Made by a program: the position numbers and the translations under genes
NCBI GenBank assembly: GCA_903877135.1
Contig: CAIRCN010000038.1
Location: forward strand, 124,001 to 188,000
Source: an uncultured Opitutia bacterium
GTDB taxonomy: Bacteria; Verrucomicrobiota; Verrucomicrobiia; Opitutales; Opitutaceae
Reading direction: 5' to 3'
DNA: 64,000 nucleotides
In this document: positions 1 to 64,000 of the stretch, one piece after another
How positions within the stretch are numbered: position 1 is the first letter of the stretch
Layout of the letters: each line of letters starts with the position of its first letter
The notes under the pieces: generated by a model
What the model was told of the DNA's origin: nothing
Database searches by the model: none
What the model saw: the letters and a program-made list of their open reading frames with translations, nothing else

Positions 1-203
1 TTGATCGCGGAGTGCCACTCAACCAGCAAAGCACCACCTTCTATTTCAACCGCGAGATGATCATCACCGGAGGCAACGCCCGTATGTGGGAATGGGAAAA
101 ATCATTCTACGCCTTCCTCAGCCGCAACGCCCGCCCAGTGAAAGATTATTATCAGATCATGCCCACTCAGATCATCGAGATCGGCCTGCCAATCCAGCTC
201 TGA
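1..203 (+). CDS. kup: Potassium uptake protein Kup, C-terminal fragment
   Basis: The gene enters from the left edge, reading from base 3 and stopping at TGA 201-203. Only the last 66 or so residues are present. They match the cytoplasmic tail of Kup/Trk-type potassium transporters: a Tyr-Phe-x-x-Arg-Glu strand, then W-E-W-E-K-x-F-Y-A-F-L-S-R-N-A, and a hydrophobic ending (Ile-Glu-Ile-Gly-Leu-Pro-Ile-Gln-Leu) like the family's conserved V-V-E-L-G-x-x-x-E-L. The membrane part lies outside the window. The gene 3 bases downstream is on the same strand and may be co-transcribed. The call rests on the tail pattern alone. Confidence 0.72.
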   Translation, partial: DRGVPLNQQSTTFYFNREMIITGGNARMWEWEKSFYAFLSRNARPVKDYYQIMPTQIIEIGLPIQL

Positions 204-206
204 GCC

Positions 207-647
207 GTGCCACCCGCCGCCTGCATTCTGCGCGCCCTCACGATCGACGATTACGACCCCGTGCGCCGGCTGTGGGACGAGTCCGAGGGCATCGGTCTCA
301 ACGAATCCGACACCCGCGACGCCATCGCCCGCTTCCTCACTCGCAATCCCGACCTGAGCCTGGTCGCGCTCACACCCGCCGGCGAAATCATCGGCGCCGT
401 GCTCTGCGGCCACGACGGTCGGCGCGGCTACCTGCACCATCTGGCGGTGAACCGGTCGCTTCGCTGTCAAGGTCTGGGTCGCAAGCTCGTGCAGGAATGT
501 CTGCGCCGGCTGCGCGCCCACGGCGTCCCCAAGTGCAACATCTTTCTCTACGCCACGAACGAAGCCGGCCGCGCCTTCTGGGTCCGCGAAGGCTGGGCCC
601 TGCGCGAGGACTTGGTCGTCGTGCAGCACGGCACGGCGGGCTGCTAG
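207..647 (+). CDS. GNAT family N-acetyltransferase (YpeA-like)
   Basis: A 146-residue single-domain GNAT acetyltransferase. It would transfer an acetyl group from acetyl-CoA to an amine; the substrate is unknown. The first strand (I-L-R-A-L-T-I-D-D-Y) is followed near residues 60-90 by the core V-A-L-T-P-x-G-E-I-I-G-A-V, H-H-L-A-V-N and the acetyl-CoA loop R-C-Q-G-L-G-R-K-L (the Q/R-x-x-G-x-G/A motif). The end, N-E-A-G-R-A-F-W-V-R-E-G-W, is the usual last GNAT motif. The GTG start sits 3 bases after the kup stop, so translation may be coupled. Length is normal for the family. It resembles E. coli YpeA in layout, but the substrate cannot be read from sequence. Confidence 0.85.
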   Translation: MPPAACILRALTIDDYDPVRRLWDESEGIGLNESDTRDAIARFLTRNPDLSLVALTPAGEIIGAVLCGHDGRRGYLHHLAVNRSLRCQGLGRKLVQECLRRLRAHGVPKCNIFLYATNEAGRAFWVREGWALREDLVVVQHGTAGC

Positions 648-662
648 CGCCCGGACACCGGT

Positions 663-2045
663 CTACGCGAACAGCAGCCGGCAGATCACCACCGAGGCCA
701 CCACGCCGGCGCAGTCTGCGATCAGGCCAACCGCCACGGCGTGCCGCGCCCGCCGCACCGCCACCGAACCGAAATAGACCGCGATGACATAGAACGTCGT
801 CTCGGTGCTGCCGAAAATCGTGCCAGCCATGCGCGCGGTCAGCGAGTCGGGCCCGAGGCGTTGCACGAGTTCCGTGAACAGCCCCATCGTGGCGCTGCCG
901 CTCAAGGGCCGCACCAGCACCAAAGGCAACAGGTCCGGCGGAAAACCCAGCGGCGTGAGCAAGGGTGCCAGAACGCTCTTCAGTGCCTCGATGCCGCCCG
1001 CACCGCGAAACATCCCGATCGCCACCAGAATCGCCACCAGAAAGGGAATGATGCGTAGGGCGACTTGGAAACCCTCCTTCGCGCCCTCGACGAACTCCTC
1101 GTAAACCTTCACGCCGCGTAACGACGCGTAGAGCGGAAAAAACACGAGTAGAAACGGCACCGCCAGCAGCGAGAGCGTGCCGATGACGCGCAGGGCAACG
1201 GGCTGGGTCACGGTGTTTTCCCATGCCGGCGGCGCCACTTGCGCCGGAAAAATCCGCGCGTGCAGCGCCGTGGTGGACGCATGGTAGCCGGCGGGCGCAA
1301 AGACCATCCAGACCAGCAGCGCCGCAAAGGCCGCCAACAGCAGCCCCAGCGCCACGTGCCCTCCCACGCGCAGCGGCGCCGGCTCTGCGACGAGCGCCGA
1401 TGCGGGTTCACTTGCCGCCGCAGCAGCTCCGGCGGCCGCGCTGGCGACCTCAGGCCGAACGCGGAATAGACGCCATCTTTGCAGCCACTTGGCCATCGCT
1501 ATGCCGGTCGTGGTCGCGCATATCGAGGCAAGCAGCGCCGTGCCGACGATGGCGGTCGGATTCTGCGCATGTTGCGAAGCGAGGATGGCGATGGCGGTCG
1601 TCGGCAGGAGCTGGATGCTGGCGGTGTTAATGGCGAGAAAAGTGCACATGGCATTCGTCGCCGTGCCGGGCGTGGGGTTCAGCGTCTCCAAGTCGCGCAT
1701 GGCGCGCAGGCCGAGCGGCGTGGCAGCGTTGGCGAGGCCGAGCATGTTCGCGGCCATGTTCATCAGCATCGAGCCCATCGCGGGGTGCTCCGCCGGCACA
1801 TCGGGAAACAGCCGCCGCATGAGCGGGCGCAGCGCGCGGGCAATCTGCTGCACGAGCCCGCTGCGCTCTGCGAGCCGCATCACGCCAAGCCACAGCGCCA
1901 TCACGCCGACGAGCGGCAGGGCGATCTTCATCACCGCCGTGTCCGCCATCTGAAACGCGCCCGCCGTAACTTCCGGTAGGCGGCCGGTCGCGCCGCCGAC
2001 CAGCACCGCGAGCGTCACGAGCCCGAGCCAGAGGTAGTTCAGCAT
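663..2045 (-). CDS. SpmA-SpmB fusion, nucleoside-recognition (Gate) membrane protein
   Basis: A 460-residue multi-pass membrane protein. The N-terminal half carries the SpmA pattern (M-L-N-Y-L-W-L-G, then M-N-M-A-A-N-M-L-G-L-x-N-A-A-T-P-L-G). The C-terminal half carries the SpmB pattern (F-V-E-G-A-K-E-G-F-x-x-A-L-R-I-I-P-F-L-V, ending L-V-R-P-L-S-G-S-A-T-M-G). In Firmicutes these are two spore-maturation proteins; fused forms occur in many non-sporulating Gram-negatives, where the role is unknown. Both halves belong to the nucleoside-recognition/Gate family, so small-molecule transport is plausible but unproven. The ATG at 2045 was chosen because it directly precedes the SpmA start; the frame stays open further upstream without homology. 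The gene is convergent with the GNAT gene and divergent from the next. Confidence 0.85.
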   Translation of the reverse strand: MLNYLWLGLVTLAVLVGGATGRLPEVTAGAFQMADTAVMKIALPLVGVMALWLGVMRLAERSGLVQQIARALRPLMRRLFPDVPAEHPAMGSMLMNMAANMLGLANAATPLGLRAMRDLETLNPTPGTATNAMCTFLAINTASIQLLPTTAIAILASQHAQNPTAIVGTALLASICATTTGIAMAKWLQRWRLFRVRPEVASAAAGAAAAASEPASALVAEPAPLRVGGHVALGLLLAAFAALLVWMVFAPAGYHASTTALHARIFPAQVAPPAWENTVTQPVALRVIGTLSLLAVPFLLVFFPLYASLRGVKVYEEFVEGAKEGFQVALRIIPFLVAILVAIGMFRGAGGIEALKSVLAPLLTPLGFPPDLLPLVLVRPLSGSATMGLFTELVQRLGPDSLTARMAGTIFGSTETTFYVIAVYFGSVAVRRARHAVAVGLIADCAGVVASVVICRLLFA

Positions 2046-2148
2046 CGGGGTGGAGTTAAGGCGGCGGAGTTTTCCGCGGCGAGCGAAAATAACCCGCCTT
2101 GCGCTTGAAGCTTGTCCGGGACGCGCCACATTGATGTGCAACAACCGC

Positions 2149-2799
2149 ATGAAAAACATTCAGGAACTCCAGCGTCTCACCTCCCCCGCACCCAAGCCCC
2201 AGTCGCTCGCCTGGGACGGTGCCACCCTTTGGATGGGCTCGCGCGAGACCAAACGCCTCTACGCCCTTAATCCCGCCACCTGGACCGTCGGGTGGGAGAC
2301 CGCCGCGCCCGGCACACCATGGGGCATGACCGCTGTGACCGGAGAACTCCGCGTCTTGTGCGGTGAAACGGCCGACGACCACCGCATCATTCGCCGCTGT
2401 CTTCCTGGGAAGGGATTCGACGGGCAGTTCGGCATTCATTGTCCCGACGATTGCGGTTCGCACCTCAGTTTCGACGGCCGATCGCTCGTCGTCAGCCAGT
2501 GGTATCCGAAAAAACTCCTCGCGCTGGGCGATGATGGCCAGGTCGAGCGCGTCATCACGGTGCCGCATGGCATCTGCGGCCAGGTTTTTGTCAGCGGTGT
2601 TTTCTATCTCGCCACCACCGACGCCGAGGAGACGACCGACTACTGGCTCACGCGCGTGGATCCGCGCCCGGCCACGCCGCAGATCGACGACCTCGCCCGC
2701 ATCCCCTTTGCTGCGCGGGCGCTCGCCTTCGACGGCAAGAATTTCTGGACCAACCACCGCGAACAAAACCAGATCGTGTGCTTCGTCCGGCCTGACTGA
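2149..2799 (+). CDS. Propeller-like protein of unknown function
   Basis: A 216-residue protein with no signal peptide. It shows repeated short blade-like segments: S-L-A-W-D-G-A-T-L-W-M-G, then L-Y-A-L-N-P-A-T-W, and a near-terminal repeat A-L-A-F-D-G-K-N-F-W-T-N-H. This W-D-G-x-x-L-W pattern is typical of small beta-propellers such as SMP-30/NHL-like or glutaminyl-cyclase-like proteins. No catalytic set is obvious. An in-frame ATG at 2134 is an alternative start; 2149 was preferred because the following M-K-N-I-Q-E-L looks like a normal N-terminus. It is divergent from the SpmAB-like gene with about 100 bases between them, so both may share a control region. A cytoplasmic sugar-lactonase-like role is possible but not supported by residues I can name. 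Confidence 0.7.
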   Translation: MKNIQELQRLTSPAPKPQSLAWDGATLWMGSRETKRLYALNPATWTVGWETAAPGTPWGMTAVTGELRVLCGETADDHRIIRRCLPGKGFDGQFGIHCPDDCGSHLSFDGRSLVVSQWYPKKLLALGDDGQVERVITVPHGICGQVFVSGVFYLATTDAEETTDYWLTRVDPRPATPQIDDLARIPFAARALAFDGKNFWTNHREQNQIVCFVRPD

Positions 2800-2806
2800 T
2801 CCCGGT

Positions 2807-3832
2807 TCACAGATTTGCCGGCACTTCGATCATCGCCTTCAGGACGGCGAGGTTGCCGGCGATTTCTCCCGGGAACACTGCCGGCGTGTCGGCAAGCGTG
2901 AACCGGTGCGTGATCCAGTGCTTGGTATCGATGCGGCCTGCCTCGATCAGCGCGATGATGTCACGAAACGTCCCAGGCACAGAGTTGCGGGTCGCACAGA
3001 GCGTGAGTTCGCGCCGGTGGAAATTCGGGTCGTTGAACGTCACCTCGGCCTGCACCAGCCCGACGAACACGATGCGGCCACCGTAGGCCGTGAGCTCGAA
3101 GGTGCCGGCCATTGACTTCGCGCTGCCCGTGGCATCCAACACGATGGTCGGCAGATCGCCCCCACCGATAATCTTGATTTGGGCGACCGCTTCAGGTCCG
3201 GCGACCACAGTATGTTTCACGCCGAGTTGCTCGCGGCAAAAAGTAAGCCGATTTTCACTGATATCCATGACCGCGACGGTCGCGCCCGTGACGAGCGCGA
3301 ACTGGATGATGCCGAGCCCGATCGGTCCGGCGCCAATCACAAGGACGAAATCCTCGCAGCGGATCTCTGCGCGCTCAACGGCGTGGGCGCCGATGCCGAG
3401 CGTCTCCACAAGGGCGAGTTGCTCGTAGTCGAGTTTCGCGGAGCGGTGAAGTTTGTGCGCCGGCACGGCGAAGAACGGCCGCATGCCGCCGTCAGAGTGA
3501 ACACCAAGGACGTTGAGTGAGGCGCAGCAGTTGGGCTTGCCGCGGCGGCAGGCGATGCAATGGCCGCAGTTGAGGTAGGGTTCGACCGAGCAGCGGTCGC
3601 CCGCCGTGAGCCCATGCGGCTCACTACCGGGGTCGATCACTTCGACGCCGAGTTCGTGACCGAGGATGCGCGGGTAGCTGAAAAACGGCTGCGTGCCGGT
3701 GAACGCGTGGAGATCGGTGCCGCATACGCCGATGCGGTGGACGCGCACCAGCGCTTCGCCGGGCGCTGGCACGGGCTTGGGGCCGTCAGTGGTGGCGAAC
3801 TTGCCGGGCTTTTCGAGAACGATCTGGAGCAT
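2807..3832 (-). CDS. Zinc-dependent alcohol dehydrogenase (MDR family)
   Basis: A 341-residue medium-chain dehydrogenase oxidising a polyol or sugar alcohol with NAD(P). Catalytic zinc ligands are Cys37 (G-V-C-G-T-D), His59 and Glu60 (L-G-H-E). Structural zinc is held by Cys89, Cys92, Cys95 and Cys103, and the nucleotide-binding loop V-I-G-A-G-P-I-G-L-G lies near residue 165. Both zinc sites are complete, which fits the sorbitol/threonine/galactonate-type dehydrogenases. It lies 3 bases downstream of the aldo/keto reductase start-to-stop junction on the same strand, so the two probably form one transcript and act in one sugar pathway. Homologues include L-fuconate and galactonate dehydrogenases, but the substrate is not determined by the visible residues. 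Confidence 0.88.
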   Translation of the reverse strand: MLQIVLEKPGKFATTDGPKPVPAPGEALVRVHRIGVCGTDLHAFTGTQPFFSYPRILGHELGVEVIDPGSEPHGLTAGDRCSVEPYLNCGHCIACRRGKPNCCASLNVLGVHSDGGMRPFFAVPAHKLHRSAKLDYEQLALVETLGIGAHAVERAEIRCEDFVLVIGAGPIGLGIIQFALVTGATVAVMDISENRLTFCREQLGVKHTVVAGPEAVAQIKIIGGGDLPTIVLDATGSAKSMAGTFELTAYGGRIVFVGLVQAEVTFNDPNFHRRELTLCATRNSVPGTFRDIIALIEAGRIDTKHWITHRFTLADTPAVFPGEIAGNLAVLKAMIEVPANL

Positions 3833-3835
3833 GGT

Positions 3836-4789
3836 TCAGGCGACAATTTCGTCGCGGTTTTCCGGACGGCCGCGGGTGAAGTTGTGGTTGTGGATCGGTT
3901 TGAGGATTTCGAGGACCTTCGCCATCAGCTCGAAGTCGATCGGCTCGGCGGCCCAGGCGGCGTTCTTGCGGATGTTCTCGGGGCTGGCGCTGCCGACCAA
4001 CGTCGTCGCGATGCCGGGATGCGCGACGCAGAATTGCACGGCGAGTTTGACGATATCGACGCCCACGGACTGGCAAAACTCCACCGCGCGCCGCGCCCCC
4101 GCCACCATCGCGGGCGGCGCCGGATGCCACGGCGGCCCGCCGCGTGCGGTCAGCAGGCCCATGCCGGTTGGCGCGGCGTTAATAATGCCGACCTGCTTCG
4201 CCTGGAGGTAAGGCACGAGCGAGTCGAGAGAGGTGTCGTTCAGCTCGTAATGGCAGAACGATAGAACCGTCTCGACCGTGCCGGCCGCGGTGCGATCGAG
4301 GACCGCCGGGAAGATCCTCGAGGGCAGGCCGGTGATGCCGATGTGCCCGATTCGCCCGGCCCTGCGCAGTTTCACCAGCACCGGGAGGGTCTCATCCACG
4401 ATCTGGTTCAGGTCGGCAAACTCGATGTCGTGGCATTGCAGCAGGTCGATGTAATCGACGCCGAGGCGCGCGCAGCTTTCGTCGAGGCTGCGGATCACCC
4501 GCGTCGCCGAATAGTCGAACTCGCCCTCGCCATACTGCCCGACCTTGGTCGCGAGCAGGTAGTTGTCGCGCGGAACACCCCGGAGCGCGCGGCCGAGAAC
4601 CGCCTCGGCCTTCGTCGCGCCATAGTAGGGCGACACGTCGAGGAAGTTCATTCCGAGGTCGAGCGCTGCATGCACCGTGCAGATGGCTTCGTTCTCGTCG
4701 ATCGTGCGGAACACACCGCCGAGCGAGGAAGCGCCGAAACTAAGGACAGGGACGCGCAGGCGAGTATGGCCAAGTTGGCGGTAATGCAT
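3836..4789 (-). CDS. Aldo/keto reductase, L-galactose dehydrogenase-like
   Basis: A 317-residue AKR-superfamily TIM-barrel. The catalytic tetrad is visible: Asp51 and Tyr56 in L-D-V-S-P-Y-Y-G, Lys82 in L-L-A-T-K-V-G, and His120 in L-Q-C-H-D-I-E. The segments F-G-A-S-S-L-G-G-V-F, C-H-D-I-E-F, I-G-I-T-G-L-P and P-P-W-H-P-A strongly recall plant-type L-galactose dehydrogenase and bacterial L-fucose/D-threo-aldose dehydrogenases, which oxidise an aldose at C1 to its lactone. The ATG at 4789 fits the family N-terminus (M-H-Y-R-Q-L-G-H-T-x-L-R-V). It precedes the zinc alcohol dehydrogenase by 3 bases, so a two-step sugar oxidation is a reasonable inference. Actual substrate (L-fucose, L-galactose, D-arabinose) is open. 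Confidence 0.88.
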   Translation of the reverse strand: MHYRQLGHTRLRVPVLSFGASSLGGVFRTIDENEAICTVHAALDLGMNFLDVSPYYGATKAEAVLGRALRGVPRDNYLLATKVGQYGEGEFDYSATRVIRSLDESCARLGVDYIDLLQCHDIEFADLNQIVDETLPVLVKLRRAGRIGHIGITGLPSRIFPAVLDRTAAGTVETVLSFCHYELNDTSLDSLVPYLQAKQVGIINAAPTGMGLLTARGGPPWHPAPPAMVAGARRAVEFCQSVGVDIVKLAVQFCVAHPGIATTLVGSASPENIRKNAAWAAEPIDFELMAKVLEILKPIHNHNFTRGRPENRDEIVA

Positions 4790-4880
4790 GGTCGGTGGAC
4801 AAAAACTGGCCCGCTCAGCATCCCGCACGCAAATCAATCCGCCCCGCTGGCAACGCCTCGCGCCTTTGCTGTCCCACGCT

Positions 4881-4902
4881 GTCTGCCCCGGCCAGGGCAG
4901 AC
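4881..4902 (-). terminator. Possible terminator hairpin after the EF-hand gene
   Basis: An 8-base perfect stem (GTCTGCCC/GGGCAGAC) with a 6-base loop lies 37 bases beyond the stop of the EF-hand gene on the minus strand. There is no clear T-run after it, so it may be a hairpin only. Confidence 0.3.
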
Positions 4903-4938
4903 CGCGGCGTGCCCGAACCGCGCAGAGCCGCTCCCGGC

Positions 4939-5364
4939 TTATCCACCGAGCAAATCGCGGAAGGCCACCGCCCACTCGGCATCGTCCAGCTTCTTGTCGT
5001 GGTTCTTGTCGTATTTCTTCATCAACCGCGGCGACTCCGCCACGGCGGCTCGCACGGCTTTTTCCCAGGCGGCAAATTCTTTTTCGTCGAGTTTGCCGTC
5101 GTGGTTGAGGTCGTAGGTCGCAGCCGATAGCCGGGCCCTCCGCTCTCGCACCGCTTCGCGCTCAGAGGTTTCTTGCGCCTGTCTTATCAACATGTCCAAG
5201 GCCATTAAGCGATACGTGTAGTTGGGACTGTCCGGAGATGCACTCGGGCTCGCACTAACCGGGCCGTTGAGATTGCGTGAGGCGGGAGCACTCTGGGCAG
5301 GCAAGCGGGCACTGGGCATGAGCAAGGCGGCCGCGAAAACAAGGATGGGCATGTTGGTTTTCAT
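4939..5364 (-). CDS. Exported EF-hand calcium-binding protein
   Basis: A 141-residue protein with a signal peptide (M-K-T-N-M-P-I-L-V-F-A-A-A-L-L, cleavage probably after L-P-A-Q-S-A) and a C-terminal pair of EF-hand loops: D-L-N-H-D-G-K-L-D-E-K-E and D-K-N-H-D-K-K-L-D-D-A-E. Both loops have acidic or Asn residues at positions 1, 3, 5 and 12, so calcium binding is plausible; the second has Lys instead of Gly at position 6, which often weakens binding. The start at 5364 was chosen because it begins the signal peptide; the frame runs 51 bases further upstream. Divergent from the M2 peptidase gene. Partner and role are unknown; such small EF-hand proteins are common in Verrucomicrobiota and Planctomycetota. 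Confidence 0.8.
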   Translation of the reverse strand: MKTNMPILVFAAALLMPSARLPAQSAPASRNLNGPVSASPSASPDSPNYTYRLMALDMLIRQAQETSEREAVRERRARLSAATYDLNHDGKLDEKEFAAWEKAVRAAVAESPRLMKKYDKNHDKKLDDAEWAVAFRDLLGG

Positions 5365-5508
5365 AGGTGACAACGGTGCATGAAACTCCGACCAGATCGC
5401 CGATTGCAGTCTCATACCAGATGTGCCCCCGCGTTGACAATGAAATGCTGGCGGCAGACCGCGCGTGATTGGGGTTGTTCAGACCCGGACCGTGGCTAGC
5501 GTCGGGCC

Positions 5509-7305
5509 ATGATTCGCGTTCTCTACCCCTTCCGCAGTTTCGTCAACGCGCTGCTGCTCGCCTCACCCGTGGCTTACGCTGCCACAGTTAACCCCACCCA
5601 GGAGCGCGCCGACCGCTTCCTCACCCTCGCCAACGCCGCCTATCAGGCCCTCACCACCGTCAACAGCGAGGCCACTTGGGTCGCCTCGACCGACGTCTCC
5701 CCGGCGCATGACGCCGCGGCCGAGGCTGCGGGTAAGGCCTATGCCGCCTTTAACGGCAACCCCGCTATAGTCACCGAGGCCAAATACCTCCTCGCTCACC
5801 GCGCCGAGCTCAACGAGCTTACCTGGCGCCAGCTCGACCGCGTACTTCTCAACGCCGCCGAGGGCCCGATGACGAACCCGAAACTCGTCTCCGAGCGTAT
5901 CGCCGCCGAGACCCACCAGGCCTCGCTCCTGAACGGCTTCGAGTTCAAGCTCCACGGAAAAACCGTCACCGCAAACGACATCGACAACCTCCTCCAATCC
6001 TCCACCGACCTCGCCGAGCGCCGCGCCGTGTGGGAGGCCTCGAAGGCGTCGGGCGTCACCCTGCGCGACGGCCTCGTGAAACTCCGCGACCTGCGCAACG
6101 GCGTCGCGAAGGAGATGGGTTATCCCGACTATTTCTCCCTGCAAGTCGCGCGCTACGGCATGACCGCCGACGAGATGATCGCACTCAACGACGACTTCAT
6201 GCGCGTCCTCCGCCCGCTCTATCTCCAGCTCCACACCTGGGCGAAATACAAGCTCGCCGAGAAATACCACCAGCCCGTGCCGAAGCTCATCCCCGCGCAC
6301 TGGATCAATAACCGCTGGGCGCAGGAGTGGGACGGCCTCGCCGACGGCGCCGACCTCACGCCCTATTTCCAGGGCCGCACCGCCGAGTTCGTCATCAAGT
6401 CCGCCGAGCGCTTCTACACCGGCATTGGCTTCGCGCCGCTGCCCGCCACATTCTGGACGCGATCCGATCTCTACCCCGTGCCCGCCGGCGATCCGCGGAA
6501 GAAAAACACCCACGCCTCCTGCTGGCACATCGACCTCGCGACCGACATCCGTTCGCTCCAGTCGATCGAGCCCAACCCGTGGTGGTTCTTCACTGCGCAC
6601 CACGAACTCGGCCACGGCTACTATTTTATGAGCTACACGCGCCCCGAGGTTCCGCCGCTTCTGCGCGATGGCGCGAACCCCGGCTTCCACGAGGGCTTCG
6701 GCGAGCTGATCGCCCTCGCCTCTTCGCAGGCGCCCTACCTTAAGTCCGTCGGCATCCTCCCCGCCGATTACAAGGTCGATGAAACCGCCTTTCTCCTCGG
6801 CAACGCCCTTTCGCCCGGCGTCCCGTTCATCTACTGGTCGTCCGGCGTCATCGCCCACTGGGAGGCCGACATCTACGCGCACAACCTCCCCGCCTCCGAG
6901 TGGAACGCGCGCTGGTGGCACTACGTCCGCAAATTCCAAGGCGTCGAGCCGCCGGCCGCGCGCGGCGAGGAATTCTGCGACGCCGCCACGAAGACCCACA
7001 TCAACGACACGCCCGCCTACTACCACAACTACGCCTTCGCGCAGGTCTTCAAATACCAACTCCACGACTACATCGCGCGGAAAATCCTCCACCAGCCCCC
7101 GCAGGCGTGCAGCTACGCCGGCAACAAAGCCGTCGGCGATTTTCTGAAATCGGTCATGGAAAAGGGCGCAACCGAGGACTGGCGCAAGGTCATGAAGGAG
7201 GCCACCGGCGAGGAATTCTCGACCCGCGCGATGCTCGATTACTATGCGCCGCTGATGAAGTGGCTCGAGGAACAGAACAAAGGCCGCCCAATCGGTTGGG
7301 AGTGA
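5509..7305 (+). CDS. Exported M2 family (ACE-like) peptidyl-dipeptidase
   Basis: A 598-residue zinc metallopeptidase related to angiotensin-converting enzyme, which removes C-terminal dipeptides. A signal peptide covers roughly residues 1-25. The zinc site is His365-Glu366-Leu-Gly-His369 with the third ligand probably Glu395 in N-P-G-F-H-E-G-F-G-E; the flanking W-F-F-T-A-H and R-D-G-A-N-P-G-F-H-E are diagnostic for family M2. Length is normal for a single-domain bacterial ACE. It should act in the periplasm or outside the cell on imported peptides. No transporter genes adjoin it. It is divergent from the EF-hand gene, with 144 bases between them. Confidence 0.92.
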   Translation: MIRVLYPFRSFVNALLLASPVAYAATVNPTQERADRFLTLANAAYQALTTVNSEATWVASTDVSPAHDAAAEAAGKAYAAFNGNPAIVTEAKYLLAHRAELNELTWRQLDRVLLNAAEGPMTNPKLVSERIAAETHQASLLNGFEFKLHGKTVTANDIDNLLQSSTDLAERRAVWEASKASGVTLRDGLVKLRDLRNGVAKEMGYPDYFSLQVARYGMTADEMIALNDDFMRVLRPLYLQLHTWAKYKLAEKYHQPVPKLIPAHWINNRWAQEWDGLADGADLTPYFQGRTAEFVIKSAERFYTGIGFAPLPATFWTRSDLYPVPAGDPRKKNTHASCWHIDLATDIRSLQSIEPNPWWFFTAHHELGHGYYFMSYTRPEVPPLLRDGANPGFHEGFGELIALASSQAPYLKSVGILPADYKVDETAFLLGNALSPGVPFIYWSSGVIAHWEADIYAHNLPASEWNARWWHYVRKFQGVEPPAARGEEFCDAATKTHINDTPAYYHNYAFAQVFKYQLHDYIARKILHQPPQACSYAGNKAVGDFLKSVMEKGATEDWRKVMKEATGEEFSTRAMLDYYAPLMKWLEEQNKGRPIGWE

Positions 7306-7386
7306 GCGCCTGTCCGAGGCATGGCGACATTGCCCAGCCGTTTGACTTAGCCTTCGCCTTTGCTGCACTACTGCGGTCTTCCGCCT

Positions 7387-8304
7387 ATGCCCGTCACCTT
7401 CCCGCTCTTTTCCGCCGGACATGAACTAGACGTCTCCGCCAACGCCTTTGGCTTCGTGCGCAGTTCTGCTGAACTGCTCGACGAGCCCACAGAGCTCCGC
7501 CGCCGACTGGACGAGGACGGCTACATTTACATCCCCGGCTTCTTCAACCCTGCGCACATCGTCGCCGCCCGTGCCTCCGTCTGCGACCGCCTCGCCACTG
7601 CCGGCGTCCTGGATCCCGCCTATCCGAGCATCGAGGGTGTCGCCCGCCCCGGCGCCACTTCGAACTATAACGGCGGCCTCGCCGTCAAAAATCCTGCCGT
7701 CCAGCGCGTCGTCTACGGCCCCGAACTGCTCGGCTTCTACGAAAAACTCTTCGGTGAGCCTGTGCGCCATTTCGATTACACTTGGTTCCGCGCCATGACG
7801 CGCGGCCAGGGCTCCACGCCGCACTGCGATCTCGTTTACATGGGCCGCGGCACGCACCAGCTCCTCACCGGCTGGATTCCCTACGGCGATGTCCCCCTCG
7901 AGATGGGTGGTGTCATGCTGCTCGAAGGCTCGCACCGCCAGTCCGACCGCCTGAAAAACTACCTTGAAGTCGATGTCGACGCCTACTGCGAAAACCGACC
8001 GCGCCAGGTCGAGAAAGTCGTTCAGCGAAACGGCTGGAGTCATCCCGGGTTTCTCAGCAAAAATCCCGCCACGCTCCGCGCCAAGCTTGGTGGCCGCTGG
8101 CTCACCGCCCCCGACTGGAATATGGGCGACTTCATCACCTTTGGCATGACCGTCGTGCACGGCGGCCTCGATAACCAAACCGACCGCCTTCGCCTCTCGT
8201 CCGACACCCGCTATCAGCGCGCGAGCCAGCCCATCGACGAGCGCTGGATCGGCGAGAACCCCATCGCGAACACGGTCGCCGGCAAGCGTGGCCGTGTCTG
8301 CTAA
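7387..8304 (+). CDS. Phytanoyl-CoA dioxygenase (PhyH) family protein
   Basis: A 305-residue Fe(II)/2-oxoglutarate oxygenase of the PhyH family. The iron triad reads His146-x-Asp148 (T-P-H-C-D-L) and His258 (T-V-V-H-G-G), with Arg268 as the likely 2-oxoglutarate anchor (R-L-R-L-S-S-D). M-G-G-V-M-L-L-E-G-S-H is the usual core strand. No signal peptide, so cytoplasmic. The ATG at 7387 was preferred over an in-frame start at 7360. Family members hydroxylate many small molecules, so the substrate is not predictable. It lies between the M2 peptidase and the GH28 gene on the same strand but with gaps of 81 and 113 bases, so a common transcript is uncertain. A second PhyH gene lies at 35124-35954. 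Confidence 0.88.
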   Translation: MPVTFPLFSAGHELDVSANAFGFVRSSAELLDEPTELRRRLDEDGYIYIPGFFNPAHIVAARASVCDRLATAGVLDPAYPSIEGVARPGATSNYNGGLAVKNPAVQRVVYGPELLGFYEKLFGEPVRHFDYTWFRAMTRGQGSTPHCDLVYMGRGTHQLLTGWIPYGDVPLEMGGVMLLEGSHRQSDRLKNYLEVDVDAYCENRPRQVEKVVQRNGWSHPGFLSKNPATLRAKLGGRWLTAPDWNMGDFITFGMTVVHGGLDNQTDRLRLSSDTRYQRASQPIDERWIGENPIANTVAGKRGRVC

Positions 8305-8370
8305 CATGCGGCAGAACTCGCGGGGACAGGCACGTAGGCATGTAGAAACTTAGGGCTTGTCGATTGCAGC

Positions 8371-8398
8371 TTGAAGATGGGAATTTGGTGTTTCCCAG
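8371..8398. repeat. Heptad repeat upstream of the GH28 gene
   Basis: Four successive 7-base units (TTGAAGA, TGGGAAT, TTGGTGT, TTCCCAG) lie 20 bases before the GH28 start. The last two units recur almost unchanged at 10540-10553, before the start of another gene. Confidence 0.5.
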
Positions 8399-8417
8399 CT
8401 ACTCTCTTTCCTCTCGC

Positions 8418-9731
8418 ATGAAACGCTCCGTATTCATTACCGCGCTCGCTCTCGCCGCCGTCGGTCTTGCGCTTCCCGCCCTTCGCGCCGAGGTCGATGT
8501 CTCCGCCGTCGAGAACCTCCGCCCCGCCCGCCCGGTCATCCCCAGCCGCACCTTCAACCTTGCTGACTTCGGCGCCGTCGGTGACGGCCACAAGCTCAAC
8601 ACGGCCGCGTTCGAAAAAGCCATCGCCGCGGTCAATCGCGCCGGCGGCGGCCGTCTCGTCGTCCCCAAAGGCGTCTTCGTCACCGCGCCTTTCAAACTCT
8701 GCTCGCGCCTCAACCTGCACCTCGAGGCCGGCGCGGTCATCCAAGCACCCGACAACTTCGCCGCCCTCGGGTTGCCCGATCCTGCCACGCTCCGCTCGCA
8801 GGCTGAAGTACACGCCCGCGTCAAAGTCCCCGCACCCCTCGTCAGCGGTCGTGACCTCCACGATGTCGCGCTCACCGGCCCCGGCACGATCGACGGTAGC
8901 GGCGCGCACTGGTGGGCGTGGTCCGAGCGCGCCGTGCGCAACCGCCACGAGCCCGACCGCATCGTTTACCAACGCCCCAATCTCGTCTCCATTGACCACT
9001 GCGAGCGCCTTCTCGTCGCCGATCTCACTCTCCGCAACTCCTCCAAATTTCACCTTGTCCCCAGCCACATCACCGACCTCACCATCGAGCACGTGAAGGT
9101 CCGCGCGCCGTTCGACGCGCCCAACACTGACGCCATCGACCCCGGCCCCGGCACCAACTTCCTTATTCGCGACTGCGACATCGACACCGGCGACGACGAC
9201 ATCGTGATCAAATCCGGCGGCACCAACATCCTGATCGAAAACTGCACCATCCGCCACGGCCACGGCCTCTCCATCGGCTCCGGCACCACCGTCGGCATCC
9301 ACCACATGCTCGTCCGCCACTGCACGCTCGATGGCACCGACAATGGCATTCGCATCAAATCCATGCGCGGCGCCGGCGGCCCGGTCGAAAATATCCGCTA
9401 CACCGACATCCGCATGCGCGGCGTGCCCAATGCCATCGTTCTCGACCTAAACTACGTCGACAACAACCGCCCCGACTTCCGCGGCGATCCCCGCAAGATT
9501 CCCTCTATTCATCACATCCTGATCGACCACGTCACCATCGAGGGCTCCGAACACGCCGGTCGCATCGTCGGCCTGCCCGAAAGTTTGATCACCGACATCA
9601 CGCTCCGCGACGTGACGATCACCGCCGAACAGGATTTCGTGATCCAGGACGCCGACCAGCCCGTCTGCGAGCGCGTCGTCCGCACGATCAAGCCCGGCGT
9701 CGCCCCCGCCCGCGAGAAATACAGAGAATAA
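8418..9731 (+). CDS. Exported glycoside hydrolase family 28 (polygalacturonase-like)
   Basis: A 437-residue right-handed beta-helix glycosidase with a signal peptide (K-R-S-V-F-I-T-A-L-A-L-A-A-V-G, ending A-L-R-A). N-L-A-D-F-G-A-V-G-D-G is the usual entry motif of this fold. The GH28 catalytic set is complete: Asn236-Thr-Asp238, Asp260-Asp261 in T-G-D-D-D-I-V-I-K-S-G, Gly281-His282-Gly283, and Arg312-Ile-Lys314. It should hydrolyse a galacturonan or a related uronic-acid/rhamnose linkage in the periplasm; GH28 also includes rhamnogalacturonases and xylogalacturonases, so the exact bond is open. The ATG at 8418 starts the signal peptide. No other pectin genes are visible nearby. Confidence 0.92.
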   Translation: MKRSVFITALALAAVGLALPALRAEVDVSAVENLRPARPVIPSRTFNLADFGAVGDGHKLNTAAFEKAIAAVNRAGGGRLVVPKGVFVTAPFKLCSRLNLHLEAGAVIQAPDNFAALGLPDPATLRSQAEVHARVKVPAPLVSGRDLHDVALTGPGTIDGSGAHWWAWSERAVRNRHEPDRIVYQRPNLVSIDHCERLLVADLTLRNSSKFHLVPSHITDLTIEHVKVRAPFDAPNTDAIDPGPGTNFLIRDCDIDTGDDDIVIKSGGTNILIENCTIRHGHGLSIGSGTTVGIHHMLVRHCTLDGTDNGIRIKSMRGAGGPVENIRYTDIRMRGVPNAIVLDLNYVDNNRPDFRGDPRKIPSIHHILIDHVTIEGSEHAGRIVGLPESLITDITLRDVTITAEQDFVIQDADQPVCERVVRTIKPGVAPAREKYRE

Positions 9732-9840
9732 TCCGTAGAACGCTTCGCGCGTTGCCCGGTTTCTCTTCTATCTGCCGGTGCAAGTCCCGCTTGCCAGCCG
9801 GCTGCCGGCCACTACATGTCACCCCTTCATTTTTCATCCT

Positions 9841-10455
9841 ATGAACGATTCCGAAATCAACGAACTCAAGGGCTTCATCGCCGATCTCAAGGCCGACCGC
9901 CAGGCGACCAAGGACAAGGAGAAGCGCGAAGCGTGGACGAAATACACCTCGCTCTCCATCGTCTTCATCGCCGTCCTCGCCGCCGTCGCCACCCAATACG
10001 GCGGCCGCTACTCCTCGCGCGTGCTCGTCAACCTCAACGACGCCACGTTCAGTCAGGCCAAGGCCACCGACCAGTGGAGCTACTACGAGGCCAAGTCCAT
10101 CAAGCAGAGCCTCGCCGAGAACGAGCATGAACGGCTTGTGCACACCGGCGGTGCCGATCCCGCCCTCGCCGCTTTGGCCGCAAAACTACAGGCCAAGGTC
10201 GCGCGTTACGAAAAGGAGAAGAGCGAGATCACGAAAGAAGCCAAATCGTTTGAGGAGAAGCGCGACGCCGCCCGCGACATCGCGACGCTGAACAGCAAAC
10301 TAGGAGGCGAGATGGGCTTCGCCGTCTCGCTCTTCCAGATCGCCATCGCCATCGCCTCGATCTGCCTCGTCATGAAGAAAAAGCCGCTGTGGTATCTCTC
10401 GCTCGCCGTCGCCGCCCTCGCCACCGCGCAGATGATGCACACGCTGCTGCATTGA
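9841..10455 (+). CDS. DUF4337 membrane protein
   Basis: A 204-residue protein with one transmembrane segment after a charged N-terminus (K-D-K-E-K-R-E-A-W-T-K-Y-T-S-L-S-I-V-F-I-A-V-L broken here by family pattern), a central helical, Lys/Glu-rich stretch around residues 95-150 that could form a coiled coil, and two further hydrophobic segments at the C-terminus. This layout and the T-x-A-x-Q-W-S-Y-Y-E-A-K-S-I-K motif match DUF4337. The function is unknown. The ATG at 9841 was chosen because it begins the conserved N-terminus. It follows the GH28 gene by 109 bases on the same strand. Confidence 0.82.
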   Translation: MNDSEINELKGFIADLKADRQATKDKEKREAWTKYTSLSIVFIAVLAAVATQYGGRYSSRVLVNLNDATFSQAKATDQWSYYEAKSIKQSLAENEHERLVHTGGADPALAALAAKLQAKVARYEKEKSEITKEAKSFEEKRDAARDIATLNSKLGGEMGFAVSLFQIAIAIASICLVMKKKPLWYLSLAVAALATAQMMHTLLH

Positions 10456-10500
10456 CCCGGCGCGGGGTCCAGCCGCAACCGGAATTTCGCGTTGGCGGCC

Positions 10501-10553
10501 TGGCGCTTGGAGCTTTATTGGAACTTGGAGGTTGAAACTTGGTGCTTCCCAGC
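10501..10553. repeat. Heptad repeat upstream of a membrane-protein gene
   Basis: About seven 7-base units of the type CTTGGAG / GGAACTT / GAAACTT / GGTGCTT occur between the DUF4337 gene and the next start. The terminal TTGGTGCTTCCCAG is shared, apart from one base, with the repeat at 8385-8398. Confidence 0.55.
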
Positions 10554-10600
10554 GCGCCTCATCCTCTGCTAGTCACACGTTCGTTCGATCGCCTTTCGCC

Positions 10601-11176
10601 ATGCCAGAAACCGCCTATCCTACCACGCGCCCGGCTCCCCGGTTTCTCACCCTGACTGTCGCCCGCGAGCTCGGCATCCTGCTGGCGCTATCGTTGCTGT
10701 TTCCCTTCATGGTGCATCTCATCCCCGTCCCGGAGGAGGCGCGGCTCGGCCAACGCCTGCTGCCGATGTTCTACGCGCCGCTGCTCGGTGTGCTATGGGG
10801 CCGGCCGCGCATGGCAGCGCTGGTCGCCATGCTGGCGTCGTGGCTCAACTGGCTGCTGACGCGGCATCCCTCGCCCCCAGGCGCCGCCCTCATGAGTCTT
10901 GAACTCTTAGTTTTCGTCGGCACAGTCGCGACCTTGCAGGCCCGTCTGGGCTTGCGCTGGTTTCTGGCGATTCCTAGCTATGTCGCCGGCAAAACAGCCA
11001 CAGTCGCCGCCGCAGGGTTGTTTCCCGTGCTGATCGGCGGCCGCCCGCTGCTGGCGTGGGTCACCAATGCCCTGGGGCAAGGCCTGCCTGGTCTCGCGAT
11101 CCTCGTCGTCCTCACCGTGTTCGTGCTGAATTTTTACCCGCCCAGCTCTTCCGGCGAGGGCCCTGCCGCCGCTTGA
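10601..11176 (+). CDS. Small integral membrane protein, possibly ECF-transporter S component-like
   Basis: A 191-residue protein with about six hydrophobic segments and a short soluble tail. The N-terminal L-A-L-S-L-L-F-P-F-M-V-H-L-I-P-V-P, the M-F-Y-A-P-L-L-G-V-L-W-G-R-P turn and the overall size recall the substrate-binding S components of ECF-type vitamin transporters, but no T component or ATPase is nearby and no substrate motif is visible. This is an inference from topology only. The ATG at 10601 follows a heptad repeat and a 47-base spacer. The frame is open upstream, but the earlier ATG at 10532 lies within the repeat. Confidence 0.6.
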   Translation: MPETAYPTTRPAPRFLTLTVARELGILLALSLLFPFMVHLIPVPEEARLGQRLLPMFYAPLLGVLWGRPRMAALVAMLASWLNWLLTRHPSPPGAALMSLELLVFVGTVATLQARLGLRWFLAIPSYVAGKTATVAAAGLFPVLIGGRPLLAWVTNALGQGLPGLAILVVLTVFVLNFYPPSSSGEGPAAA

Positions 11177-11358
11177 CGGAGAGCCACCCGCCGAACACGT
11201 CTCGAGTAAAGACCAGCGCCGAGGCGAGGCGACAAGCGATCCGCTTGATTCAGAGGTAACCCGCCTTTTCGCGAACCGCCTGAACCGGGCCGGATTTCAG
11301 CGCTGGGATTTTCCTCGGGGCCCTCCCGATTAGAACATCAGGTTGGTGCATTGGACCC

Positions 11359-12594
11359 TTACTTGGTCCGGTCGGTTGAATCTTGGATCTCGTCCTTCGG
11401 CGCCAGCGTGCGCAGCGCGAGCCAGCCGATCAGACCGCTCACCGCAATGGTTGCCGTCATCGGTCCCGCCGTGCCGTCATGCCGCAGCCCCACGAGCGCG
11501 CCGGCAGTGCCGCCGAGCACGTATTGCGCCGTGCCTAACACCGAGGACGCGCTGCCCGCCGCCTCCGCATAGGGCTCCATCGCGAGCGCCGCAATGTTCG
11601 GAAAAATCGAGCCCGCCGCAGCCAGCGTGACGAAAAGTAGAACCATGAGTGCCGGCAGGCCGCCCCACCCCGTTGCGCCCGCCAGTGCCAGCAGCATCAC
11701 CGTGACCGCCAGCAGGGCATAGGCTCGGCTCAGCAATGTGCGCAGCGAGTGCCGGAGCAGTAGAATGCGGTTGAGCTGCGCCGCCCCGATGACCGCGAGG
11801 GAATTGAGTCCGAACACGAGCGCGAACTTTTGCGGCGACATGCCATAATGCCCGATGAAAACCGCCGACGCGCCGGTGATGTAGGCGAACAATACGCCCG
11901 AGGCGCACGCCGCCGCCGCCGCGTAGCCCACGAACCGCCGATGCGTAAGCATGCGACCGTAGCCGCGCAGCACGGCGCCCAGCCCACCGTGCACCCGCCG
12001 CTCCGGTCGCAGCGACTCTGGCAGCGCAAACACCACCAACGCCGCACACAGCAGGCCGAAAACCGTCAGCACCACGAAAATCCCACGCCAGCCGGTGAGC
12101 CGGAGCAGCTGCCCGCCCAGCAGCGGCGCCAGAATGGGCGCCGCGCCCATCACGAGCATCAGCTGCGCAAACATCCGCGCCGCGTCGCTCACCTCAAACC
12201 AATCACGCACCACCGCGCGTGTCACGACGAGCCCCGCGCCGCCGCCGAGCGCCATCACTAGCCGCCACGCCAGCAACGCCCCGATTCCTTGCGCTCGCGC
12301 GCAGCCCACCGCCGCCAAGGCAAAGAGCAGCGCCCCGGCGAACAGCGGCGCGCGCCGGCCGATCCGGTCCGCCACCGGCCCGTAAAAAGCCTGCGCCACC
12401 GCCATGCCCGCGAGAAAGACCGACACTGTGAACTCCACCGCGCCCACCTCCACACGCAGATCGTGCGCGATGGCCGGGAACGCCGGCAGATACATGTCGA
12501 TCGCCAGCGGTGCGAACGCTGTCAGTGCGCCGAGTAGCAGCACAAGTCGCCCGTGCGGCATCGTCGGCGTAGTGCGCTGTGCATCGCTTGTCAT
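11359..12594 (-). CDS. Bcr/CflA family MFS efflux transporter
   Basis: A 411-residue major-facilitator protein with about twelve hydrophobic segments. The first segment ends in A-I-D-M-Y-L-P-A-F-P-A-I, a signature of Bcr/CflA drug-resistance transporters, and the loop R-I-G-R-R-A-P-L-F-A-G after the second segment is the MFS motif. The start ATG at 12594 overlaps the stop of the upstream menE-like gene (ATGA), so the two are probably translationally coupled. Members of this family export bicyclomycin, chloramphenicol or sulfonamides in other species; whether this one exports a drug or a metabolite of the men pathway is unknown. Confidence 0.88.
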   Translation of the reverse strand: MTSDAQRTTPTMPHGRLVLLLGALTAFAPLAIDMYLPAFPAIAHDLRVEVGAVEFTVSVFLAGMAVAQAFYGPVADRIGRRAPLFAGALLFALAAVGCARAQGIGALLAWRLVMALGGGAGLVVTRAVVRDWFEVSDAARMFAQLMLVMGAAPILAPLLGGQLLRLTGWRGIFVVLTVFGLLCAALVVFALPESLRPERRVHGGLGAVLRGYGRMLTHRRFVGYAAAAACASGVLFAYITGASAVFIGHYGMSPQKFALVFGLNSLAVIGAAQLNRILLLRHSLRTLLSRAYALLAVTVMLLALAGATGWGGLPALMVLLFVTLAAAGSIFPNIAALAMEPYAEAAGSASSVLGTAQYVLGGTAGALVGLRHDGTAGPMTATIAVSGLIGWLALRTLAPKDEIQDSTDRTK

Positions 12595-13748
12595 CTCACG
12601 GCATCCGGAGCATTCTTTCCGGGCAAATCCTGCGCGCGCCGAACGGCGTCGATTAGCGACTTGCGGTCTAATTTTCCTTGCGCGTTGCGCGGCCATTCCG
12701 TCACCGCAAGAGCAAGATAGCGCTTGGGCCGCTGGTATGCGGGCAACAAGGCGAGACCCGTCGTCACCCGATCAAGATTCGGCTCGGCGCCGCCTGCGGG
12801 GTGACACGCCACCACCTGCTCCCCCCACTCCGCATCCGGCACACCCACGACCGCCACGTCGGAAAATTCTCCCGTGGCCCGCAATGCCGTCTCTACCTCC
12901 GCCGGGTTGACCTTCTCGCCTCCCGTGATGATCAGCGCATCGCGCCGCCCGAGAATGTGCCAGTGCCCCTGCGCATCGGCGTGCGCGAGGTCCTCGGTCT
13001 CGAAACACCGCCCGTCGCTCAGCTTCGGGAAATACCCGCGAAACACCGACTCTCCCTCGATCCGCAATGTGCCAGCGTCCGTCAGTGTCAGCCGTGCATG
13101 TGGCAGTGCGCTGCCGCTGCTCCGTGCGCCATTGAGAAATTCTTCCGGTCGCAACGCCGCCACCATCGCCGCCGTCTCCGTCATCCCATAGCTGAGCGAA
13201 ATCGGAAGCTCCGCCAGCGCCGCCGCGTCGGTCAACGCCGGCCACACTGGGCCGCCGCCCACAAAGATCACTTTGAAATCACGCAACCACGCCACTGCCG
13301 CCGCCGAAGCCATCAGCCGCTGCAATTGGGTCGGCACAAGTGAAATCACCCAGTCGACGCCTTTCCGCAGCGCCGGTATCTCACCGGCTTCCAATTTTTT
13401 CCAGGACCACGCGACATGCGTGCCGCCGGTCGTCGCACACCGCACCCGCACCATCAAGCCGCTCACGTGATGCGCCGGCAGCACATCGACGGCGTTGACG
13501 CGCCCGAGCCCAAAATGCGCGCAGAATCCCTCCACCGCCGCCCCGAGCGTCCATTCATCGTGTCGCGCAAACTTCCGCGCCCCGCTCGTGCCCCCGCTCG
13601 GAACCATCAGCCAGCCGCGTTCGCCGCCAGCAACCGCGGCGGCTATCTCAACCTCACCGTGTTTCGGCTCGCACAGAAAAAAGTTACTGTCGCACTCGAC
13701 GGCGCAGCCGGTGGCGCGGACGAGCGCAATCAGTTCAGCGCGTTCCAT
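12591..13748 (-). CDS. menE: o-Succinylbenzoate-CoA ligase-like AMP-binding enzyme
   Basis: A 385-residue member of the acyl-adenylate-forming family. Visible motifs are the ATP loop P-S-G-G-T-S-G-A-R-K (about residue 50), S-Y-G-M-T-E-T near the middle, and the C-terminal G-R-R-D-A-L-I-I-T-G-G-E-K-V-N-P-A-E-V-E hinge, then Q-G-K-L-D-R with its conserved Lys. It would join o-succinylbenzoate to CoA in menaquinone synthesis. The protein is somewhat shorter than usual MenE (about 450) because the N-terminal domain is reduced. The start overlaps the menC stop by 19 bases, which together with the adjoining menC supports the assignment. The ATG at 13748 was chosen for its fit to M-E-R-A-E-L-I. Confidence 0.85.
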   Translation of the reverse strand: MERAELIALVRATGCAVECDSNFFLCEPKHGEVEIAAAVAGGERGWLMVPSGGTSGARKFARHDEWTLGAAVEGFCAHFGLGRVNAVDVLPAHHVSGLMVRVRCATTGGTHVAWSWKKLEAGEIPALRKGVDWVISLVPTQLQRLMASAAAVAWLRDFKVIFVGGGPVWPALTDAAALAELPISLSYGMTETAAMVAALRPEEFLNGARSSGSALPHARLTLTDAGTLRIEGESVFRGYFPKLSDGRCFETEDLAHADAQGHWHILGRRDALIITGGEKVNPAEVETALRATGEFSDVAVVGVPDAEWGEQVVACHPAGGAEPNLDRVTTGLALLPAYQRPKRYLALAVTEWPRNAQGKLDRKSLIDAVRRAQDLPGKNAPDAVR

Positions 13749-14734
13749 ACGGCCTCCGGGTCGATCCGCGCCACGTCCTCCCAGTGCAGAAAAGGCATCG
13801 CCTGCGGCCCGTCGCACCGCGCGTCGGCAAACAGCGGCCACACGCCGAAGCCCAGCGCCCGGCGTTCACCCGGCCACGTAAACGCCGCCGCCAACGCCGC
13901 CTGCGCGCCCACCGCCGTCTCCAGCGCCGATGAAAACACGACCGCCGCCCGCGCCGCCGCCAGCCGCGCCAGCGCCGCCACCGGATCGCCCAGCAGCGAC
14001 GGTTTCACGACAAACACCCCCGGCCAGCCCGCGCCCAGCCACTGCTCGACATCGCCGTCGCTCACCAATGATTCATCGAGTGCCAGCGGCGTCGGAAAAT
14101 CGTGCGCGAGCCCCAGCAGCAGATCGTCCGCCCCACGCGCCCCGGCGGCGACCGGTTGCTCGACAAACTCCACCGGCCGCTCCACGCAGCGCCCGAGCCA
14201 GCGCTCGGCGACGCGACGGTCCCACGCGCCGTTGGCGTCGAGCCGCAATTTCGCGCCGTCCGGCAGCGCCGCGCACAAATCGTCGAGCAGCGCCAGCTCG
14301 TCCGCCGCATCGGTGACGCCGACCTTCCATTTGAACACGCGGAACCCCGCCTCCGCCTTCGGCCCCACCAGCTCCAGCGCCGCCCGCCCCGCGGGCAGCA
14401 GGGCCGCGACGCCCAAACTCGGATGCGCGGGCGTGCCCGGCAGCGCAACCTGCGCCGCCGCCAGCGCATTTTTCAAACACGGCAACCGCCCCGGCACCGC
14501 CGCCAGTCGCGTCGCGTCCACACGCCCGCCCAGTTCGCGCAAAGCCGCCTCCGCCTCGTCCACGCTCTCCGTGCCGAACCACGGAATCGGCGCCCCCTCG
14601 CCGTAGCCCGCCGCGCCGTCCGCCGCCTCCAGCCGCACGATCAACCCTTCGCGCTCGGGCCACCAGCCATGCGCCGTCCGCACAGGCGCGCGAAACGGCA
14701 GACGGTAGCGGCGGAATTGCAGGAGATGGCTCAC
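13730..14734 (-). CDS. menC: o-Succinylbenzoate synthase
   Basis: A 334-residue enolase-superfamily enzyme that dehydrates SHCHC to o-succinylbenzoate in menaquinone synthesis. The catalytic residues are in order: the Lys-x-Lys of F-K-W-K-V-G, the metal ligands Asp in L-R-L-D-A-N-G-A-W, Glu in F-V-E-Q-P and Asp in A-L-D-E-S, and the second catalytic Lys in V-V-K-P-S. The N-terminal [17 protein letters not shown] is typical. It heads a minus-strand unit menC-menE-MFS with overlapping ends. The remaining men genes are outside the window. Related N-acylamino-acid racemases share these residues, but the menE neighbour favours MenC. Confidence 0.92.
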
Positions 14735-14815
14735 GCCCCCACCTCATACACCTGCGGCCCCGCGCGCAAACCAGACTTTCTGTTTGCGCTGGTCGTCCGC
14801 CGCCTTATCCCGTTC

Positions 14816-16402
14816 ATGGCAACCATGACGAAGGTTGCCCAGTCCTCCACCGCCAGCGCTGATGCCGCGTTCTACTTGCCTGCCGGCGCTTTTTTCCGCG
14901 CCAATCTGCCCACGGCGCTCACGTTCGACGACGTGTCGCTCGCCACGCTCTACTCGGAGATTCTGCCGAAGGACGCCGACACCTCCACTGCGCTCAGCGA
15001 CACCCTGCGCCTCCAAATCCCGGTGATCTCGTCCGACATGGACACTGTCACCGAGTCGCGCATGGCAATCGCCATGGCCCTCAACGGCGGCCTCGGCCTC
15101 ATCCATTACAACATGGCGCCAAAGGACCAGATCAAGGAGGTCGCCCGAGTGAAGCGCCACATCCACGGCCTCATCCAAGACCCGATCACTGTCACACCCA
15201 GCCAGCTTATTGGCGAGATCCTCGCCATGATAGAGACGAAGCGTTTCGCATTCTCCACCTTTCCCGTCGTCGACGAAAACGGCCGCCTCGCCGGCTTGCT
15301 CTCCGGCAACGTCGTCAAAGACCGCTACAAAACCAAACGCGTCGCCGACGTGATGACCGCGCGCGCCGGCCTCATCACCGAAAAGGAAAGCGCTGTCGCC
15401 AAAGATCCGATCCGCGCCGCCGATCACTTTTTCTCCTCCCATGTCGGCCTTAACAAGATGCTCGTCGTCGACGGCGAAGACCACCTGCGCGGGCTCGTGA
15501 CCAGCTCCGACGTGGAGAAAATCACGAGCGAGTCGAAGTCCCGCCGCAAACCGGCGCGCGACGCCCAGTTTCGTCTCGTCGTGGGCGCGGCGCTCTCGCC
15601 CGTGCGCAAATCTGACGGCTCCCTCGACCGCGACCGTATTCTCGAGCACGTCAGCCATCTCGTAGCCGAGCACGTCGACTGCCTCGCTGTTTCCACCGCA
15701 CACGGCCACACCACCGGCGTCGGCGACGTCGTCAAACTCATCCGCGCCGCCCACCGTGGCCTCACGCTCGTCGCCGGCAACGTCACCAGCGCCGCCGGCG
15801 TGGAGTTTCTCGCCGATTGCGGCGCCAGCGCTATCAAGGTCGGCCAGGGTCCGGGCTCGATCTGCACGACACGTGTCGTCGCGGGCGTCGGCATCCCCCA
15901 ACTCACAGCCCTTTACGTCGCCAGCACCGCCGCACGCGTCAAGGGCGTGCGCCTCATCGCCGACGGCGGCATTACGAAGTCGGGTGACATCGTGAAGGCG
16001 CTCACCCTTTCCGACGCTGTCATCTGCGGCGGCCTACTCGCCGGCTGTCGCGAGGCGCCGGGCGAGATCATGGAGATCAGCGGCAAGGTTTATAAGCAAT
16101 ACCGCGGCATGGGCTCGCTCACCGCGATGAAGGCCGGCAGCGCCGCGCGCTACGGCCACGACAAAAATGACAACACCCGCAAGGTCGCCGCCGAAGGCAT
16201 CGAGGCGCTGAAGGAAGTCAGCGGCTCGGTCGACGACGTGCTCGCAAACCTGATCGGTGGCGTGCAAAGCGGCATGGGCTACCTCGGCGCTGCCAACCTC
16301 CCCGAACTCCGCGCCAAGGCCCGTTTCGTCCGCGTGAGCCCCGCCGGCCAGAAAGAAGCCGCCCCCCACGACGTGATCGAAGTTTCGACGCGAAAGAACT
16401 GA
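14816..16402 (+). CDS. guaB: IMP dehydrogenase (divergent)
   Basis: A 528-residue IMP dehydrogenase converting IMP to XMP with NAD, the committed step to GMP. The order is complete: N-terminal barrel (L-T-F-D-D-V-S-L, then [10 protein letters not shown]), a CBS pair at roughly residues 115-235, and the catalytic loop [11 protein letters not shown] with Cys350. I-A-D-G-G-I and Y-R-G-M-G-S-L follow. Odd points: the usual V-D-T-A-H-G-H reads V-S-T-A-H-G-H, so the NAD-contacting Asp is Ser, and the flap after Y-R-G-M-G-S-L is not the standard sequence. The ATG at 14816 is used; 14825 is a possible alternative. A 7-base inverted repeat (14764-14789) lies just before the start. Confidence 0.9.
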
Positions 16403-16463
16403 GCCCCGGGTTGGCCGCCCACATTGACCCGACGTCGGTGAGCCGGCATTCAACGTTCACCTC

Positions 16464-17966
16464 ATGACGACTCCCGCCAGCACCCAAGCACGCACCCTCC
16501 TGCAGAAAATCGCCCGCCGCGTGATGGTGGAGCGCGGGCTCGCCCCTGAGTTTACGCCCGCAGCCCTGGCTGAGCTCAATGCCATCAACGCCCCCGCGAT
16601 CGCGGCAGACGCCTCGACCCGCGATCTACGGCAGTTGCTGTGGTGCTCTATCGACAACAACGACTCGCGCGACCTCGACCAGCTCTCGGTCGCCGAGGCT
16701 CTGCCGTATGGCGCGACCAAGCTCCTCGTTGCCATCGCCGATGTTTCCGCCGTCGTGCGCCAGGGCTCGGCCATCGACGCGCACGCCCGGCAAAATACGA
16801 CCTCGGTCTACACCGCAGCCGAGATTTTTCCGATGCTGCCGGAGAAGCTCTCGACCGATCTCACTTCGCTCGGCTTCGCCGCTGACCGGCTCGCCATCGT
16901 CGTCGAGATGACCTTCTCCACCGAAGGTGCACTTACCGCCTCGGCTATCTATCCGGCCACGGTGCGCAACAGCGCGAAGCTCGCCTACAACAGCGTCGCC
17001 GCCTGGCTCGACGGCACCGCACCTGTGCCGCCGGCCATCGCCGCCGTCGCCGGCCTCGCTGACAATATCCGGCTCCAAGACCGCATCGCCCGCCGGCTCG
17101 CTGAACTGCGGCACCTCGGCGGCGCGCTCTCGCTCGAAACCATTCAGACCCGCCCGGTCTTCGCGGGCGCGCTCCTCACCGGCCTCGAAGCCGACACTCC
17201 CAACTCCGCCAAGCGCCTCATCGAGGACCTCATGATCGCATCAAACGGTGTGACTGCGCGCTTTCTAGCCGCGAAGAAATTCCCCTCGATCCGGCGCGTC
17301 GTGCGGATCCCGAAATACTGGAACCGCATCGTCGAGCTGGCCGCCGAGCACGGTTCGACTCTGCCGAAGGAGCCCGACGCAGTGGCGCTGGAGCATTTCC
17401 TCGTCGCCGCCAAGTCGGCCGACCCGGCCGGCTTCCCCGAGCTGTCACTCAGCGTAATTAAGCTGATGGGTGCAGGGGAATATGTTCTTGAGCTTCCCGG
17501 CGGCAACGTAGCTGGACACTTCGGACTGGCCGTCCGCGACTACGCCCACTCGACGGCGCCGAACCGGCGTTTTCCCGACGTGCTCACCCAGCGGCTGCTC
17601 AAAGCTGCGTTGGCAGGGCGGCCCCCGCCGTATGCCAGCGACGAGCTGGCTGCGCTCGCAAAACACTGCACCGAACAGGAAGACGCTGCCAAGAAAGTGG
17701 AACGGCAGGTGGGAAAATCCGCCGCCGCGATGCTGTTGTGCACCAGCATCGGCAAACAATTCGACGCGACCGTGACCGGCGCGTCCGACAAAGGCACTTG
17801 GGTGCGCCTCATGCAGCCACCCGTCGAGGGAAAACTGGACAGTGGTCCCGCCGGTCTCCGCGTCGGCGACCGGCTGCGCGTGCAGTTGGTGCACACGGAT
17901 GTGGACCGCGGTTTCATCGACTTCATCGGCATAGGACCCCGCCTCACGGCGAAGTCTGGAAGTTAA
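16464..17966 (+). CDS. RNB-domain exoribonuclease (RNase II/R family)
   Basis: A 500-residue protein built on the RNB fold, a 3'-5' exoribonuclease. The catalytic strand reads C-S-I-D-N-N-D-S-R-D-L-D-Q-L-S, giving three of the four Asp residues of RNase II; the fourth position is Gln, as in the short non-enteric RNB subfamily. A-Y-N-S-V-A-A-W-L, G-A-L-S-L-E and the H-F-G-L-A-V-R-D-Y-A-H-S-T-A-P-N-R-R-F-P-D block are family landmarks. An S1-like segment (K-Q-F-D-A-T-V-T-G-A-S-D-K-G-T-W-V-R) ends the protein. Cold-shock domains of RNase II/R are missing. It follows guaB by 61 bases on the same strand. A decayed copy of its 3' end lies near 19.1 kb. Confidence 0.88.
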   Translation: MTTPASTQARTLLQKIARRVMVERGLAPEFTPAALAELNAINAPAIAADASTRDLRQLLWCSIDNNDSRDLDQLSVAEALPYGATKLLVAIADVSAVVRQGSAIDAHARQNTTSVYTAAEIFPMLPEKLSTDLTSLGFAADRLAIVVEMTFSTEGALTASAIYPATVRNSAKLAYNSVAAWLDGTAPVPPAIAAVAGLADNIRLQDRIARRLAELRHLGGALSLETIQTRPVFAGALLTGLEADTPNSAKRLIEDLMIASNGVTARFLAAKKFPSIRRVVRIPKYWNRIVELAAEHGSTLPKEPDAVALEHFLVAAKSADPAGFPELSLSVIKLMGAGEYVLELPGGNVAGHFGLAVRDYAHSTAPNRRFPDVLTQRLLKAALAGRPPPYASDELAALAKHCTEQEDAAKKVERQVGKSAAAMLLCTSIGKQFDATVTGASDKGTWVRLMQPPVEGKLDSGPAGLRVGDRLRVQLVHTDVDRGFIDFIGIGPRLTAKSGS

Positions 17967-18130
17967 ACGCATAATTCATGACAGCGCGCACCGGCCACGA
18001 CTGTCGTGATCGACTGTCATAAATACGTGTCGCGTGCAGAAAATATGGCTTGCGATACCTCCGGCAAGACTTTGGGTCACCCGCCAAGTCACCCATGGAA
18101 GTTTTGTCGACGCTACGACATGCCAGCTCC

Positions 18131-18159
18131 GGGCAGTTTACTCTCCTGAGTAAATGCCC
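18131..18159 (+). terminator. Hairpin in the gap after the ribonuclease gene
   Basis: The 310-base gap 17967-18276 has no gene. It holds one strong hairpin: GGGCA-g-TTTACTC paired with GAGTAAA-TGCCC around a 4-base loop (one bulged base), followed by a short T run. It may end the guaB-RNB transcript, though it is 165 bases past the stop. The inverted repeat ATGACAG/CTGTCAT at 17978-18021 lies nearer the stop. Nothing else is recognised. Confidence 0.4.
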
Positions 18160-18276
18160 TTTGGCGTTGGCGACTCGTCTTGGCCCGCAAAAACGGACGG
18201 CAGATTCCATGGATCCTGCCCATCGAATCAGAACCCCGCCGATGGAAGTGGCCGAAAACCAACTTACATTAAATCG

Positions 18277-19056
18277 ATGAAGTGCCGATATCCTGCCTTA
18301 ATGAGGATGAGGAGACAAATTCGTGCCGGATGCGGGGCGTTGCTCGCCGCTGTTGTCGCCGGCGGGTTTGGCGGCGGGGTCTTCGCCGGAGAAACCGCTC
18401 AGAAAGAGGGCGTCACACCGTCGTCGAAGCCCGATTCGAGCCTGGTTTCCAGCGTGGGCGACAGTCGTCCGCCAACCTCTGTCCGCATGCTCGCCAATCG
18501 TGCGTCCCGGGCTGAAATCAACGAAATCGAAGGCATGCGCACCGCCGCGGAAGACGGGGTCGCCCGGGCGCAGTTCAGCCTGGGTCTCCGTTACGAAAGC
18601 GGCCACGGCGTAACCAAAGACCCGGTCCAGGCGATCCATTGGTTCCGCAAGGCCGCGGAACAAGGTTACGATGAGGCTCAATACACGCTGGGCTGTTGCT
18701 ACAATGGTGACGAAGGCTTTGCCAAGGATCCAAACGAAGCCGCGAAATGGTGGGAAAAAGCCGCCGCGCAGGGCTATGCCGATGCCCAATACTGCCTGGG
18801 GCTCAGTTACTTCATGGGTCGGGGCGTCGCCAAGAATCCGTCTGCAGCCGCGAAATGGTGGATCAAAGCGGCCGAGCAGGGCCACGCCGACGCGCAATAC
18901 TTTCTTGGGCTGAGCTACTCCATGGGACTCGGCGTTCCGAAAATCCCAGAGCAGGCCGTCTTCTGGCTGCGGAGAGCCGTGGCACTTGGAAACGAAAATG
19001 CCCTCGCCGCGCTGAAACAACTCGGGGCCAAACACGAAACTTCAACCGAGCAATAG
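18277..19056 (+). CDS. Exported Sel1-repeat protein
   Basis: A 259-residue protein with a signal peptide-like N-terminus (basic R-M-R-R-Q-I-R, then hydrophobic A-L-L-A-A-V-V-A-G-G-F-G, ending V-F-A) and four Sel1-like repeats of about 36 residues from about residue 85 to 245. Each repeat has the form A-Q-x-x-L-G-x-x-Y-x-x-G-x-G-V-x-K-x-P-x-x-A-x-x-W (shown as a consensus). Sel1 repeats are TPR-related scaffolds for protein contacts; no enzymatic domain is present. An ATG at 18301 would also serve and begins M-R-M-R-R-Q. It sits between the ribonuclease gene and a decayed fragment of that same gene. Partner is unknown. Confidence 0.85.
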   Translation: MKCRYPALMRMRRQIRAGCGALLAAVVAGGFGGGVFAGETAQKEGVTPSSKPDSSLVSSVGDSRPPTSVRMLANRASRAEINEIEGMRTAAEDGVARAQFSLGLRYESGHGVTKDPVQAIHWFRKAAEQGYDEAQYTLGCCYNGDEGFAKDPNEAAKWWEKAAAQGYADAQYCLGLSYFMGRGVAKNPSAAAKWWIKAAEQGHADAQYFLGLSYSMGLGVPKIPEQAVFWLRRAVALGNENALAALKQLGAKHETSTEQ

Positions 19057-19080
19057 TGTGTGGATCGATTCGGCCCTCAG

Positions 19081-19285
19081 GCGCTGTCACTGCACCGAGC
19101 AGGAGTCGTTGCAAAGGTAGCGGAGCGTCAGGTCGGAAAATCTGCCGCTGCGATGCGGCTATGGACGAGCATCGGCTAGCGATTCGGCGCGACCGTCAGG
19201 GCAGATCCGACAAAGACAACTGGTGCGCACGGACGTAAAGCGCGATTCATCGACTTCATTGGCGTCAGACTGCGCCACACGGAGT
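19081..19285 (+). pseudogene. Decayed duplicate of the RNB ribonuclease 3' end
   Basis: The 387-base gap 19057-19443 is not empty: 19081-19285 aligns with the 3' end of the RNB gene (about 17650-17960). Shared blocks include CACTGCACCGA-CAGG, GGTCGGAAAATC-GCCGC, CGACGCGACCGT-like and TTCATCGACTTCATTGGC. About 75 bases of the source are missing in the middle, and several frame-breaking changes and stops make it non-coding. It has no start and cannot give a functional protein. The copy lies just after the Sel1-repeat gene, so the two halves of a former tandem duplication may flank that gene. Nothing is recognised in the remaining bases before 19444. Confidence 0.7.
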
Positions 19286-19443
19286 GATCGCCGTCCTGCC
19301 GCGAAAGCTGGCCGCAGTCCCCGCCCAGAACCTGTCATCCGGCCGTTTTCTGTTTGCTCCCGGCCCACCGCTCCGCTCTGTCCTTTGTGGCAACAGGGGT
19401 TTCCTTACCGGACGGCTTCGGTTGCCGCGTTTTCTCGCAACCC

Positions 19444-20988
19444 ATGTGCCTCATCCCATTTTCCAGCCAGCTCATCGCCGATGTCGGCATTTCCCTCGGC
19501 GACGAGGGCAAGGGCCGGCTCATCCCCGAGATCGCCAACGAGCTCCGTGGCACCGCCGCATCTGTTTCCGTTGTCCTCAAGGTCAACGGCGGCGCCAACT
19601 CCGGTCACACCGCCGGCGGCATCAAGCTCAACCTCCTGCCCGCCGGCGTCGTCATTCGGGACGCCGCCCACCTCTGCATTGGCAGCGGCGTCGTCGCTGA
19701 CCCGCGCAAAATCTGGTGGGAAGCCACGCCCCTTGAGCACAAGGGCCACACCGTCCTCGCGCGCCTGCTGATCGACGAGCGCACGATGGTCTCCGACCTC
19801 ACGCACCGCTTGCTCGACCTCGCCTGGGAGGACTACCGCGTCAACGTCATCCGCGAGGAGCCGCGTGGCTCAACCGGCCGCGGCATCACCCCCGCCTATG
19901 TCGACGAGGTCGGCCAGTGCCAAATCACCTTCGCCGACTTCCTCGGCGGCCCGAATTATTTTGCCCGCAAACTCGCCCAGCGCGCCGACCGCGCCTGCCG
20001 CACCATCCAGCACGTTTGCCAGGTCAGCGAGGCGACGTGGAACTCGTTCTTCGAAAAACTCTCCGGCGCCGAATATCGAGCCAACGAGGAGGCGATCCAG
20101 CTCGGCTGTTTCAAGCACACCGATTTCGATTTCAAAATCTTCCGCGGCGCCGCGCCCTTCACGCTCAACCTGCCGCGCCTCACCGAGGTTTACTGGGACG
20201 CCGGCACGCGCCTTGCGAAAAACATCGGCGAGGTCCGCGAGCTCATCCTTGGCGAACTCCGCGCCGGCCGCACGGTCATCGGCGAGTTCGGGCAGGCCTA
20301 CTGGCTCGACAAGCGCCACGGCTTTTCGCCCAACGTCACCGCCTCGCACACCTTCACCCCTGAGTTCTTCGAGAGCGCCGGCATCCCCGTGCAGCGCATC
20401 CACACCTTCGGCGTCGCCAAGGCCTACGACACCAAGGTCGGAACGCACACCTTCCTCACGCAGATGGACGACGCGCACCCGCTCGCCGTGAAGCTGAAGC
20501 AAATTGAGTTCGGCACCAGCACCGGCCGCCAGCGCATGGGCGGCTGGTATGACGCCGTGGAAAAAGGCGATGCCCTCCGCTACGGCGGGTATCAGGACCT
20601 AATGCTCAACAAGTCCGACGCCCTCACGCACAGCGGCGAGTGGCGCGGCGATCTTCAAATCTGCATCGCCTACGAGGACGCCAGCGGTCGCCGCTACACG
20701 CACGTCCCACGCAACGAAGCCCTGCGCAAGACGCTCCGCCCGGTTTACTCGCAGCACCCCGGCTGGTCCGAGGACATCTCGACCGTGCGCCGCTTCGCCG
20801 ATCTCCCGCGCAACGCCCAGCGCTACGTCGCCGCGATGGTGCGGAGCGTCCTCGACGTCGCCTACGCCGGCGAACCGTGGCCCATCGCGGACAAGCTTCC
20901 TAACCTTCGCTACCTCGGCGTCGGCCCACAGCCCTCGCAGATCATCAAGGACGTGCCAGCGACAGCGGAGCTGGTGAAACTCGTGTAG
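19444..20988 (+). CDS. purA: Adenylosuccinate synthetase, divergent long form
   Basis: A 514-residue protein of the adenylosuccinate synthetase family (IMP + aspartate + GTP to adenylosuccinate). The GTP loop reads L-G-D-E-G-K-G-R with Asp20 and Lys23; N-G-G-A-N-S-G-H-T supplies His55, counterpart of catalytic His41 in E. coli. [14 protein letters not shown] replaces [20 protein letters not shown] replaces D-x-x-H-G-T-Y-P-Y-V-T; the guanine-binding T-K-L-D motif reads N-K-S-D. The protein is about 80 residues longer than usual. It may be the housekeeping enzyme or a paralogue; another purA elsewhere cannot be excluded. The ATG at 19444 was chosen over upstream starts lacking homology. Confidence 0.82.
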
Positions 20989-20997
20989 CGCCGGCGT

Positions 20998-22269
20998 TCA
21001 GGACTCCAACCGCGCCTTCACTTCGCCGAGGAGGTAGATCGAGCCCGTCACGACCAACACATCGTCGGGATCACCGCCAGTGCAGGTGTCAGGCGCGGGA
21101 AACAGTTCCACCACCGTCGCCCGCACGATGCGCCCCCGGAAATCCGGTGGTACCAGCGACTCAAGTTCCTCATGGCTGCATGCCCGTGGTTGGTCCGGCA
21201 CGACGAAATGGATTTCTCTCGCGTGCCGGCAGATCGTCTCGATCAGCGGTCGTGCGCGGTCCGCGCCGAGCACACCGGCGATCACGACCGGCGTTCGGCC
21301 CGTCTCGGCGACGAGGCGCGCAAGGTTGCGGTCAAGCACCTCCGCGCCCTCGGGGTTGTGGGAGGCGTCGAGGATCGCCAGCCGGCCGCCGATCCGCACG
21401 CGCTGCCACCGGCCGGCCCATTCGACCTGCCGCAGTCCGCGCGCAATCGCTTCATCGCTGATGCGCCACCGCGGCGCCAGAGTCCGCGCCGCCAGGGCGG
21501 CGGTCGCGGCATTCCACCGCTGGTAGTCGCCTTCAAGATTTGTGTTGGGATAGCCAGCCACTTCCTCACCGAACTCATCCCTCACCGAGCGAATCGTCGC
21601 GCCGCACCCGGCGGCGATTCCGCGGACAACCCGCTCTGCCTCGGCCGGCATTCGGCCGATCACAACCGAACGGCCGGGTTTGACTACGCCGGCTTTTTCC
21701 GCCGCGATCTGCCCGATGCTGCCGCCGAGCAGTTCGCAGTGGTCCAGGCCGATGGAAGTGATGATGGACACTTCGGGCGTGACGATATTGGTGGCGTCGA
21801 GCCGGCCGCCGAGGCCGACCTCGATGACGCCGATGTCGCAGCGCCGGCGCGTGAACTGCAACAACGCCATTGCCGTGAGATATTCAAAAAAACTCGGCTG
21901 ATCGTCCGCGCCGCCCACCACCGCGATTCGCTCGGCCAGCGGCCGGAGTTCGCGGGCATAGGCCACGATTTCATTTTCGGTCAGCATCTGGCGGTCCACC
22001 TGCACCCGCTCGCCGAGATGCACGAGGTGGGGCGACGTGTAGAGCCCGGTGCGCCAGCCGGCGGCGCGTAGAATGGCTTCGAGCATCGCGGAAACAGAGC
22101 CCTTTCCGTTGGTGCCGGCCACATGCACGACCGGCAGCGTGCGCTCTGGATTTCCCAGCGCGGCGGCCAGCGGACGCATGCGGTCGATGCCGTATTTTGC
22201 ACCGCGCGGTTTCAGGCCGAAGAGGTAGGCGGTGACCGCCGCGTATTCGGCCTGATCGCTCGCAGGCAT
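20998..22269 (-). CDS. folC: Folylpolyglutamate/dihydrofolate synthase
   Basis: A 423-residue Mur-ligase-family enzyme that adds glutamate to folates (and in many bacteria also to dihydropteroate). The family opening is Y-L-F-G-L-K-P-R-G-A-K-Y-G-I-D-R-M, then the P-loop G-T-N-G-K-G-S-V-S at residues 52-60. G-L-Y-T-S-P-H-L-V, E-V-G-L-G-G-R-L-D-A-T-N, T-S-I-G-L-D-H and L-D-A-S-H-N-P-E-G-A are all present, so the active site is complete. The gene is convergent with the purA-like gene, with 9 bases between stops, and lies downstream of accD on the same strand, the usual accD-folC arrangement. Cytoplasmic. Confidence 0.93.
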   Translation of the reverse strand: MPASDQAEYAAVTAYLFGLKPRGAKYGIDRMRPLAAALGNPERTLPVVHVAGTNGKGSVSAMLEAILRAAGWRTGLYTSPHLVHLGERVQVDRQMLTENEIVAYARELRPLAERIAVVGGADDQPSFFEYLTAMALLQFTRRRCDIGVIEVGLGGRLDATNIVTPEVSIITSIGLDHCELLGGSIGQIAAEKAGVVKPGRSVVIGRMPAEAERVVRGIAAGCGATIRSVRDEFGEEVAGYPNTNLEGDYQRWNAATAALAARTLAPRWRISDEAIARGLRQVEWAGRWQRVRIGGRLAILDASHNPEGAEVLDRNLARLVAETGRTPVVIAGVLGADRARPLIETICRHAREIHFVVPDQPRACSHEELESLVPPDFRGRIVRATVVELFPAPDTCTGGDPDDVLVVTGSIYLLGEVKARLES

Positions 22270-22283
22270 GACGGTGCCGGTGG

Positions 22284-23159
22284 CTAGCTCTTGGCCGCGC
22301 CGGAGGGAGCGGCCGGCTTTCGAACGTGCAGCGCAAGCAAAATGTCTCTCAACCGGTCGCGCATCTCAAGCCGCGTCACAATCTGGTCGATGAGACCATG
22401 CTTGAGCAGAAATTCGGAAGTCTGAAAACCGGGCGGCAACGTCTGCTTGGTCGTGTCCTTGATGACGCGTGCGCCGGCGAAGCCGATCAGCGCGCCTGGC
22501 TCAGCCAAAATGACATCGCCCAATGTCGCGTAGCTGGCGGAAATGCCGCCCGTCGTCGGATTCGTCAGCACCGAAATAAAAGGGAGTCTCGCCTGGGCCA
22601 GTCGCCCGAGGGCGGCGCTGGTCTTGGCCATCTGCATCAGCGAAAGGATGCCCTCCTGCATCCGCGCACCGCCGCCGGTGCTGAAAATGATGCAGGGCGT
22701 CTTCTGCTCGATCGCACGCTCGATGGCGCGGGTGATTTTTTCCCCGACCGCGGAGCCCAGCGTGCCGCCGCAAAACCGGAAATCCATTACCGCGAGCGAC
22801 ACCGCGATGCCGTGGATGGCCCCGGTGCCAGTGATGACTGCTTCGGAAAGGCCGCTCTGTTTCTCGTATTTTGCGAGCCGGCTCGGATATGAGGCTGAAT
22901 CGACGAATCCGAGCGGGTCGCCGGAGCGCACGCCAGCGTCCGTCTCGACGAACGTGCCCGGATCGGTGAGGTGCGCGATCCGCTCGCGCGCCCCGATCGG
23001 GAAATGATAGCCGCTCTTCGGCACTACCATCTGGTTGTCCTCGATCTCCCGGGTGAAAATAGGCTCACCGCTAACCGGGTCTTTGGTGTAAACCCCCTGC
23101 GGAATTTCCTTCTTGCGGGTTTTGCGGACTGCGTAGGTCGGCTTGTCGAAGTGCGTCAT
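22284..23159 (-). CDS. accD: Acetyl-CoA carboxylase carboxyltransferase beta subunit, zinc ribbon lost
   Basis: A 291-residue AccD subunit of acetyl-CoA carboxylase, the first step of fatty-acid synthesis. The carboxyltransferase core is normal: [31 protein letters not shown] and [10 protein letters not shown]. The N-terminal zinc ribbon is altered: the four Cys of T-K-C-x-x-C-G and V-C-P-K-C are here Asp27, Ser30, Val46 and Ser49, so zinc binding cannot occur in the usual way while the surrounding sequence is still alignable. AccA is not in the window. folC follows 15 bases downstream on the same strand, suggesting one unit. Confidence 0.93.
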
Positions 23160-23165
23160 GGGGCG

Positions 23166-23902
23166 TCAGCTGTGGCCGAAAGTGATCACGTCGAGGTTCG
23201 CGCAACCGGCACGGCGAAGCGCGTGCGCGCAACTGTTGAGCGTGGAGCCGGTGGTGAAAACGTCATCGACCAGGACATAATGCAGGCCGGGAGTTATGCG
23301 GGCGCGCGGAGCCAGTGCAAAGGCATTTTTGAGGTTAAGCTGGCGAGCCCGTCTGTCGTGATGGGTTTGCGATACCGTATCGACCGTGCGGCGGAGCACC
23401 GCCGCGATCCATGCTGTGCCCTCGGTCGCGCGCGCCAGACACCCGGCGATCAGGTCACTCTGGTTGAAGCCGCGCTCCCGCTCCTTGCGCCGGTGTCGCG
23501 GCACGGGCACCAGGAGAGCGTCGCGCGCCAGTTCCAACGCGTGGGGCGCCCGGCGAAAAACCGCCTCAATATCCGCAAGCACATGGACACCGCGATGGTA
23601 TTTTCACTCGTGGACGAGTGCGCGGGCCGGTCCCTTCAGCAGCATTGCCGTGCGCCCCTCGCGAAACGCCGGCGCGAGTTCCGGCAATGCGGACACATCC
23701 GCTCGCCCGCCAGCTCGCAGTAAAATGGATGCCCGCAAGTCGAACAATGCGGCGGGTGAACGAAATCCAGTTGCGCCGCGCACCGCGGGCACAGGTGACG
23801 GAACTCCCCATCACTCGGCACCAACCCGCGGCAGTTCACGCACACCGGTGGGAAAACCACGTCGCTGAACCCGCGGCCCAACCGCTGCATCGCCGCCTTC
23901 AC
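23166..23902 (-). pseudogene. comF-like phosphoribosyltransferase, frameshift plus stop
   Basis: All parts of a ComF/GntX-type protein are present but in different frames. The N-terminal zinc-finger half starts at GTG 23902 (overlapping the truA stop as GTGA) or ATG 23890 and reads P-V-C-V-N-C, L-C-P-R-C, H-C-S-T-C-G-H and M-C-P-H-C-R. Near 23670-23685 the frame must change to reach A-P-A-F-R-E-G-R-T-A-M-L-L-K-G-P-A-R-A-L-V-H-E. That frame has TGA at 23604-23606, just before K-Y-H-R-G-V-H-V-L, and the phosphoribosyltransferase half then runs on to V-L-V-D-D-V-F-T-T-G-S-T and the stop at 23166. Two lesions suggest a real pseudogene; sequencing error could explain only the frameshift. ComF takes part in DNA uptake in other bacteria. 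Confidence 0.72.
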
Positions 23903-24657
23903 GCGTAGAAAACTTTGACGAGAAATAGTCCTTGCGGCGGCGCGGTCTGAACCAACGCCGTGCGCTTCTGGGTGCCGAGAATCTCGCGCACTTGCGCCGG
24001 CGTGAGCTTGCCCTCCCCCACCGCCACCAGCACGCCGACCAGACTGCGGACCATTTTGTAGAGAAATCCGTCGGCCTCTGCCGTGATCCGCACAAGCCGG
24101 CCGCGCCGCGTGACGTCGAGCCGGCGGAGATCGCGCACCGTGTCCTCGCGCTCGGTCCCGTTCAGCGCGGTGAATGAGCGGAAGTCGTGCCGCCCGCGCA
24201 ACACGGTCGCCGCCGCCCGCATCGCCGCCAGATCGAGCGGGCGAAATACCGGCCAGCAATACGGCCGTGTGAACGGATCGGCGTCGCCGAGATGCACGCG
24301 GTATTCGTAGCGCTTGCCCGTCGCCTGAAACCGCGCATGAAACGCAGCGGGCACCACGCGTGCCGACTTGACCTGAATCGCGGGCGGCAGGCCGGTGCGG
24401 AGCGCCGCCAGCAGCTTGTCCGCGCCGTGCCGCCAATCCGCGTCGAAGTGAAACACCTGGCCCAGCGCATGCACACCGGCATCGGTGCGACCACTGCCGT
24501 GGAGGCGCACGGGCACTTTGAAAATTTTCGCCAGCCGCGCCTCAATCACATCCTGAATCGCCGCCCCGCCGGCCTGGCTCTGCCAGCCGGCGAACGCCGT
24601 GCCATCGTAGGCACAGACACACTTCCACCGCCGGGTTTCAGAAATTATTACTGACAT
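23899..24657 (-). CDS. truA: tRNA pseudouridine synthase A
   Basis: A 252-residue pseudouridine synthase for positions 38-40 of tRNA anticodon arms. The catalytic Asp is in G-S-G-R-T-D-A-G-V-H-A-L-G-Q. The family opening is Y-D-G-T-A-F-A-G-W-Q-S-Q, and R-Y-E-Y-R, H-D-F-R-S-F-T and F-L-Y-K-M-V-R-S-L-V-G follow in order. Length is normal. The ATG at 24657 begins M-S-V-I-I-S; an in-frame start 27 bases upstream is possible. Its stop overlaps the GTG of the broken comF-like gene. It is divergent from the HAD hydrolase gene, with only about 50 bases between them. Confidence 0.93.
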   Translation of the reverse strand: MSVIISETRRWKCVCAYDGTAFAGWQSQAGGAAIQDVIEARLAKIFKVPVRLHGSGRTDAGVHALGQVFHFDADWRHGADKLLAALRTGLPPAIQVKSARVVPAAFHARFQATGKRYEYRVHLGDADPFTRPYCWPVFRPLDLAAMRAAATVLRGRHDFRSFTALNGTEREDTVRDLRRLDVTRRGRLVRITAEADGFLYKMVRSLVGVLVAVGEGKLTPAQVREILGTQKRTALVQTAPPQGLFLVKVFYA

Positions 24658-24708
24658 CACACGGAAGATTGCACGTCCGGCCACGCGCTGTCCAAAGTGT
24701 TTTCACCG

Positions 24709-25359
24709 ATGACCAAAATTCGCCACCGCCACCTCATCTGGGATTGGAACGGCACACTCCTCGACGACCTCGATCTCAGCATCGCGGTGATGAACACCCT
24801 CCTTGACCGCCGCCAACTCCCGCGGCTCGACCGCACGCGCTACCACACGCTCTTCGATTTTCCCGTGCGTGCCTATTACGAACGCCTCGGCTTCGATCCC
24901 GCCCGCGACAGCTTCGAACGCCTGAGCGTAGAGTTCATCTCCGGCTACGATGCCCGCCGCCTCGAGGCCACGCTCCACTGCGACACCCGCACTGTTCTCG
25001 CCGCCGCCAAAGCCGCCGGGCTGCAACAGTCGATCCTATCGGCCTACCGTCACGAGACCCTTGTCGAAATCGTCACCCACTTCGGCATCGCCGCGCATTT
25101 CGCCCACATTACCGGACTCGATAACATCCACGCCCACAGCAAGGTCGCCCTCGGCCACGAACTCGTCCGCCGCCTCGGCGTGCCGCCCGCGGAAATCCTC
25201 CTCGTCGGCGACACGCTGCACGACCTGGAAGTCGCCCGCGAACTCGGCGTCGATTGCGCTCTCATTGCCGCCGGCCACCACCCCGCCAAACGCCTTCGTC
25301 TCAGCGGTGCGCCTGTCTTCCCCGACCTCGCCACCTTCGCTGCCGGCTACGGTCTTTAA
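24709..25359 (+). CDS. HAD-family phosphatase (Gph-like)
   Basis: A 216-residue HAD hydrolase. Motif I is W-D-W-N-G-T-L-L-D-D, with nucleophile Asp12 and Asn in place of the second Asp, as in one common Gph-like subgroup. Motif II is probably S-A-Y-R-H-E-T, motif III includes the conserved Lys in H-S-K-V-A-L-G-H-E, and motif IV is L-L-V-G-D-T-L-H-D-L-E-V-A. The cap is alpha-helical (residues 20-90). It would remove phosphate from a small molecule such as phosphoglycolate, but the substrate is not shown. The ATG at 24709 was chosen over a GTG at 24697. Convergent with uvrA, with about 22 bases between stops. Confidence 0.85.
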   Translation: MTKIRHRHLIWDWNGTLLDDLDLSIAVMNTLLDRRQLPRLDRTRYHTLFDFPVRAYYERLGFDPARDSFERLSVEFISGYDARRLEATLHCDTRTVLAAAKAAGLQQSILSAYRHETLVEIVTHFGIAAHFAHITGLDNIHAHSKVALGHELVRRLGVPPAEILLVGDTLHDLEVARELGVDCALIAAGHHPAKRLRLSGAPVFPDLATFAAGYGL

Positions 25360-25381
25360 GCGCCGTCCTGTCTGGAGCGTT

Positions 25382-28240
25382 TCACGCCCTCGCCAACGCA
25401 CGCCAGCGTTTCAGCGCGGCACCGGTGAGCGAGCTCTCGCAGGCCTCGATCTCGATTCGCGGGCCGGCGTAGATGAGGTCGCCGCCGTCGCGTCCGCCGC
25501 CGGGGCCGAGGTCGATCAGCCAGTCGGCGAGGTTGATCACGTCAAGGTTGTGCTCGATCACGATCACGGTGTTGCCCTGGTCGCGGAGTTTGAAGAGCAG
25601 GTCCATCAGCTTCTGGATGTCCACCCAGTGCAGGCCGGTCGTGGGTTCGTCTAGGATGTAGAGTGTGCTGCCCTGCTGGCGCTTGCTGAGCTCGAGGGAG
25701 AGTTTGATGCGCTGCGCCTCGCCGCCGGAGAGCGTCGTGGCCGACTGCCCAAGCGTGAGGTAGCCGAGGCCGACGGCGTCGAGCGTCTGGAGCTTATCCA
25801 TCACGCGGGGGATGTTGCGAAACAGCTGGATCGCCTCGCGCACGGTGAGCGCGAGCACGTCGGCGATCGACTTCCCGTGGAAGAGGATTTCCAGCGTCTC
25901 GCGGTTGAAGCGCCGGCCGCCGCAACCCGGGCACGGCGCGTAGGCGTCGGCCATGAACTGCATGTCGAGCTTGATGACGCCGTCGCCCTGGCAGCGCTCG
26001 CAACGACCGCCGCGCACATTGAACGAGAAGCGGCTCGCCTTGTAGCCGCGCACTTTCGCCAGCGGCACCTGTGCGAACAGGTCGCGGAGCAAGTCGAGCA
26101 GCCCGACGTAGGTGGCGGGGTTGGAGCGCGGGCTGCGGCCGATCGGCTCCTGATCGACCTGCACGAGCTTTTCGAAGAAATCGAGATTCTCGAGGTGACA
26201 GTGTTTGCCGGGAATGGTTTTCGCGCCGTTGAGCTTGCGCGCGGCGGCGGCGGCGAGGACGTCGTTCACCAGAGTGCTCTTGCCCGAGCCGCTGACGCCG
26301 GTGACGACGGTGAGCAGGCCGACGGGAAATTTCGCGTCGATGCCGCGGAGGTTGTTCGCGCGCGCCTCGCGCACGGTGAGCCAGGCGCCGTCGGGCGCCT
26401 TCGTTTTCGCATCCTTCACGACGCCGAGTTTGCGCGCAAGATACGGCCCCGTGCGCGAGATTTTCGCGGAGAGCATCGCGCACTGTGCGGGGGTGCCTTG
26501 AAAAAGAATCTGCCCACCCTCGACTCCCGCCTCGGGGCCGAGTTCGACAATCTCGTCCGCAATTCGAATTGTATCCTCGTCATGCTCGACCACGAGCACG
26601 GTGTTCCCGTGGTCGCGCAGCGCGATGAGCGTGTCGAGGAGTTTTTGGTTGTCGTGCGGGTGCAGGCCGATACTCGGCTCGTCGAGCACGTAGATCACGC
26701 CCATCAGACCCATGCCGAGCTGGGTGGCGAGCCGCACGCGCTGGGCCTCACCGCCAGAGAGCGTCGCGTAATCGCGGTCGAGCGTCAGGTAGCCAAGTCC
26801 GGTCTCAAGCAGGAAATGCAGCCGCTGCTCGATGCCGGTGACGACGTCGCGCACGGCCTCGTTGGCGCAGTGCGCTGCAACTATCTCGCAGGCGAAGGCG
26901 TGGGCCGCCGCAATGTCGAGCGCCATAAAGTCGGGAAAACTTCTCCCGCTGAGCCGCACAGCGCTGCTGCGGGCGTTGAGGCGCGTGCCGTGGCATTCGG
27001 GGCATTCGCCCGCCACCATGTAGGTGGTGAGCCGCGCCTGGAAGCCCTCACTGGCCGTGTGACGCCAACTGCTGTCGAGGTCAGCGATCACGCCGGGAAA
27101 CGGCATCGCCTTCGCCTCGCGCATGCGCCGGAGCTTGAAAGCGAACTGCCGGTCGCCGGCACCGTGCAGGATGGCGTGACGCGTTTCCTCCGGCAGCATT
27201 TTCCACGGCACATCTGCGTCGAATGGCAATTGCTCGGCGAGCTGCTTGAGCTGGGCGTTATGCTTGATGATGAGATTTTTTCCGCCGATACGCCACGGCT
27301 TGATCGCGCCCTCGCGCACGCTCTTCTCCGGGTCAGGCACAACCAACTCGGGCACGAAGCGGAGCTTGCGGCCGAGACCGCCGCAGGTGGCGCACGCACC
27401 TTCGGTGTGGTTAAAGGAGAAATGCCGCGAAGTGAGTTTGTCAAAAACGTCGCCGCATACTTCGCAAGCCAGCGATTGGCTGAGCGCCATTTCGCGCCAT
27501 GGGGCCTCGGGCGATGCTTGCGCCAGCACGATCGTGCGGTCGCGACCCTCACGGAAGGCAAGCTCGAGCGAATCCGCCAGCCGGCTGCGCTGATCGACCG
27601 TGGCCACGAGGCGGTCCACGACGAGTTCGACAGCGATTTCCTTGGTGCCCGACGGCACGAGCTTCGAGTCGTCGAGGTTTTTGATTTCGCCGTCGAGCCG
27701 CACGCGCTGAAACCCGCGCTGCCGCAGGCGCGGCAGCTCGTCGCGCAGCACGCTGGGCTTGGCGCGCAGGCAGGGCGCCAGTAGCATCACGCGCTGGCCG
27801 GCACACGCGGTGAGCACGCGCTGGACATTGTCATCGAGCGAGCGCTGCACGACGCGACCGCCGTCCTTTGGGCAAAGTTGCTCGCCGCACAGCGCCCAGA
27901 GGAGCCGGGCGTAATCGGCGATTTCGGTGGCGGTGGCGATCGTGCTGCGCGGACCGCCCTGCCCCGTGCGTTGCTCGATGGCGAGGACCGGCGAGAGGCC
28001 GTGGATGAAATCGACATCCGGCCGCCTGAGCTGGTCGAGCACCTGCCGCACCTGCGTGGAGAGGCTCTCCATGTATTTCCGGTAGCCCTCGGCATAAATG
28101 GTATCGAACGCCAGCGACGACTTGCCGGAGCCGCTTGGCCCAGTGATGACGACAAGCTTCCCGCGCGGGAGACGCAGCTCAAGGTTCTTGAGGTTGTGCT
28201 CGCGTGCGCCTTTGACGTGAATATGGGTCGCAGCCTGCAT
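25382..28240 (-). CDS. uvrA: Excinuclease ABC subunit A
   Basis: A 952-residue damage-recognition ATPase of nucleotide excision repair. Two ABC modules are seen: Walker [10 protein letters not shown] near residue 34 and G-V-S-G-S-G-K-S-T in the second half; signatures L-S-G-G-E-A-Q-R-V and L-S-G-G-E-A-Q-R-I; Walker B with V-L-D-E-P-S and I-L-D-E-P-T. Zinc-binding pairs include [19 protein letters not shown] and [17 protein letters not shown] is diagnostic. The start at 28240 ([13 protein letters not shown]) gives the family N-terminus; the frame begins 15 bases earlier. uvrB and uvrC are not in the window. Divergent from the DUF1302 gene. Confidence 0.96.
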
Positions 28241-28459
28241 GGACGGAGCCCGCACCTTACGCGAATTGGCCTGAGGTCAAAGAGTGAACTGCAAATTTAT
28301 TCCCGCGGGAGGATGATCTGTTTTGCACAAAGTTCGTTCTTGAATCGCGCCGCGCAACGGCGTTTGTTCGCCCCTTAGCAACCCGCTCTGTTTGACCCCC
28401 AACCCCTCAACTGTCGCGCCAGTCGTCCTGCAAGGATTGCCGCGTTTTTCCTTACTACC

Positions 28460-30424
28460 ATGAAAGAAACCTCGTCATTCCGCGTCCTCACATGTCTAGG
28501 CCGAGCCACCCTGCTTGCCGGAATAAGCGCCGCCCTGCTTGTTCCAGCCCGTGCGGTTCAATTCAACTCCGGCGATCTCGCTGTGAGTTTCGACTCCACT
28601 TTCTCGTTTGGCGGCCTCTACCGGCTCCAAAACCCATCCCCGCAGTTCTACGGCACGACCAATTCGTTCATGGGCGTCCCGGGCCAGCAGAACTCGGTCA
28701 ACACAGACGATGGCAATCTGAACTACGGCAAGGGCTGGGCTTCCGAGCTCTTCAAGGGTTCGCACGATCTGGAACTGAAATATGGCAGTCTCGACTTGTT
28801 CGCCCGCGGCTATTATTTCACCGACAGTGAATCGAACTATACCCTCCGCACACAACTGACCGACGTGGCCAAGTATCGCGTCGTCAGGGGCGGCGAATTC
28901 CTCGACTTGTATGCCCGCTATTCGTTTAACCTTGGCGGGGATTTCCCGGTGGATGTGCGCATCGGCCGGCAGGTCTTGAGCATGGGTGAGAGCACGTTCC
29001 TCCCCAACGGCATCAATGTCATCAACCCCGTCGATCTCTCCAAACTCCGCATTCCTGGGGCCGAACTGAAAGAGGCGTTCCTCCCGGTCAACATGGTGAA
29101 ATTCTCTTTGGGCCTGACCCCAAACATCACCCTCGAGCCCTTCTGGCTGATGGAGTTCCGCTCCAACCGGCTCGAACCGGCCGGCACCTATTTCTCGACC
29201 AACGATTTCGCCAGCCCCGGCGGGCGCAACGTCTTCCTCGGCTTCGGCGCCTTGGCGGACAACGGCACTCTCGGCGCGATCCCGCGCGACGCTGATCGCA
29301 ACGGCCGCAATTTCAACCAATACGGCGCGGCACTGCACATTCAGGCCAAGACACTCAACGACACGGATTTTGGCATTTATTACGCACACTATAATAGCCG
29401 CTCCCCTGTCATCAGTTCCCGCACTCCCACCAACGCGATCAATCCGGATCTGACTGTCCCCCTCACGATTGCCCTCATGAAGGCCGGCTACGACGCCGCC
29501 ACGGCCTCCGCCACCGCCACCGGCATCTATCAACTCATCGTTTTGTCGAAGACCAATCCGGGCGCGATGACCCCCACCCAGATCGCCACCCTCCAAGCCC
29601 CTTCGACCCAAGCGGCCATCTCCGGGGCCAGTAGCATAGCGCTGCTGACTGCCGCTGCCACCGGACGCTACTTCATCGAGTATCCCTCGGGGATCAACAT
29701 GCTGGGCGCGAGCTTCAACACTTCCATCGGCAACACTGGCATCTCCTGGCAGGGCGAGGTCGCCTGCAAACAGAACCAGCCTCTGCAGATTGACGATGTC
29801 GAACTGCTCTTTGCCACCCTGTCGGCCCTTACCCCGACGTTTGGCGCTAACAATCAAGTCGGCAACTTTCTTGGCCAAATGAACACCGAGTTGCCCGGCT
29901 ACCGCCGGCACACGGTGTGGACTGGCCAAAGCACACTGACCAAGGTCTTCGGTCCGATGCTTGGCGCGCAGCAATTCACTTTGTTGGCCGAAGCAGGCGG
30001 GGTCTGGGCGAACCTTCCTTCAAAAGACACTCTCCGCTATGATGCTCCCGGCACCTTTACCGCCGGCAGTGCCTCCGAGATGATCAACACCGGTAATGGT
30101 GCATATGCTACCACTCCCATCGGCGCCTTTGCCGATAGTTTCTCGTGGGGCTATTCGGTGCTCGGCAAACTCGATTATAACAACGTGTTCGCCGGTGTAA
30201 ACATGTCTCCATCCCTCGCCTTCACCCACGACGTCACCGGCACCACACCGTTGCCGCTCGGCAACTATGTCAAAGGCCGCAAGAGCCTCAATCTCTCCGT
30301 CGAGTTCACGTTCCAAAACGCCTGGGCGCTGGAACTCCGCTACGTCGATTTCTTCGGCGGCGGCGTCTACAACCTGCTCGCCGACCGCGACTACTTCTCT
30401 ACGACCCTCAAATACTCCTTCTAA
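28460..30424 (+). CDS. DUF1302 outer-membrane beta-barrel protein
   Basis: A 654-residue exported protein. A signal peptide occupies about residues 1-32 (basic start, then L-L-A-G-I-S-A-A-L-L-V-P-A-R-A). The mature part has many alternating strands with aromatic residues and ends in Tyr-Ser-Phe, as outer-membrane barrels do. D-V-R-I-G-R-Q-V-L-S-M-G-E-S-T-F, N-V-I-N-P-V-D-L-S-K-L-R-I-P-G-A and L-K-E-A-F-L-P are the landmarks of DUF1302. It is the first of four consecutive genes (DUF1302, DUF1329, YCF48-like, RND) that commonly travel together in Proteobacteria and are thought to serve hydrophobic-compound traffic; that role is inference here. 204 bases separate it from uvrA and probably hold the promoter. 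Confidence 0.88.
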   Translation: MKETSSFRVLTCLGRATLLAGISAALLVPARAVQFNSGDLAVSFDSTFSFGGLYRLQNPSPQFYGTTNSFMGVPGQQNSVNTDDGNLNYGKGWASELFKGSHDLELKYGSLDLFARGYYFTDSESNYTLRTQLTDVAKYRVVRGGEFLDLYARYSFNLGGDFPVDVRIGRQVLSMGESTFLPNGINVINPVDLSKLRIPGAELKEAFLPVNMVKFSLGLTPNITLEPFWLMEFRSNRLEPAGTYFSTNDFASPGGRNVFLGFGALADNGTLGAIPRDADRNGRNFNQYGAALHIQAKTLNDTDFGIYYAHYNSRSPVISSRTPTNAINPDLTVPLTIALMKAGYDAATASATATGIYQLIVLSKTNPGAMTPTQIATLQAPSTQAAISGASSIALLTAAATGRYFIEYPSGINMLGASFNTSIGNTGISWQGEVACKQNQPLQIDDVELLFATLSALTPTFGANNQVGNFLGQMNTELPGYRRHTVWTGQSTLTKVFGPMLGAQQFTLLAEAGGVWANLPSKDTLRYDAPGTFTAGSASEMINTGNGAYATTPIGAFADSFSWGYSVLGKLDYNNVFAGVNMSPSLAFTHDVTGTTPLPLGNYVKGRKSLNLSVEFTFQNAWALELRYVDFFGGGVYNLLADRDYFSTTLKYSF

Positions 30425-30451
30425 ACCGAGCCAGCGTTTCCCACCCCTATC

Positions 30452-31801
30452 ATGAAAACGAAACTTCTTCTCTCGATTCTCTGCCTCGCTCCCCTCGCCT
30501 GCCTCCAGGCAGCCGTGAGCGAGAGCGAAGCGGCGCGCCTCGGCCAGGATCTCACGCCCCTCGGCGCTGAAAAGGCCGGCAACACCGCCGGCACCATCCC
30601 CGCGTGGGATGGCGGCATCACGACTCCGCCTGCCGGTTACACGGTCGGCATGCATCATCCCGACCCGTATGCGGGCGATGCGCCGCTCTACACCGTCACC
30701 GCCGCCAACCTCGCCGAACACCAGGCCCAGCTCACCGCCGGCACCGTCGCGCTGCTCAAGGCCTATGCCGACTACAAGCTCGTCGTCTATCCGACCCACC
30801 GCAGCGCCTCCAATCCCCAGCGCATCTACGACGCCACCAAGGCCCACGCCACCACCGCCCACCTAACCGAGGGCGGCAACGGCTTCGCGGGCGCCTTGGC
30901 TGGCATTCCGTTCCCCATCCCCCAGAACGGGCTTGAGGCGATCTGGAACCATCTCGCCCGCTACCGCGGCGTGGCCGCCGCGCGCCACATCGCGCAGGCC
31001 GCCCCGCAGGCCAACGGCAGCTACACCCTCGTGCAGTTCGAGGACGAGTTCCTCTTCAACTACGCCCGCCCCGACATGCAGGAGAAGGATCTCGACAACG
31101 TCCTCGTGTATTTCAAGCAGGCCGTCACTGCCCCGCCCCGCCTCGCCGGCACCATTTTGCTCGCGCACGAGACCATGGATCAGGTGAAGGAAAAACGCCG
31201 CGCTTGGGTCTATAACGCCGGCCGCCGCCGCGTCACCCGCGCCCCCGACGTCGCTTACGACAACCCCGGCACCGCCGCCGACGGCCAGCGCACCAGCGAC
31301 CAGTTCGATATGTTCAACGGCGCCCCCGACCGCTATTCGTGGAAGCTCGTCGGCAAAAAGGAAATGCTCGTGCCCTACAACTCCTACAAACTTCATAGCG
31401 ACAAGGTGAAATACGACGAAATCCTGAAGCCAAAGCACATCAACCAGGACCTCGCCCGCTACGAGCTGCACCGCGTCTGGGTCGTCGAGGCCGCCCTCAA
31501 GCCCGGCACCAGCCACATCTATTCCCGCCGCACCTTCTACCTCGACGAGGATAGCTGGCAAGTGCTCGCGGTCGATCAATACGACGGCCGCGGCCAGCTC
31601 TGGCGCGTCTCCGAGGCACACTGCATCAACTACTACGATGCCCTCACCTTCTGGAGCACGCTCGAGGTGCACACCGACCTGCAGGACGGCCGTTATCTGG
31701 CCATCGGTCTCGACAATGAGAACGCGATGTATGATTTCGCCATCAAACGCACCATCGCCGACTTCACTCCCGACTCGCTGCGCCGTTCCGGCGTGCGCTG
31801 A
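30452..31801 (+). CDS. DUF1329 periplasmic protein
   Basis: A 449-residue exported protein with a typical signal peptide (M-K-T-K-L-L-L-S-I-L-C-L-A-P-L-A-C-L-Q-A, a possible lipobox-like Cys is present but not in canonical context). The mature start E-A-A-R-L-G-Q-D-L-T-P-L-G-A-E and the core A-G-N-x-x-G-T-I-P-A-W-D-G-G are diagnostic for DUF1329; E-D-S-W-Q-V-L-A-V-D-Q-Y-D and L-W-R-V-S-E appear near the C-terminus. DUF1329 has been compared with LolA/LolB-like lipid-binding folds; that is family knowledge from memory. It begins 27 bases after the DUF1302 stop and is almost certainly in the same transcript. Proposed role: periplasmic lipid or hydrophobe carrier. Confidence 0.9.
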   Translation: MKTKLLLSILCLAPLACLQAAVSESEAARLGQDLTPLGAEKAGNTAGTIPAWDGGITTPPAGYTVGMHHPDPYAGDAPLYTVTAANLAEHQAQLTAGTVALLKAYADYKLVVYPTHRSASNPQRIYDATKAHATTAHLTEGGNGFAGALAGIPFPIPQNGLEAIWNHLARYRGVAAARHIAQAAPQANGSYTLVQFEDEFLFNYARPDMQEKDLDNVLVYFKQAVTAPPRLAGTILLAHETMDQVKEKRRAWVYNAGRRRVTRAPDVAYDNPGTAADGQRTSDQFDMFNGAPDRYSWKLVGKKEMLVPYNSYKLHSDKVKYDEILKPKHINQDLARYELHRVWVVEAALKPGTSHIYSRRTFYLDEDSWQVLAVDQYDGRGQLWRVSEAHCINYYDALTFWSTLEVHTDLQDGRYLAIGLDNENAMYDFAIKRTIADFTPDSLRRSGVR

Positions 31802-31845
31802 ATTCCCGAAAAATTAGTTCCCGTCAGCCCCGCCGCCTTCGCCTG

Positions 31846-32763
31846 ATGCGTCGCTACCGCTGGTTACTCGGTGCGTTGGCGGCGTTGGCACTGGTGTGCC
31901 CCACCAGTGCCGGCACCGTCGCGGCAAATGTGCTCCTGCTCGACGGCGCCCTCGCCGGCAACGTCGTCGTCGCCGTCGGCGAGCACGGCACCATCCTCCG
32001 CTCCGCCGACTCCGGCCGCTCGTGGCAGATCGCGAACTCCACGGTCGATGCCACGTTGACCGGCGTCAGTTTCGCCGCCGACGCCAGCCATGGCTGGGCC
32101 GTCGGCCACGACGCCCTCATTCTGGCGACCAACGACGCCGGCCTCACTTGGCGCAAATCCTGGCAGGGCGACAACCTCGAGCAGTCGTTGCTCGACGTCT
32201 GCGCGCTCGACGCCCGCCACGTCATCGCGGTCGGCGCCTATGGGCTCTGCCTTGAGACCACCGACGGCGGCGCCAACTGGACCGTGCGCAAGCTCCTTCG
32301 CGACGACATGCACCTCAACCGCATCAGTCGTGGTCCCGGAGGCGCGCTCTATCTCGCCGGCGAACGCGGCACGCTGTTGCACTCCACCGATGATGGACAG
32401 ACCTGGTCCCCACTCCACGCCCCCTACGAAGGTTCCTTCTACGGCCTCCTCGCGCTCGACGCCCACACGCTCCTCGCCCACGGCCTCCGCGGCCGCCTCT
32501 ATCGCTCCACCGACGACGGCGCCACCTGGACGATGGTCGCCGTGCCCCAGCCGATGCTGCTCGCCACCGCCGTAAAACTCTCCGGCGGCGCAATTGTCTT
32601 CGCCGGCCAGTCCCGCGGCCTCTTCCTCAGCCACGACAGCGGCCTCACGGTCGCCCCGTGGCCTGCCTCGCTCACGAGCGCGGTCTCCGAGCTGGTCCAG
32701 GCCCCCGACGGCAACGTCATCGCCCTCGGCGAAGCGGGCGCCACCCTTCTCCCGCAGCCCTGA
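31846..32763 (+). CDS. Exported YCF48/BNR-type beta-propeller
   Basis: A 305-residue exported protein. A signal peptide (R-R-Y-R-W-L-L-G-A-L-A-A-L-A-L) is followed by about six propeller blades, each with an S-x-D-x-G-x-x-W or T-x-D-G-G-x-x-W turn: S-A-D-S-G-R-S-W, T-N-D-A-G-L-T-W, T-T-D-G-G-A-N-W, S-T-D-D-G-Q-T-W, S-T-D-D-G-A-T-W. This is the BNR/Asp-box pattern of YCF48-like photosystem II assembly factors. In DUF1302-DUF1329 loci a protein of this type normally lies just before an RND transporter gene, as here. It follows DUF1329 by 44 bases and precedes the RND gene by 8 bases. It may be an assembly or adaptor factor for the complex. Confidence 0.88.
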   Translation: MRRYRWLLGALAALALVCPTSAGTVAANVLLLDGALAGNVVVAVGEHGTILRSADSGRSWQIANSTVDATLTGVSFAADASHGWAVGHDALILATNDAGLTWRKSWQGDNLEQSLLDVCALDARHVIAVGAYGLCLETTDGGANWTVRKLLRDDMHLNRISRGPGGALYLAGERGTLLHSTDDGQTWSPLHAPYEGSFYGLLALDAHTLLAHGLRGRLYRSTDDGATWTMVAVPQPMLLATAVKLSGGAIVFAGQSRGLFLSHDSGLTVAPWPASLTSAVSELVQAPDGNVIALGEAGATLLPQP

Positions 32764-32771
32764 AGCGCCCC

Positions 32772-35105
32772 ATGCTCGATCGATTCACCAACTGGATGTT
32801 CCGCCATCGCGCGCTGCTCGTCGGCGGCATGGCGGCCGTCACCCTCGTGATGGCGTGGTTCGCCTTCCACCTGCGCGTCGATGCCAGCTTCAACAAGTCC
32901 CTCCCGCTCGACCACCCCTATATCCGCACCTTCACCAAGTATCAGAGCGAATTTGGCGGCGCCAACCGCGTCATCGTCGCCCTCATGGCCAAACAGGGCG
33001 ACATCTTCACCCCGGAGTTCTTCCACGAGCTGAAGTCCGTCACCGATGAGGTCACCTTCCTCCCCGCCGTCGAGCGCGCCCAGGTCCAGTCGCTCTTCAC
33101 CCCCAACGTCCGCTACATCGAGGTCGTCGAGGACGGATTTTCCGGCGGCAACGTGATGCCCGCCGACTTCGCACCCACCCCCGCCAGTTTCGCCAAGGTG
33201 CGCGAGAACATCATCAAGTCCGGCAAGCTCGGCCAGCTCGTCGCCAACGATTTCACCGGAGCCATCGTCAGCGCGCAGCTGATCGAGATCGACCCGCGCA
33301 CCAACCAGAAAATCGACTACGCCAAGGTCGCCGCGGGCCTCGAGGCCATCCGCCACCGCGTCGAGCACGACACCCATGGCCGCATCGAGGTCCGCATCAT
33401 CGGTTTCGCGAAGGTCATCGGCGACATCTCCGACGGCGCCCGCAACGTTCTGCTCCTCTTCGGAGTATCGATTGTCGTCACCATCATCCTCGTCTGGAAC
33501 TACGCCGGCCGCTGGAAACTCGCCCTCTCGCCCGTGCTCTGCTCGCTCGTGGCGGTGATCTGGCAACTCGGCGGCCTCACCGCCCTCGGCTACGGCATCG
33601 ATCCGTTTTCGATTCTGGTGCCTTTTCTGGTCTTCGCCATTGGCGTCAGTCACGGCGTCCAGAAAATCTGCACCTTCCGCAACGAAATGTTTCAGGGCCG
33701 CGACGGTCCGGCAGCCGCCAAGGCCGCGTTCAACCAACTCATCGCCCCCGGCGCCGTCGCGCTCGCCGCCGACGTCGTCGGCTTCCTCACCATCCTCGTC
33801 ATCAAGATCGAGGTCATCCAAGAACTCGCCATCGTCGCCAGCTTCGGCGTCAGCGTCATCGCCATCACCAACTTCTTCCTCCTCCCGCTCCTCCTCTCCT
33901 ACCTCCATCTCCCGCCCACCTACGCCCAGTGGGTCGCGAAGCGCCGGGCGCAGGGGGATATCCTCTGGAATCGGCTCGCACGCGGCATGCGGCCGGTCCC
34001 CTCACTCATTGTCATCGCCGTCGGCCTCGCCCTCGGCGCCTGGGGCGTTTATAAGTCAGGCCAGATCCATATCGGCGACACCCAGGCCGGCGTCCCCGAA
34101 CTCCGCCCCGGTTCCCGCTACAATGAGGACACCCGCGTCATCACCCAGAAATTCAGCATCGGCGTGGACATCCTGTCCGTTCTCGTCGAGACACCGCCCA
34201 ACGGCTGCGTGGACTACGCCGTCGTATCGCTGATGGACCGCTTCGAGCACCAGATGCGCACCCTGCCCGGCGTGCAGTCGGTCATTTCCCTCCCCTCCGT
34301 CGCCAAGGTCATCAATTCCGGCTACAGCGAAGGCTCCCTCAAGTGGCGCATCCTCCCGCGCAACCCCCAGGCGCTAGCGCAAGCCGTGTCGCCGATCGAG
34401 ACTGCGACCGGCCTCCTCAACAACGACGCCAGCGTCATGCCCGTGATGATCTTCCTTACCGACCACAAAGCCGAGACGCTCCTCGCCGTGACCGACGCCG
34501 TCAAAACCTTCGCCGCCGCGCACCCGTCGCCCAAACTGAAGTTTCTCCTCGCCAGCGGCAACGCCGGGGTGATGGCCGCGACCAACGAGGTCGTTCATGC
34601 CGCCGAGCGGCCGATCCTCTATTGGGTGTTCGGCGCCGTCATTGCGCTCTGCCTCGTCACCTTCCGCTCCATCCGCGCCACCCTCTGCATCGTCATCCCG
34701 CTCGTAATCGTCAGTTACCTCGCCTATGCTCTCATGGTCTTCCTCGGCATCGGCTTAAAAACCTCCACGCTCCCCGTCGTCGCCCTCGGCGTCGGCATCG
34801 GTGTGGACTATGGCATCTACCTCTTCGCCCGCCTGCACGCCGCGCTCAGGGCCGGCCAATATTTCGAGGACGCAATGTTCACCGCGCTGCGCGACGCCGG
34901 CGCGGCGGTCGTGTTCACCGGACTGACGCTCGCCATCGGCGTGAGCACCTGGATCTTTTCGAGCCTGAAATTCCAGGCCGACATGGGCCTGCTGCTCACC
35001 TTCATGTTTTTAGTGAACATGATCGGCGCCATCGTCCTCCTCCCCGCGATGGCCCGTTGGTTCTGGCGTCATCATAAGGGCACCGAGAGCACACCTGCGC
35101 AGTAG
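32772..35105 (+). CDS. RND/MMPL superfamily exporter
   Basis: A 777-residue membrane transporter with the two-fold symmetric RND plan: TM1 at residues about 12-33, a soluble loop to about 205, a bundle of five TM segments to about 385, TM7 near 410, a second soluble loop, and five TM segments at the C-terminus. It is the short MMPL/HpnN-like form rather than the 1,000-residue AcrB form. Patterns such as F-A-I-G-V-S-H-G-V-Q-K and G-V-G-I-G-V-D-Y-G-I-Y lie in the helices that carry the proton relay in the family. The ATG at 32772 is 8 bases after the YCF48-like stop, so the four genes form one operon. Such pumps move lipids, hopanoids or other hydrophobic molecules; the substrate here is unknown. 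Confidence 0.9.
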   Translation: MLDRFTNWMFRHRALLVGGMAAVTLVMAWFAFHLRVDASFNKSLPLDHPYIRTFTKYQSEFGGANRVIVALMAKQGDIFTPEFFHELKSVTDEVTFLPAVERAQVQSLFTPNVRYIEVVEDGFSGGNVMPADFAPTPASFAKVRENIIKSGKLGQLVANDFTGAIVSAQLIEIDPRTNQKIDYAKVAAGLEAIRHRVEHDTHGRIEVRIIGFAKVIGDISDGARNVLLLFGVSIVVTIILVWNYAGRWKLALSPVLCSLVAVIWQLGGLTALGYGIDPFSILVPFLVFAIGVSHGVQKICTFRNEMFQGRDGPAAAKAAFNQLIAPGAVALAADVVGFLTILVIKIEVIQELAIVASFGVSVIAITNFFLLPLLLSYLHLPPTYAQWVAKRRAQGDILWNRLARGMRPVPSLIVIAVGLALGAWGVYKSGQIHIGDTQAGVPELRPGSRYNEDTRVITQKFSIGVDILSVLVETPPNGCVDYAVVSLMDRFEHQMRTLPGVQSVISLPSVAKVINSGYSEGSLKWRILPRNPQALAQAVSPIETATGLLNNDASVMPVMIFLTDHKAETLLAVTDAVKTFAAAHPSPKLKFLLASGNAGVMAATNEVVHAAERPILYWVFGAVIALCLVTFRSIRATLCIVIPLVIVSYLAYALMVFLGIGLKTSTLPVVALGVGIGVDYGIYLFARLHAALRAGQYFEDAMFTALRDAGAAVVFTGLTLAIGVSTWIFSSLKFQADMGLLLTFMFLVNMIGAIVLLPAMARWFWRHHKGTESTPAQ

Positions 35106-35123
35106 CACGCAGCTTTCGACGGC

Positions 35124-35954
35124 CTATTGCACAGACTTTCCGGCGCGAGCCTGGCGCTGCGCTTCCTGCCACGGGAAAATCCGCGGCACCGGCCGAACCT
35201 TCTCCGGCAGACTCGCCGAAGCGATATAGGCCCGGCGATAGTCGTCGGAAATATTCGGGGGCGTGTAGTGGAAGGTGCGGCTGTAGTGGAACGTCGCACC
35301 GCCAGGTGGCAGTTCGCACGCCACTGCCGCGCTGAGATCGGCGACACCGGGCGCGATTTCGAGGCCCGGGATGCGCGGATCATTGCCAATGGGCTGATGC
35401 GCGACGACCTCCAGTTCGTGCGAGCCAGGCACAAAATACATGCACCCGTTTTGTTTGGTCGCCGGCTGCAGCGGAATCCAGACGCTGAGGGCGTGGTATT
35501 CCCGGGCCGGGTTCCAATACGCCTCGTCCTGATGCCACGGCGTCGCCGGACTTTCGTGCGGCGGTTTGTTGATGGCGTGATCGCCAGTCATGTAAGCCTC
35601 GTCGCCAAGCAACTGGCGCGCCATGCCCTTGATGTTGGCCACCATCTGCGTGAGCAGCAACTCGGGTGCATATTTCGAAGGTGTGAGAATCTGCGGCAGC
35701 TTGGCTGATTTTTCCACTCCGCCGGTGCCGGCCAAGTCATAGGTGTCGCTCGCTGCCCTCCAACTGCGCTCGGCGAAAAGCTGATCGTATATCCCGCGCA
35801 CCCGCGCCACCTCGGCTGGCGACATGATGGCGTCGATCGCAAGGTAACCGTTGGTCTTGAAAAAAATCACCTGCTCCGCCGTTAGGCGGCGGTCGGGGGC
35901 GAGCAAACTGGGCGCAGCATAGTCGGGAAGCTTCGGGGAGGTGGCGGCATTCAT
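35124..35954 (-). CDS. Phytanoyl-CoA dioxygenase (PhyH) family protein
   Basis: A 276-residue Fe(II)/2-oxoglutarate oxygenase. Iron ligands are His141-x-Asp143 (P-W-H-Q-D-E) and His229 (F-H-Y-T-P-P-N), with Arg240 as the likely 2-oxoglutarate ligand. The core M-Y-F-V-P-G-S-H is typical. It shares little with the PhyH gene at 7387. The ATG at 35954 follows the family start T-A-E-Q-V-I-F-F-K-T-N-G-Y; upstream in-frame ATGs would lengthen it without homology. It is divergent from an AraC-type regulator, with 106 bases between starts, so that regulator may control it. The gene is convergent with the RND gene, with 18 bases between stops. Substrate unknown. Confidence 0.9.
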   Translation of the reverse strand: MNAATSPKLPDYAAPSLLAPDRRLTAEQVIFFKTNGYLAIDAIMSPAEVARVRGIYDQLFAERSWRAASDTYDLAGTGGVEKSAKLPQILTPSKYAPELLLTQMVANIKGMARQLLGDEAYMTGDHAINKPPHESPATPWHQDEAYWNPAREYHALSVWIPLQPATKQNGCMYFVPGSHELEVVAHQPIGNDPRIPGLEIAPGVADLSAAVACELPPGGATFHYSRTFHYTPPNISDDYRRAYIASASLPEKVRPVPRIFPWQEAQRQARAGKSVQ

Positions 35955-36060
35955 CGCTCGACACCATACCGCACCCAGCGAAACGTGGCGTCCGACAATG
36001 TCGCGCAGCACAAAATCGAACATCGCCAGGCCAACACCGATCGCCCCTGCCTCGCATATC

Positions 36061-36927
36061 ATGGCGCCTGAGCAGTTGGCCCGGCGCTTCGAGTGCTTCG
36101 AGCGGGAGATCGGCATTCCCGGAGTTGCTGAGCTCGGTCGCTACCGCTATGCCTCCGCCTACGAGGGTCTGCGGCTGAGCGCACATCCCGATGGACTAGA
36201 GATTTGTTTTCTCGCCCGTGGGCGGCAGACCTACCGGGTCAGCGGCGGCACCTACCGCCTGCGCGGCGGGGACCAATACCTCGTGTTTCCCGGTGAGCCG
36301 CACGACTCGGCGGGCATGCCCGAGGAAAAGGGAGTGCTGTATTGGCTGGTGCTCCGGCTCAAACCCACCCGGCAGCCGATGCTGTTTCTCGACGCCAAAA
36401 TCTCGCGCAAACTCAAACGCGCTCTGCTCGCCATGCCCTCGCGGCATTTCGCCGCCGAGCCCGGCACACAGGAGCTGCTTGAGGAAATCATCGCCTCGGT
36501 GGCGGAAAGCTGTGCGGAACTCGGCCGGCTGGCGACTGCCGCGCTGGTGCTGCGTTATTTGTTTTCCACCCTACGGGCTTCGCAGCACAACCTCCGCGCC
36601 GCACCTTCCGCCCGCATCCAGCACTGTCTCGCGCACATCGAGGCCCGCCTCGCCGAGCCACATCCTGTGCCGCAACTGGCCCGACTGGTGCAGCTCTCGC
36701 CATCGCGCTTCAAGGTCCGGTTCCGCGAGGAAACGGGCTTGCCGCCCCGTGAATACGTGCTGCGCCAGAAAATCTCCGCCGCGCAAGGAGCCCTGCGGCG
36801 TCCGGGAGCCACAATCACCGAAGTGGCCCACGCACTTGGTTTTTCCAGTTCGCAGTATTTTGCGACCGTATTCCGGCGCTTCACTGGCGCCTCGCCGTCG
36901 CAGCACCGGGCGACACACGCAGAGTGA
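36061..36927 (+). CDS. AraC-family transcriptional regulator
   Basis: A 288-residue regulator. The N-terminal cupin-like part (L-E-I-C-F-L-A-R-G-R-Q-T-Y-R-V, then G-G-D-Q-Y-L-V-F-P-G-E-P-H) is the usual effector-binding domain; the C-terminal 100 residues hold two helix-turn-helix units, seen in L-A-R-L-V-Q-L-S-P-S-R-F-K-V-R-F-R-E and I-T-E-V-A-H-A-L-G-F-S-S-S-Q-Y-F-A-T-V-F-R-R-F-T-G (each part a known landmark). It probably binds the 106-base region shared with the divergent PhyH gene and acts on a sugar or small-molecule signal. The ATG at 36061 was chosen; one at 35998 is in frame. Confidence 0.88.
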   Translation: MAPEQLARRFECFEREIGIPGVAELGRYRYASAYEGLRLSAHPDGLEICFLARGRQTYRVSGGTYRLRGGDQYLVFPGEPHDSAGMPEEKGVLYWLVLRLKPTRQPMLFLDAKISRKLKRALLAMPSRHFAAEPGTQELLEEIIASVAESCAELGRLATAALVLRYLFSTLRASQHNLRAAPSARIQHCLAHIEARLAEPHPVPQLARLVQLSPSRFKVRFREETGLPPREYVLRQKISAAQGALRRPGATITEVAHALGFSSSQYFATVFRRFTGASPSQHRATHAE

Positions 36928-36946
36928 ATCCGCCGCGCGCCCGCCA

Positions 36947-37369
36947 CTATTTGCGGTGCTCGAAAGCGACGACTTTCCCGCCCCTGAACATCACCCGCAT
37001 GTGTTCGTGCACCCGATAGGCAGGAGTGCTTAGATAATACGGAGAATAGGCATCGCGCCAGTAATGGTGATAGGCGCCCGTGTAGAGGATCGCACCGTCG
37101 GAATTTTCGTAGGTGACGTAATTCCAAATCTCTGTCGTGCCTGTGGCGTCCGTGCGCTCAACCACCCGATCGGGTTCTCCTAGTGCAAGGCGGACCATGA
37201 CCTTGTCGAAGCCGATTCCCACCTTGCCTTCGCGAACCAATGCCTGCTGTTCCGGCGCGAGCCGGGTAAAAAGTTCCTGATTTGCCCCGATGCGCGCCTC
37301 TGGACTCGCGCAACCGCCGATCAGTGCCAATCCGCCAAGCAGGGCGAGAATCTTGAGTGTCGTATTCAT
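36947..37369 (-). CDS. Lipoprotein, paralogue of 39956-40375
   Basis: A 140-residue lipoprotein. The signal peptide ends in the lipobox L-I-G-G-C, and the mature part starts C-A-S-P-E-A-R-I-G-A-N. It has a short conserved core (G-F-D-K-V-M-V-R-L-A-L-G-E-P-D, then G-T-T-E-I-W-N-Y) that also appears in the protein at 39956-40375. This core recalls the small SmpA/OmlA-type lipoproteins (G-x-P-x-x-V with a W-x-Y), but the rest differs. It is convergent with the AraC gene and divergent from the HAD gene. It probably sits in the inner leaflet of the outer membrane; its job is unknown. Confidence 0.78.
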   Translation of the reverse strand: MNTTLKILALLGGLALIGGCASPEARIGANQELFTRLAPEQQALVREGKVGIGFDKVMVRLALGEPDRVVERTDATGTTEIWNYVTYENSDGAILYTGAYHHYWRDAYSPYYLSTPAYRVHEHMRVMFRGGKVVAFEHRK

Positions 37370-37482
37370 GATGAATGGAAGGACGTTTACTGTATTTGAA
37401 AGTTACCCGGGGTCCGAGGTTCCGCAAATGCGGAAGAATCTTGCCCCGGCCTCCCGATGCCTTGTTCATCGCCCCTTCCGCT

Positions 37483-38166
37483 ATGAAAACGCTGCTCTTG
37501 TGGGATATAGATGGAACGCTCATCGCCTCGGGCGGCGCGGGCGGGCGCGCACTGATCGCTGCCCTCAGGTTGGAATTCGGCGTTGCTGGCTCGCTTGACG
37601 GCGTCGAACTTGCTGGCCGCACCGATCCGTGGATCGCACGGAAGTTGCTCGCAAAGTATGAGCTGCCGGCTACCGCCAAGGACATCGCGCGTTTTCTCGA
37701 GCGCTACCTCGCGGCGCTGCCCGCCGAACTGCACCATCCCCTCGTCCGCCCACTGCCGGGCGTGCCGGAAATCCTCGTCACCATCGCCGGCCATCCCGAA
37801 GTGGCCCAAGGGCTGCTCACCGGCAACTTGCGCCGCGGCGCCGAGATCAAGCTCGGCCATCACGACCTCTGGCGTCACTTTCCGTTCGGCGCCTTTTCCG
37901 ACGACAGCGAATTCCGCAACGACCTCGGCCCCCATGCCCTGCGCCGCGCCTGCGAGCATCACCACGCAGAGTTTCCACTCGAGCGTGTGTTTGTGATCGG
38001 CGACACACCACACGATATCGCGTGCGGCAAGGCAATCGGCGCCCGCACCATCGGTGTGGCGACCGGCCATTACAGCGCTGCCGAATTGCACGCCACCGCC
38101 GCTACGATCGTCGTTGCCGACTTATCAGACACACTCGCCTTCCTCCGCGCCGTCGGCGCCGAGTGA
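37483..38166 (+). CDS. HAD-family hydrolase
   Basis: A 227-residue HAD phosphatase. Motif I is L-L-W-D-I-D-G-T-L-I, with Asp8 and Asp10; motif II is probably L-L-T-G-N; motif IV is V-F-V-I-G-D-T-P-H-D-I-A-C. The cap is alpha-helical (residues about 20-90), like phosphoglycolate phosphatase. The substrate cannot be assigned. The ATG at 37483 was used because it begins directly with the motif I strand; the frame is open to 37375. Divergent from the lipoprotein gene, with 113 bases between starts. A second HAD gene of this window lies at 24709-25359. Confidence 0.85.
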   Translation: MKTLLLWDIDGTLIASGGAGGRALIAALRLEFGVAGSLDGVELAGRTDPWIARKLLAKYELPATAKDIARFLERYLAALPAELHHPLVRPLPGVPEILVTIAGHPEVAQGLLTGNLRRGAEIKLGHHDLWRHFPFGAFSDDSEFRNDLGPHALRRACEHHHAEFPLERVFVIGDTPHDIACGKAIGARTIGVATGHYSAAELHATAATIVVADLSDTLAFLRAVGAE

Positions 38167-38416
38167 GCCCCACTCCCAAAGAGAATCATTTAGCCACCCG
38201 CGCCACGGCCGCCGTCAGTTAGCGCGATATTGACTCTCCGGCGCCAGGGGTGATGTCATCGCCGTTACGCAACCGCTCACCCCAACGGTGTTCTCATCGC
38301 CACGCTGCGTGGCCCAACGAGGCTCGGCAACGCATGGCCAAGGGCTGGTCTTGTAACTGGCACCGCCTTCACTCAGGAACTCGCTCTCGGTAAGCTCGCC
38401 GCATGAAAGGATCCCC

Positions 38417-39934
38417 ATGAACAACCTACCCCGTGCACTTTTGCTCAGCGTGTGTTGCGCAACACTCATCGCCCACGCCGCCGATCCGGCAGACAATTCC
38501 GATGCCATCAGCCGGAAAAATCTAAAGCTGCTGGCGGGCGGCATCAATACCTACACCCTCCTTTACGATGGAAAGAAACCGGCCACGCTCGCTGCGTTGT
38601 TGGAAGAGGGCTTGGTCGCCGGCGCAGCGAACTTCATCAACCCCGCGACCGGCCATGCAATTCCGTCCAACGCAAAGGTCGATGAAGGTGGCGACTACAC
38701 CATGGCGCTGCTGCCCGACGGACCAGATCTGCTCGTCCGCGAAAAATTTCCGACGCGGACTCCGGGCATGGTGCTCGCGATCTTCAAGGATGGCACCATC
38801 AAGGTGCTCGCTGCCCCCAGCGATCCGGCGGCCATTGCGCCACCGCCAGCGGTCGCGCTGACCCCGACCACCGCGGCGGCAACCTCGGGCGCACCGGCTC
38901 AGCCTACCGAAAAGCCCGCGCCAATTCCGTCAGCTGCATCCGGAGGGGCGGGAGGAAGCAATGCCGTCTTTTCGAAGCTCTTGGGAGCGGCGGGGACAAT
39001 CATGAAGAACCCTGACAACCAGCGCACACTAAGCGGGCTGTTTCTGGGGAACTCTGCCGGGACACCGACGCCCAAGGCTTCCACTACGCCGGCCAAACCC
39101 GCGCCTGGAGCCGGAGGCAACGACACCGTCATGTCGCGGATCTTAAGTGCCGCAGGAACGGTGATGAACAACCCTGACACCCAACGTGCGCTGAGCGGCC
39201 TGTTGCAGGCGCAGAACGCCCCCGGCACTCCAGCGTCAGCCGCAGTGGCGCCGCCTGCACCATCGGTTGCGCCTGACCTCCTTGCGGCGGCACAACAAGC
39301 GCTCGGTCAGGGTAACGTGCCGGACGCGCGCCGGCTATTTGCGCTCTCGCTGCAGTCGAATCCGAACAACCCGGGGGCGGCGCTCGGCCTTGCTGGGTGC
39401 CAAAACGCCCTCGGCGAACTCGACCACGCGATCTCCTCATACTTGCGCTTGCAGCAGCTGGCACCGCAGATGCCAAATCTGCGCGCCTGGGTCGCGGAAC
39501 TCTACCTCGCCAAAGGCGATCTGCCGTCAGCGCGCCGTTTTCTGGCGGACGAATTGCAGCTCTGGCCGGCTTCCGCCTGGGCAGAGTCGTGGATCGGCAC
39601 GCTTGCGCTCGAAGCGCACGACCAAGCCTCGGCGCAGGCTCACTTCCAGCGCGCCGCCCAGTTGGACCCGAATGTCGCTGCCCTTCGTTACCAGAATTCG
39701 GCTTGGATGGACCGCAACAACCAACCGCGTCGAGCCCTGATGGACGCAATGTCGGTCATCTACTTGAACCCCAGCCACAGCGGTGCGAATTATGCCGTCG
39801 CCAATGCCTATGCTAAATTGGGCTATCGTGATCTCGCCGTGCAATACTACGAGCGTTACCTGCACTTCGACCAGACCAGCGAGTGGGCCCAGCGCGCTCG
39901 GGGTGAAATTGCGCGATTGCGGGCGGGTCGCTGA
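38417..39934 (+). CDS. Exported TPR protein with a duplicated 27-residue segment
   Basis: A 505-residue exported protein. The signal peptide is M-N-N-L-P-R-A-L-L-L-S-V-C-C-A-T-L, ending A-H-A-A-D. The N-terminal domain (to about residue 135) has no named family. A Pro/Ala/Thr-rich stretch follows and contains two copies of a segment beginning F-S-K-L-L-G-A-A-G-T-I-M-K-N-P-D and M-S-R-I-L-S-A-A-G-T-V-M-N-N-P-D. The last 220 residues form TPR-like helical pairs, with blocks such as A-L-G-L-A-G-C-Q-N-A-L-G-E-L and Y-A-K-L-G-Y-R-D-L-A-V-Q-Y-Y-E-R-Y. It may be a scaffold at the cell envelope. The 250 bases before it hold no gene that I can support. Confidence 0.8.
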   Translation: MNNLPRALLLSVCCATLIAHAADPADNSDAISRKNLKLLAGGINTYTLLYDGKKPATLAALLEEGLVAGAANFINPATGHAIPSNAKVDEGGDYTMALLPDGPDLLVREKFPTRTPGMVLAIFKDGTIKVLAAPSDPAAIAPPPAVALTPTTAAATSGAPAQPTEKPAPIPSAASGGAGGSNAVFSKLLGAAGTIMKNPDNQRTLSGLFLGNSAGTPTPKASTTPAKPAPGAGGNDTVMSRILSAAGTVMNNPDTQRALSGLLQAQNAPGTPASAAVAPPAPSVAPDLLAAAQQALGQGNVPDARRLFALSLQSNPNNPGAALGLAGCQNALGELDHAISSYLRLQQLAPQMPNLRAWVAELYLAKGDLPSARRFLADELQLWPASAWAESWIGTLALEAHDQASAQAHFQRAAQLDPNVAALRYQNSAWMDRNNQPRRALMDAMSVIYLNPSHSGANYAVANAYAKLGYRDLAVQYYERYLHFDQTSEWAQRARGEIARLRAGR

Positions 39935-39955
39935 GGTGTTGGCGGCTGACAGGAA

Positions 39956-40375
39956 TCACTTCCTCCGCCGCTCAACCGCCGATACCCGGCCGTCGGTGAA
40001 AATCACGAGCAGCATCTCCTCGCCGCGAAACCCGTCGTCGCTTACCGCCACAGCGCTGTCATAGGCCGATGCGCCCCGCGTCATACCCACTCCCACACCT
40101 AGCGCAAAACGTAGCCCACGATCCGCATACGTCCAAACTTCCGTCGTGCCCTCCGCGGTCGTGCGCATCCGCTTGCCGTCCGGCCAGCCGATCGCCACCA
40201 GCACCATTTCCTCCGTAAAACCCAGGTCTATTTGGCCGGCCCGGATCTTTTGCTGCACGCCCGCCGGCCAGGAATTGAAGGCTGCAGCGTTGCCCTGAAT
40301 GCGCGACTCGGGTGAGCTGCAGCCCACGGCCAGCAGCAACAGCAACAGCGCGAGACCGGTTCGGATGGTTTTCAT
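39956..40375 (-). CDS. Lipoprotein, paralogue of 36947-37369
   Basis: A 139-residue lipoprotein with a signal peptide (K-T-I-R-T-G-L-A-L-L-L-L-L-L-A-V-G) and Cys after V-G, followed by C-S-S-P-E-S-R-I-Q-G-N. The core G-F-T-E-E-M-V-L-V-A-I-G-W-P-D and G-T-T-E-V-W-T-Y matches the lipoprotein 2.6 kb upstream in both order and spacing, so the two are paralogues. The central part is unlike it: a Gly-rich hydrophobic stretch (F-A-L-G-V-G-V-G-M-T-R-G) replaces the Tyr-rich stretch. It is convergent with the TPR gene and divergent from rpiB. Function unknown. Confidence 0.78.
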   Translation of the reverse strand: MKTIRTGLALLLLLLAVGCSSPESRIQGNAAAFNSWPAGVQQKIRAGQIDLGFTEEMVLVAIGWPDGKRMRTTAEGTTEVWTYADRGLRFALGVGVGMTRGASAYDSAVAVSDDGFRGEEMLLVIFTDGRVSAVERRRK

Positions 40376-40464
40376 GCAGGGGATTTTTTCTTTGCTGGAT
40401 TTCAGAATACGCGGAATAACGACAGCCGCAACTCCGACAAGTTCGCGTTTGCCTCACTACCACT

Positions 40465-40908
40465 ATGAAGACCTTCACCATCGCCATCGGCTCCGACCAT
40501 GCCGGCTACCAATACAAGGAAGCCATCAAGGCAATGCTGTTGGCTGAAGGCCACACCGTGCGCGATTACGGCACCCACTCCGAGACGCCGTGCGACTATC
40601 CCGATTTTTGCCGGCCAGTCGCTGAGGCCGTGGCTCGCGGTGACTTCGATCGTGGCATCGTCCTTGGCGGCTCCGGCAACGGCGAAGCCATCGTCGCCAA
40701 CCGTGTCCGCGGAGTGCGCTGCGGCCTCTGCTGGAACGAGCAGGTCGCGATCTGGAATCGCTCGCACAACGACGCCAACTGCCTCTCCCTCGGCCAGAGG
40801 ACAGTCAGCGAAACCGAGGCTCTACAAATCGTCCGCGTCTGGCTTGCCACCGAGTTCGAAGGCGGCCGCCACCTCGCTCGAATCAAAAAGATCGACGCGC
40901 CGACCTGA
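40465..40908 (+). CDS. rpiB: Ribose-5-phosphate isomerase B-like protein
   Basis: A 147-residue RpiB/LacAB-family isomerase that interconverts ribose-5-phosphate and ribulose-5-phosphate in the pentose phosphate pathway. The opening I-G-S-D-H-A-G-Y-Q-Y-K supplies Asp and His ligands, and L-G-G-S-G-N-G-E-A-I-V-A-N-R-V replaces the usual G-T-G-I-G-M form, as in the actinobacterial type of RpiB. N-D-A-N-C-L-S-L-G-Q-R is near the end. Length is normal. Some RpiB homologues act on allose or other sugar phosphates, so ribose is likely but not proven. Divergent from the lipoprotein gene, with 89 bases between starts. Confidence 0.9.
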   Translation: MKTFTIAIGSDHAGYQYKEAIKAMLLAEGHTVRDYGTHSETPCDYPDFCRPVAEAVARGDFDRGIVLGGSGNGEAIVANRVRGVRCGLCWNEQVAIWNRSHNDANCLSLGQRTVSETEALQIVRVWLATEFEGGRHLARIKKIDAPT

Positions 40909-41006
40909 GTCGCATCCCGATGGGTAGCGGTTTGTAGCCTCCGGGAAGTCTCCCAAATCTCTCGCTTGCCCGCGCCGTGCTGCGTCCTCAGCGTCGGGGC
41001 TTGGAC

Positions 41007-43073
41007 ATGGCATTCCCAAATCCTCCCGCCTGCCTCGCGTCACGCGATCTCCGCGCGTCCGAACTCACGACCAACCCGACCGCCGCCCGCCTGCGCCTTT
41101 ACGCCTGGATGCAGCTCGCGCGCCTCAGCGACAACCGTATCCTAGACCTCTTCCGTCAGGGCCTCATCAAAGGCACCGTCTGTGGCGGCCAGGGCAACGA
41201 AGGTCTCATCGTTCCGCTCGCCCTGCTCGCCGATAAAGCCGTCGACGTCGCTTGTTTCACGCACCGCGATTTAGGCGGCCATTTGATTTGGAGCGGTCAC
41301 TTCTGCACCCACCTCAACCAGTATTTTGCCAACGCTGCTAGCCCCACCAAAGCCCGCGAGGGCAACATCCACCGCGGCGACCCGAAAAACCGCTCGCTCC
41401 CGATGATCAGTCACCTCGGCGTGATGCTCGGGCCCGTCCTCGGCATGACGGATTCGCAGCGCCGCCTCGGCTGCCCCGCCGTTGGCTTCGCCTTCTTTGG
41501 CGACGGTTCCTCCAGCACGGGCGACGTTCACGAGTCCCTCAACCTCGCCTCGCTCCTCTCGCTGCCCGTCGTCTTCGTCATCGAAAACAACGGCTACGCC
41601 TATTCGACGCCCACGAGCGAGCAGTTCGCTGCGGGCACGGAGCTATGGCGCCGCGCCGCCGGCTACGGCATGGAAGGGTTCGCGCTCGATTGCACTGGCG
41701 ACGTCGCAGAAACCACGCGCACCCTTGCCGCCGCCATTGACAAGGTCCGATCAACCTCGCGCCCGCTCCTCATCGAGGTCCGCACACTCCGCTTGCGTGG
41801 CCATGCCGCCTACGACACTTGCGATTACCTGAAGCCCGGCGAGAGCGACTCGTTTTTCGCCGCTGATGCATTGCCGAAATTCCGCACCCAGCTCACTGCC
41901 GCCGGTCACTCAACCCAGCTCGACGCCATTGACGCCGAACTCTCCGCCTTCGTTGAGGCTTGCATCAAAGTTTCTCTCGCCCTACCCCGCCCCGAGGCCA
42001 GCTCGACCGCGATGTCCGACGACGTTTTCGCCCCTCCCGCACTGCCACTGCCGTGGATTCCCAGCGTCACCTCTGAAATCGAAAGTCGAGAATCAAAAAT
42101 CCAAAATCTCACACTCGCCCAGGCGATCAACGCCGCCCTCCGCAAAATTCTCACTGAACGCCCGGAGTCGCTGATCCTCGGCCAGGACATCGGCACCTAC
42201 GGTGGCGCCTTCAAGGTTACCGAAGGCCTCCTGAAAGATTTTGGGCGTCCGCGCGTTTTCAACACCCCGCTCGCCGAAAGCGCCTGCACCGGTTACGCCA
42301 TCGGCCTCGCCGTCAACGGCCATCACCCGATCGAGGAGTTCCAGTTCTCCGATTTCGCCACCGAAGCCGCCACGCAGATCACTCTCAATGCCGCCACGTT
42401 GCACTTCCGCTCCGGCGCCGCATGTCCGCTCGTGCTGCGCTTCCCTTGTGGCGGCGGCATCACGCTTGGCTCGTTTCACTCGCAGGAGCTCGAGTCGCTG
42501 TTCCTCTCGATGCCAGGCCTCAAGGCGCTCTATCCCAGCACACCCCAGGATGCATTCGACGCCATGCTCGCCGCCTACGAGGACCGTAACCCGGTGATTC
42601 TCTTCGAGCACAAAGGCCTCTACCGTCGCGGCCGCCAGTCCGTCGTTTGGAACCCAAACTACCTCGAGTTATGGACACCCAAGCAAATCCGCACGGGCGA
42701 TTACGCCACCTTCGTCACCTACGGTGAGATGGTCCAATTCGCCGATGAAGCGTGCGACTATTTTGCCACGGAATACGACCGCAGCTTCGATCTTTTCGAC
42801 CTGCGCTGCCTCTCGCCGCTCAACTTGAGCACCATCGGCGCTTCACTCGCCCGCACGGGCCGCCTGGTCGTGCTGCACGAAGGCCGCCGGACCCACGGCT
42901 TCGGCGCTGAACTTGTCGCGCGCCTGGCGGAGGAGCATTTCTCCTCGCTCAAGACTGCCCCGCTCCGTATCGGCTCGCTCGACCTGCCGGTGCCGTTTGC
43001 CCCCGAGTTGGAAGCTGTTTTCCGACCCAACAAGGACAAAATCATCGACCGCATGACCGCTTGGATGGACTAG
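41007..43073 (+). CDS. Fused 2-oxo acid dehydrogenase E1 alpha-beta
   Basis: A 688-residue fusion of E1 alpha and E1 beta of a thiamine-diphosphate-dependent 2-oxo acid dehydrogenase (pyruvate or branched-chain type). In the alpha half the TPP motif runs from G165-D166-G167 to N194-N195 (F-F-G-D-G-S-S-S-T-G-D, I-E-N-N-G-Y-A). The beta half begins L-T-L-A-Q-A-I-N-A-A-L and carries G-Q-D-I-G-T-Y-G-G and E-E-F-Q-F-S-D-F. A linker at about residues 352-368 joins them, and its DNA is a heptad repeat (42079-42106). E2 and E3 are not adjacent, so the complex must be completed from elsewhere. The ATG at 41007 fits. Which 2-oxo acid is used cannot be decided from sequence. Confidence 0.92.
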   Translation: MAFPNPPACLASRDLRASELTTNPTAARLRLYAWMQLARLSDNRILDLFRQGLIKGTVCGGQGNEGLIVPLALLADKAVDVACFTHRDLGGHLIWSGHFCTHLNQYFANAASPTKAREGNIHRGDPKNRSLPMISHLGVMLGPVLGMTDSQRRLGCPAVGFAFFGDGSSSTGDVHESLNLASLLSLPVVFVIENNGYAYSTPTSEQFAAGTELWRRAAGYGMEGFALDCTGDVAETTRTLAAAIDKVRSTSRPLLIEVRTLRLRGHAAYDTCDYLKPGESDSFFAADALPKFRTQLTAAGHSTQLDAIDAELSAFVEACIKVSLALPRPEASSTAMSDDVFAPPALPLPWIPSVTSEIESRESKIQNLTLAQAINAALRKILTERPESLILGQDIGTYGGAFKVTEGLLKDFGRPRVFNTPLAESACTGYAIGLAVNGHHPIEEFQFSDFATEAATQITLNAATLHFRSGAACPLVLRFPCGGGITLGSFHSQELESLFLSMPGLKALYPSTPQDAFDAMLAAYEDRNPVILFEHKGLYRRGRQSVVWNPNYLELWTPKQIRTGDYATFVTYGEMVQFADEACDYFATEYDRSFDLFDLRCLSPLNLSTIGASLARTGRLVVLHEGRRTHGFGAELVARLAEEHFSSLKTAPLRIGSLDLPVPFAPELEAVFRPNKDKIIDRMTAWMD
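42079..42106. repeat. Heptad repeat inside the E1 alpha-beta linker
   Basis: Four 7-base units (TCGAAAG, TCGAGAA, TCAAAAA, TCCAAAA) lie in coding sequence between the two E1 halves and are A-rich against a GC-rich background. The same unit type recurs 1 kb downstream at 43105-43132. Confidence 0.6.
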
Positions 43074-43095
43074 GATATTTTGCCCCACCCCACCG

Positions 43096-43617
43096 ATGCC
43101 CAATTCGAAAATCCAAAATCGAAAGTCCAAAATTCCTCTGGCCCGTTGGGCCGCGGTCCGCCTCTTCGTAATGGACGTCGATGGCATTCTGACCGACGGC
43201 ACCGTGCAGGTTTTCTCCGACGGCACCGAGACAAAATCGTTCTCCATTCTCGACGGCATGGGTCTCGTGCGGCTCCACCAGGCCGGCGTCATCGTCGCCT
43301 GGATCAGCGGCCGGCCCTCGGGCGCGACCACGGCCCGCGCCCGCGAGCTAAAAATCCCCCACCTCATCCAAGGCCGCACCGACAAACTGGCCGCGCTCAA
43401 GGAACTTGCCACCCAGCTCGGCGTCGCCGCCACCAGATGCGCCTACATGGGCGACGATGATATCGACGTGCCGGCCATTGAGTGGGCCGCAATCGGTATC
43501 ACCGTGCCCGGCGCCATGCCCCGCGCGCTGACCGCCGCCGACTGCATCACCACTCGCGCAGCCGGCCACGGCGCCGTGCGCGAAGTCTGCGAACACCTGC
43601 TCGCCTCGCGTGTCTAG
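43096..43617 (+). CDS. kdsC: KDO-8-phosphate phosphatase
   Basis: A 173-residue HAD phosphatase of the KdsC type, which removes phosphate from KDO-8-phosphate in lipopolysaccharide core synthesis. Motif I is F-V-M-D-V-D-G-I-L-T-D-G with Asp27 and Asp29; W-I-S-G-R-P-S is motif II; K-L-A-A-L-K-E-L holds the conserved Lys, and A-Y-M-G-D-D-D-I-D-V-P is motif IV. It has no cap, so it is the tetramer-forming form. The first 13 residues (M-P-N-S-K-I-Q-N-R-K-S-K-I) are encoded by a heptad repeat and have no counterpart in normal KdsC, so a later start is possible. It starts 22 bases after the E1 stop and is followed by lptC-lptA-lptB. Confidence 0.92.
   Translation: MPNSKIQNRKSKIPLARWAAVRLFVMDVDGILTDGTVQVFSDGTETKSFSILDGMGLVRLHQAGVIVAWISGRPSGATTARARELKIPHLIQGRTDKLAALKELATQLGVAATRCAYMGDDDIDVPAIEWAAIGITVPGAMPRALTAADCITTRAAGHGAVREVCEHLLASRV
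43105..43132. repeat. Heptad repeat at the 5' end of kdsC
   Basis: Four 7-base units (TCGAAAA, TCCAAAA, TCGAAAG, TCCAAAA) cover codons 4-12 of kdsC. They closely match the unit set in the E1 linker at 42079-42106. Confidence 0.65.
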
Positions 43618-43627
43618 GTCCGCCCCG

Positions 43628-44059
43628 GTGAAACGCTGCTCCATTTTCCTCGCCATGCTAGCCGTCGTCGCGCCCATCACAGCGGCTGTCGGCCCAGCGT
43701 CACCTTCCGCCAAAAACTGGGTGCAGTCGCTCTTCACCAAGGCCGGCCGCCGCACCATGACAGCCCGCGGTTCCGCCGCCCACATTGCCAGCGAGCACCA
43801 AATCGATGTCGTCGACCTCAACCTGACTGTTTTCAGCAGCACCATTCCCAATCAGATCGAAACCATCATTCTCAGCCCGGCCGCCACCTTTCTGCCCAAC
43901 GACAACCTCGCGCGCGGCGAGAAGAGCATGCGCTTCATCCGTGATGACCTTGAGGCCACCGGCACGAGATGGGTCTACGACCACGGGCGGAAAAAGGTGT
44001 CGCTCGATGGCCGCGTCCGGATAGTCATCAACGCGCAGCTCAAGGACCTTCTGAAATGA
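43628..44059 (+). CDS. LptC-like LPS-export protein
   Basis: A 143-residue exported protein. The GTG at 43628 starts a signal peptide or anchor (K-R-C-S-I-F-L-A-M-L-A-V-V-A-P-I-T-A-A); a GTG at 43610 in the same frame overlaps the kdsC stop. No strong family motif is visible, but a single beta-rich domain (I-D-V-V-D-L-N-L-T-V-F, then I-I-L-S-P-A-A-T-F-L) and the location between kdsC and lptA fit LptC, which forms the periplasmic bridge of LPS export. Its stop overlaps the start of the lptA gene (ATGA). The call is therefore by context more than by sequence. Confidence 0.65.
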   Translation: MKRCSIFLAMLAVVAPITAAVGPASPSAKNWVQSLFTKAGRRTMTARGSAAHIASEHQIDVVDLNLTVFSSTIPNQIETIILSPAATFLPNDNLARGEKSMRFIRDDLEATGTRWVYDHGRKKVSLDGRVRIVINAQLKDLLK

Positions 44060-44622
44060 AAAACCTCTCCACTTACCTCGCGTTCGTCCTTGGCGTCTGC
44101 CCACCCCTCTTTGCTGCCGGCCCGGAAATCCAAAGGACCACGCTCGACTGCAACCACGCCGAGATGTGGACGGTGGTCAACGAAACCCACGGTATCTGCA
44201 CCGGTGCCGTCACGCTACTTGGCACGAACATGAAAATTGCCTGCGACCGCCTCGAGTTCGTTGCAACCGGCATTGGCGACACTACCTCAACGCTGCCGGC
44301 GCTCGATAAATTCAAGTTCATGCTCGCGACCGGCCACGTCGTCATCGTGCAGGGTGACCGCGAAGCCACCTGCGGCCGCGCCGAGGTGCTGCCACGCGAC
44401 AACAAAGTCATCCTCACTGAAAGCCCTGTCGTCATTGACCACGGCACCGACTGGACCAGCGCGGGCGACAAAATCACCCTGCTGCGCGGCGAACGTCGCG
44501 TGATCGTCGAGAAGTCCCATGTCGTCGGCCCGCCGATCAAGGACCTCGGTTTCGATAAAAACAAGGCCACCACGCCCGCCGATGGCACCGACGCCCAACC
44601 CGCCAAGCCCACGTCGCCCTGA
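44056..44622 (+). CDS. lptA: LptA-like LPS-transport protein
   Basis: A 188-residue exported protein with a signal peptide (M-K-N-L-S-T-Y-L-A-F-V-L-G-V-C) and a repetitive beta-jellyroll pattern typical of OstA/LptA: L-D-C-N-H-A-E-M-W, G-I-C-T-G-A-V-T-L-L-G, M-K-I-A-C-D-R-L-E-F and A-T-G-H-V-V-I-V-Q-G-D-R. It would shuttle LPS across the periplasm. A Pro/Thr-rich tail ends the protein. It overlaps the preceding lptC-like stop by four bases (ATGA) and its stop shares one base with the start of lptB, so the genes are strictly coupled. Confidence 0.85.
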   Translation: MKNLSTYLAFVLGVCPPLFAAGPEIQRTTLDCNHAEMWTVVNETHGICTGAVTLLGTNMKIACDRLEFVATGIGDTTSTLPALDKFKFMLATGHVVIVQGDREATCGRAEVLPRDNKVILTESPVVIDHGTDWTSAGDKITLLRGERRVIVEKSHVVGPPIKDLGFDKNKATTPADGTDAQPAKPTSP

Positions 44623-45362
44623 TGCCCACCCCCGCTGCCACCTCTGAGATTCGCACCGAAGGCCTCGTCAAGGCCTACGGCGCCCGCACGGTCGTCGACG
44701 GGGTCAACGTCCGCTTTTCCGCCGGCGAGGTCGTCGGCCTGCTCGGCCCAAACGGTGCTGGCAAGACCACCACGTTCTATATGATCGTAGGGCTCATTCC
44801 CGCAACGGCCGGCCGCGTCACCCTGGACAGTACCGACCTCACGCGGCTCCGCATGCACCAGCGGGCGCGCCACGGCATCGGCTATCTGCCGCAGGAGGCC
44901 TCCGTCTTCCGCAAACTCACCGTCGAGCAAAACATTCTTGCCATCGTCGAGGCGGTCGGCGTGCCCCGCCGGGAGCGGACCGCACGCGTGCAGGCCCACC
45001 TCGAGGAGCTCAGTCTCACTCACGTCGCCAGGCAAAAAGCCTACACGCTCTCCGGCGGTGAGCGCCGGCGGCTCGAGATTGCCCGCGCCCTCGTTTCGCG
45101 GCCAAAATTCCTGCTCATGGACGAGCCCTTTGCCGCCATCGATCCGATCTCCGTCGCCGAGGTGCAGAAAATCATCCTCCAGCTCAAGGCCCGTGGCATC
45201 GGCGTCGTCGTCACCGACCACAACGTCCGCGAGACGCTCCGCATCGTCGACCGCGCCTACCTTATCCACAAGGGCAAGGTGCTCTCTGAAGGCACAGGCG
45301 CCTTCCTCATTCAGGACGAATCGGCGCGCAAATTCTACCTTGGCGAGGACTTTAATTTGTAG
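44622..45362 (+). CDS. lptB: LPS-export ABC transporter ATP-binding protein
   Basis: A 246-residue ABC ATPase powering LPS extraction from the inner membrane with LptFG. Walker A is G-P-N-G-A-G-K-T-T (residues 42-50), Q-loop E-A-S-V-F-R-K-L-T, signature L-S-G-G-E-R-R-R-L-E, Walker B L-L-M-D-E-P-F-A-A-I-D-P, and switch His in V-T-D-H-N-V-R-E-T. The E-A-S-V-F-R-K-L-T and N-V-R-E-T-L segments are characteristic of LptB. lptF and lptG are not in the window. The gene ends the kdsC-lptC-lptA-lptB unit; hprK follows after 97 bases. Confidence 0.95.
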   Translation: MPTPAATSEIRTEGLVKAYGARTVVDGVNVRFSAGEVVGLLGPNGAGKTTTFYMIVGLIPATAGRVTLDSTDLTRLRMHQRARHGIGYLPQEASVFRKLTVEQNILAIVEAVGVPRRERTARVQAHLEELSLTHVARQKAYTLSGGERRRLEIARALVSRPKFLLMDEPFAAIDPISVAEVQKIILQLKARGIGVVVTDHNVRETLRIVDRAYLIHKGKVLSEGTGAFLIQDESARKFYLGEDFNL

Positions 45363-45413
45363 GTAAATCGCGACCACGGAGTGGCGAGCATCCCATCCTC
45401 GAAAATTTCTGCT

Positions 45414-45455
45414 CTACTCGCTACCCATTGCTCGCTATTCACTACTTCTCCCGTC
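45414..45455. repeat. Heptad repeat upstream of hprK
   Basis: Six 7-base units (CTACTCG, CTACCCA, TTGCTCG, CTATTCA, CTACTTC, TCCCGTC) end 4 bases before the hprK start. The unit differs from the TCCAAAA type but keeps the same period. Confidence 0.5.
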
Positions 45456-45459
45456 CCCC

Positions 45460-46464
45460 ATGCAAAAAGCCATCCACGGCATCACCGTCGCGCATTTTCT
45501 TGAGACCTACCGCGGCAAGTTGAAGATGGAACTGCTCACTGGCGCCAACGGCGTCCACCGCCTGATTCGCGAGGGCAGCATCAACCGCCCGGCGCTCGCC
45601 CTCACCGGTTTCTTCAAGTATTTTGCGAACAAACGCATTCAAGTCCTCGGCGCCGCCGAGATGACCTACCTCAAATCCCTATCGGTCGAACGGCAAAAGG
45701 AAATTTTCCGCGAGATGGTGAAACGCCAAATCCCCTGCCTCGTGCTGACCCGCAATTACCACGCCACCCCCGCCCTGCTCGAGGTGGCCACCGCGATGCG
45801 GCTCCCGGTCCTGCGCACGCCGATGATCACGATGAATTTCGTGAACCTTGCCACGCTCTGCGTCGACAATGAGTTCGCGCCCTCTTCGACCGAGCATGCC
45901 ACCACGCTCGACGTTAAGGGCGTGGGTGTGATGCTCCGTGGCGATTCTGGCGTAGGTAAATCCGAGTGCGCCCTGGCCCTCATCGAGCGCGGCCACTCTC
46001 TCGTCGCCGACGACCTCACCGTCATCAAGTTGCTCGATGAGCGCGAATTGATGGCGTCCAGCCGATTGCTCAACCGCGGCTACATGGAGTGCCGGGGCAT
46101 CGGCATCATCAACATCGCTGAGATGTTCGGCATCAAGTCCATCCGGCTCGAGAAACGCATCGACATGGTCGTGTCACTCCAGGAGTGGACTCCCTCCGCC
46201 GTCGAGGAACGCACCGGGCTCGAGGAAAACCACTACGAGATTCTCGGTCTGCGCGTGCCACACATCGAGCTTTTCGTCCGGCCTGGCCGCGACATCGCGC
46301 GCCTAGTCGAGGTCGCCGCGCTCACCCATGCGCTCAAGGCCATGGGGCACGACCCCGCGAAGGATTTCAACGAGCGTCTCATTGCCTTCATGGCCAAGGA
46401 AGGCCCGCTGTCGGTTGTGCCCATCAGGCCCAACGTGCGCGAAGAGCGGCCCGCCGGGGGTTGA
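45460..46464 (+). CDS. hprK: HPr kinase/phosphorylase
   Basis: A 334-residue bifunctional enzyme that phosphorylates a serine of HPr and removes it again. The catalytic His146 (T-E-H-A-T-T) precedes Walker A G-D-S-G-V-G-K-S-E at residues 161-169; the conserved Asp pair is in V-A-D-D-L-T, and the C-terminal signature R-G-I-G-I-I-N-I is present, so the protein looks intact. HPr and other PTS genes are absent from the window, as in many Gram-negatives with a partial, regulatory PTS. Adjacent LPS genes do not define its role. The ATG at 45460 lies behind a heptad repeat. Confidence 0.93.
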   Translation: MQKAIHGITVAHFLETYRGKLKMELLTGANGVHRLIREGSINRPALALTGFFKYFANKRIQVLGAAEMTYLKSLSVERQKEIFREMVKRQIPCLVLTRNYHATPALLEVATAMRLPVLRTPMITMNFVNLATLCVDNEFAPSSTEHATTLDVKGVGVMLRGDSGVGKSECALALIERGHSLVADDLTVIKLLDERELMASSRLLNRGYMECRGIGIINIAEMFGIKSIRLEKRIDMVVSLQEWTPSAVEERTGLEENHYEILGLRVPHIELFVRPGRDIARLVEVAALTHALKAMGHDPAKDFNERLIAFMAKEGPLSVVPIRPNVREERPAGG

Positions 46465-46662
46465 GGCGGGATCGCGCGCCGCAGTTCATGGAGTATTTTA
46501 TGTGCAGACTCAAGCGGGCACGCTCATGCATCAACGATTGGAGGCCGCAGGTGCGTGTGGTGCGCTTCTGCCCTGCTCTGTATCGGCACGTTTCATGACG
46601 AATTTAGTCCAGCAACGGCGATAGCTCATCACCCGGCGCCAAGATGTCGCCGAGTTGAGCGG

Positions 46663-47040
46663 TCACGCGCGAGGTAAAGTTCCAGAGTGCCCGGGGGGCG
46701 GTGGGGGCTTGTCTTTGGCCGAACTCGCGCCAGACGCATAGTCGGGGTGCGAGGCCACAAACCGAAACGCCAAGGTCACACCCACGGTAAGGACAGCCAC
46801 GGTGCCGGCCAGCGACTGACCGCGCCACAGCCCCGCGAACCAGTCCATGAATTCGGCGGCGAGCACGTTTCCTTTCCCACCGATCACCTGCATGTCGTGC
46901 ACATACCGTTTCGAGTCCATCGGATCTCCCAGCAACGGATCGAGGATCACCGGTTGGGCTGTCAGGTAGATGACAAGCGCAGTGCCGAAGCCAATCACCA
47001 GCAGCAGAACGCTAATCCTATTGATTTTTCCCGGATTCAA
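46663..47040 (-). CDS. Small membrane protein of unknown function
   Basis: A 125-residue protein with two hydrophobic segments (I-S-V-L-L-L-V-I-G-F-G-T-A-L-V-I-Y near the start, and V-A-V-L-T-V-G-V-T-L-A-F near residue 85) separated by a soluble loop with D-P-L-L-G-D-P-M-D-S-K-R-Y and G-G-K-G-N-V-L-A-A-E-F. A Pro/Lys tail ends it. The start is a TTG at 47040, with no other suitable codon nearby, which lowers confidence in the exact start. I do not recognise a family. It is divergent from nothing nearby and lies between hprK (convergent) and the DUF6172 gene. Confidence 0.55.
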   Translation of the reverse strand: MNPGKINRISVLLLVIGFGTALVIYLTAQPVILDPLLGDPMDSKRYVHDMQVIGGKGNVLAAEFMDWFAGLWRGQSLAGTVAVLTVGVTLAFRFVASHPDYASGASSAKDKPPPPPGHSGTLPRA

Positions 47041-47114
47041 CCGGCTGGAAACTGCTGGTCACTGGAGAGAGCCTCAATGTTATAATTCACCGGGGTCATG
47101 TATGCCGCCTGGTT

Positions 47115-47402
47115 TTACCTCGCAAACTTCCGGGTGCCCGGTGCAGCCACTATCTCGACGTAAACTTCCATTGCGCCCGTCTGCGCCACGCTGTCGATGG
47201 CGGCGCCTACTTCCTTGAGCGACCGGGTTTCCGCGGTCGCCAGGCTGAGCCCGACTTTGCAGGTGAACTCCAGGAGGTCGAAACCTTCCGGCAGGTCTTT
47301 CCGCCGCACGCGCCGCACGTAGGTGTTGATCTCCTGGCGGATTTTGTCGCGCACCCGCGCCGCGTCCTTGCCGGGAGCCTGAAGGGCAAACGTTTTCTTC
47401 AT
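47115..47402 (-). CDS. DUF6172 family protein
   Basis: A 95-residue soluble protein. The start M-K-K-T-F-A-L-Q-A-P-G-K and the central R-R-K-D-L-P-E-G-F-D-L-L-E-F-T-C-K-V-G match the DUF6172 pattern as I recall it. The function is unknown. The ATG at 47402 was chosen to match this N-terminus; two in-frame starts lie further upstream. It precedes the small membrane protein by 74 bases on the same strand and follows the PhoH-like gene by 81 bases. Confidence 0.75.
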   Translation of the reverse strand: MKKTFALQAPGKDAARVRDKIRQEINTYVRRVRRKDLPEGFDLLEFTCKVGLSLATAETRSLKEVGAAIDSVAQTGAMEVYVEIVAAPGTRKFAR

Positions 47403-47483
47403 CGATAAGGCCATCGTTGCCCGCCCGCGCGGCAACTCAATGCGAATAATCCATCACGCCGCGGTCGGGGCACCAAGGCCGGT

Positions 47484-49025
47484 TCAGAGCAGGTCTGCCG
47501 CCAGCTCCGCCAAGCGAGAGCGCTCGCCCTTGGTCAGGGTCACATGTGCGGCAACGGCCTGGCCCTTCATCCGATTGTGGCAGTAAACAAGCCCGTTGCT
47601 CCGCGAGTCGACGTAGGGATTGTCAATCTGCGCCGGATCGCCAATCAGCACGATCTTGGAGCCTTCGGAAATGCGGGTGATGACGGTTTTCACCTCGTGC
47701 GGCGTGAGCTGCTGGGCCTCATCAAGAATGAAAAACCGGCGCGCAATGGAGCGGCCGCGGATGAAGGCGAGCGCCTCAATCTCGACCAAACCGCTTTTCA
47801 GCAGGCGCTCGTAGGGCTTGGCAATGACCGCATTGCCGTAGCCGCCATTGTGGGCGGCATAGGAGGGCTGGGGCGCTGTCACGGCCGCCATGAACCGCTC
47901 GTCGTGTTTCTTGTGTTTTTTTCTGGAAACTTTCTTGGCGGCAAACTGCGGCTCCTTCGGCGGTTTCGAGGGAATGAGCACCTCAAGCGCGTCATAGTAA
48001 GGCTGCAGCCAGGGCTTCATCTTCTCCTCCAAGGTGCCAGGAAGAAAGCCAATGTCCTTGCCGAGCGCTATCACCGGCCGGGAAATGGAAACACCGTCGT
48101 AATGCGATTGGTCGTCGTGTGTCTGGTGCAATGCGCAGGCGATCGAAAGCAGGGTCTTACCAGTGCCCGCCTTCCCGAAGCAAGTAAGCATGTGGATGCT
48201 GTCGTCGAGCAGCGCATCCATGAAGAACTGTTGCTCGAGGTTTCGGGCCCGGATCGGGATACCGCCGGGTGCCTTAACATATTCGGGAATCTGCAGTCGC
48301 CGCACGATGCTGTCGCCGTAGTAGCGGGCCGGCATGGTCTTGCCCTCATCGGACCGGAGCAGGACATATTCGTTCACATAAAGCGCCTTTGCCGCGGCGG
48401 CCCCGATGTCGAACTCACTCTCGGAGCAGAAACGCTGGAGTTCGTAGATATTGACCGGGATTTCGCGGTAACTCGCCTCGTCGATGGCTTCGGGGACCTT
48501 GTCGTTGAGATAATCTTCGGATTCGAGACCGACCGCACGGGCCTTCAGTTGCACATTGACGTCCTTCGTCACCAGGATCGTCGGCGGGGGAAACTGTTCC
48601 TGCACAAACAGCGCCGCCGCGATGATGCGATTATCTTTCTTCGCAAGGTCAGGCAGAATCGCGCGGAGCCGGTCCATCGCGGGCGAACTGCGGCCCCCGT
48701 CCATGAGGTAGGGGTTGATGATGATGGAAAGCGTGCCGCCATTAGGCAATTCGACACCTTCGTGCATCGCCCGCGAGTCGGGCAGAAGTTCTTGCAGAAT
48801 GCGGTGGACCCGGCGGGCATTGCGGCCGCGTTCGGTGGACTGCTCGTTCTTGATGGCGTCGAGCTCCTCCAGCACTTCGACAGGGATGGCGAGGTTGTTG
48901 TCCTCGAATTTGTAGATTGATTGCGGGTCGTGCAGCAGGACATTCGTGTCCAGCACGAAGGTCTTGATTTTAGCTGAAACCCTGATCCGCGAATTTGGGG
49001 CAAACGCCCCGCGCAGGTTTTCCAT
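47484..49025 (-). CDS. PIN-PhoH family ATPase
   Basis: A 513-residue protein with an N-terminal PIN ribonuclease-like domain (F-V-L-D-T-N-V-L-L-H, acidic residues near 26, then E-V-L-E-E-L-D and D-N-R-I-I-A-A-A) and a C-terminal PhoH helicase-like ATPase (Walker A G-K-A-G-T-G-K-T, then I-S-R-P-V, and Walker B F-F-I-L-D-E-A-Q-Q, then G-D-P-A-Q-I-D-N-P-Y). This is the PhoH2 layout, an RNA-handling ATPase. The ATG at 49025 was chosen over 49058. No VapB-like antitoxin gene is visible next to it, although in mycobacteria PhoH2 pairs with one. A candidate structured RNA lies 116 bases upstream on the same strand. Confidence 0.92.
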   Translation of the reverse strand: MENLRGAFAPNSRIRVSAKIKTFVLDTNVLLHDPQSIYKFEDNNLAIPVEVLEELDAIKNEQSTERGRNARRVHRILQELLPDSRAMHEGVELPNGGTLSIIINPYLMDGGRSSPAMDRLRAILPDLAKKDNRIIAAALFVQEQFPPPTILVTKDVNVQLKARAVGLESEDYLNDKVPEAIDEASYREIPVNIYELQRFCSESEFDIGAAAAKALYVNEYVLLRSDEGKTMPARYYGDSIVRRLQIPEYVKAPGGIPIRARNLEQQFFMDALLDDSIHMLTCFGKAGTGKTLLSIACALHQTHDDQSHYDGVSISRPVIALGKDIGFLPGTLEEKMKPWLQPYYDALEVLIPSKPPKEPQFAAKKVSRKKHKKHDERFMAAVTAPQPSYAAHNGGYGNAVIAKPYERLLKSGLVEIEALAFIRGRSIARRFFILDEAQQLTPHEVKTVITRISEGSKIVLIGDPAQIDNPYVDSRSNGLVYCHNRMKGQAVAAHVTLTKGERSRLAELAADLL

Positions 49026-49140
49026 CGGTGTGGGTATCTTGTGAATAAGTAGGCACAAAATTCGTCTTTTGTCGATGATAGATTGCTATTCGGCGTAAAA
49101 ATAAAGCCAAACGCACACATGGGCAGAGCCACCAACTATG

Positions 49141-49240
49141 GGAAAAAAGAGGCGGGCCGCCTACCCCTAAGCGGCCCGCCTATAGCTTTCTTACTTACCC
49201 TGGCTCCCGCTAAGCGGGAGCAATGGTTTCGGTAAGCTTT
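49141..49240 (-). ncRNA. Candidate structured RNA upstream of the PhoH-like gene
   Basis: The 382-base gap 49026-49407 has no gene, but holds a structured segment on the minus strand. In order: a stem CTTACC/GGTAAG (49231-49236 with 49194-49199) that encloses a perfect hairpin GCTCCCGC/GCGGGAGC (49203-49221), then an 11-base perfect stem with a U-tract (the terminator at 49143-49181). The nested layout plus terminator is what a small RNA or a leader riboregulator looks like. I match it to no known riboswitch. It could regulate the PhoH-like gene 116 bases downstream by termination, or be an independent sRNA. The remaining bases before 49408 show nothing I can name. Confidence 0.4.
49143..49181 (-). 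terminator. Intrinsic terminator with 11-base stem
   Basis: Minus strand: AGGCGGGCCGC pairs with GCGGCCCGCCT around a 10-base loop and is followed by TCTTTTTT (49143-49150). This is a textbook rho-independent terminator. It lies upstream of the PhoH-like gene, so it would stop a transcript starting above 49240. Confidence 0.65.
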
Positions 49241-49407
49241 GACGACCGCCGGGGCCAAAAGTTCCACCTGTGACAAAAAAAACACGGCAGTCCTGTAGCG
49301 CAACAAAATTGCCGGGGGGCCTCTCGCAGCCACACTGCCTGCGCGCACTGCACTCGACACTGCCTCGCCAGAACGCATCCTCACTCCATCGAGCAGCTGA
49401 CGACCCG

Positions 49408-50361
49408 ATGAAAACAAAACCCTCCCTGCGCCCGCCTCAATCTGTCTGGCTCGACACCGATATCGGCGACGACACCGATGACATCCTCGCCCTCGCCCTA
49501 ATTTGCGCGAGCCCCGAACTGACGCTTGCCGGCGTCAGCACGGTGTTTGGCGACACCGCCACCCGCGCGCGGCTCGCCCGCACCGTGCTTGCCTCCCTGC
49601 GCGAGCCATCCGCCACGCCCGTGGCCACGGGTTGCGGCCGGCCGCTCTCGGCGCTGGAATGTCCGAAAATCTGGCCCAACGGCCCGGCCGCGCGGCCTCA
49701 TTTCGTGCAACGCTCTTGCGCCCGCCGGTCTGCTGAGTTGCCGCCTGCCCCGCGTGGACACGCCGTAGACCTCCTCGCTGCGCACCTCCGCGCACATCCC
49801 GGCGAAACTGTGCCCATCGGTATCGGCGCCCTCACAAATCTCGCCACGCTTCTGCTGCGCCACCCGGACGCGAAAGCCGCCATCCCGCGGCTCGTCCTCA
49901 TGGCCGGCGATTTCCAGCGTTCCGAGTGGGAGTGGAACGTGCGCTGCGATCCGCTAGCCGCCGCCTGCGTCCTGCAGAGTGGCCTGCGGATCGATTTCAT
50001 CCCCTGGGCAATCGGCATGACCTGCACTGTCAGTGCCGCCCAAGTCGGGCGGCTTCACGCCACCCGGAGCCGCACCGGCCGCCTGTTGAGTCATGCCGTG
50101 AAGCTCTGGCAGGAGTCGCGCTTGAAAATCACGGGGCAGGCAGACCGGCCGCACCTCTACGATCCCATGGCGGTCGCCGTGCTACTGCACCCCGGCTGGT
50201 TCGAATGGCGCCGCGGGCGGGTCGAAATCGTTTTCACGCCCAGCGAGTTTTCGCACTCCAAGTTCACGCCCGACCCCTCTGGTCAGCACCGCATTGCCTG
50301 GCGCATCCGCGACCCACGCCACGCCGTCGAAACCGTCTGGTCACGCATCCTCTCGCTCTAA
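49408..50361 (+). CDS. Inosine-uridine-preferring nucleoside hydrolase family protein
   Basis: A 317-residue member of the IU-nucleoside hydrolase family, which cleaves nucleosides to base and ribose. The calcium-binding N-terminus is W-L-D-T-D-I-G-D-D-T-D-D-I, the wider form of D-x-D-x-x-x-D-D. Central landmarks are I-G-A-L-T-N-L-A-T-L-L and L-V-L-M-A-G-D; the last Asp ligand is probably in H-L-Y-D-P-M-A-V. The catalytic His near the end is not clear to me. Cytoplasmic. The ATG at 49408 was chosen because it precedes the conserved strand. Convergent with the M3 peptidase gene, with a hairpin between them. Confidence 0.85.
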   Translation: MKTKPSLRPPQSVWLDTDIGDDTDDILALALICASPELTLAGVSTVFGDTATRARLARTVLASLREPSATPVATGCGRPLSALECPKIWPNGPAARPHFVQRSCARRSAELPPAPRGHAVDLLAAHLRAHPGETVPIGIGALTNLATLLLRHPDAKAAIPRLVLMAGDFQRSEWEWNVRCDPLAAACVLQSGLRIDFIPWAIGMTCTVSAAQVGRLHATRSRTGRLLSHAVKLWQESRLKITGQADRPHLYDPMAVAVLLHPGWFEWRRGRVEIVFTPSEFSHSKFTPDPSGQHRIAWRIRDPRHAVETVWSRILSL

Positions 50362-50370
50362 CCGCGATCA

Positions 50371-50398
50371 GCCGTGCGCACATTTTTAGTCGCACGGC
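50371..50398. terminator. Hairpin between convergent genes
   Basis: An 8-base perfect stem (GCCGTGCG/CGCACGGC) with a loop containing TTTTT lies in the 46 bases between the nucleoside hydrolase stop and the M3 peptidase stop. It could end both transcripts. Confidence 0.45.
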
Positions 50399-50407
50399 GA
50401 TAGGTGG

Positions 50408-52522
50408 TCACCTCTTGATGCCGACATATTCGAGGTATGGTCCCTGCGAGCTCGGGCGGCCAAGAAACTTCTCGACCGACTCCGCCACGTCCCGAGTGTT
50501 CCCCACGCCATAAACCTCATTGCGCAGACGTCGGCCGACCTTCTCATCAAGGAAACCGCCCGGCGCAGCGCGGAACACGCTGGCCATGTCGATCGCCAGC
50601 ACTTTGGCCCACAGATAGCCATAATAACCAGCGTCGTAACCAGCAAGGTGTCCGAAATAGGCGACGAACGCGGTGCCGGGCGGCGGGGCAATTGTCACCC
50701 GCGTGAGCACGCGGTTACTAACCGCGACGATATCCATCTTCGCGGCCTCGACCGGCGGGCAGGCGTGCAGCGCGAGGTCGATCAGGCCGAAGGAAAGCTG
50801 ACGGCGCGTGGCGTAGCCTTCCGTAGCCTGGCGCGCAGCCACGAGCGAGGCGATCGTCTCGGCGGAGATTTTCTTCGCCGGATCGCGATAATCGGCCGCG
50901 AAGGTGTCGAGCACGGCCTTATCCCACACCCAGTTCTCCAGCATCTGCGACGGCGCCTCGACGAAGTCCTGCGGCACAGCAAAGCCCGTTTGCGCGACGA
51001 ATCGCGAGCGGCTGAGGATCGCATGCATCACATGGCCGAACTCGTGGAAGAGCGTGACGACGTCACTGTGCTTAAGCAGCGACGGTTTGCCGGCGGACGG
51101 CGCGGGAAAATTGCAGAGTAGCGCCGCCACCGGCAGGTCGTAGTGCCCGTCGGCGAGCACGCCGCCGGTTTTCTGCGGGAAGCACGCGAAGTGGTTGAAC
51201 TTCCCGTCGCGGGGAAACATGTCGAGGTAGAACGCGCCCATCGGCACGCCCGTGGCGCTGTCCTCCACGACGTAGAGTTGCACGCCCGCAGCCATGACGT
51301 AGGGCGGCGTGACTGCGGTGAATTTCAGGCCAAAGATTTTCTGGTAGATGGCGAACATGCCATTGAGCGTCGCCTGATAGGGAAAATAGACGCGGAGCTT
51401 CTCGGTATCGACGGCGTAGCGGTCCTTCAGGAGCTTGTTGGTATAGTAAGCTACGTCCCACGCTTCGATCTGCGCGTCGGCCTTGCCGGAGTGGGCGGCC
51501 TTGAGCTGCCGGAGCGTCTCCAGCTCGGCGGTGAATTTCGGTTGGAGGCCGGCGACGAGATTTTCCTCGAACTTCACGGCGGCGGTGCCGTTCTTCACCA
51601 TGCGGGTCTCGGTCTGGTAATCCGCCCAAGTGGCGTAGCCGAGCCGGCGTGCGATGTCGGCCCGGAGGGCGACGAGCTTCGTAAGAACAGGGATGTTGGT
51701 TTCGCGGGCAAGCTGCGAGCGGGCGATGAGGAGCTTGCAGCGCACCTCGGGGTTGTCGGCATTGTCGGCGATGGCCTGCGCATGCCAGGTGATGTTTGCC
51801 ATAACGCGGTAACGGCCATCGGCCTGCTTCACGCCGGGGCTGTCGAGGAAACTCTGCGGCACGCCGGCGAGTTCTGCGGCGGTGAAGTCGAGCGGTGCGC
51901 GCGCCTCGTTGATGTTGATGGCAAACTTCGTCGTGAGCGCCGCGAGCTCTTTGCGGAGCTGCTCCACTGTGGCACGCTCCGCGGCCGGCAACGCGAGACC
52001 GGCCCGGCGGTATGTGCGCATCTGCTCGTCGACGAGGCGTTGCTCGTCGGCCGCGAGCACGGGCTTGGTGTCAGCGAAAGTCTTGAGCGCGCGATAGAGC
52101 GGCTCGCGGTAATCGAGCCCGACGCTCCATTCCTGCAGCTTCACATTCATGTCGTTCGCCGTGTCGCGCATGGCCTTCTCGGTGCTGGCCTCGGCAACGG
52201 TGCCGATCACTTGGGAGAGATTCAGCACGTTCGCCGTGATGGCGTCGTAGGCGCCGAAAGTGCCGCCAAAGGTGAGCTTGGCGGGCGCCTGCGCCGCCAG
52301 CGCGGCCAAGGCGGCGTCAGCCTGTTTGATCGCCGCGGCCGTCTGGGCGCGCACCTCGTCGGGCGTGTGCGGATAGTTCGGCAGAGTCAGTGCCATCTTC
52401 GAGAGCGCGGCTTTCGTCTGAAAATCGGCGAGTGTGGTCTCGGCGGCGGCCCGGGGAGAAAGCAGGGCAACCGGCAGCATGAGCAGAGGCAGAAGGCGGA
52501 GGAGTTTGGGCATGAAGCGCAT
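50408..52522 (-). CDS. Exported M3 family (thimet-type) metallopeptidase
   Basis: A 704-residue zinc oligopeptidase. A signal peptide (K-L-L-R-L-L-P-L-L-M-L-P-V-A-L-L) makes it periplasmic, unlike cytoplasmic OpdA/Dcp of E. coli. The zinc site is H493-E494-F-G-H497 in L-F-H-E-F-G-H-V-M-H-A, with F-V-E-A-P-S-Q-M-L-E-N-W supplying the third ligand (Glu). The E-N-W-V-W-D and Y-D-A-G-Y-Y-G-Y-L-W-A-K segments are diagnostic for family M3. Length fits. Together with the exported M2 enzyme at 5.5 kb it suggests the cell breaks down external oligopeptides. Divergent from the aldehyde dehydrogenase gene, with 103 bases between starts. Confidence 0.93.
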   Translation of the reverse strand: MRFMPKLLRLLPLLMLPVALLSPRAAAETTLADFQTKAALSKMALTLPNYPHTPDEVRAQTAAAIKQADAALAALAAQAPAKLTFGGTFGAYDAITANVLNLSQVIGTVAEASTEKAMRDTANDMNVKLQEWSVGLDYREPLYRALKTFADTKPVLAADEQRLVDEQMRTYRRAGLALPAAERATVEQLRKELAALTTKFAININEARAPLDFTAAELAGVPQSFLDSPGVKQADGRYRVMANITWHAQAIADNADNPEVRCKLLIARSQLARETNIPVLTKLVALRADIARRLGYATWADYQTETRMVKNGTAAVKFEENLVAGLQPKFTAELETLRQLKAAHSGKADAQIEAWDVAYYTNKLLKDRYAVDTEKLRVYFPYQATLNGMFAIYQKIFGLKFTAVTPPYVMAAGVQLYVVEDSATGVPMGAFYLDMFPRDGKFNHFACFPQKTGGVLADGHYDLPVAALLCNFPAPSAGKPSLLKHSDVVTLFHEFGHVMHAILSRSRFVAQTGFAVPQDFVEAPSQMLENWVWDKAVLDTFAADYRDPAKKISAETIASLVAARQATEGYATRRQLSFGLIDLALHACPPVEAAKMDIVAVSNRVLTRVTIAPPPGTAFVAYFGHLAGYDAGYYGYLWAKVLAIDMASVFRAAPGGFLDEKVGRRLRNEVYGVGNTRDVAESVEKFLGRPSSQGPYLEYVGIKR

Positions 52523-52625
52523 GATTTTTTGCCATGAGCGAATGGCATTCTATCTGTGCTGGCAAACCGATATGCAAATGCCCGCCGGCCCTTGCCAGTC
52601 CGGGGGTTTGCCGCACGGTGACAGC

Positions 52626-53990
52626 ATGCAATTTGTTTCTGTCAATCCCGCCACCGGCCGTCGTCTGGCCTCTTATCGGGGACACACGCACTCCCAAACA
52701 GCGGTGGCCGTGGATCGCGCCCAGTCTGCATTTGCCGACTGGCGGCAGAGGACGTTTGCGCAGCGCGCACGCCTACTCCGCACCCTGGCCCGTAATCTGC
52801 GCTCCCGGCGCGAGGACCTGGCGGCACTGCTCACCGCCGAGGTGGGCAAGCCCATCACGCAAGCGCATGCAGAGATCGAAAAAAGTGCCATGGTCTGCGA
52901 CTACTATGCCCGGTATGCCGCGCGCTATCTCGCGCCGGAACATCCTCCGGGAGCACCACGCCACGCGCGTGTCGTCTACGAGCCGCTCGGCCTCGTGCTT
53001 GCGATCATGCCCTGGAATTTTCCGTTCTGGCAGACCTTTCGCGCGGCGGCGCCCGCCCTCATGGCAGGCAATACCTTTCTGCTCAAACCCGCGCCCAACA
53101 CCGCCGGCTGCGCCCTCGCCATACAGAAAATCTTCTCCGCCACCGGCGCACCGGAGGGTCTCCTGCAAACCCTCCTTGTCGGCGTCGACGCCGTGCCAGG
53201 TCTGGTCGCCGACGAGCGCGTGCGCGGCGTCTCGCTCACCGGGAGCACGCGTGCAGGCAAACAGGTGGCCGCGCTCGCCGGCGCGGCGTTGAAACCAGGT
53301 GTCTTCGAACTCGGCGGCAGCGATCCCTATCTGATTCTCGAGGATGCCGACCTCGCACAAGCCGCCAAAGCCTGCGCGCACTCGCGGCTGATCAACAGCG
53401 GCCAGAGCTGCATCGGAGCCAAGCGCATCATTGTCGTGCAATCAGTCCTGCGCGAGTTTGAGCGGCAGCTCACGGCCTACTTTGCCGCCCGGCGCACCGG
53501 TGATCCCACCGATGCGGCGACTGATGTCGGTCCGCTCGCCCGCGCCGATTTGCGCGACCTGCTGCACGCCCAAGTCCGGCGCAGCGTCCGCCTCGGGGCG
53601 CGCCTGCTGCTCGGCGGCAAGCCCCGGCCCGCCCCGGGGTATTTTTATCCGCCCACCGTGCTGACCGACGTCAAAGCCGGTATGCCCGCCTATGACGAGG
53701 AACTCTTCGGCCCGGTCGCTGCGATCATCCCGGTGCGCGACGCGGTCGAGGCTGTCACCGTGGCCAATGACTCCGCCTACGGTCTCGGCGCGGCGATTTT
53801 CACCCGTGACCGCCGCCGGGCGCGCCGCTTGGCGGGCCAGATCGAATCCGGGCTGGTGTTCATCAACAATTATGTGCGCTCCGATCCGGCGCTTCCCTTC
53901 GGCGGCGTGAAGCAAAGTGGTTTCGGCCGCGAACTCGGCTCCTGCGGTATCCGCGCCTTCGTCAACGTGAAAACCCTCGTGGGCGCCTGA
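52626..53990 (+). CDS. NAD(P)-dependent aldehyde dehydrogenase (succinate-semialdehyde type)
   Basis: A 454-residue aldehyde dehydrogenase. Key residues: Asn131 in M-P-W-N-F-P-F-W, Lys154 in L-L-K-P-A-P-N, Glu228 in F-E-L-G-G-S-D-P and the nucleophile Cys262 in N-S-G-Q-S-C-I-G. The P-W-N-F-P-F-W and E-L-G-G-S-D-P variants match the succinate-semialdehyde dehydrogenase (Sad/GabD-like) branch, usually about 455 residues. The GABA aminotransferase gene is not near. The ATG at 52626 fits the family start M-x-x-V-S-V-N-P-A-T-G; the frame is open to 52434. Substrate assignment is by resemblance only. Confidence 0.9.
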   Translation: MQFVSVNPATGRRLASYRGHTHSQTAVAVDRAQSAFADWRQRTFAQRARLLRTLARNLRSRREDLAALLTAEVGKPITQAHAEIEKSAMVCDYYARYAARYLAPEHPPGAPRHARVVYEPLGLVLAIMPWNFPFWQTFRAAAPALMAGNTFLLKPAPNTAGCALAIQKIFSATGAPEGLLQTLLVGVDAVPGLVADERVRGVSLTGSTRAGKQVAALAGAALKPGVFELGGSDPYLILEDADLAQAAKACAHSRLINSGQSCIGAKRIIVVQSVLREFERQLTAYFAARRTGDPTDAATDVGPLARADLRDLLHAQVRRSVRLGARLLLGGKPRPAPGYFYPPTVLTDVKAGMPAYDEELFGPVAAIIPVRDAVEAVTVANDSAYGLGAAIFTRDRRRARRLAGQIESGLVFINNYVRSDPALPFGGVKQSGFGRELGSCGIRAFVNVKTLVGA

Positions 53991-54019
53991 CTCGCGAGTG
54001 CGCCGGTCATGGTGCGACG

Positions 54020-54349
54020 TTAGCTCAGATTCTGACCCGTGCCCACCGTGGAGTGCACGAGTTTTTTCAGCCGCCGGACAGAAACGCGCAGGCCCAAAGT
54101 GTTGCGTAGAAAACCTCGGTTCCCGGAGTGCCGGACGAAATCAGTTTCCTCGTTATCGAAACCCTTCATGTCGGTGAGCCGGCCGACCCCGTCAATCAGT
54201 TCGTAATCGGGTTCGAAATAGCCTGGAATCAATTTTAGAAGCGTCCTGATATGCAAAACCCGTGGGTAAAGCACCCGCAGCATCACCTCCTCGCGGAACC
54301 GCTCCCGCTCGATCTTGTTCTCCGCACAATATTTCTCGGCAAAAGTCAT
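54020..54349 (-). CDS. Conserved hypothetical protein
   Basis: A 109-residue soluble protein rich in Arg, Lys and Leu with no signal peptide or membrane segment. It starts M-T-F-A-E-K-Y-C-A-E-N-K-I-E-R-E-R-F, contains V-L-Y-P-R-V-L-H-I-R-T-L-L and ends with a basic helix (R-V-S-V-R-R-L-K-K-L-V). I do not recognise a named family; similar small basic proteins exist in Verrucomicrobiota, as I recall. A nucleic-acid-binding role is possible from charge only. It is convergent with the aldehyde dehydrogenase gene, with 29 bases between stops. Confidence 0.6.
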   Translation of the reverse strand: MTFAEKYCAENKIERERFREEVMLRVLYPRVLHIRTLLKLIPGYFEPDYELIDGVGRLTDMKGFDNEETDFVRHSGNRGFLRNTLGLRVSVRRLKKLVHSTVGTGQNLS

Positions 54350-54476
54350 TATTCCAGTGGAGAGTGCTGTTATTCCTGTCCCTAAAACTATTCAAGGTGC
54401 ATTTACCAGACACCAGCTATCTTTCGATTACGGGTGTGTGAATTTTGCATGCAGCTAATCCACCGCGCGGCCGACC

Positions 54477-57400
54477 TCAGGGCAACTCGTAAACTTCGAC
54501 AAGGGCGACGCCGGTGGTGGCGTTCACGCCGTTGACCGTGACGGTGTAGCTGCCCGGGGGCAGCGTGACGAGCAGGGCAGAGTCCTTGCTGCCGGGCGCG
54601 AGTGCGAAGGCGCCGGTCGTGGCGGCGGCGCTTGTGATCAGGGCCGCGTCGCCCGCGGTGCCCCAGTTGTCGTTTTGGTTGATGACCGTGCCATGGGAGT
54701 CGTTTAGATAAATGATCGGGTCGGCCAGGGTGCCGGTGACGCCGTAGTTCGCCAGGGTCGGGCCCACGCAGCGGATCAGCACGGTCTTGGCGGTGGCGCC
54801 GGTGATGACAAAGCCGGGGATCATGACGCTGGCACCGGTGCCGACGACGCCGCGCGTGGAGATGTTCACCAGCCGCGGCGAGGTGCTGTCGAGGGTGACG
54901 GTGGCGTCGTAGATTTCCACGATGCCCACGCCGGTGTTGGTGGCGCCGTTGCCCGAGAGGGTCGCCGTATAGGTGCCGGGAGCGAGGGTGGTGGAGATGA
55001 CGGAGTCGAGCGAACCGGTGGGCAGGGCGAAGGCGCCGACCCGGGCCATGTCGGCAATGACGGTGGCGGGCGGGCCTGCGGTGGCCCAGTTGTCGTTTTG
55101 ACTCACCACACTGCCGTCTTTCGTGAGCTGAAGCGTGAGCAGCGGATCCGGCAGCGTGCCGGTGACCCCGTAGTTGGTCAGGGTCGGGCCGACACCGCGG
55201 ATGATCACCGGCTTCGCAGCAGAGCCGGTGATGACGAAGCCCGCGATCAGGACGTTGCCGCCAGTGCCGACCTGGCCGCGGGTCGAGAGGTTGATCAGGC
55301 GGCCGGGCGTGGTGGTGGTGAGCACGGTGAGCGCGGCGGGATTGCTGGTGGCAGTGGAGACGGTGCCGTTGCCGACGGCGACGGCGTAGTTGCCGGCATC
55401 GGTGGACTGGGCGTTGGCGAGCAGGAAGGAGGCGGCGGTGGCGCCGGTGAGGTTCACGCCGTCCTTGGCCCATTGGTAGGTGAGGCCGGTGCCAGTGGCC
55501 GCGACGCTGAAGACGACGGTCGAGCCGGTGGCGATGGTGCAGTCCTGCGGTTGCGCGGTGATCGTGGGCGGGGCCGGATTGACGGTGAGCACGGCCGCGC
55601 TGCTGGTCGCAGTGCCGAGGGTGTTGGTCGCCACGATGATGTAGGAGGCGGCATCGGTGAATTGGGCGTTGGTCAGCGTGAGCGTGGCGCTGGTCGCGCC
55701 GGTAATATCGATTCCGCCTTTTCTCCACTGGAAAGTCGGTGTCGGCGAGCCGGTGACATCGGCGGTAAAGGTGACGCTGGCGCCCACGACCACGGTCTGG
55801 CTTTGTGGCTGCGTCGCGATCGCGGGGGCCGTGTTCACGGTCAGTGTCGCGTAATTGCTGGCCGTGCTCGTCACGGCATTCGTAGCCACGACGTAATAGG
55901 TGTCGGCGTCGGTGGGTTGGACATTCGTCAGCGTCAGCGTGGCGCTGGTCTGGCCTGCAAGATCGATCCCGCTTTTTCTCCACTGGTAGGTCGGCGCGGG
56001 CGTCCCACTCGCGGCGGCTGTGAATGTGACGTTGGCGCCGACCAGCACGGTCAGGCTCTGCGGCTGCGTGGTAAACGCGGGAGGCGAGTTGACTGTGAGC
56101 ACAGCCGCGCTGCTGGTTGCGGTGCCGGCCAAGTTGGTCGCCACCACGGTGTAGCTGCCGGCATCGGTGAGTTGGACGTTGTTCAGCGTCAGCGTGGCAC
56201 CGGCACCGGCAATGGCCGTGCCACTTTTTTGCCACTGGAAGGTTGGCGTCGGCGTCCCGCTGGCGGAGGCCGTGAAAGTGACGGTGTCGCCAACTACCGC
56301 GGTCTGGCTCAGCGGCTGTGTCGTGATCGCCGGAGCTATCTGGGTCGCGCTCACGGTCAGCACAGCCGCACTGCTGGTCGTGCTCGACACGGCATTGGTT
56401 GCCACGACGGTGTAGGTGGCGGCATCGGCGAGTTGGACGTTGTTCAGCGTCAGCGTGGCGCCGTTCGCGCCGGCGATGGCCGTGCCGCCTTTCTGCCACT
56501 GCAAGGTCGGGGTCGGCGTCCCGCTCGCCACGACGGTGAACGTGACCGATGTGCCGACGACCGCGGCCTGGCTCTGCGGCTGGGTCGTGAACGCTGGAGG
56601 CGCGTTAACCGTGAGCACGGCCGCGCTGCTGGTCGCGCTGCCGAGGAGATTGGTCGCCACCACGGTGTAGCTGCCGGCATCGGCGACTTGGACGCCAGTC
56701 AGCACGAGCGATGCGCCGGTCGCACCGGCAATGGCCGTGCTGCCTTTCTTCCACTGCAAGGTCGGCGTCGGCGTCCCGCTGGCGGCGGCGGTGAAGGTGA
56801 CGGTGGCGCCGACCACCGCGGTCTGGCTCTGCGGGGGCGTGGTGATCACCGGAGCGGTCGAGGCCGCGCTCACGGTCAGCACGGCACCACTGCTCGTCGT
56901 GCTCGTCACGAAATTGGTTGCCACGACAGTGTAGGTGGCGGCATCGGCGAGCTGGACATTGCTCAACGTCAGCGTGGCGCTGGTCGCGCCGGCTATCACG
57001 GTGCCGCCTTTTTTCCACTGAAAGGTCGGCGGCGGATTACCGCTCGCCAGCGCGGTAAAAGTCACCGTGGTGCCGACGACCACAGACTGGCCCTGCGGCT
57101 GCGTCGTGAAGGCCGGCGGCGCGATCGCCAGCCCGGTGTGCTGCGGGCCTTGGTGGAACATAGGCCAGTAGCCCGTCGAGAGGGGTGCCACGGTGTCCTT
57201 GAGCGAATATAAATAGCCGTCCATCGACCCTACGTAGATGGTGCCATCCGCCGCGACCACGGGCGACGAGTCAACGGCATCGTTGAGAGTGCCAAACGCA
57301 TAGTTCCAGTTCTCGGTGCCGCTCGCGTTCAGCGCATGAATCTTGTTGTCATAGGCGCCAAAAACCACCGAGCCATCGGCGCGCACCGCAGCGGTTGAAG

Positions 57401-58307
57401 TGATCTGCCAGCCGACGTTGGTGCGCCACAGCAGGGTGCCATCCGGATTCAGCGCGTAGAAATATCCGTCAACCGAACCGACATAGATCGTGCCATTCGC
57501 GCCCAGCACGGGCGCGGCGTCGATCGCGCCGCCGGTGGAATAGGTCCATCGTACGGTGCCATCAGCCGGCGCCAAAGCGTAAAGCAAACCGTCGCTGGAC
57601 CCGCAATATACCGTGCCGTCGGATCCGATCGCCGGCGAGGAGAGGACCGTATCGCCGGTCGCGACCTGCCACTTCAGCGTGCCGTCCGACCTGAGGCCAT
57701 AGATGTTCTTGTCCGACGAGCCGAAATATACGCTCCCGTCCACCCCGATGGCCGGCGACGAGGCGATCAAACTGGTCCCCAGCCAATGCCAGGCCTCCAC
57801 CCCACTGGGCAAGATGGCGTGCAGGGTAAAGTCGCCGGCGCCCACGTAAATAATGCCGTCGGGCCCAACGGCCGGCGAGCCGTAGATGTAGAGACCCGTG
57901 GCAAACTGCCACTTCACCACGCCATTGGTCGGATTGATGGCATAGAGATTTCCATCCCATGAACCGGCATAAACCGTCCCGTCAGAGCCTACCGCGGGCG
58001 ACGATTCCACCCAGTCGGTGGGCACCTCGCACGACCACTTCGTGCTGCCGTTCGGATTGATCGCGAGCACCCGTCCATCGCCCACGGAGGTGGTGATATT
58101 AACACCGACATACACGGTCCCGTCCGTGGCCAGTGCGGGCGACGAACTGACCGTGCAAGTGTTCACCGGATCGGTCTTGAAACGCCAGTTTCGCGGAATG
58201 GTGGCGCCCCGCACCGCGCCCCCGGAGCACAGCAGCAGCGCAGCAAAAACCGCGGTCGTCGAAAACGCCTTTCGGCTCAGGAGATCGCGCGCGGCAAATT
58301 GGGGCAT
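54477..58307 (-). CDS. Large exported PQQ-propeller and Ig-domain protein
   Basis: A 1,276-residue exported protein. The N-terminus holds a signal peptide (A-V-F-A-A-L-L-L-C-S-G-G-A-V-R-G-A). Residues about 40-390 form an eight-bladed-type PQQ propeller, each blade with D-G-T-V-Y-V-G-S-x-D-G and a Trp strand. Seven Ig-like domains of about 85 residues follow (consensus T-Q-P-Q-S-Q-x-V-V-V-G). Two copies of a C-terminal domain end it (L-V-N-I-S-T-R-G, V-G-T-G, F-V-I-T-G, R-x-V-G-P-T-L), a pattern common in Opitutaceae surface proteins. A longer start at 58349 overlaps the histidine-kinase stop as ATGA. It probably sits on the cell surface and binds a polymer or cell; no enzyme motif is seen. 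Confidence 0.88.
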   Translation of the reverse strand: MPQFAARDLLSRKAFSTTAVFAALLLCSGGAVRGATIPRNWRFKTDPVNTCTVSSSPALATDGTVYVGVNITTSVGDGRVLAINPNGSTKWSCEVPTDWVESSPAVGSDGTVYAGSWDGNLYAINPTNGVVKWQFATGLYIYGSPAVGPDGIIYVGAGDFTLHAILPSGVEAWHWLGTSLIASSPAIGVDGSVYFGSSDKNIYGLRSDGTLKWQVATGDTVLSSPAIGSDGTVYCGSSDGLLYALAPADGTVRWTYSTGGAIDAAPVLGANGTIYVGSVDGYFYALNPDGTLLWRTNVGWQITSTAAVRADGSVVFGAYDNKIHALNASGTENWNYAFGTLNDAVDSSPVVAADGTIYVGSMDGYLYSLKDTVAPLSTGYWPMFHQGPQHTGLAIAPPAFTTQPQGQSVVVGTTVTFTALASGNPPPTFQWKKGGTVIAGATSATLTLSNVQLADAATYTVVATNFVTSTTSSGAVLTVSAASTAPVITTPPQSQTAVVGATVTFTAAASGTPTPTLQWKKGSTAIAGATGASLVLTGVQVADAGSYTVVATNLLGSATSSAAVLTVNAPPAFTTQPQSQAAVVGTSVTFTVVASGTPTPTLQWQKGGTAIAGANGATLTLNNVQLADAATYTVVATNAVSSTTSSAAVLTVSATQIAPAITTQPLSQTAVVGDTVTFTASASGTPTPTFQWQKSGTAIAGAGATLTLNNVQLTDAGSYTVVATNLAGTATSSAAVLTVNSPPAFTTQPQSLTVLVGANVTFTAAASGTPAPTYQWRKSGIDLAGQTSATLTLTNVQPTDADTYYVVATNAVTSTASNYATLTVNTAPAIATQPQSQTVVVGASVTFTADVTGSPTPTFQWRKGGIDITGATSATLTLTNAQFTDAASYIIVATNTLGTATSSAAVLTVNPAPPTITAQPQDCTIATGSTVVFSVAATGTGLTYQWAKDGVNLTGATAASFLLANAQSTDAGNYAVAVGNGTVSTATSNPAALTVLTTTTPGRLINLSTRGQVGTGGNVLIAGFVITGSAAKPVIIRGVGPTLTNYGVTGTLPDPLLTLQLTKDGSVVSQNDNWATAGPPATVIADMARVGAFALPTGSLDSVISTTLAPGTYTATLSGNGATNTGVGIVEIYDATVTLDSTSPRLVNISTRGVVGTGASVMIPGFVITGATAKTVLIRCVGPTLANYGVTGTLADPIIYLNDSHGTVINQNDNWGTAGDAALITSAAATTGAFALAPGSKDSALLVTLPPGSYTVTVNGVNATTGVALVEVYELP
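55310..57125. repeat. Seven tandem Ig-domain repeats of about 255 bases
   Basis: The DNA of the seven Ig-like domains is highly similar between units (for example the CTGGGGTT-rich and GCCGCGCTGCTGGT segments recur at constant spacing), suggesting recent tandem duplication or gene conversion. It is protein-coding. Confidence 0.6.
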
Positions 58308-58345
58308 TAATCGATACCGTTGAAGAATCGCCGATGCGTTGGCAA

Positions 58346-59755
58346 TCACTCAGCGCGCGAAAAAAACAGTCGGAAACAGGTGCCCGTCGCGTCGCTCCGC
58401 ACCAGGTCCAGCCGGCCGCCCGACTGCTGCGCCAACTGGTGACTCAACGCCAGCCCTAGGCCGCTGCCTCCCGGTTTGGCGCTCTGGCACGGCTGAAACA
58501 GGCGCGCGCGGACCGCCGCAGGCACACCCGCCCCGCGGTCCTCGACCAGAAACTCCACCGCGCCCACGCCCGCGGTGCGGCCGATCAGCCGCACCTCCGA
58601 ACCGCGGGGCGCGGCCTCAAGGGCGTTTTGCAGCAGGTTCTGCAGCACGAGCAGCGCGAGATTGGCGCGCCGCCCGGGCAGCACGGCCTTTCCGGAGACT
58701 TCGTGGGCGAGGACAACGCCTACAACCTGCGCGGATGGCCGGGCCTTCGCGAGCGCCAGTTCCACCACCTCGGCACAGGTGAGTTCGAAATCGGCGCCCG
58801 TCTGGTCGTCGCGCAATACCGCCACAACCTCGTCCACCATGGCGCGCAGCCGCTGCGTGAGCTCGTTGGCGGCCCGCCACTCCTCGCCCTCGCCGGTGGC
58901 GGCGCCCGGCTGGGCCGCACCGCTGAGAAACACCTCGAGGCCGGCGAGCGGATTCTTGAGTCCGTGGATCAGATGCGCCGTCACCGTGCCAAGCGCCGAG
59001 GTTTTCGCGACGAGCGCGAGCTCGCGGTTGGCGCGCTGCAAGTCCTCGGAGCGCCGTTGCAGAGCGCGGTTCGCCTCCGCAAGCCGCCGAAAGGCCCACG
59101 CCAGCGCAAGCGCGATGAGTAGCGCGCCCGCCAGCCACGCGAGGACGGCCTGCCCCGCAAGCCGGCGGTCGAGCGCGGCGAACTCCGCCGCCAGCGCCCG
59201 GCCGTCGATCCAAAATTGCGCCGCGCCTGCCAGCTTCGCCCCCTCCGCCGTGACCAACGGCACCCAGGTCTCCACCAGCGGCGCCGTCTCATCGGCCGAC
59301 GGTGTCTCCGGCGGCAGCCCGACCAACGTCGCCAGCGTCTCGTGCGGATGCAGCCGGGTCACCGCGTGGCCGCCGGCCAGAGCGGCCCAGTCGGCCGCGT
59401 CCGGCGGCTCTTCGGAGGCGATCCAGGGCAGGGCGCCGGCAAAACGCCGCCGGGCATCGAACACCCGGATGGCCACCACGCCGCGCAATTTCGACGCCTG
59501 CAACACCGCGTTCACCAACTCGCCCGAGTCGTCGGCCAGGCCCAGTTCTGCGAGCGACGCCTGGCTGTTGGCGAGTTGCAGCGAGGCCACCGCCGCGAGC
59601 GTTTCGCCGTCGCGATTCAGAATTTGCTCCCGCAGCCCGGCCCGCAGCCGCAGGGTGACGAACCCGATCACCGCCGCAAACACCGCCAGTGTGACCGCCA
59701 GCACGGCGAAGTGCAGGCGGCGCGGGGCGACCGGAAAATTGACCGACTCGTTCAT
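58346..59755 (-). CDS. Sensor histidine kinase
   Basis: A 469-residue membrane histidine kinase. TM1 at about residues 15-36 and TM2 at 203-222 enclose a periplasmic sensor domain of about 165 residues with no known family. The H-box is L-I-H-G-L-K-N-P-L-A-G with phospho-acceptor His264 (an NtrB-like form); the N-box is N-L-L-Q-N-A-L-E-A-A, G1 is E-D-R-G-A-G-V and G2 is G-G-S-G-L-G-L-A. A short HAMP-less helical linker (R-R-S-E-D-L-Q-R-A-N-R-E-L) joins TM2 to the H-box. Its start overlaps the stop of the upstream outer-membrane gene (ATGA). The probable partner is the NtrC-type regulator at 62182-63579. Confidence 0.9.
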   Translation of the reverse strand: MNESVNFPVAPRRLHFAVLAVTLAVFAAVIGFVTLRLRAGLREQILNRDGETLAAVASLQLANSQASLAELGLADDSGELVNAVLQASKLRGVVAIRVFDARRRFAGALPWIASEEPPDAADWAALAGGHAVTRLHPHETLATLVGLPPETPSADETAPLVETWVPLVTAEGAKLAGAAQFWIDGRALAAEFAALDRRLAGQAVLAWLAGALLIALALAWAFRRLAEANRALQRRSEDLQRANRELALVAKTSALGTVTAHLIHGLKNPLAGLEVFLSGAAQPGAATGEGEEWRAANELTQRLRAMVDEVVAVLRDDQTGADFELTCAEVVELALAKARPSAQVVGVVLAHEVSGKAVLPGRRANLALLVLQNLLQNALEAAPRGSEVRLIGRTAGVGAVEFLVEDRGAGVPAAVRARLFQPCQSAKPGGSGLGLALSHQLAQQSGGRLDLVRSDATGTCFRLFFSRAE

Positions 59756-60936
59756 AGGGCGGAGCGCCCTTTCTCCCAGTTCCATTGCAGCCCGAGCAAG
59801 CATTCGTTCATCCGGTAGCCCGCCAGCACATAATTGGAGCGGTTGCGCTCCCAAGTGTATTCGGCGTAAACGGTCCAGCGGGCGTTGAGTTTCCGCTCGA
59901 CGCGCAGCTCCGCCGCGTAGCTTTCCTTGAGCCGCGCCGCCGGAGCAATGCCGAGCCCAACGGTTTGGACATTGTAAACCAGCCGCTTGGCGCTGGCCTC
60001 GCCCTGCACGAGCCAGTCGCCCGCGGTCCACTCGAGTTCCTGGGCCAGCTTTGCTTCGCGGTAACTGAAATACCCGGAGCCGTTGTCGGCGTAGCGCACG
60101 GTGCCGGCGTGCGTCACCGTTTTCCACTGCGCGGCCTGATCAAGGGTGACGTTGATCTTGCCCTCCACTTCCTGCTCGGTCGTTTGCAAAATCGTGCCTG
60201 GCTGCTGGTGACCGCCCTCCGAATATTGCTCGCGGTGGTCAAAATCGCGCCGCCGCTCGATCGCCGCCAGGCTGGCCTCGAACCGCGCCCCCGGTCGCCA
60301 GCCGAGGCGGAATTCGCCCTCGTAATAACGGCTGTTGTTCTGGCCGTCGCGGTAGGTTTCACGCTTGGCCGTGCCCCGCGCCTCGACCCACCCCCACGTC
60401 ACCGGCGCCCAGTGCAGCTTCGGCCCCAGCGCCGCGCCTGTCACCTTCAGTTGGGCCACCGTCCGCTGCACATCCGTGTCCGACACATCGAAAACCTGGT
60501 CGAGGTAATAGCCCTGCCCCTCGAACGAAAAGTTAAAAACCTCCCCAATGCGGTAGCGCCACTCCCCGTGCAAAAACGCCTGCGCCTCCTGCTGCACAGC
60601 ACGGCGGTCGAAGTAACGCGTGCCTTCGGCATTGGCGAACGCGACCCAGTCGGCCCGACCCTGCGGCAACCGCCAAAGAAAAATCTCCGCTCCGGCGCGG
60701 GCAAAACCGCTCGACGCCGGCTGATAGCGGCTCAGCAGGAGGTTGTCCTTGTAGCCGATGGCGCTCTGCAGCGTAGCCGTGCTGGACCACACCGTCTGGT
60801 CGGAAAGCAACGCCGCGAGTTCGGGCGGCAAGTCCGCCGGCACATCGGCTGACACCGCCATCTGGGCGCACACCGCGCCGGGCAGGAGCGTCAGCCCGAG
60901 CCCGAGGCAAAAGCGAATGCGGTAGATTGAAGCCAA
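59752..60936 (-). CDS. Exported outer-membrane beta-barrel-like protein
   Basis: A 394-residue exported protein. A signal peptide (R-F-C-L-G-L-G-L-T-L-L-P-G-A-V-C-A-Q) is followed by a Pro-rich start and then by many alternating strands with Tyr/Trp/Phe, ending in W-N-W-E-K-G-R-S-A-L. The strand pattern (Y-F-D-R-R-A-V-Q-Q-E-A, then Y-E-G-E-F-R-L-G-W-R-P-G) resembles outer-membrane barrels of unknown function. The C-terminal residue is not aromatic, so insertion by the Bam pathway is not certain. No family is recognised. It is followed by the histidine kinase through an ATGA overlap, so the sensor probably works with it. Confidence 0.68.
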   Translation of the reverse strand: MASIYRIRFCLGLGLTLLPGAVCAQMAVSADVPADLPPELAALLSDQTVWSSTATLQSAIGYKDNLLLSRYQPASSGFARAGAEIFLWRLPQGRADWVAFANAEGTRYFDRRAVQQEAQAFLHGEWRYRIGEVFNFSFEGQGYYLDQVFDVSDTDVQRTVAQLKVTGAALGPKLHWAPVTWGWVEARGTAKRETYRDGQNNSRYYEGEFRLGWRPGARFEASLAAIERRRDFDHREQYSEGGHQQPGTILQTTEQEVEGKINVTLDQAAQWKTVTHAGTVRYADNGSGYFSYREAKLAQELEWTAGDWLVQGEASAKRLVYNVQTVGLGIAPAARLKESYAAELRVERKLNARWTVYAEYTWERNRSNYVLAGYRMNECLLGLQWNWEKGRSAL

Positions 60937-61020
60937 GACGGTCAGAGTGGTATGGCGGTGTTGATAACCGTTGCCGCGGCTCCCGCAAGCGCGGCTTCCA
61001 CGCGCTCCGCCGCACCCAAC

Positions 61021-61049
61021 AAAAAGGCAGCCGCCCGAAGGCGGCTGCC
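61021..61049 (-). terminator. Intrinsic terminator after the small secreted pair
   Basis: Minus strand: GGCAGCCGCC pairs with GGCGGCTGCC around a TTCG loop, then TTTTT. The 10-base perfect stem, UUCG tetraloop and T-run make a strong rho-independent terminator, 26 bases past the stop of the 61075 gene. Confidence 0.8.
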
Positions 61050-61074
61050 GATGAACCGGACACCCTACAGAAAA

Positions 61075-61443
61075 TCAACCACCCGGTTTCTGCGCCTTGC
61101 GCAAAGCCCGCAGTTGGTCGCGGATCTGCTTGGCGAGCGCCCGCTGCTGGGCGATGAGATCCTTGTTCTGCGCCTGCAGGGCGGCGATGATGGCCTTCCG
61201 CTGGTCCGGCGTCGCACCCTTGAGCTGCGCGATCACCGCCTGGCGCGCCGCGATCAGCGCAGCGCTATTCGTCTTGAACTGGTCAACCAACGCCTGGATC
61301 GCAGGCGGGAGCGGAGGCAACGCCGGCTTTACGGTCGGGGGCGTGGTCGCCGGAGGAGTGGTGGTTTGGGCTGGGGCCGACAAAACGCAGACACCGGCGA
61401 GGCCGGCCGCGAGGAGGATATTTTTTACCGATATGATTTTCAT
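61075..61443 (-). CDS. Secreted Ala/Pro-rich helical protein (second of a pair)
   Basis: A 122-residue exported protein. The signal peptide is M-K-I-I-S-V-K-N-I-L-L-A-A-G-L-A-G, cut probably after A-P-A-Q. A short Pro/Thr linker (T-T-P-P-A-T-T-P-P-T) leads to a helix that is nearly identical to that of its neighbour: I-I-A-A-L-Q-A-Q-N-K-D-L-I-A-Q-Q-R and I-R-D-Q-L-R-A-L-R-K-A-Q-K. The helix is amphipathic and Lys/Arg/Gln rich, possibly a coiled coil. No family is recognised. It is 58 bases downstream of its paralogue and followed by a strong terminator, so it ends their transcript. Confidence 0.75.
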   Translation of the reverse strand: MKIISVKNILLAAGLAGVCVLSAPAQTTTPPATTPPTVKPALPPLPPAIQALVDQFKTNSAALIAARQAVIAQLKGATPDQRKAIIAALQAQNKDLIAQQRALAKQIRDQLRALRKAQKPGG

Positions 61444-61500
61444 GATTTGGACTAAAAATTTAGGACCTTGGGCGGTTTGGTGAGAACAAAACTGGAGCGC

Positions 61501-62037
61501 TCAGCCACCCGGTTTCTGCGCCTTGCGCAAGGCCCGCAGTTGGTCGCGGATCTGCTTTGCGAGCGAGCGTTGCTGGGCAATGAGGTCTTTGTTCTGCGCC
61601 TGGAGAGCAGCGATAATGGCCGCCCTATCAGCCGGTGCCGCCGCCTTGAGCTGTGCGAGCACCGTCTGCTGGGCCGCGATGAGCGAAGCGCGGTTCGCGC
61701 TGAACTGGTCAATCAGCGTTTGAATCGCGGCGGGCAGCGGCGGCAGCGACGGAGGTGTGTTTGTTGACGGAAGCGTGGTTGTCGTCGGAGGCAGCGGCAC
61801 CGGCGGCCCTACGACTTCAATCGGAGGAGTGACGGTGATCGGTGGCAGCGGTGCCGTCGGCCTCACTCCATCCAGAGGCAGCGGGGCTCCCGTAAGTAAC
61901 GGCGGTCCTATGAGAACGATCGGCGTCACTGCGGTTAGACCCACAGCCGTGGTGCTTGTTTGGGCTGACGCCAGCGAAACGCAGGTACCGGCCAAGCCAG
62001 CCGCGATCAACATATTTTTGATCGAGATGAGTTTCAT
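61501..62037 (-). CDS. Secreted Ala/Pro-rich helical protein (first of a pair)
   Basis: A 178-residue exported protein. The signal peptide M-K-L-I-S-I-K-N-M-L-I-A-A-G-L-A-G ends in A-S-A-Q. A Pro/Thr/Val-rich spacer of about 75 residues (P-P-I-T-V-T-P-P-I-E-V-V-G-P-P) separates it from a C-terminal helix (D-Q-F-S-A-N-R-A-S-L-I-A-A-Q-Q, then I-I-A-A-L-Q-A-Q-N-K-D-L and I-R-D-Q-L-R-A-L-R-K-A-Q-K-P-G-G). The last part is almost the same as in the 122-residue neighbour. The layout suggests a wall- or matrix-spanning stalk with a helical head. A candidate sigma-54 promoter lies directly upstream. The function is unknown. Confidence 0.75.
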   Translation of the reverse strand: MKLISIKNMLIAAGLAGTCVSLASAQTSTTAVGLTAVTPIVLIGPPLLTGAPLPLDGVRPTAPLPPITVTPPIEVVGPPVPLPPTTTTLPSTNTPPSLPPLPAAIQTLIDQFSANRASLIAAQQTVLAQLKAAAPADRAAIIAALQAQNKDLIAQQRSLAKQIRDQLRALRKAQKPGG

Positions 62038-62051
62038 GACGGAATATCCTC

Positions 62052-62067
62052 TGCACGCCCCATGCCA
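62052..62067 (-). promoter_or_regulatory. Candidate sigma-54 promoter
   Basis: Minus strand reads TGGCATGGGGCGTGCA, close to the -24/-12 consensus TGGCAC-N5-TTGCA, with the required GG and GC exactly 10 bases apart. It is 15 bases before the ATG at 62037. That leaves a very short leader, an argument against it. The neighbouring gene encodes a sigma-54-dependent regulator. Confidence 0.45.
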
Positions 62068-62142
62068 CCCTCGCGTAAACGATCTTTCACCCTATTTGCC
62101 AATGACTAAGGAACCATTTACCCTCTCGGGCGGCACGAGATA

Positions 62143-62157
62143 GATTGGGTTCCAATC
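62143..62157. promoter_or_regulatory. Palindrome, possible activator site
   Basis: GATTGG-GTT-CCAATC lies about 90 bases upstream of the candidate sigma-54 promoter, a normal distance for an enhancer site of an NtrC-type activator. It might instead be part of a weak terminator of the regulator gene. Confidence 0.3.
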
Positions 62158-62181
62158 CCTAATGCGCGAAAAACACGGGGA

Positions 62182-63579
62182 TTATTCCCCAGCCTGATCT
62201 GTCCCGCCGCCGCGTTTCAACCGATGGCGCACGACATCTCGCGACACGCCGAGCAGCCGGGCCGCCGCGGAGACATTGCCGCCGGCTTGGCGGACGGCGA
62301 GGGTAACAAGTTCGTCGATGGCTGTTTCCAGCAGAAATCCGCTTTCCGGAAAAATAAAACCCGGCCGAAACCATCTGGCCGACGCTCCACTACCGTCTGA
62401 CTCGCCCGCGGTTAGGTGCGCGAATTCGAGCCCGAGGTCGCTACCGAACACGACTGCGCGCTCGATCTCGTGGGCGAGCTCGCGGACGTTGCCCGGCCAC
62501 CGGTAGGTCCGCAACCGCATCCGTCCCGCCGTCGGGATGGCAGCCGGTTTCAAACCATAGCGCCGACACACGCGCGCCAGTAGCGCCTCCGCCAGCGATT
62601 CGATGTCGGCGCCCCGCTCGCGCAGCGGCGACAGGCTCACGCGAAACAGGTCGAGCCGGTGCAGCAAGTCCTCGCGAAACCGCCCCGCCCGCACCAGCTC
62701 GCGCAAATCGGCGCTGGTCGCAGCAATGATTCGCACATCCACCGGAATCGGCCGGCTCGCGCCCACCCGTCGCAACGCCCCGTCCTCCAGCACCGTCAGC
62801 AATTTCGCCTGCAACGAGGGCGCGAGGCTCGGCAGCTCGTCGAGAAACAGCGTGCCGCCATCCGCGGCCTCCAGCAGGCCGATACGCGCGGCCTTCGCGT
62901 CGGTGAACGCCCCGCGTTCGTGCCCAAACAGCTCCGCCTCGGCAAGCGACTCCGGCAGCGCCGAGCAATTTAGCTCCACCAACGGCCCGTCCGCCCGCGG
63001 ACCGTGCCGGTGAATCCACCGCGCGGCCGCCGTCTTGCCCGTGCCCGTCTCGCCCTCGATTAGCACCGGCGGCAGCCTCGTGCCGAGCCGCCGGTCGGCC
63101 GCAGTGATTTTCAGCAACTGCTCCTGCAAAGCGGCCAGGCTTTTGCCAAAGAAAAACTCTTCCTCTTGTCCGCGGCGAAATTCATCGGCTCGCAGTTTTT
63201 GCTGACTGCGCCGCGCCTGCGCGAACCGCAACGGCAGTTCGCCCGGATCGAACGGCTTCACGAGGTAATCCGCTGCGCCCGCCCGCAGCGCCTCGACTGC
63301 GCCCGCCACCCCTCCCTCGGCCGTCATCACGATCACGCTGGTCGTCGCGGGAAAAACTTTCTCACGCAGCAGGTCCGTGCCACGGCCGTCCGGCAGATTG
63401 ACATCGATCAGCGCCGCGTCGAACGGGAGCGACTCCGCCGCGCGCCGCGCCTCGGCCACCGTGCCCAGCGCCGTCACTTCCGCACCGGCCTTGGTGAGAA
63501 ATCCCGCGAGGCGTTTGCGCAGCAGGACTTCGTCTTCCAGAAGCAGAAAACTCAAACCGGCGAGCTGGGTCTGGAGCAT
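62182..63579 (-). CDS. NtrC-type sigma-54-dependent response regulator
   Basis: A 465-residue regulator in three parts. The receiver domain (residues 1-120) has Glu15-Asp16, phospho-acceptor Asp59 (L-I-D-V-N-L-P) and Lys108 (L-V-K-P-F). The AAA+ domain has Walker A G-E-T-G-T-G-K-T (176-183), sigma-54 contact loop G-A-F-T-D-A at 223-228 (Asp where most have Gly), L-F-L-D-E-L Walker B, and R-W-P-G-N-V-R-E-L. A FIS-type helix-turn-helix ends it (G-G-N-V-S-A-A-A-R-L-L-G-V-S-R-D-V-V). It should activate sigma-54 promoters after phosphorylation, probably by the kinase at 58346-59755. It starts 9 bases after the DUF2892 stop. The sigma-54 gene is outside the window. Confidence 0.93.
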   Translation of the reverse strand: MLQTQLAGLSFLLLEDEVLLRKRLAGFLTKAGAEVTALGTVAEARRAAESLPFDAALIDVNLPDGRGTDLLREKVFPATTSVIVMTAEGGVAGAVEALRAGAADYLVKPFDPGELPLRFAQARRSQQKLRADEFRRGQEEEFFFGKSLAALQEQLLKITAADRRLGTRLPPVLIEGETGTGKTAAARWIHRHGPRADGPLVELNCSALPESLAEAELFGHERGAFTDAKAARIGLLEAADGGTLFLDELPSLAPSLQAKLLTVLEDGALRRVGASRPIPVDVRIIAATSADLRELVRAGRFREDLLHRLDLFRVSLSPLRERGADIESLAEALLARVCRRYGLKPAAIPTAGRMRLRTYRWPGNVRELAHEIERAVVFGSDLGLEFAHLTAGESDGSGASARWFRPGFIFPESGFLLETAIDELVTLAVRQAGGNVSAAARLLGVSRDVVRHRLKRGGGTDQAGE

Positions 63580-63588
63580 TGGGCGACT

Positions 63589-63798
63589 CTATGCTGCTGG
63601 CGGGGCTTCATCTTTTTTCGCCGAACAAGTGTTGATTCCCAACAGCCCGTAAGGCGGACAGAAGCGGAAAATTCCCGTGAGCAGCGGCAGGAGGCCGATC
63701 AGGCCCCACCAATTCTTATAATAACAGCCGGCGCCCAGCAGCGCCACGCCGACGACGATGCGAATGACCCGATCAACCGTTCCAACATTTGTTTTCAT
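63589..63798 (-). CDS. DUF2892 membrane protein
   Basis: A 69-residue protein with M-K-T-N-V-G-T-V-D-R-V-I-R-I at the start, one hydrophobic stretch V-V-G-V-A-L-L-G-A-G, a Trp-Trp turn (Y-K-N-W-W-G-L-I-G-L-L-P-L-L-T-G) and F-R-F-C-P-P-Y-G-L-L-G-I-N-T-C. This is the DUF2892 pattern (YgaP-type inner membrane protein). The two Cys could bind metal or sulfur. The start at 63798 gives the family length; the frame extends 54 bases upstream. It precedes the response regulator by 9 bases. A link to rhodanese activity is known for YgaP, but no rhodanese domain is present here. Confidence 0.88.
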   Translation of the reverse strand: MKTNVGTVDRVIRIVVGVALLGAGCYYKNWWGLIGLLPLLTGIFRFCPPYGLLGINTCSAKKDEAPPAA

Positions 63799-63852
63799 AG
63801 GGGGTTTCCTTCTTCGCCCCGGATTTTGGCCCGAAAACCACCACCACGCCAC

Positions 63853-64000
63853 TCAAATGTTTCCCGCTGGCCGGCCGGTCAGCGCCGCATGCGCCCGGGC
63901 CACCTCGGTATATTTCTCCGCCCATGGACGTAGACTCGCCTTCTCTGCCGCCGTGAGAGGACGGATAATTTTGGCCGGCGAGCCGTAGACCATCGAGCCT
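63853..64000 (-). CDS. Gamma-carbonic-anhydrase-like protein, C-terminal fragment
   Basis: The gene enters from the right edge on the minus strand and stops at TGA 63853-63855. The 48 or so residues seen begin G-S-M-V-Y-G-S-P-A-K-I-I-R-P-L-T and continue A-E-K-Y-T-E-V-A-R-A-H, which matches the C-terminal end of the left-handed beta-helix YrdA/gamma-carbonic-anhydrase family. The active site lies outside the window. The next gene on the strand (DUF2892) starts 54 bases after the stop. Confidence 0.7.
   Translation of the reverse strand, partial: GSMVYGSPAKIIRPLTAAEKASLRPWAEKYTEVARAHAALTGRPAGNI

Follow-up and report, generated by a model that had tools for sequence, protein, structure and literature searches.

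The window, the whole 64,000-nucleotide stretch of DNA analysed here, carries a cassette of four plus-strand genes, called A to D, next to a divergent uvrA gene. The locus contains the following features.

25382-28255, minus strand: uvrA, divergent neighbour and landmark of the site, outside the transporter (NF001503, 1172.3 bits; cut-off 1147).
28256-28459, strand not applicable: intergenic region between uvrA and gene A, presumed promoter of the cassette (from ORF positions).
28460-30424, plus strand: gene A, DUF1302 outer-membrane beta-barrel, 654 aa (PF06980, E 1.7e-147).
30452-31801, plus strand: gene B, DUF1329 periplasmic protein, 449 aa (PF07044, E 4.5e-159).
31846-32763, plus strand: gene C, YCF48/BNR propeller-type protein, 305 aa (PF14870, PSII_BNR, E 5.9e-26).
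32772-35105, plus strand: gene D, MMPL/HAE3-type RND inner-membrane transporter, 777 aa (PF03176, E 1.8e-29).
35124-36116, minus strand: PhyH-type dioxygenase, convergent with gene D and 18 bases away from it.
35941-36924, plus strand: AraC regulator, beyond the PhyH gene and downstream of the cassette.

The family assignment of the four genes is near certain. The A–B, B–C and C–D gaps between the window's ORFs are 27, 44 and 8 bases, values that depend on starting gene D at ATG 32772 and not at the GTG further upstream, 32658, that the mechanical ORF list gives. The row of four families and these gaps had been given in a preliminary description, and both are borne out by the ORFs and Pfam matches. 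The arrangement is of the AmeABCD type: neighbouring DUF1302, DUF1329, YCF48 and RND genes that share this order and one orientation. Inspection and simple hydropathy reveal signal-like N-terminal segments on A, B and C, and hydrophobic stretches of the RND kind in D. No terminator-like sites lie within the three gaps by a scan whose overall yield does not exceed that from shuffled sequence; the four genes are presumably co-transcribed. A conserved structured leader before gene A was considered and dropped; a hairpin occurs in several relatives, with a mean z of -0.92 over 29 sequences and 0.28 for the window.

The PhyH dioxygenase and the AraC regulator were also rejected as parts of the module, as neither gave a tblastn match above 60 bits in 37 relative loci with flanks of a few kilobases, among them that of the same-genus genome G398, which retains uvrA and all four cassette genes (70-88% identity); copies of the two may lie elsewhere in those genomes. 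Five other neighbours in the window likewise gave no match above 60 bits in these loci. In 10 loci of the Opitutaceae clade (two of which, L049 and L061, are one contig), D is followed by a gene from one and the same cluster; it is absent from the window and was not accepted as a fifth operon gene. The sole copy tested, L060:13760-14947, is an AI-2E-family transporter, and this gene is possibly a fifth member in part of the family. Further along the window, 36947-37369 and 39956-40375, both on the minus strand and about 2.6 kb apart, encode small lipoprotein-like proteins (140 and 139 aa) that begin alike and have a TTE-W-Y motif in common; the former has no Pfam match.

Gene A matches PF06980 with 493.1 bits against a cut-off of 23.2. 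Its structural model, built from a 35-row alignment with a mean pLDDT of 89.4, has 18 barrel strands by our own count and long loops all on one side; the side that these loops would face was read from strand parity. One modelled loop, between strands 9 and 10, is partly helical and 91 residues long, and its length varies from 20 to 113 aa over the 35 rows and from 91 to 100 in six Opitutaceae-clade rows. OpdK and other Occ/OprD channels head the structural matches (Z 23.4, rmsd 3.4, 316 residues), followed by AlgE (Z 21.7), and gene A is thus predicted to fold as an OprD/AlgE-like barrel. It has no match to the FadL family PF03349 at E values up to 1, and FadL is absent from the 50 structural rows listed, a result with which a FadL fold would still be compatible.

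Gene B matches PF07044 with 530.1 bits (cut-off 23.1) and LolA_like at E 2.9e-8. VIA-align superposes residues 156-447 of its AlphaFold2 model (36-row alignment, mean pLDDT 88.8) on LolA3 (9tp6; Z 20.2, rmsd 2.7, 233 residues); 4z48, a DUF1329 structure, is matched with Z 18.7, and LolA proper less closely, with Z about 7-9. The model therefore predicts a LolA fold for residues 156-447, preceded by an extra N-terminal region. The occurrence of LolA2/LolB2 in a flexirubin locus (PMC11885536) is possibly a parallel for LolA-type carriers of small hydrophobes.

Gene C finds Ycf48 structures by phmmer with a best E of 1.5e-19, and scores 88 bits against the cut-off of 326 of NF010237, the equivalog for the Ycf48 photosystem II assembly factor; it is a relative only. 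Gene D passes the gathering cut-off of PF03176 (103.2 versus 20.5 bits) and matches MmpL4/5 and HpnN structures by sequence search. As it reaches only 176.7 of the 351.9 bits required by the HAE3 model TIGR00921, gene D is related to the HAE3 family without being certified by that model. All 93 aligned RND proteins (drawn from 95, with two short ones excluded and one contig counted twice) share the residues S293, H294, Q297, D679 and Y680. S293 and H294 align with an Asp and a Phe of HpnN, and D679-Y680 with an Asp-Tyr pair of MmpL5. We take the Ser-His residues to lie in TM4 and the Asp-Tyr residues in TM10, where they presumably participate in the proton relay of RND proteins.

A DUF1329 search of 387 Verrucomicrobiota genomes found matches at E <= 0.001 in 41, of which 24 were strong (E < 1e-100); 22 of the strong genomes belong to the window's family, the Opitutaceae, and the two outside it are G119, of the same taxonomic order, and G294. 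Among a sample of 150 genomes from the family, 85 had a DUF1329 match and 78 a strong one. The seven weak genomes were not counted as carriers, and the 78 carriers are defined by DUF1329 alone, the other three genes being checked in fetched loci. The order A-B-C-D was found in all 24 loci taken from 23 whole Verrucomicrobiota genomes, the window's own excluded. A divergent uvrA precedes the cassette in 21 of these 24, the exceptions being G294, G119 and a second copy in G010, so that 21 of the 22 family loci have the same uvrA' A B C D arrangement as the window. Accordingly, the adjacency that the preliminary description had proposed to check in relatives is conserved, and the cassette is no oddity of a single verrucomicrobial genome. 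Two individual loci show damaged genes: gene D is split across two frames in one genome (L037), and gene A has an interrupted reading frame in L033, where the other three genes are present.

Beyond the phylum, a scan of named genomes gave at least 590 stretches encoding a relative of gene B, and the best 80 were analysed. A-B-C-D is present in 64 of these 80; the other 16 comprise nine A-B, four A-B-C, two B-C-D and one B locus, several at contig ends. Eight of the nine A-B loci come from Marinobacter or Pseudomonas, and one lies at a contig end. One contig is present both in the whole-genome set (L049) and in the named set (L061). Because A-B-C-D is kept in 24 of 24 Verrucomicrobiota and 64 of 80 named loci, the arrangement is not due to chance. 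The uvrA' A B C D arrangement recurs in 7 of the best 80 named loci. Median gaps were 19, 120 and 11 bases over 90 loci, after exclusion of 3 of 93 (mixed strand, broken gene A, and hits from two copies). Five loci are on plasmids: three have A-B-C-D, one has A-B only, and in one, L056 from an Indioceanicola plasmid, C and D are encoded about 5 kb away from A-B on the opposite strand.

Several other loci have individual features. L098 has the order A B C D A B, with the second A-B pair on the same strand; L130, labelled Flavobacterium sp., has a proteobacterial-like DUF1329 gene with no A, C or D and may be mis-binned; and six marine-type gammaproteobacterial loci (L086, L088, L099, L106, L109 and L111) have an open frame of 1,611-1,621 aa downstream of D.

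A quick tree of gene D was built from 69 of the 95 proteins and contains cassette relatives other than AmeD. The 29 Opitutales rows (27 of the Opitutaceae clade plus L053 and L070) fall in one group with a support of 100, within which the 27 Opitutaceae-clade rows group with a support of 93. The outside neighbours are Desulfobacterota, Acidobacteriota, Nitrospirota and Proteobacteria, in a weakly resolved order. The grouping of the Opitutales rows, together with the site adjoining uvrA, suggests a single old gain of the cassette, which would later have been lost in about half of the family. The gene D of G294 groups with a proteobacterial row and not with Opitutales; as this assembly is fragmented, a separate gain or contamination is possible.

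Some copies have neighbours that point to a cargo. Downstream of the second G010 copy, on the same strand, are genes for an acyl-CoA ligase, a FadB-like protein, a thiolase, ETF-alpha, a cysteine-rich (CCG) protein and an acyl-CoA dehydrogenase, and these beta-oxidation genes point to a fatty-acyl-like cargo. Similarly, an acyl-CoA ligase and a FadB-like gene lie behind D in the deltaproteobacterial locus L072, and an acyl-CoA ligase follows D in L114. In L131, an A-B-only Pseudomonas locus, a ligase and a LuxR-type regulator are nearby, and a lipase-type gene lies ahead of A in L076 and L124. Other neighbours tested had no such connection, for example a peptidase in L088 or the asparagine synthase of L075. 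The statement that no catabolic genes are attached to the cassette thus holds at the window's copy and not for relatives such as L072 and the second copy of G010.

Co-occurrence was scored in the 150 family genomes with thresholds of E < 1e-15 for acyl-CoA dehydrogenase and E < 1e-20 for 3HCDH. The window's own genome has two strong acyl-CoA dehydrogenase matches and three 3HCDH matches, one of them seen to be strong. The cassette and acyl-CoA dehydrogenase occur together in 35 genomes, with 43 having the cassette only, 14 the enzyme only and 58 neither (p 0.001); the corresponding numbers for 3HCDH are 44, 34, 19 and 53 (p 0.0003). Of the 44 genomes with both markers, 33 carry the cassette (odds ratio 4.07, p 0.0003). 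Shuffling within genera revealed no excess, 1563 of 5000 shuffles reaching the observed cassette/marker count, and since these shuffles remove the co-occurrence it may reflect shared ancestry. The tie is significant family-wide but not within genera, and was set aside as a principal argument and retained as weak support. Furthermore, even at E 0.001 an acyl-CoA dehydrogenase match is missing from 33 of the 78 carriers, and 23 of the 78 lack both this and a strong 3HCDH match, a count in which some absences may be misses, as 3HCDH was scored among at most 21 candidates per genome; G088, G091, G271 and G393 are single-contig genomes among the 23. One 3HCDH_N match, at G018:C1:2856213-2856737, lies inside a giant open frame of 13,706 aa.

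Experimental work on related systems comes from other phyla. AmeABCD of Castellaniella defragrans 65Phen was tested as a monoterpene exporter: deletion of ameABCD lowered monoterpene tolerance and slightly raised Nile Red accumulation in de-energised cells, and the wild type and the ame mutant hardly differed in real-time Nile Red efflux (PMC6394551). In Pseudomonas putida, PP_0765, PP_0766, PP_2018 and PP_2019 are required for growth on Tween 20 (PMC10866462). Disruption of the YCF48 gene phnL (Delcs14_1758) in Delftia reduced vesicles, growth on phenanthrene and nanopod length, and lowered extracellular protein by 96% (PMC3958437); the proteins listed for nanopods include DUF1302 and DUF1329 members (PMC3110197). 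A statement that deletion of the Delftia DUF1329 gene DelCs14_1722 impairs growth on phenanthrene (PMC13101534) was not relied on, as the main text of the cited PMC3958437 contains neither 'DUF1329' nor '1722' and names phnL. Predicted aromatic regulons contain the four families, which has been interpreted as a means of coping with toxic aromatics and with solvent stress, and one such predicted regulon, in a Burkholderia, also includes a phytanoyl-CoA dioxygenase (PMC6449761). DUF1302 and DUF1329 genes have also been placed within a phenol-hydroxylase cluster, and were of lower abundance in one growth-mode comparison (PMC7012976 and PMC7603352). The preliminary description was right about a proteobacterial precedent for the gene order, AmeABCD having the same parts in the same order, and about hydrophobe transport as the likely role; its view that the role elsewhere is mostly inferred is contradicted by the AmeABCD deletion and Nile Red assays and the P. 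putida Tween 20 fitness data. A literature search, with most subscription journals outside it, found no publication joining Opitutaceae with DUF1329, no mention of Verrucomicrobiota in the papers listed for the group and no transport data on a verrucomicrobial copy.

The present analysis establishes the gene content, order, conservation and site of the cassette and the predicted folds of A and B, and the cassette is a conserved example of a transporter kind already known from Proteobacteria. In our judgement it is likely to be a hydrophobe transporter. For the window's organism we infer substrate, direction and mechanism, and the reading that we favour, with some reserve, is proton-driven, probably outward transport of fatty-acid-like hydrophobes with a LolA-type carrier. 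The proton-driven RND protein D would pick up a molecule from the inner membrane or periplasm, the LolA-fold carrier B would shield it during the periplasmic crossing, and the barrel A would let it through or into the outer membrane, while the propeller C would hold or assemble D and B. In Opitutaceae, the old locus beside uvrA would most likely provide a net outward flow that clears free fatty acids and other membrane-active hydrophobes, and copies beside beta-oxidation genes would have been recruited for growth on fatty-acid-like compounds. Outward transport is favoured because AmeABCD combines the same families and order with an export-type deletion phenotype, and a fatty-acyl cargo because of the ligase and FadB-like neighbours in G010 and L072, the ligase in L114 and L131, and the Tween 20 requirement. 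The cassette genomes without either beta-oxidation marker argue for a role beyond catabolic uptake. Counted against this reading are the HAE3 cut-off that gene D misses, the unchanged real-time Nile Red efflux (PMC6394551), and the P. putida and Delftia phenotypes, which fit uptake equally well as export.

The main rival is an uptake system that substitutes for FadL, in which A would admit long-chain fatty acids or similar compounds, B would carry them inward and D would load them by proton force into the inner membrane for an acyl-CoA ligase; we regard this as possible, if on balance doubtful. It draws on the beta-oxidation genes beside the second G010 copy and in L072, on the Tween 20 requirement in P. 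putida (PMC10866462), on the resemblance of gene A to OprD/Occ channels and on the genomes with both markers, of which 20 of 44 have the cassette without FadL (7 have FadL only, 13 both and 4 neither). FadL itself gave no match in the window's genome. However, the cassette and FadL do not exclude one another across the 150 genomes (31 both, 47 cassette only, 30 FadL only, 42 neither; odds ratio 0.92, p 0.87), and the AmeABCD data favour export (PMC6394551). Carriers lacking both markers also speak against uptake, though acids could enter phospholipid directly. The phnL phenotype and the nanopod location of DUF1302 and DUF1329 proteins (PMC3958437, PMC3110197) would agree with a device that remodels the outer membrane, the cassette driving vesicle formation on hydrophobes and transporting no defined molecule. 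This appears improbable, as the phnL mutation sits in a gene cluster and may affect the downstream RND gene, the mutant still makes some vesicles and short nanopods (PMC3958437), and failed lipid transport could also alter vesiculation.

The cassette might instead export an endogenous isoprenoid (hopanoid, sterol or carotenoid) across the envelope, like HpnN or BstA. Gene D is related to HpnN (TIGR03480, 89.3 bits), and the two strong squalene-hopene cyclase matches in the family sample, G415 and G422, are both in cassette carriers, but gene D falls far below the cut-offs for HpnN (NF052374, 41.8 versus 1100 bits) and for the sterol transporter BstA (NF045600, 24.6 versus 1400 bits). The window's genome, which is 97.29% complete, gave no match to squalene/phytoene synthase, an enzyme present in 11 of the 150 family genomes, 7 of them among the 78 carriers; 5 of 150 genomes have a cyclase match above the cut-off, and that of the window's genome lies below it (19.4 versus 26.1 bits). 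A cargo of this kind is thus unlikely in the window's genome, where the suggested hopanoid or steroid link fails, and we consider the explanation as a whole very improbable.

A more speculative reading, to which we give little weight, is that the Opitutaceae cassette is a housekeeping lipid line and not a pollutant pump. It would cycle free fatty acids between the two membranes of hosts that need not degrade these acids, with D as a motor whose relay is one-sided: Ser-His in TM4 would stand opposite Asp-Tyr in TM10, where HpnN instead has an Asp at the TM4 position. DUF1302 and DUF1329 are still filed in Pfam under function unknown. New here are the verrucomicrobial lineage, the uvrA site, the carriers without beta-oxidation markers and the invariant Ser-His/Asp-Tyr pattern. 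Copies within catabolic islands cannot part the transporter from catabolism; family carriers without the markers make the two separable, so that cargo and direction can be tested, and the invariant residues provide a defined mutation set for probing the motor.

Among known systems, the window resembles in gene families and order, the basis of the comparison rather than the AmeA-D sequences, AmeABCD, which has the same four families in the same order, an RND protein of HAE3 type and a cassette stated to be conserved in its lineage (PMC6394551). AmeABCD is monoterpene-inducible and lies in a catabolic island, whereas the window's cassette lies beside uvrA with no catabolic genes attached. In the P. 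putida system, four proteins share one Tween 20 phenotype and the DUF1329 protein is predicted to touch both the barrel and the RND protein (PMC10866462); by locus tags its genes form two loci (PP_0765/PP_0766 and PP_2018/PP_2019) compared with one here, and the Pseudomonas and Marinobacter loci analysed among the best 80 (8 loci) have A-B only. DelCs14_1756, 1757 and 1758 of Delftia acidovorans Cs1-4 are DUF1302, DUF1329 and YCF48 genes, as are genes A-C, in a system tied, unlike the window, to phenanthrene use, nanopods and vesicles (PMC3110197, PMC3958437). The 'Nanopod' cluster of ORM2a, a benzene-degrading member of the Desulfobacterota, resembles the window in its porin-like, DUF1329, YCF48 and MMPL genes and differs in two extra genes between DUF1329 and YCF48 and in its link to benzene; it is expressed in benzene degraders, and its authors predict a transmembrane complex (PMC13101534). 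HpnN (PDB 5khn) has the RND fold in common with gene D, with similarity detectable in the first half, and has its own Asp in place of Ser293; it is described as needing no barrel or periplasmic partner (PMC6394551), whereas gene D has neighbours of both kinds. Finally, the LolA family has the same predicted fold as residues 156-447 of gene B, which differs in its length of 449 aa, its extra N-terminal region and the RND gene encoded nearby.
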